Assembly (NCBI GenBank): GCA_012329085.1
Contig: JAAXQB010000292.1
Coordinates: 1 to 8,295 of the forward strand
Reading direction: 5' to 3'
Source of the DNA: Methanosarcinales archaeon
GTDB taxonomy: Archaea; Halobacteriota; Methanosarcinia; Methanosarcinales; Methanosarcinaceae
Length of the DNA: 8,295 bases
Made by a program: the position numbers and the translations under genes. The notes beneath the pieces were generated by a model. It had not been told where the DNA came from, made no database searches, and saw nothing but the letters and a program-made list of their open reading frames with translations. Positions within the stretch are counted from its first letter, which is position 1, and every line of letters begins with the position of its first letter. Of the stretch, positions 1-8,295 are shown in pieces.

Positions 1-2
1 CC

Positions 3-176
3 TTTAATACGCTCAAAAATCAAGGATATCAATTTGAACATAATTTTGGACATGGAGATAATAATCTATCTGTAGTTTTTGCCATGTTAATGATGCTTGC
101 ATTTTTGGTAGATCAGATACAACAACTCGCATGTAAATTATTTCAAGCTGTGTGGAGGCTGTTAGGAAGTAAATGA
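3..176 (+). CDS. Transposase, C-terminal fragment (5' end outside the window)
   Basis: The plus-strand frame is open from the left edge and ends at TGA 174-176, giving 57 visible residues. The fragment contains FEHNFGHG and then SVVFAMLMMLAFLVDQIQQ, which I recognise as the conserved end of a DDE-type transposase family common in bacteria and methanogenic archaea. The glutamate of FEHN is a plausible last acidic catalytic residue. I cannot name the IS family with certainty. The protein stops at LGSK, where relatives as I remember them continue with Arg-x-Leu-Trp and a further tail; here the TGA is followed in frame by Ser-Leu-Trp and then TAA. That suggests an arginine codon turned into a stop, so this is probably a decayed copy. 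It is the only plus-strand gene in the window. Confidence 0.7.
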   Translation, partial: FNTLKNQGYQFEHNFGHGDNNLSVVFAMLMMLAFLVDQIQQLACKLFQAVWRLLGSK

Positions 177-274
177 AGTCTTTGGTAAAAAATAAAAAAT
201 AATTTTAATTTATTTAAAATTGTATGCATATTTGTTACATAATTATATAAATCATATACAATTAAAAAAATACT

Positions 275-319
275 TATTTAGCTATTGTATTTTTTATCAA
301 AATTTTAATAAGCTAAATA
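275..319. repeat. Inverted repeat, 9-bp arms
   Basis: TATTTAGCT at 275-283 is exactly complementary to AGCTAAATA at 311-319. ATT at 284-287 and AAT before the right arm can extend the stem past a one-base bulge. It lies about 100 bases downstream of the transposase stop. It could be a transcription end or a relic of an IS end. In such A+T-rich sequence part of the pairing may be chance. Confidence 0.4.
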
Positions 320-353
320 TACGGAAAATTGAAAATTTCTCTAATGTATTAAC

Positions 354-448
354 GCTCGTTCAGAATAAAAATAAAAAAATTTTAAATTAATTCTTGAAAA
401 GAATGAGTGTTTACGCTCGTTCGTTCCGAACGAACTTTCCGAACGAGC
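354..448 (-). repeat. Structured repeat element, copy 1 (outer stem enclosing two hairpins)
   Basis: Read on the minus strand, GCTCGTTC (448 to 441) pairs with GAACGAGC (361 to 354) as an 8-bp outer stem. Inside it, GTTCGTTCG (435-427) and CGAACGAGC (423-415) form a 9-bp hairpin with loop GAA and one T-G wobble. A second hairpin, ATTCTT/AAGAAT with a three-base loop, lies at 390-404. The order (outer arm, GAAA spacer, GAA-loop hairpin, second hairpin, outer arm) matches copy 2 at 4670-4738. The aligned core, 412-449 here against 4669-4706 there, agrees at 32 of 38 positions. The two wobble pairs, in the hairpin and at the foot of the outer stem, pair only on the minus strand, the strand on which the upstream DUF4013 gene is transcribed. 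Confidence 0.75.
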
Positions 449-480
449 TCTCAAAGAGAATTAGTTTTAAGTATATAATA

Positions 481-499
481 CGAAAATCAGAGATTTTCT
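481..499. repeat. 19-bp hairpin repeat, identical (inverted) to 4709-4727
   Basis: GAAAATC (482-488) and GATTTTC (492-498) form a perfect 7-bp stem with loop AGA. The 19 bases 481-499 are the exact reverse complement of 4709-4727, where the same hairpin is the second inner stem-loop of structured element copy 2. Here it lies outside copy 1, about 30 bases from its edge, so the block has moved relative to the core between the two loci. Confidence 0.8.
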
Positions 500-502
500 A
501 TA

Positions 503-527
503 ACATATTTCTCTTTGAGAAATATGT
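503..527. terminator. Perfect 11-bp hairpin, possible transcription end of the DUF4013 gene
   Basis: ACATATTTCTC (503-513) and GAGAAATATGT (517-527) are perfectly complementary around a three-base loop. It lies 63 bases past the DUF4013 stop codon on that gene's transcript. Archaeal termination relies mainly on T-rich tracts and no clean one follows at once, so a terminator role is only a guess; it may be another member of the local hairpin array. Confidence 0.4.
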
Positions 528-589
528 ATTTACAAATTATATACAATAAAAAAGAGCCGCCATCATATGAATATATCAATATATAAATT

Positions 590-1255
590 TTAAATATTTC
601 CTTTATTATAAATTAAACCCATTGATCTACACATAAATAAATACATAATTGGAATTCCAATAAGGCAATAAATTATAAATCCAAGTATTGGTATCATCGA
701 TATTATTACAAATGGAATTATAATTATCATTACGATTATTATTAATGTTAGATTCCATAAAATTAAGTGTATCCACCCTATATTTTTAATTCTTTGAATT
801 ATATCGCCAAATTTAAATGCCGCACTAAATTTTCCCGTATGTGCCATATGTACAATAGCAATATAATATACCATTATAGAAACTATAGATAGTGGAATTG
901 CAATTAATGCCATAACCATCATAACAATAATTGCAAGAATCTCATTTAATGTAGCTATCAAAATTGATAATAGTATCACCATGGAAAATGTTGCTAAAAG
1001 GAATATTATATATGCAATAATCATCAAAGCAATATATTTCACCCCATCTATAAACATTGAACCAGCATTGTCAAAATCAGGTAGTGAGTCGTTGTGTTCT
1101 GTTGTATTTTTTATCACCCTAATCATATATCCAAATACTAAAAATATGGGTATTATTAGTATCATGAATAAACACATCACTCCAAATATGAGTACTTTTT
1201 TTATATCCTGAATTGAATATTTTAACGAGTTTACATGTATATCTATTACATTCAT
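590..1255 (-). CDS. DUF4013-type multi-pass membrane protein
   Basis: This 221-residue protein is strongly hydrophobic, with about five to six membrane segments near residues 22-44, 75-101, 106-136 (probably two), 161-185 and 187-209. GYMIRVIKN at 42-50 followed by LPDFDNAGSMFIDGVKY at 58-74 is the signature I associate with DUF4013, a membrane family of unknown function in archaea and some Gram-positive bacteria. Family members I recall have a similar length, so it looks complete. The ATG at 1253-1255 is preceded by a TATA-like box at a distance that suits a very short leader. The gene stands alone: about 400 bases separate it from the ArgJ-like gene upstream. Its biochemical role is unknown and nothing nearby settles it. 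Confidence 0.85.
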   Translation of the reverse strand: MNVIDIHVNSLKYSIQDIKKVLIFGVMCLFMILIIPIFLVFGYMIRVIKNTTEHNDSLPDFDNAGSMFIDGVKYIALMIIAYIIFLLATFSMVILLSILIATLNEILAIIVMMVMALIAIPLSIVSIMVYYIAIVHMAHTGKFSAAFKFGDIIQRIKNIGWIHLILWNLTLIIIVMIIIIPFVIISMIPILGFIIYCLIGIPIMYLFMCRSMGLIYNKGNI

Positions 1256-1663
1256 TATATTTTACCAATCATGTGTATTATTTATTTATATTATTTAATT
1301 GATGTTACGCAAAAGTTCAGTACAACCTATTAAAATTTAATTTTTTACATTTTCGTTTATATAATTTTAGGTATTTTTCAATGATTTAAAGGTGATTTTT
1401 AAAATTATTTTAGTTAATGTGTAACATTATTTTTTATATAATGTTTATATAGTATTTAATTCATTTCATTATTTTAATTTTAGTTCAACTTCAAAATACA
1501 ATTCAAGCAACTTAAATGTGAAAACGAATCACTTAAAACAATCATCAACTGTAAATTTAACTATCTGTGTAGCACTTTTAATAATAATTTTCATGAGGGG
1601 ACAGGCAATTTACGAAAATAAAAATACATACTATATTTCTCGTTTCCTTAATTTAATCAATAA
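1256..1663. other. Gene-free A+T-rich spacer
   Basis: Apart from the candidate TATA box at its left end, I find no gene, RNA gene or copy of the structured repeat in these 408 bases. The longest open stretch I examined is 1484-1618 on the plus strand (45 codons). It has no ATG and no ribosome binding site, so I do not call it. Confidence 0.6.
1283..1291 (-). promoter_or_regulatory. Candidate TATA box of the DUF4013 gene
   Basis: On the minus strand ATATAAATA ends 27 bases before the ATG at 1255. Archaeal TATA boxes lie about 25-27 bases before the transcription start, so the transcript would begin a few bases before the ATG. The surroundings are very A+T-rich, so chance matches are likely. 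Confidence 0.35.
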
Positions 1664-2827
1664 TCATATACTATAACCCCAACTTAAAGCATCTCTATTC
1701 CCAATTCCAATATCAATTTTAATAATGATATTTTTTGAATTTAAAATATCATCCACTTTATTAAAAGATTTCTTGATGAGTGTCCCCTCATCACACAATA
1801 TAAGATGCTGAACTCCATTTGATATTACAATTGTAATCCTTTTTATAAATATACTTGCATCAGAATTTCCAATCCTTGAAATAATTGTTCCAAAATTTTC
1901 AATATTATTAAAAAAATTAAGTTCATATTTGCAAGATTTTGCAATTATTTTTGCAATACTACTTGCATCTTTTTTTGTTTTGGCACCAATAACAAATACT
2001 TCAATGTATTTGGAATTTTTTGCTAAATCTTTTGCAATCATTTTTGCAAGTTCAAAACATATATAATTTAAACCTATTTGAAATCTATCGATATCTATTT
2101 TATTTTTATTTGTAGTGGTAAGGAGGGCAATATCATCAATATTTATAAATTCATTTGTAGCAATCATATTAAAACTTAAATCAAAAGCTTTATTGAAACA
2201 ATTTTGAAATACTTCATATAAAGAATTAGACTCTGTATAATATACGAGTTCAGAAGGTAATTTTGCATCTGTATATAAAATTATAGTTGACATTGCCATG
2301 CGTGGTCCATCTATATTTACATATTTTGCAATTCCTCCTATTCGAATACCATCAATTTCAATTGCAAACTGTTTGCAAGTTGAATTATCACACATAAGTG
2401 AAGTTAGTAAAGCTTTGTCCCCACAATATTCTTCTTTTAAATTAGAATTTATTTCCTTAATTCCAAGTTTTAACCAATCCATATCAATATTGTTACCAAT
2501 TGACCCAGTTGATATGCTACATATGGATTTATCATCTACATTGTACTCCTCTGCAACAGTATTTATCAATTCTTTTTGATTTTTAAATTCATTTTCACCA
2601 TCAAATATATTTGCACATCCATTGTTTATTAAAATTAATTCAATTTCACCAGGCAAACAAGATTTATTTAATATTGATGATGCAGATTTTAACTTATTTT
2701 GAGAAAATATTCCTACTGTACTACCTTTACATACAATTATTCCAATGCTTTCTTTTTTGATTTCATTTCTTAGCCCATATATATTAACATCAGAAATTGA
2801 CCCAATGCCGCCTTCAATTACTTTCAT
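1664..2827 (-). CDS. ArgJ-family (ornithine acetyltransferase fold) protein, probably catalytically inactive
   Basis: The 387 residues align along almost all of ArgJ, the self-cleaving enzyme that moves an acetyl group from N-acetylornithine to glutamate in arginine synthesis. Matches include IEGGIGS at 4-10, NNGCANIFDGE at 68-78, the oxyanion-hole motif STGSIG at 106-111, GGIAK at 164-168 and ALSWG at 380-384. The active site is eroded. The cleavage motif MATM has become MAMS (177-180), so the nucleophilic threonine is a methionine. The DGDTSTND motif is lost after SFNMI (218-222). The GEGATK glutamate position reads alanine (269). The usual C-terminal tail with its Asn and Thr/Ser is missing after WGYSI. 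The frame is otherwise intact. The gene starts 18 bases after the response regulator and is probably cotranscribed with it. It may be a pseudoenzyme or have a new activity; ordinary ArgJ function is unlikely. Confidence 0.85.
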   Translation of the reverse strand: MKVIEGGIGSISDVNIYGLRNEIKKESIGIIVCKGSTVGIFSQNKLKSASSILNKSCLPGEIELILINNGCANIFDGENEFKNQKELINTVAEEYNVDDKSICSISTGSIGNNIDMDWLKLGIKEINSNLKEEYCGDKALLTSLMCDNSTCKQFAIEIDGIRIGGIAKYVNIDGPRMAMSTIILYTDAKLPSELVYYTESNSLYEVFQNCFNKAFDLSFNMIATNEFINIDDIALLTTTNKNKIDIDRFQIGLNYICFELAKMIAKDLAKNSKYIEVFVIGAKTKKDASSIAKIIAKSCKYELNFFNNIENFGTIISRIGNSDASIFIKRITIVISNGVQHLILCDEGTLIKKSFNKVDDILNSKNIIIKIDIGIGNRDALSWGYSI

Positions 2828-2845
2828 GATTTACAATTATTATTT

Positions 2846-4600
2846 TTAAATTAATCTTCTTTTCACATCCGAATAATGCAAAGAATTTAATGTGCTTTCA
2901 CTTATACCTTCACTCAGATATTGAATAACAACTTTAAGCGGTGTTTTAGTTTTTTTTGAAATTTGCAATTCTGTATATCCAATTGCGCGTAGTTCTCTTA
3001 TTGTATTAATTTTTTTTTCTGATAATGCTGTATCGAATTTAAGTATATTTGCATAGTTTAAATCTTTATCTGTTTCTATGAATGGCTTTAAAAAATCATG
3101 AACTTCTTGTTGAATGTTAGGTTCTATTTTTTTATAATATTTTAAAATTAACCTTAATGATTTTGCAGCCATTAGTTTTTCCCCGTCATTTCCCTCTTTA
3201 AATGCTGCTATGATGGAATCCATCACATCTTTATCTCCAATATTACTTAGTGTTAAAGCTGCACAAAGGTTTATTGCTTGATTTTTAGAATTTAAAGCTG
3301 AAATTAAAGGTTTATTTACGATTTTTCCAAATTTTGAAAGTGATTTGATTGCTTCTTCTTGCACTTTTTGATTGTTAATTGTGAATGCATTAATTAAATA
3401 ATCGATTGCATATTCATCTTGTATCTCACCCAGTGCCCATATGGCACCAATTTGAACATGATTTGATTTATCATTTATGGATTGAATCAATGACATTGTG
3501 GCCTTTTTTGTTTTTATACTCCCAAGAATTTCTGTAGCATGCCATCGAACAACTTCTGATTTATCTTTTAAATAGTAAATTAAGTAATCAACTAATTTTT
3601 CATGTGTTTTGAATTTTGTTAAAGCTTCTGATGCACTCCATTTAATATAAGGATCCAAATCATTTTTCAAAACTTTAAGTAGTGGTACAATTGAGTCGTC
3701 TTTACCTATTTCCCCAAGTATCCGTATAATTCCAAGTTTTATGTATTCTGAATCGGATTGTATATGTTTAATGAGCGGTATAGTTGCTATTTCTCCAATT
3801 TGCAAAATAGCATCTGCCGTTGCATTTCGAACATTTTTTTTAGAATCTCCAAGTGAAGTGATAAGTAATTCAATTAATTTTTGCACTTCTTTAAAAGATG
3901 CTTCTTCTTGTTGTCTATAATTTGTAAAATTATCATATTGAGATAAAATTTCAATTTCTTGTATTTTTGATATGAGATTTCCAAGTGATTTAATAACACT
4001 CACTCTTACATCTTCGTCTAAATCATCAATAGTTTCAATTAGAAAAGGAATTGCATTTATATTACCTGATGCCCCAAGTGCTTCTGCTGCATTTTTTCTA
4101 ATAGTCCAATCTTTATCATCAAGTGCAAGAATTATTGATTTAATTTCACTCTCTATTCCTTCAAATTGTGATCCAATATTGACATTTATTCTTTTAGAGT
4201 GCAATTCCAATTCTTCATTTATATACCTGCCAAGTTTATCAAACAAAATGTTTGGTAATCCTTCTTTTTTTAAATATTTATTTGCACCAAGACTCATTGC
4301 TTCATTTTCTGTTTCATCCATTCCTTTTCCCGTAAAAAGAATGAATGGTATATTGATATCCATTTCCCGTATTTTTTTTAAAAATTCAATTCCATTCATT
4401 CCGGGCATTTTATAATCAGAAACAATAATATCAAATGACTTAGTTTTTAATTTTACAAGTGCATCATTAACATTTAAAGCTGGTGTAATTTGAAAATTAG
4501 AATATCCTGCTTTTTTTAAAAACAATCTTGTAATTTCAAGTGCTCCTATTTCGTCCTCTACATGCAATATATTAATTGTATTTGTTTTATTTTGATGCAT
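2846..4600 (-). CDS. Response regulator with HEAT-repeat array and C-terminal helix-turn-helix-like region
   Basis: Counted from ATG 4600 the protein has 584 residues. Residues 9-127 are a receiver domain with all key positions: acidic pair Glu15-Asp16, phospho-acceptor Asp62 in SDYKMPG, Thr90 and Lys112. Residues 158-500 are about ten HEAT (PBS-lyase-type) repeats, with units starting near 158, 189, 248, 279, 310, 341, 372, 403, 435 and 466. The spacing is close to 31 residues except for an insert of about 28 after the second unit. Residues 542-565 (YTELQISKKTKTPLKVVIQY and onward) resemble a helix-turn-helix, so DNA binding is possible. No kinase is in view. The frame also has a GTG at 4660, giving 604 residues; I prefer the ATG because receiver domains usually begin just before ILHVEDE and a TATA-like box fits it. 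It is followed by the ArgJ-like gene. Confidence 0.9.
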   Translation of the reverse strand: MHQNKTNTINILHVEDEIGALEITRLFLKKAGYSNFQITPALNVNDALVKLKTKSFDIIVSDYKMPGMNGIEFLKKIREMDINIPFILFTGKGMDETENEAMSLGANKYLKKEGLPNILFDKLGRYINEELELHSKRINVNIGSQFEGIESEIKSIILALDDKDWTIRKNAAEALGASGNINAIPFLIETIDDLDEDVRVSVIKSLGNLISKIQEIEILSQYDNFTNYRQQEEASFKEVQKLIELLITSLGDSKKNVRNATADAILQIGEIATIPLIKHIQSDSEYIKLGIIRILGEIGKDDSIVPLLKVLKNDLDPYIKWSASEALTKFKTHEKLVDYLIYYLKDKSEVVRWHATEILGSIKTKKATMSLIQSINDKSNHVQIGAIWALGEIQDEYAIDYLINAFTINNQKVQEEAIKSLSKFGKIVNKPLISALNSKNQAINLCAALTLSNIGDKDVMDSIIAAFKEGNDGEKLMAAKSLRLILKYYKKIEPNIQQEVHDFLKPFIETDKDLNYANILKFDTALSEKKINTIRELRAIGYTELQISKKTKTPLKVVIQYLSEGISESTLNSLHYSDVKRRLI

Positions 4601-4624
4601 AATATCTAAATCATATTGTACTGA

Positions 4625-4632
4625 AAAATAAA
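4625..4632 (-). promoter_or_regulatory. Candidate TATA box of the response regulator gene
   Basis: On the minus strand TTTATTTT ends 24 bases before the ATG at 4600, which would put the transcript start at or next to the ATG (a leaderless mRNA). No Shine-Dalgarno sequence is visible before either the ATG or the alternative GTG at 4660. If this promoter is real, the GTG lies upstream of it and cannot be used. Chance is a concern in this base composition. Confidence 0.3.
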
Positions 4633-4669
4633 TTTTTTCTTTAAGTGCATAAATACTCACATTTTAATA

Positions 4670-4738
4670 GCTCATTCGGAAAGCACATTCGGAACGAATG
4701 TGCGTATGAGAAAATCTCTGATTTTCGAACGAATGAGC
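4670..4738 (+). repeat. Structured repeat element, copy 2 (outer stem enclosing two hairpins)
   Basis: GCTCATTCG (4670-4678) and CGAATGAGC (4730-4738) form a perfect 9-bp outer stem. Inside it, GCACATTCG (4683-4691) and CGAATGTGC (4695-4703) form a perfect 9-bp hairpin with loop GAA. GAAAATC (4710-4716) and GATTTTC (4720-4726) form a second hairpin with loop TCT. All three stems can exist together as a three-way junction. A further half-arm, GCACATTC, follows at 4743-4750. The element lies between the stop of the acidic-protein gene and the start of the response regulator, in opposite orientation to both. It could act as a boundary or terminator for the archaellum block, or be a small mobile repeat. 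Confidence 0.8.
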
Positions 4739-4779
4739 GTTTGCACATTCTTAAATCGTATAAAGACCATTTCAAAATT

Positions 4780-5202
4780 TTATTCAGTTGTGACTTCTTC
4801 TTCAATTGGGATTCGTGACTTTATATTCACAAGAAGTTCTTCACCAATTTTTAATAATTCTTCTGAAGTTGATTCCCCAACAGCTTCCATTGCTTCTTTA
4901 ATGACAAGGTCTGTGTCATCGTCATCATCATCCTCTTCTTTTAAACTATAGATTAAATCATCATCATCATCCATCAACTCTTCGTCTTCAGGAGTTTCAG
5001 TTTCAGTTTCAGGTTCATAATCTTCTTCTACTACTTCTTCCACTCCTTTTTGTAACCACCACGCCTCTATCTTTGCTTTCTCAGCAGGATCTTCTTTAAA
5101 CAATTCATCTATATCATAAGAACTATCTATTTGTTCATTATTATCATTATTATTAGTTTTTTTAGAATCTTTTTTCTTTTTAGATTTTAGAAAATTAAAC
5201 AT
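4780..5202 (-). CDS. Hyperacidic low-complexity protein, translationally coupled to flaJ
   Basis: I do not recognise this 140-residue protein. It opens with a hydrophobic-basic end (MFNFLKSKKKK, with further lysines to residue 15), followed by a strongly acidic body: 49 of 140 residues are Asp or Glu, including Asp runs at 78-82 and 91-96 and a Glu/Thr stretch near 63-70. A short segment, AEKAKIEAWWLQKGVEE (40-56), looks helical and contains two adjacent tryptophans. The last 40 residues may form another helix. There is no membrane segment or signal peptide. The start codon overlaps the last 8 bases of flaJ, and a strong ribosome binding site precedes it, so it is surely made along with FlaJ. 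A cytoplasmic accessory or scaffold role at the archaellum base, with the lysine end near membrane or FlaJ, is inference only. Confidence 0.8.
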   Translation of the reverse strand: MFNFLKSKKKKDSKKTNNNDNNEQIDSSYDIDELFKEDPAEKAKIEAWWLQKGVEEVVEEDYEPETETETPEDEELMDDDDDLIYSLKEEDDDDDDTDLVIKEAMEAVGESTSEELLKIGEELLVNIKSRIPIEEEVTTE

Positions 5203-6769
5203 CTGGAATACCTCCTCCCAATTCTATTGTAAATACTAAATCCGAAAGTAGTGGAACAATAAATATAACAATGGCAGATATAAAAAATAAAATTGCACCA
5301 TAAAAAAATACTGTATAATTATTTCCTCCTATTGCAAACTTTATTGCTGATGCATTTGCAACTGAAAATAAAAAAATTAATGAAAATACAAATACTTCAA
5401 TCATTATCAAATCCATTTCCCCCATATCAAAAAATCCAATCCCTGCTGGAGCACCAGCTGTAGCAGTTGCTATCATTTCTGCTTGATGCGCCCTCATATC
5501 AAGCATTGCATTAGTGAATATATATAGTATTTGATATATGAACAACATCAATCCAGATATAACCAAATGCATAAGCAATGTTAAATTCATAAAACTTTTA
5601 GATACAAGTTTTCTTCTAACTCTAAGCAATACAATTCCGAGGGACGCTTGCGATGTGACTTCTCCAATCTTGGTAGGATTACCACCAAGTGTTGTCGCAT
5701 CAATAAATACATTAATATATTTATTAATTAATTCAGATCCAGATTCACCTCTAAAATAATACCAACAAATAAGAGGTTCAATTCCATTAATTAATCGTTT
5801 TTCAAGTCTTGTGACCAAATCTTCAAGTGACACAACTGTCTGTTTATCGATTTGTGATAGTGCTTTTGAAAGGGTCGTCCCCATAATTCCTGCTGTGGAG
5901 CCGAGATTTTTTAATAGATGAGGGGTGTCAGCATCTACTTTTTCTAAATCCGAAGAATCACTTACAGCAACAATTCCAATTGGTGCCATGAAAATCGAAG
6001 CACATAAAAACACAATCCAAACACTCACTCCAAATATTAATAGAGTTGGCGGAATTATAAAAATAAATGCAAGTGATATTTTAGATATATTTGAAAGAAT
6101 CTGTTGTTTTTTTGATTTTACATCTAATGAATGTACAACAGTCTCGAATGGCGCAACTTTAAAAATTATGTATGTGCCAAAAAAACATACAAGAAAAAAG
6201 ATAGACCCAGTTGCAATAATCATACTAAATAAATCTGCAAATGGAAATATCCAAGTAGTTATAAGAAATATTGCAATAACCATTCCAAGAGATGTAATTA
6301 ATGCAGAATGGGCATCGCCCCATTTTTTAAGTTGCTCAACATCATTTAAATAGCTGTTTGTGTAGATTTCAACCATTCTATCTGCCTCACCTCGTAAAAA
6401 TTTCTCTTCTTCCTCTCCTGTATTTAATGCATTTGAAAATCTGACAAGAAAATTTCTAAGTTCGGGATGTTCAATATTCTCTGAAACCAATTTACATGCA
6501 TTTGAATAATCATATCCATAATTTTCAACCATTGTATAGATTCGATTTAAATATTTTGAAGCAATTCCATCTTGACTGCCACTTAATTCAAATAATTTAC
6601 TACGACTTATGTCTGCTGTTGAAATAGAAGCCATGTATGTTAAAAGCCCAAGAAGGTCATACATTATTGCTTGCTCTTGCTTTATTTCATTTCGCACATC
6701 AAAATTCACTTTATTTAAATTTAAATTTAAAGTTTCAAGTGATTCTTTTATCGTAGTTTTAAATTCCAT
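5195..6769 (-). CDS. flaJ: Archaellum/type IV pilus-like membrane platform protein FlaJ (ArlJ)
   Basis: FlaJ is the polytopic membrane protein on which the FlaI ATPase acts to assemble and turn the archaellum; it belongs to the type II secretion F (TadC/PilC) family. The 524 residues are close to the usual FlaJ length. A cytoplasmic helical domain at 30-155 includes LLTYMASISTADISR (42-56) and a Glu-rich EEEEKFLRGEADRM (119-132). Membrane segments follow at about 156-178, 180-204, 229-250 and 250-269. A second cytoplasmic domain (280-390) and three more segments (395-418, 451-473, 485-508) complete it. NASAIKFAIGG at 472-482 near the end is typical of FlaJ. The gene starts 27 bases after the flaI stop with a weak AAAGGA site at 6778-6783. 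Its final glycine codons form the ribosome binding site of the next gene. A non-archaellum pilus system is possible but less likely given the FlaI sequence. Confidence 0.9.
   Translation of the reverse strand: MEFKTTIKESLETLNLNLNKVNFDVRNEIKQEQAIMYDLLGLLTYMASISTADISRSKLFELSGSQDGIASKYLNRIYTMVENYGYDYSNACKLVSENIEHPELRNFLVRFSNALNTGEEEEKFLRGEADRMVEIYTNSYLNDVEQLKKWGDAHSALITSLGMVIAIFLITTWIFPFADLFSMIIATGSIFFLVCFFGTYIIFKVAPFETVVHSLDVKSKKQQILSNISKISLAFIFIIPPTLLIFGVSVWIVFLCASIFMAPIGIVAVSDSSDLEKVDADTPHLLKNLGSTAGIMGTTLSKALSQIDKQTVVSLEDLVTRLEKRLINGIEPLICWYYFRGESGSELINKYINVFIDATTLGGNPTKIGEVTSQASLGIVLLRVRRKLVSKSFMNLTLLMHLVISGLMLFIYQILYIFTNAMLDMRAHQAEMIATATAGAPAGIGFFDMGEMDLIMIEVFVFSLIFLFSVANASAIKFAIGGNNYTVFFYGAILFFISAIVIFIVPLLSDLVFTIELGGGIPDV
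5210..5219 (-). promoter_or_regulatory. Strong Shine-Dalgarno site of the acidic-protein gene, inside flaJ
   Basis: On the minus strand GGGAGGAGGT lies 7 bases before the ATG at 5202 and complements the usual archaeal 16S rRNA tail. The same bases encode the end of FlaJ, where GGA GGA GGT reads Gly-Gly-Gly. It is the strongest ribosome binding site I see in the window and fixes the start of the acidic protein. Confidence 0.85.
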
Positions 6770-6796
6770 AAATGTGTTCCTTTATTACTATATCAA

Positions 6797-8295
6797 TTAG
6801 AATATATTTTCATTTTCCATCTTTGATAATACAGCAAAAAGCTCATAAAATCCTATGACTCCTGATTTGTGAATTTTTTTTAGAACTCGTGCTCGCTTTT
6901 CAACTTCTTTATACATTTTTCGCACTTTATTTGATGGTATTCCCTTCATTGGTGCAATTTTTCGTTCAAGAACATACGAATTATTATTTCCAAGAAATGC
7001 AAAAGTATCAGATGCAGGATCCCATTTAAACGCCTCTATAAAAGAGAATGATTGACTTACTGCATCATATCCTATAATTTCACTTATACCTGTGATTCTT
7101 CTTTTCATTTTACCGTCTGGGCCTCTAACTGCATTCTGCAATATAACAAAATTTAAATTATCCACATAGGTTTTTGGTACAGAGATGGGATCTCCTGTAA
7201 GTCTTTGAACTAATTTTTCAACAGATGATGCGTGAAATGTTGCCATTGCAGGATGTCCTGTTTGCATTCCTTGAAATACAATATTACCTTCAGCACCACG
7301 AATTTCCCCTACAATAATCTCATTTGGTCTTTGCCTTAAAGCAGCTTTAAGGAGATCAAACATCTCAACACCAGATCCTTCGCCCTCTTTGCCTGAACCT
7401 CTTGTGACTTCTCGTAGCCAATTTGTATGGGGTACTTGAAGTTCAGGGGTATCTTCAATAGATACAATTTTCGCCATCGGAGGAATGAATGTAGTTATTG
7501 CATTCATTGTTGTTGTTTTTCCAGATGCAGTTTCACCAGATATGAAGCAATTCATACCTTCTCTAAGACATATCCAAATATATGCTGCCATAAGATAATC
7601 CATCGTTCCAAACTCAATTAATTGAAGTACGCTTATCGGAGTTCCTGAAAATTTTCGTATTGTATAGTTTGATCCCTTCTTTGAAATATCTTCTCCATAT
7701 ACAATATTTACTCTTGATCCATCAGGAAGTGTTGCATCTAATATTGGAGTTCTAAATGAAAGTGGTTTTCCAATTTTTTCAGACAGTTTTATCACATAAT
7801 CATTTAAATCTTCCATATCTTTATATTTTATTGGTGTTTTGAGAGATTCAAATATTTTATGCTCTACAAATAAATCATCAATACCTGCACAAGATATATC
7901 TTCAATATAAGGATCGCAAATTAAAGGCTCTAAAACACCAAGACCTACTTTATCTCTTACCATAAGATATTTTAATGCTTCAAATTCGGTACTATTAACT
8001 GAAATTTTTTTAACGCCATTGCTACCAAAAATATTTGATAGAGAATGTTTAAAAAATTTTGATACTGTTTCAATGAATGAATTATTTTCGTTTTCTTTTG
8101 CATCTGTTAATTTACAAACATCTGTTATACAATTTATAAGATTTTCTCTTTTTTCAGAATCATTTTCAGGAGAATCATACCAATCTACTATTTTTGATAT
8201 TTCTCGCTCTACTTTTTCAATCAGTGGATCATAGTTTTTAAAAATATTTGGTTCAATTGGAATATAATGTGCTCGAGAATCTTCCTTGTCAGCAC
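6797..8295 (-). CDS. flaI: Archaellum motor ATPase FlaI (ArlI), N-terminus outside the window
   Basis: FlaI is the hexameric cytoplasmic ATPase (VirB11/GspE superfamily) that powers archaellum assembly and rotation through FlaJ. An ATG exists at 7963, but the frame stays open upstream to the window edge and the extra residues (IPIEPN near the edge, then ALKYLMVRDKVGLGVLEP) match the FlaI N-domain, so 7963 is an internal Met. 498 residues are visible. Counted from the edge, they show DATLPDGSR at 187-195, Walker A GETASGKT at 253-260, Asp box IVSIEDTPEL at 276-285, Walker B region EIIVGEIRG at 325-333 and His box MQTGHPAMATFHA at 343-355. All catalytic motifs are intact. FlaI proteins are about 550 residues, so roughly 50 are missing. 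flaH would be expected upstream, beyond the edge. Confidence 0.95.
   Translation of the reverse strand, partial: ADKEDSRAHYIPIEPNIFKNYDPLIEKVEREISKIVDWYDSPENDSEKRENLINCITDVCKLTDAKENENNSFIETVSKFFKHSLSNIFGSNGVKKISVNSTEFEALKYLMVRDKVGLGVLEPLICDPYIEDISCAGIDDLFVEHKIFESLKTPIKYKDMEDLNDYVIKLSEKIGKPLSFRTPILDATLPDGSRVNIVYGEDISKKGSNYTIRKFSGTPISVLQLIEFGTMDYLMAAYIWICLREGMNCFISGETASGKTTTMNAITTFIPPMAKIVSIEDTPELQVPHTNWLREVTRGSGKEGEGSGVEMFDLLKAALRQRPNEIIVGEIRGAEGNIVFQGMQTGHPAMATFHASSVEKLVQRLTGDPISVPKTYVDNLNFVILQNAVRGPDGKMKRRITGISEIIGYDAVSQSFSFIEAFKWDPASDTFAFLGNNNSYVLERKIAPMKGIPSNKVRKMYKEVEKRARVLKKIHKSGVIGFYELFAVLSKMENENIF

Follow-up and report, generated by a model that had tools for sequence, protein, structure and literature searches.

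Three short intergenic elements with a common plan were found in the analysed stretch of DNA (the window, 8,295 bases, 28.5 % G+C): in copies A, B and C an outer stem encloses two hairpins. The copies are probably non-autonomous mobile hairpin-pair DNA elements and not a gene product. Movement itself was demonstrated only for haloarchaeal relatives, from which we infer it for the window. All three copies lie in plain spacers within 8.3 kb. A and C are neighbours 3' of a DUF4013 gene and in its sense; B is separated from them by 4.1 kb, in another spacer and on the opposite strand, antisense to both of its neighbour genes. The host belongs to a group that we take to be the class Syntropharchaeia. 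The ArlI-like ATPase of the window had 65-68 % identity to those of eight loci titled Methanophagales, Methanosarcinales, Methanomicrobia or Halobacteria, and the order ATPase, ArlJ-like protein (assigned by an NCBIfam match under its cut-off), acidic protein and response regulator was common to the window and the loci L003, L005, L006 and L007. Positions 3-176 of the plus strand likely encode the C-terminal 57 residues of a transposase; this piece shared 72 % identity with a hypothetical protein of a Legionella israelensis plasmid, and a further match bears the annotation ISNCY family transposase.

Copy A occupies positions 354..448 on the minus strand (95 nt). Its outer arms at 440-448 and 354-362 form 9 bp including one G-T wobble; between them follow a GAAA spacer (436-439), hairpin 1 (415-435; 9 bp with one T-G wobble, GAA loop), a linker (405-414), hairpin 2 (390-404; 6 bp, TTC loop) and an AT-rich stretch of 27 nt (363-389). 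Copy B (4670..4738, plus strand) has perfect 9-bp outer arms at 4670-4678 and 4730-4738, the GAAA spacer at 4679-4682, hairpin 1 at 4683-4703 (9 bp, GAA loop), the linker GTATGA at 4704-4709, hairpin 2 at 4710-4726 (7 bp, TCT loop) and three bases, GAA, before the closing arm (4727-4729). With its shorter second hairpin and the AT-rich stretch 5' of the closing arm, A is the odd one. The initial annotation had proposed a covariance model of the two copies, and such a model, built from B and a hand-fitted A (the A/B model), recovered both seeds and a third copy beside A. This copy C (471..544, minus strand) was matched at 470-538 with 25.6 bits and E 4.3e-6 (cmsearch). Its outer arms GTATATAAT and ATTATATAC (536-544 and 471-479, 9 bp perfect) were seen by eye and then confirmed. 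Hairpin 1 of C (503-527; 9-11 bp, AAA loop on the minus strand) differs in sequence from that of A and B, with the size class and the triloop kept, while hairpin 2 (482-498) is the same as in B to the letter, flanking A and G included; the 19-mer AGAAAATCTCTGATTTTCG stands at 481..499 on the minus strand and identically at 4709..4727 on the plus strand. Two triloop hairpins side by side, each with a stem of 7 bp or more, occurred twice in the window (B and C) and in none of 500 dinucleotide-shuffled windows. The feet of A and B were read by eye as A/GCTC...GAGC/GT; no target duplication was visible at the flanks of A or B, where filled sites alone were inspected. Hairpin 1 of A has a 3' arm (415-423) that also fits the outer 5' arm (440-448) perfectly, which gives two competing folds. 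The spacer of A and C further holds an AT-rich inverted repeat at 274-320, TATTTAGCT...AGCTAAATA, with a folding z-score of -2.8, which may be a further decayed copy.

The minus strand of A and the plus strand of B share a core of 38 bases with 32 identities, as the initial annotation had described. Its statement that all six differences keep pairing was confirmed: in hairpin 1 an A-T pair becomes T-A, another A-T becomes G-C and a C-G is replaced by T-G, an A-T of the outer stem becomes G-C with the partner arm altered to match, and the GAA loop and the GAAA spacer are the same in both copies. A covariation check on B and A covered 25 pairs and found 98 % of 50 cells paired, a count reached by 4 of 500 shuffles; it is biased towards the plan of B, to whose spacing A was fitted by hand with the AT-rich stretch and three linker bases omitted. 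Seven pairs had changed on both sides and two on one side, and one cell was unpaired. Four of the seven double changes fell in hairpin 2, where the sequences of A and B differ altogether; from end to end, the two copies are alike in plan, not in sequence. The two spacers reached a local score of 24 against 17.5 as the maximum of 1000 dinucleotide shuffles, and folding z-scores of A and B were between -4.9 and -6.5 on either strand. When five substitutions are placed at random in hairpin 1, all nine pairs survive with a chance of 0.7 %, so that compensation within this hairpin taken alone is no more than suggestive. A preference for the minus strand of A as the functional one was also proposed earlier; this claim is weak, with two wobble pairs in A as its ground, and gains from the order of parts in the relatives, which is that of the window (hairpin 1, linker, hairpin 2, closing arm).

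Searches by sequence returned no further copies. BLASTN of B matched none of the 58 host-class genomes, the A/B core pattern was absent, at a tolerance of three mismatches, from 12 genomes and from 392 Halobacteriota genomes, and three core and hairpin patterns matched none of the viral contigs. The A/C spacer had two short matches among plasmids (Vibrio, Streptomyces), judged to be chance, and neither B nor one haloarchaeal copy matched phages. The search of related archaea with the A/B model, which the initial annotation had recommended, was successful in part: the 58 host-class genomes and 12 loci had no match, while among 34 loci seven matches up to E 1 were obtained, including L258 (E 1.7e-3) and L269 (E 4.8e-3). 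Rfam gave no match up to E 1 at the window elements or at seven related loci. The element sequences were not found in the open-access papers searched, to which this absence from print is limited; one short string matched unrelated papers only.

The relatives of the window copies were reached through hairpin 2 alone; the sequence, pattern and A/B model searches in class and phylum had been empty. The hairpin 2 common to B and C (GAAAATC-TCT-GATTTTC) is found dispersed in the phylum of the host. The exact 19-mer AGAAAATCTCTGATTTTCG occurred in four of the 392 Halobacteriota genomes, with 18 copies in genome G393, and its reversed pattern in none; the stem with a free loop was present in 83 genomes against two for the reversed pattern. 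Eight of 12 genomes of the family of G393 carried the stem in up to 52 copies, the host's class a single copy in a single genome (G049). Hairpin 2 was often preceded, in G393 and G305, by a hairpin with tandem G-A mismatches inside a larger inverted repeat (read by eye), exemplified at L194-L231 by GAAC GA GC GATA GC GA GTTC; such hairpins lie 5' of hairpin 2 in many copies. Among the 30 loci listed, 17 of 31 occurrences of hairpin 2 had a hairpin 1 (score 8 or more) at a distance of 2-14 nt, compared with 3 of 121 occurrences among the matches listed for viral contigs (Fisher p 1.6e-11); of the eight loci below 0.57 G+C listed first (L234-L241), only one had hairpin 1 near hairpin 2. A viral repeat was considered as the identity of hairpin 2, which occurs in at least 120 viral stretches, and was dropped in view of the rarity of an adjacent hairpin 1 there.

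Hairpin 2 of haloarchaea sits within an element of 52-66 nt of the same shape as the window copies; genomes are called haloarchaeal here by their likeness to named plasmids. The plan takes two forms: GTCGTTC, hairpin A, GTGATGAC, hairpin B and GAACCAC, or GTCGTCC, GTGATCAC and GAACGAC. Fifteen chosen copies had 93.3 % of 328 cells paired, with double-sided changes in eight pairs (26 cells), and their covariation score of 0.222 exceeded that of all 500 shuffles. The outer stem was the weakest (82.5 % paired), and a single base in the linker changed in concert with a single base in the 3' arm in all 15. Forty copies from five genomes (38 distinct, two shared with the 15) used the same few hairpins in either slot. 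Among the 38, 632 of 643 cells were Watson-Crick, nine were mismatches and two G-T; arms changing without compensation, which according to the initial annotation would have spoken against a selected or faithfully spread fold, were thus confined to 11 of 643 stem cells here and did not occur in C. A structure model of the 15 copies, built without the window (the haloarchaeal model), matched 11 of 14 genomes tried with 2 to 64 matches each, both strands of the quasi-palindrome being counted, and gave no match in the hairpin-2-bearing genomes G324, G358 and G387.

This haloarchaeal element is mobile DNA. One copy matched 24 plasmid records, 12 of which were inspected in sequence; 22 had no annotated gene beneath the match, in gene tables that are incomplete, and of the remaining two one match lay over a transposase gene and one record was unannotated. 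The joined flanks of a copy from Halorubrum ezzemoulense matched 26 plasmid records at 41 places; the aligned haloarchaeal sites lie in this sequence. Of the 15 records listed, ten matched in one piece and five, the query's own included, in two pieces that spanned 52-56 nt more than the query. In an alignment of five one-piece records with the five two-piece records, four records had the unit precisely at the junction of CCG and CCTCC, with the order of hairpins reversed in two of them, and one record had it at a second position, GATACTG / CTCG. Each of these positions was empty in the remaining records, and neither had a target duplication. Such filled and empty records fit insertion or exact loss, and thus movement in either case. 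The end GAACGA faced CCTC in all five aligned units and in two copies at a tnpB end, seven dissected copies together. The flanks of the 38 distinct copies were not G/CCTC, which speaks against a common target; in 31-32 of them a CG preceded the unit by two bases, and in 30 a G followed it. At L269 a unit (2501-2557) lies within the 3' end of tnpB, whose annotated stop is the TGA of the unit's linker. The unit was also considered as an IS605 right end, a reading abandoned for its position inside the 3' end of tnpB in L269 and for the homologous site of L271, which holds a unit with the hairpins in opposite order.

Among the identities named in the initial annotation, a small non-autonomous mobile or REP-like element holds best, given the third copy, the relatives in the phylum and the filled and empty haloarchaeal sites, while a structured RNA is little supported. 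As an RNA, A, B and C would be paralogous small RNAs or structures of mRNA ends with pairing under selection. The folds are indeed stable, although about equally so on both strands; the two wobble pairs in A fit the minus strand, relatives retain the arrangement of parts, and a rough gene call placed the 5' gene in the same sense for 10 of the 13 elements that could be scored (20 examined, seven without call; the calls are crude). Yet Rfam was empty, B is oriented to its neighbour genes unlike A and C, hairpins exchange slots, uncompensated haloarchaeal cells are mostly mismatches instead of G-T pairs, and the elements are exactly present or absent at haloarchaeal sites. We consider a structured RNA unlikely. 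A hammerhead ribozyme, a box C/D RNA and an integron attC site were considered and dropped.

The haloarchaeal model was applied to the window, where B and then C ranked first over the full model length with 18.8 and 15.7 bits (E 5e-4 and 4e-3), the match to C lying at 475-533. The other strand of B scored 15.3 bits, almost as high as C, and hairpin 2 alone yielded about 13 of the 16-19 bits; the test is partly circular because the haloarchaeal copies had been found through hairpin 2. Beyond this hairpin, GAACGA follows it in B as in four of 15 haloarchaeal copies (10 of 15 have GAACCA), and the linker GTATGA of B would resemble GTGATGAC less two bases. The outer arms of A, B and C are longer than or different from those of the haloarchaeal copies.

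Within the 58 host-class genomes the haloarchaeal model had matches up to E 0.1 in two, G060 and G052, of which the single match in G052 may be chance. G060 had seven (best E 0.003), which are independent of hairpin 2 because this genome lacks the hairpin 2 stem; in 21 kb of its loci E values went down to 8e-8. In these loci triloop hairpins follow one another at intervals of about 25-27 bases, as many as 12 per array, and conserved linkers alternate between them (e.g., L357 1295-1609). In 18.5 kb, 59 triloop hairpins were counted compared with 0.94 in shuffles that keep single-base content only, for loci picked by the haloarchaeal model. Eighteen G060 units had 348 of 351 cells paired and 75 double changes; the lack of any one-sided change is partly built in, because the finder that chose them accepts only perfect stems of 7 bp or more. 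Fifteen further units from other loci (two among the 18), matched by a structure model of the G060 units, had 257 of 257 cells Watson-Crick after weak stem ends were trimmed. This G060 model gave at least 93 matches in G060 and six in G044, and none up to E 0.01 in the remaining 56 host-class genomes. On the window it found hairpin 2 only (E 0.23), ranked behind a match in a coding region (E 0.16), so the class has the same kind of element and not the same sequence family. The A/B model had weak matches only in the G060 loci, at other places (best E 0.045).

In the relatives, units are exactly present or absent, hairpins occupy either slot and stems are changed in both arms. One strand of the element can fold into a Y, in which two short inverted arms close a stem around two side-by-side hairpins. 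The window elements would spread through insertion events, with help in trans from an enzyme that works on the folded strand or else through replication and repair. Their stems may stay paired mostly by swapping of whole hairpins or by copying of one arm from the other in DNA, a suggestion weakened because the 18 G060 units were selected for perfect stems; this selection and the differing flanks also lower our confidence in the mobile reading and in the wider one set out below. Arm copying alone, by template switching at quasi-palindromes, would yield compensated stems in ordinary immobile intergenic palindromes, with copies alike through local duplication, as the adjoining of A and C might suggest. 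We regard this as improbable: B lies 4.1 kb off in another spacer and strand, the same hairpin and plan recur across the phylum, and relatives have filled and empty sites.

For mobile elements, the enzyme might be an IS200/IS605-type (HUH, Y1) transposase that uses the folded single strand as its substrate, by analogy with the proposal for REP; this is a special case of the mobile reading, with which its probability overlaps, and we think it possible but rather unlikely. It would agree with the missing target duplication, with the fixed end towards the target in the seven dissected copies, with hairpins on short conserved feet and with the IS200/IS605 element at one haloarchaeal copy. Y1 transposases were detected in 30 of the 58 host-class genomes, including G044 with four, but G060, the richest in units, had no Y1 match up to E 1e-5 (the completeness of this genome is not given). 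Furthermore, the unit at the IS200/IS605 element sits in the 3' end of tnpB instead of the transposon end, a GTAG foot is absent, and flanks vary between copies. A Y1 transposase as a necessary partner is doubted.

The nearest described kind of element is the SMR of Haloquadratum, with REP/BIME and PATE further away. SMRs (short or small mobile repeats) of Haloquadratum walsbyi are described, in the available text of the source, as of non-coding size, with many copies, with inverted terminal repeats that are unrelated to known transposons and without target duplication; SMR-A has about 110 bp and SMR-B HqIRS41 80 bp, identity within a type is commonly above 95 %, SMRs often lie within other mobile elements, with PATE or IS605-type elements as preferred targets of SMR-A, and their mobilisation is called enigmatic (PMC3119063). 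The present elements are likewise too short to code and bear inverted arms at their ends (9 bp, perfect in B and C and including a wobble in A), and their relatives occur in many copies; the lack of target duplication is a feature of the haloarchaeal relatives. Compared by description and not by sequence, they differ in their length of 52-74 nt (A 95 nt) and their changing stems, and A and B share 32 of 38 core bases, below the identity within SMR types. With regard to the targets of SMR-A, two haloarchaeal copies lie at a tnpB 3' end site and the window copies in plain intergenic spacers (all SMR features as given in excerpts of PMC3119063). REP/BIME elements with TnpAREP are portrayed in the accessible portions of two reports as many-copy short extragenic palindromes with complementary stem alternatives and hairpin pairs (PMC8266576, PMC3733652). 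These traits recur here as short extragenic palindromes, alternative complementary stem residues and paired hairpins, but the window copies have no GTAG/CGTC foot tag, two unlike hairpins stand in one closed Y, and G060 had no Y1 match (REP/BIME traits from the same portions of PMC8266576 and PMC3733652). PATE (palindrome-associated transposable elements) have palindromes, no target duplication and 52-bp terminal-only forms, and in the passages available they lack inverted terminal repeats (PMC3119063); by contrast, the outer arms of the window copies pair, with 9-bp inverted arms in B. The available part of the RepRanger report holds many archaeal palindromes, none resembling the present family (PMC12306157). 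The ANME-1 relatives L006 and L007 also carry a modular inverted repeat in the same arl spacer, between the genes for the acidic protein and the response regulator; this palindrome is unrelated in sequence to the window copies, 115 nt long and predicted to form a single long nested hairpin, and its inner and outer parts match elsewhere in those genomes. Such arl-spacer repeats unrelated to the window copies lie at L006 13745-13859, L007 6788-6902 and L019 13180-13352; the repeat of L007 had ten matches each in G006 and G007, mostly partial.

A wider reading is tentative and in our view unlikely: a phylum-wide class of mobile hairpin pairs with interchangeable hairpin cassettes, arm-by-arm rewriting in DNA, stacking into arrays and spread without a dedicated transposase, for instance by replication or repair enzymes on the folded strand. 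Tiny mobile repeats without a known enzyme were noted in one haloarchaeon in 2011, where the available text leaves the question open (PMC3119063). With a definable plan of arm, hairpin, linker, hairpin and arm, with filled and empty sites and with the G060 units, the mover and the pairing of the stems become testable. If arm copying or hairpin swapping holds true, compensated stems alone would be no proof of a functional RNA.
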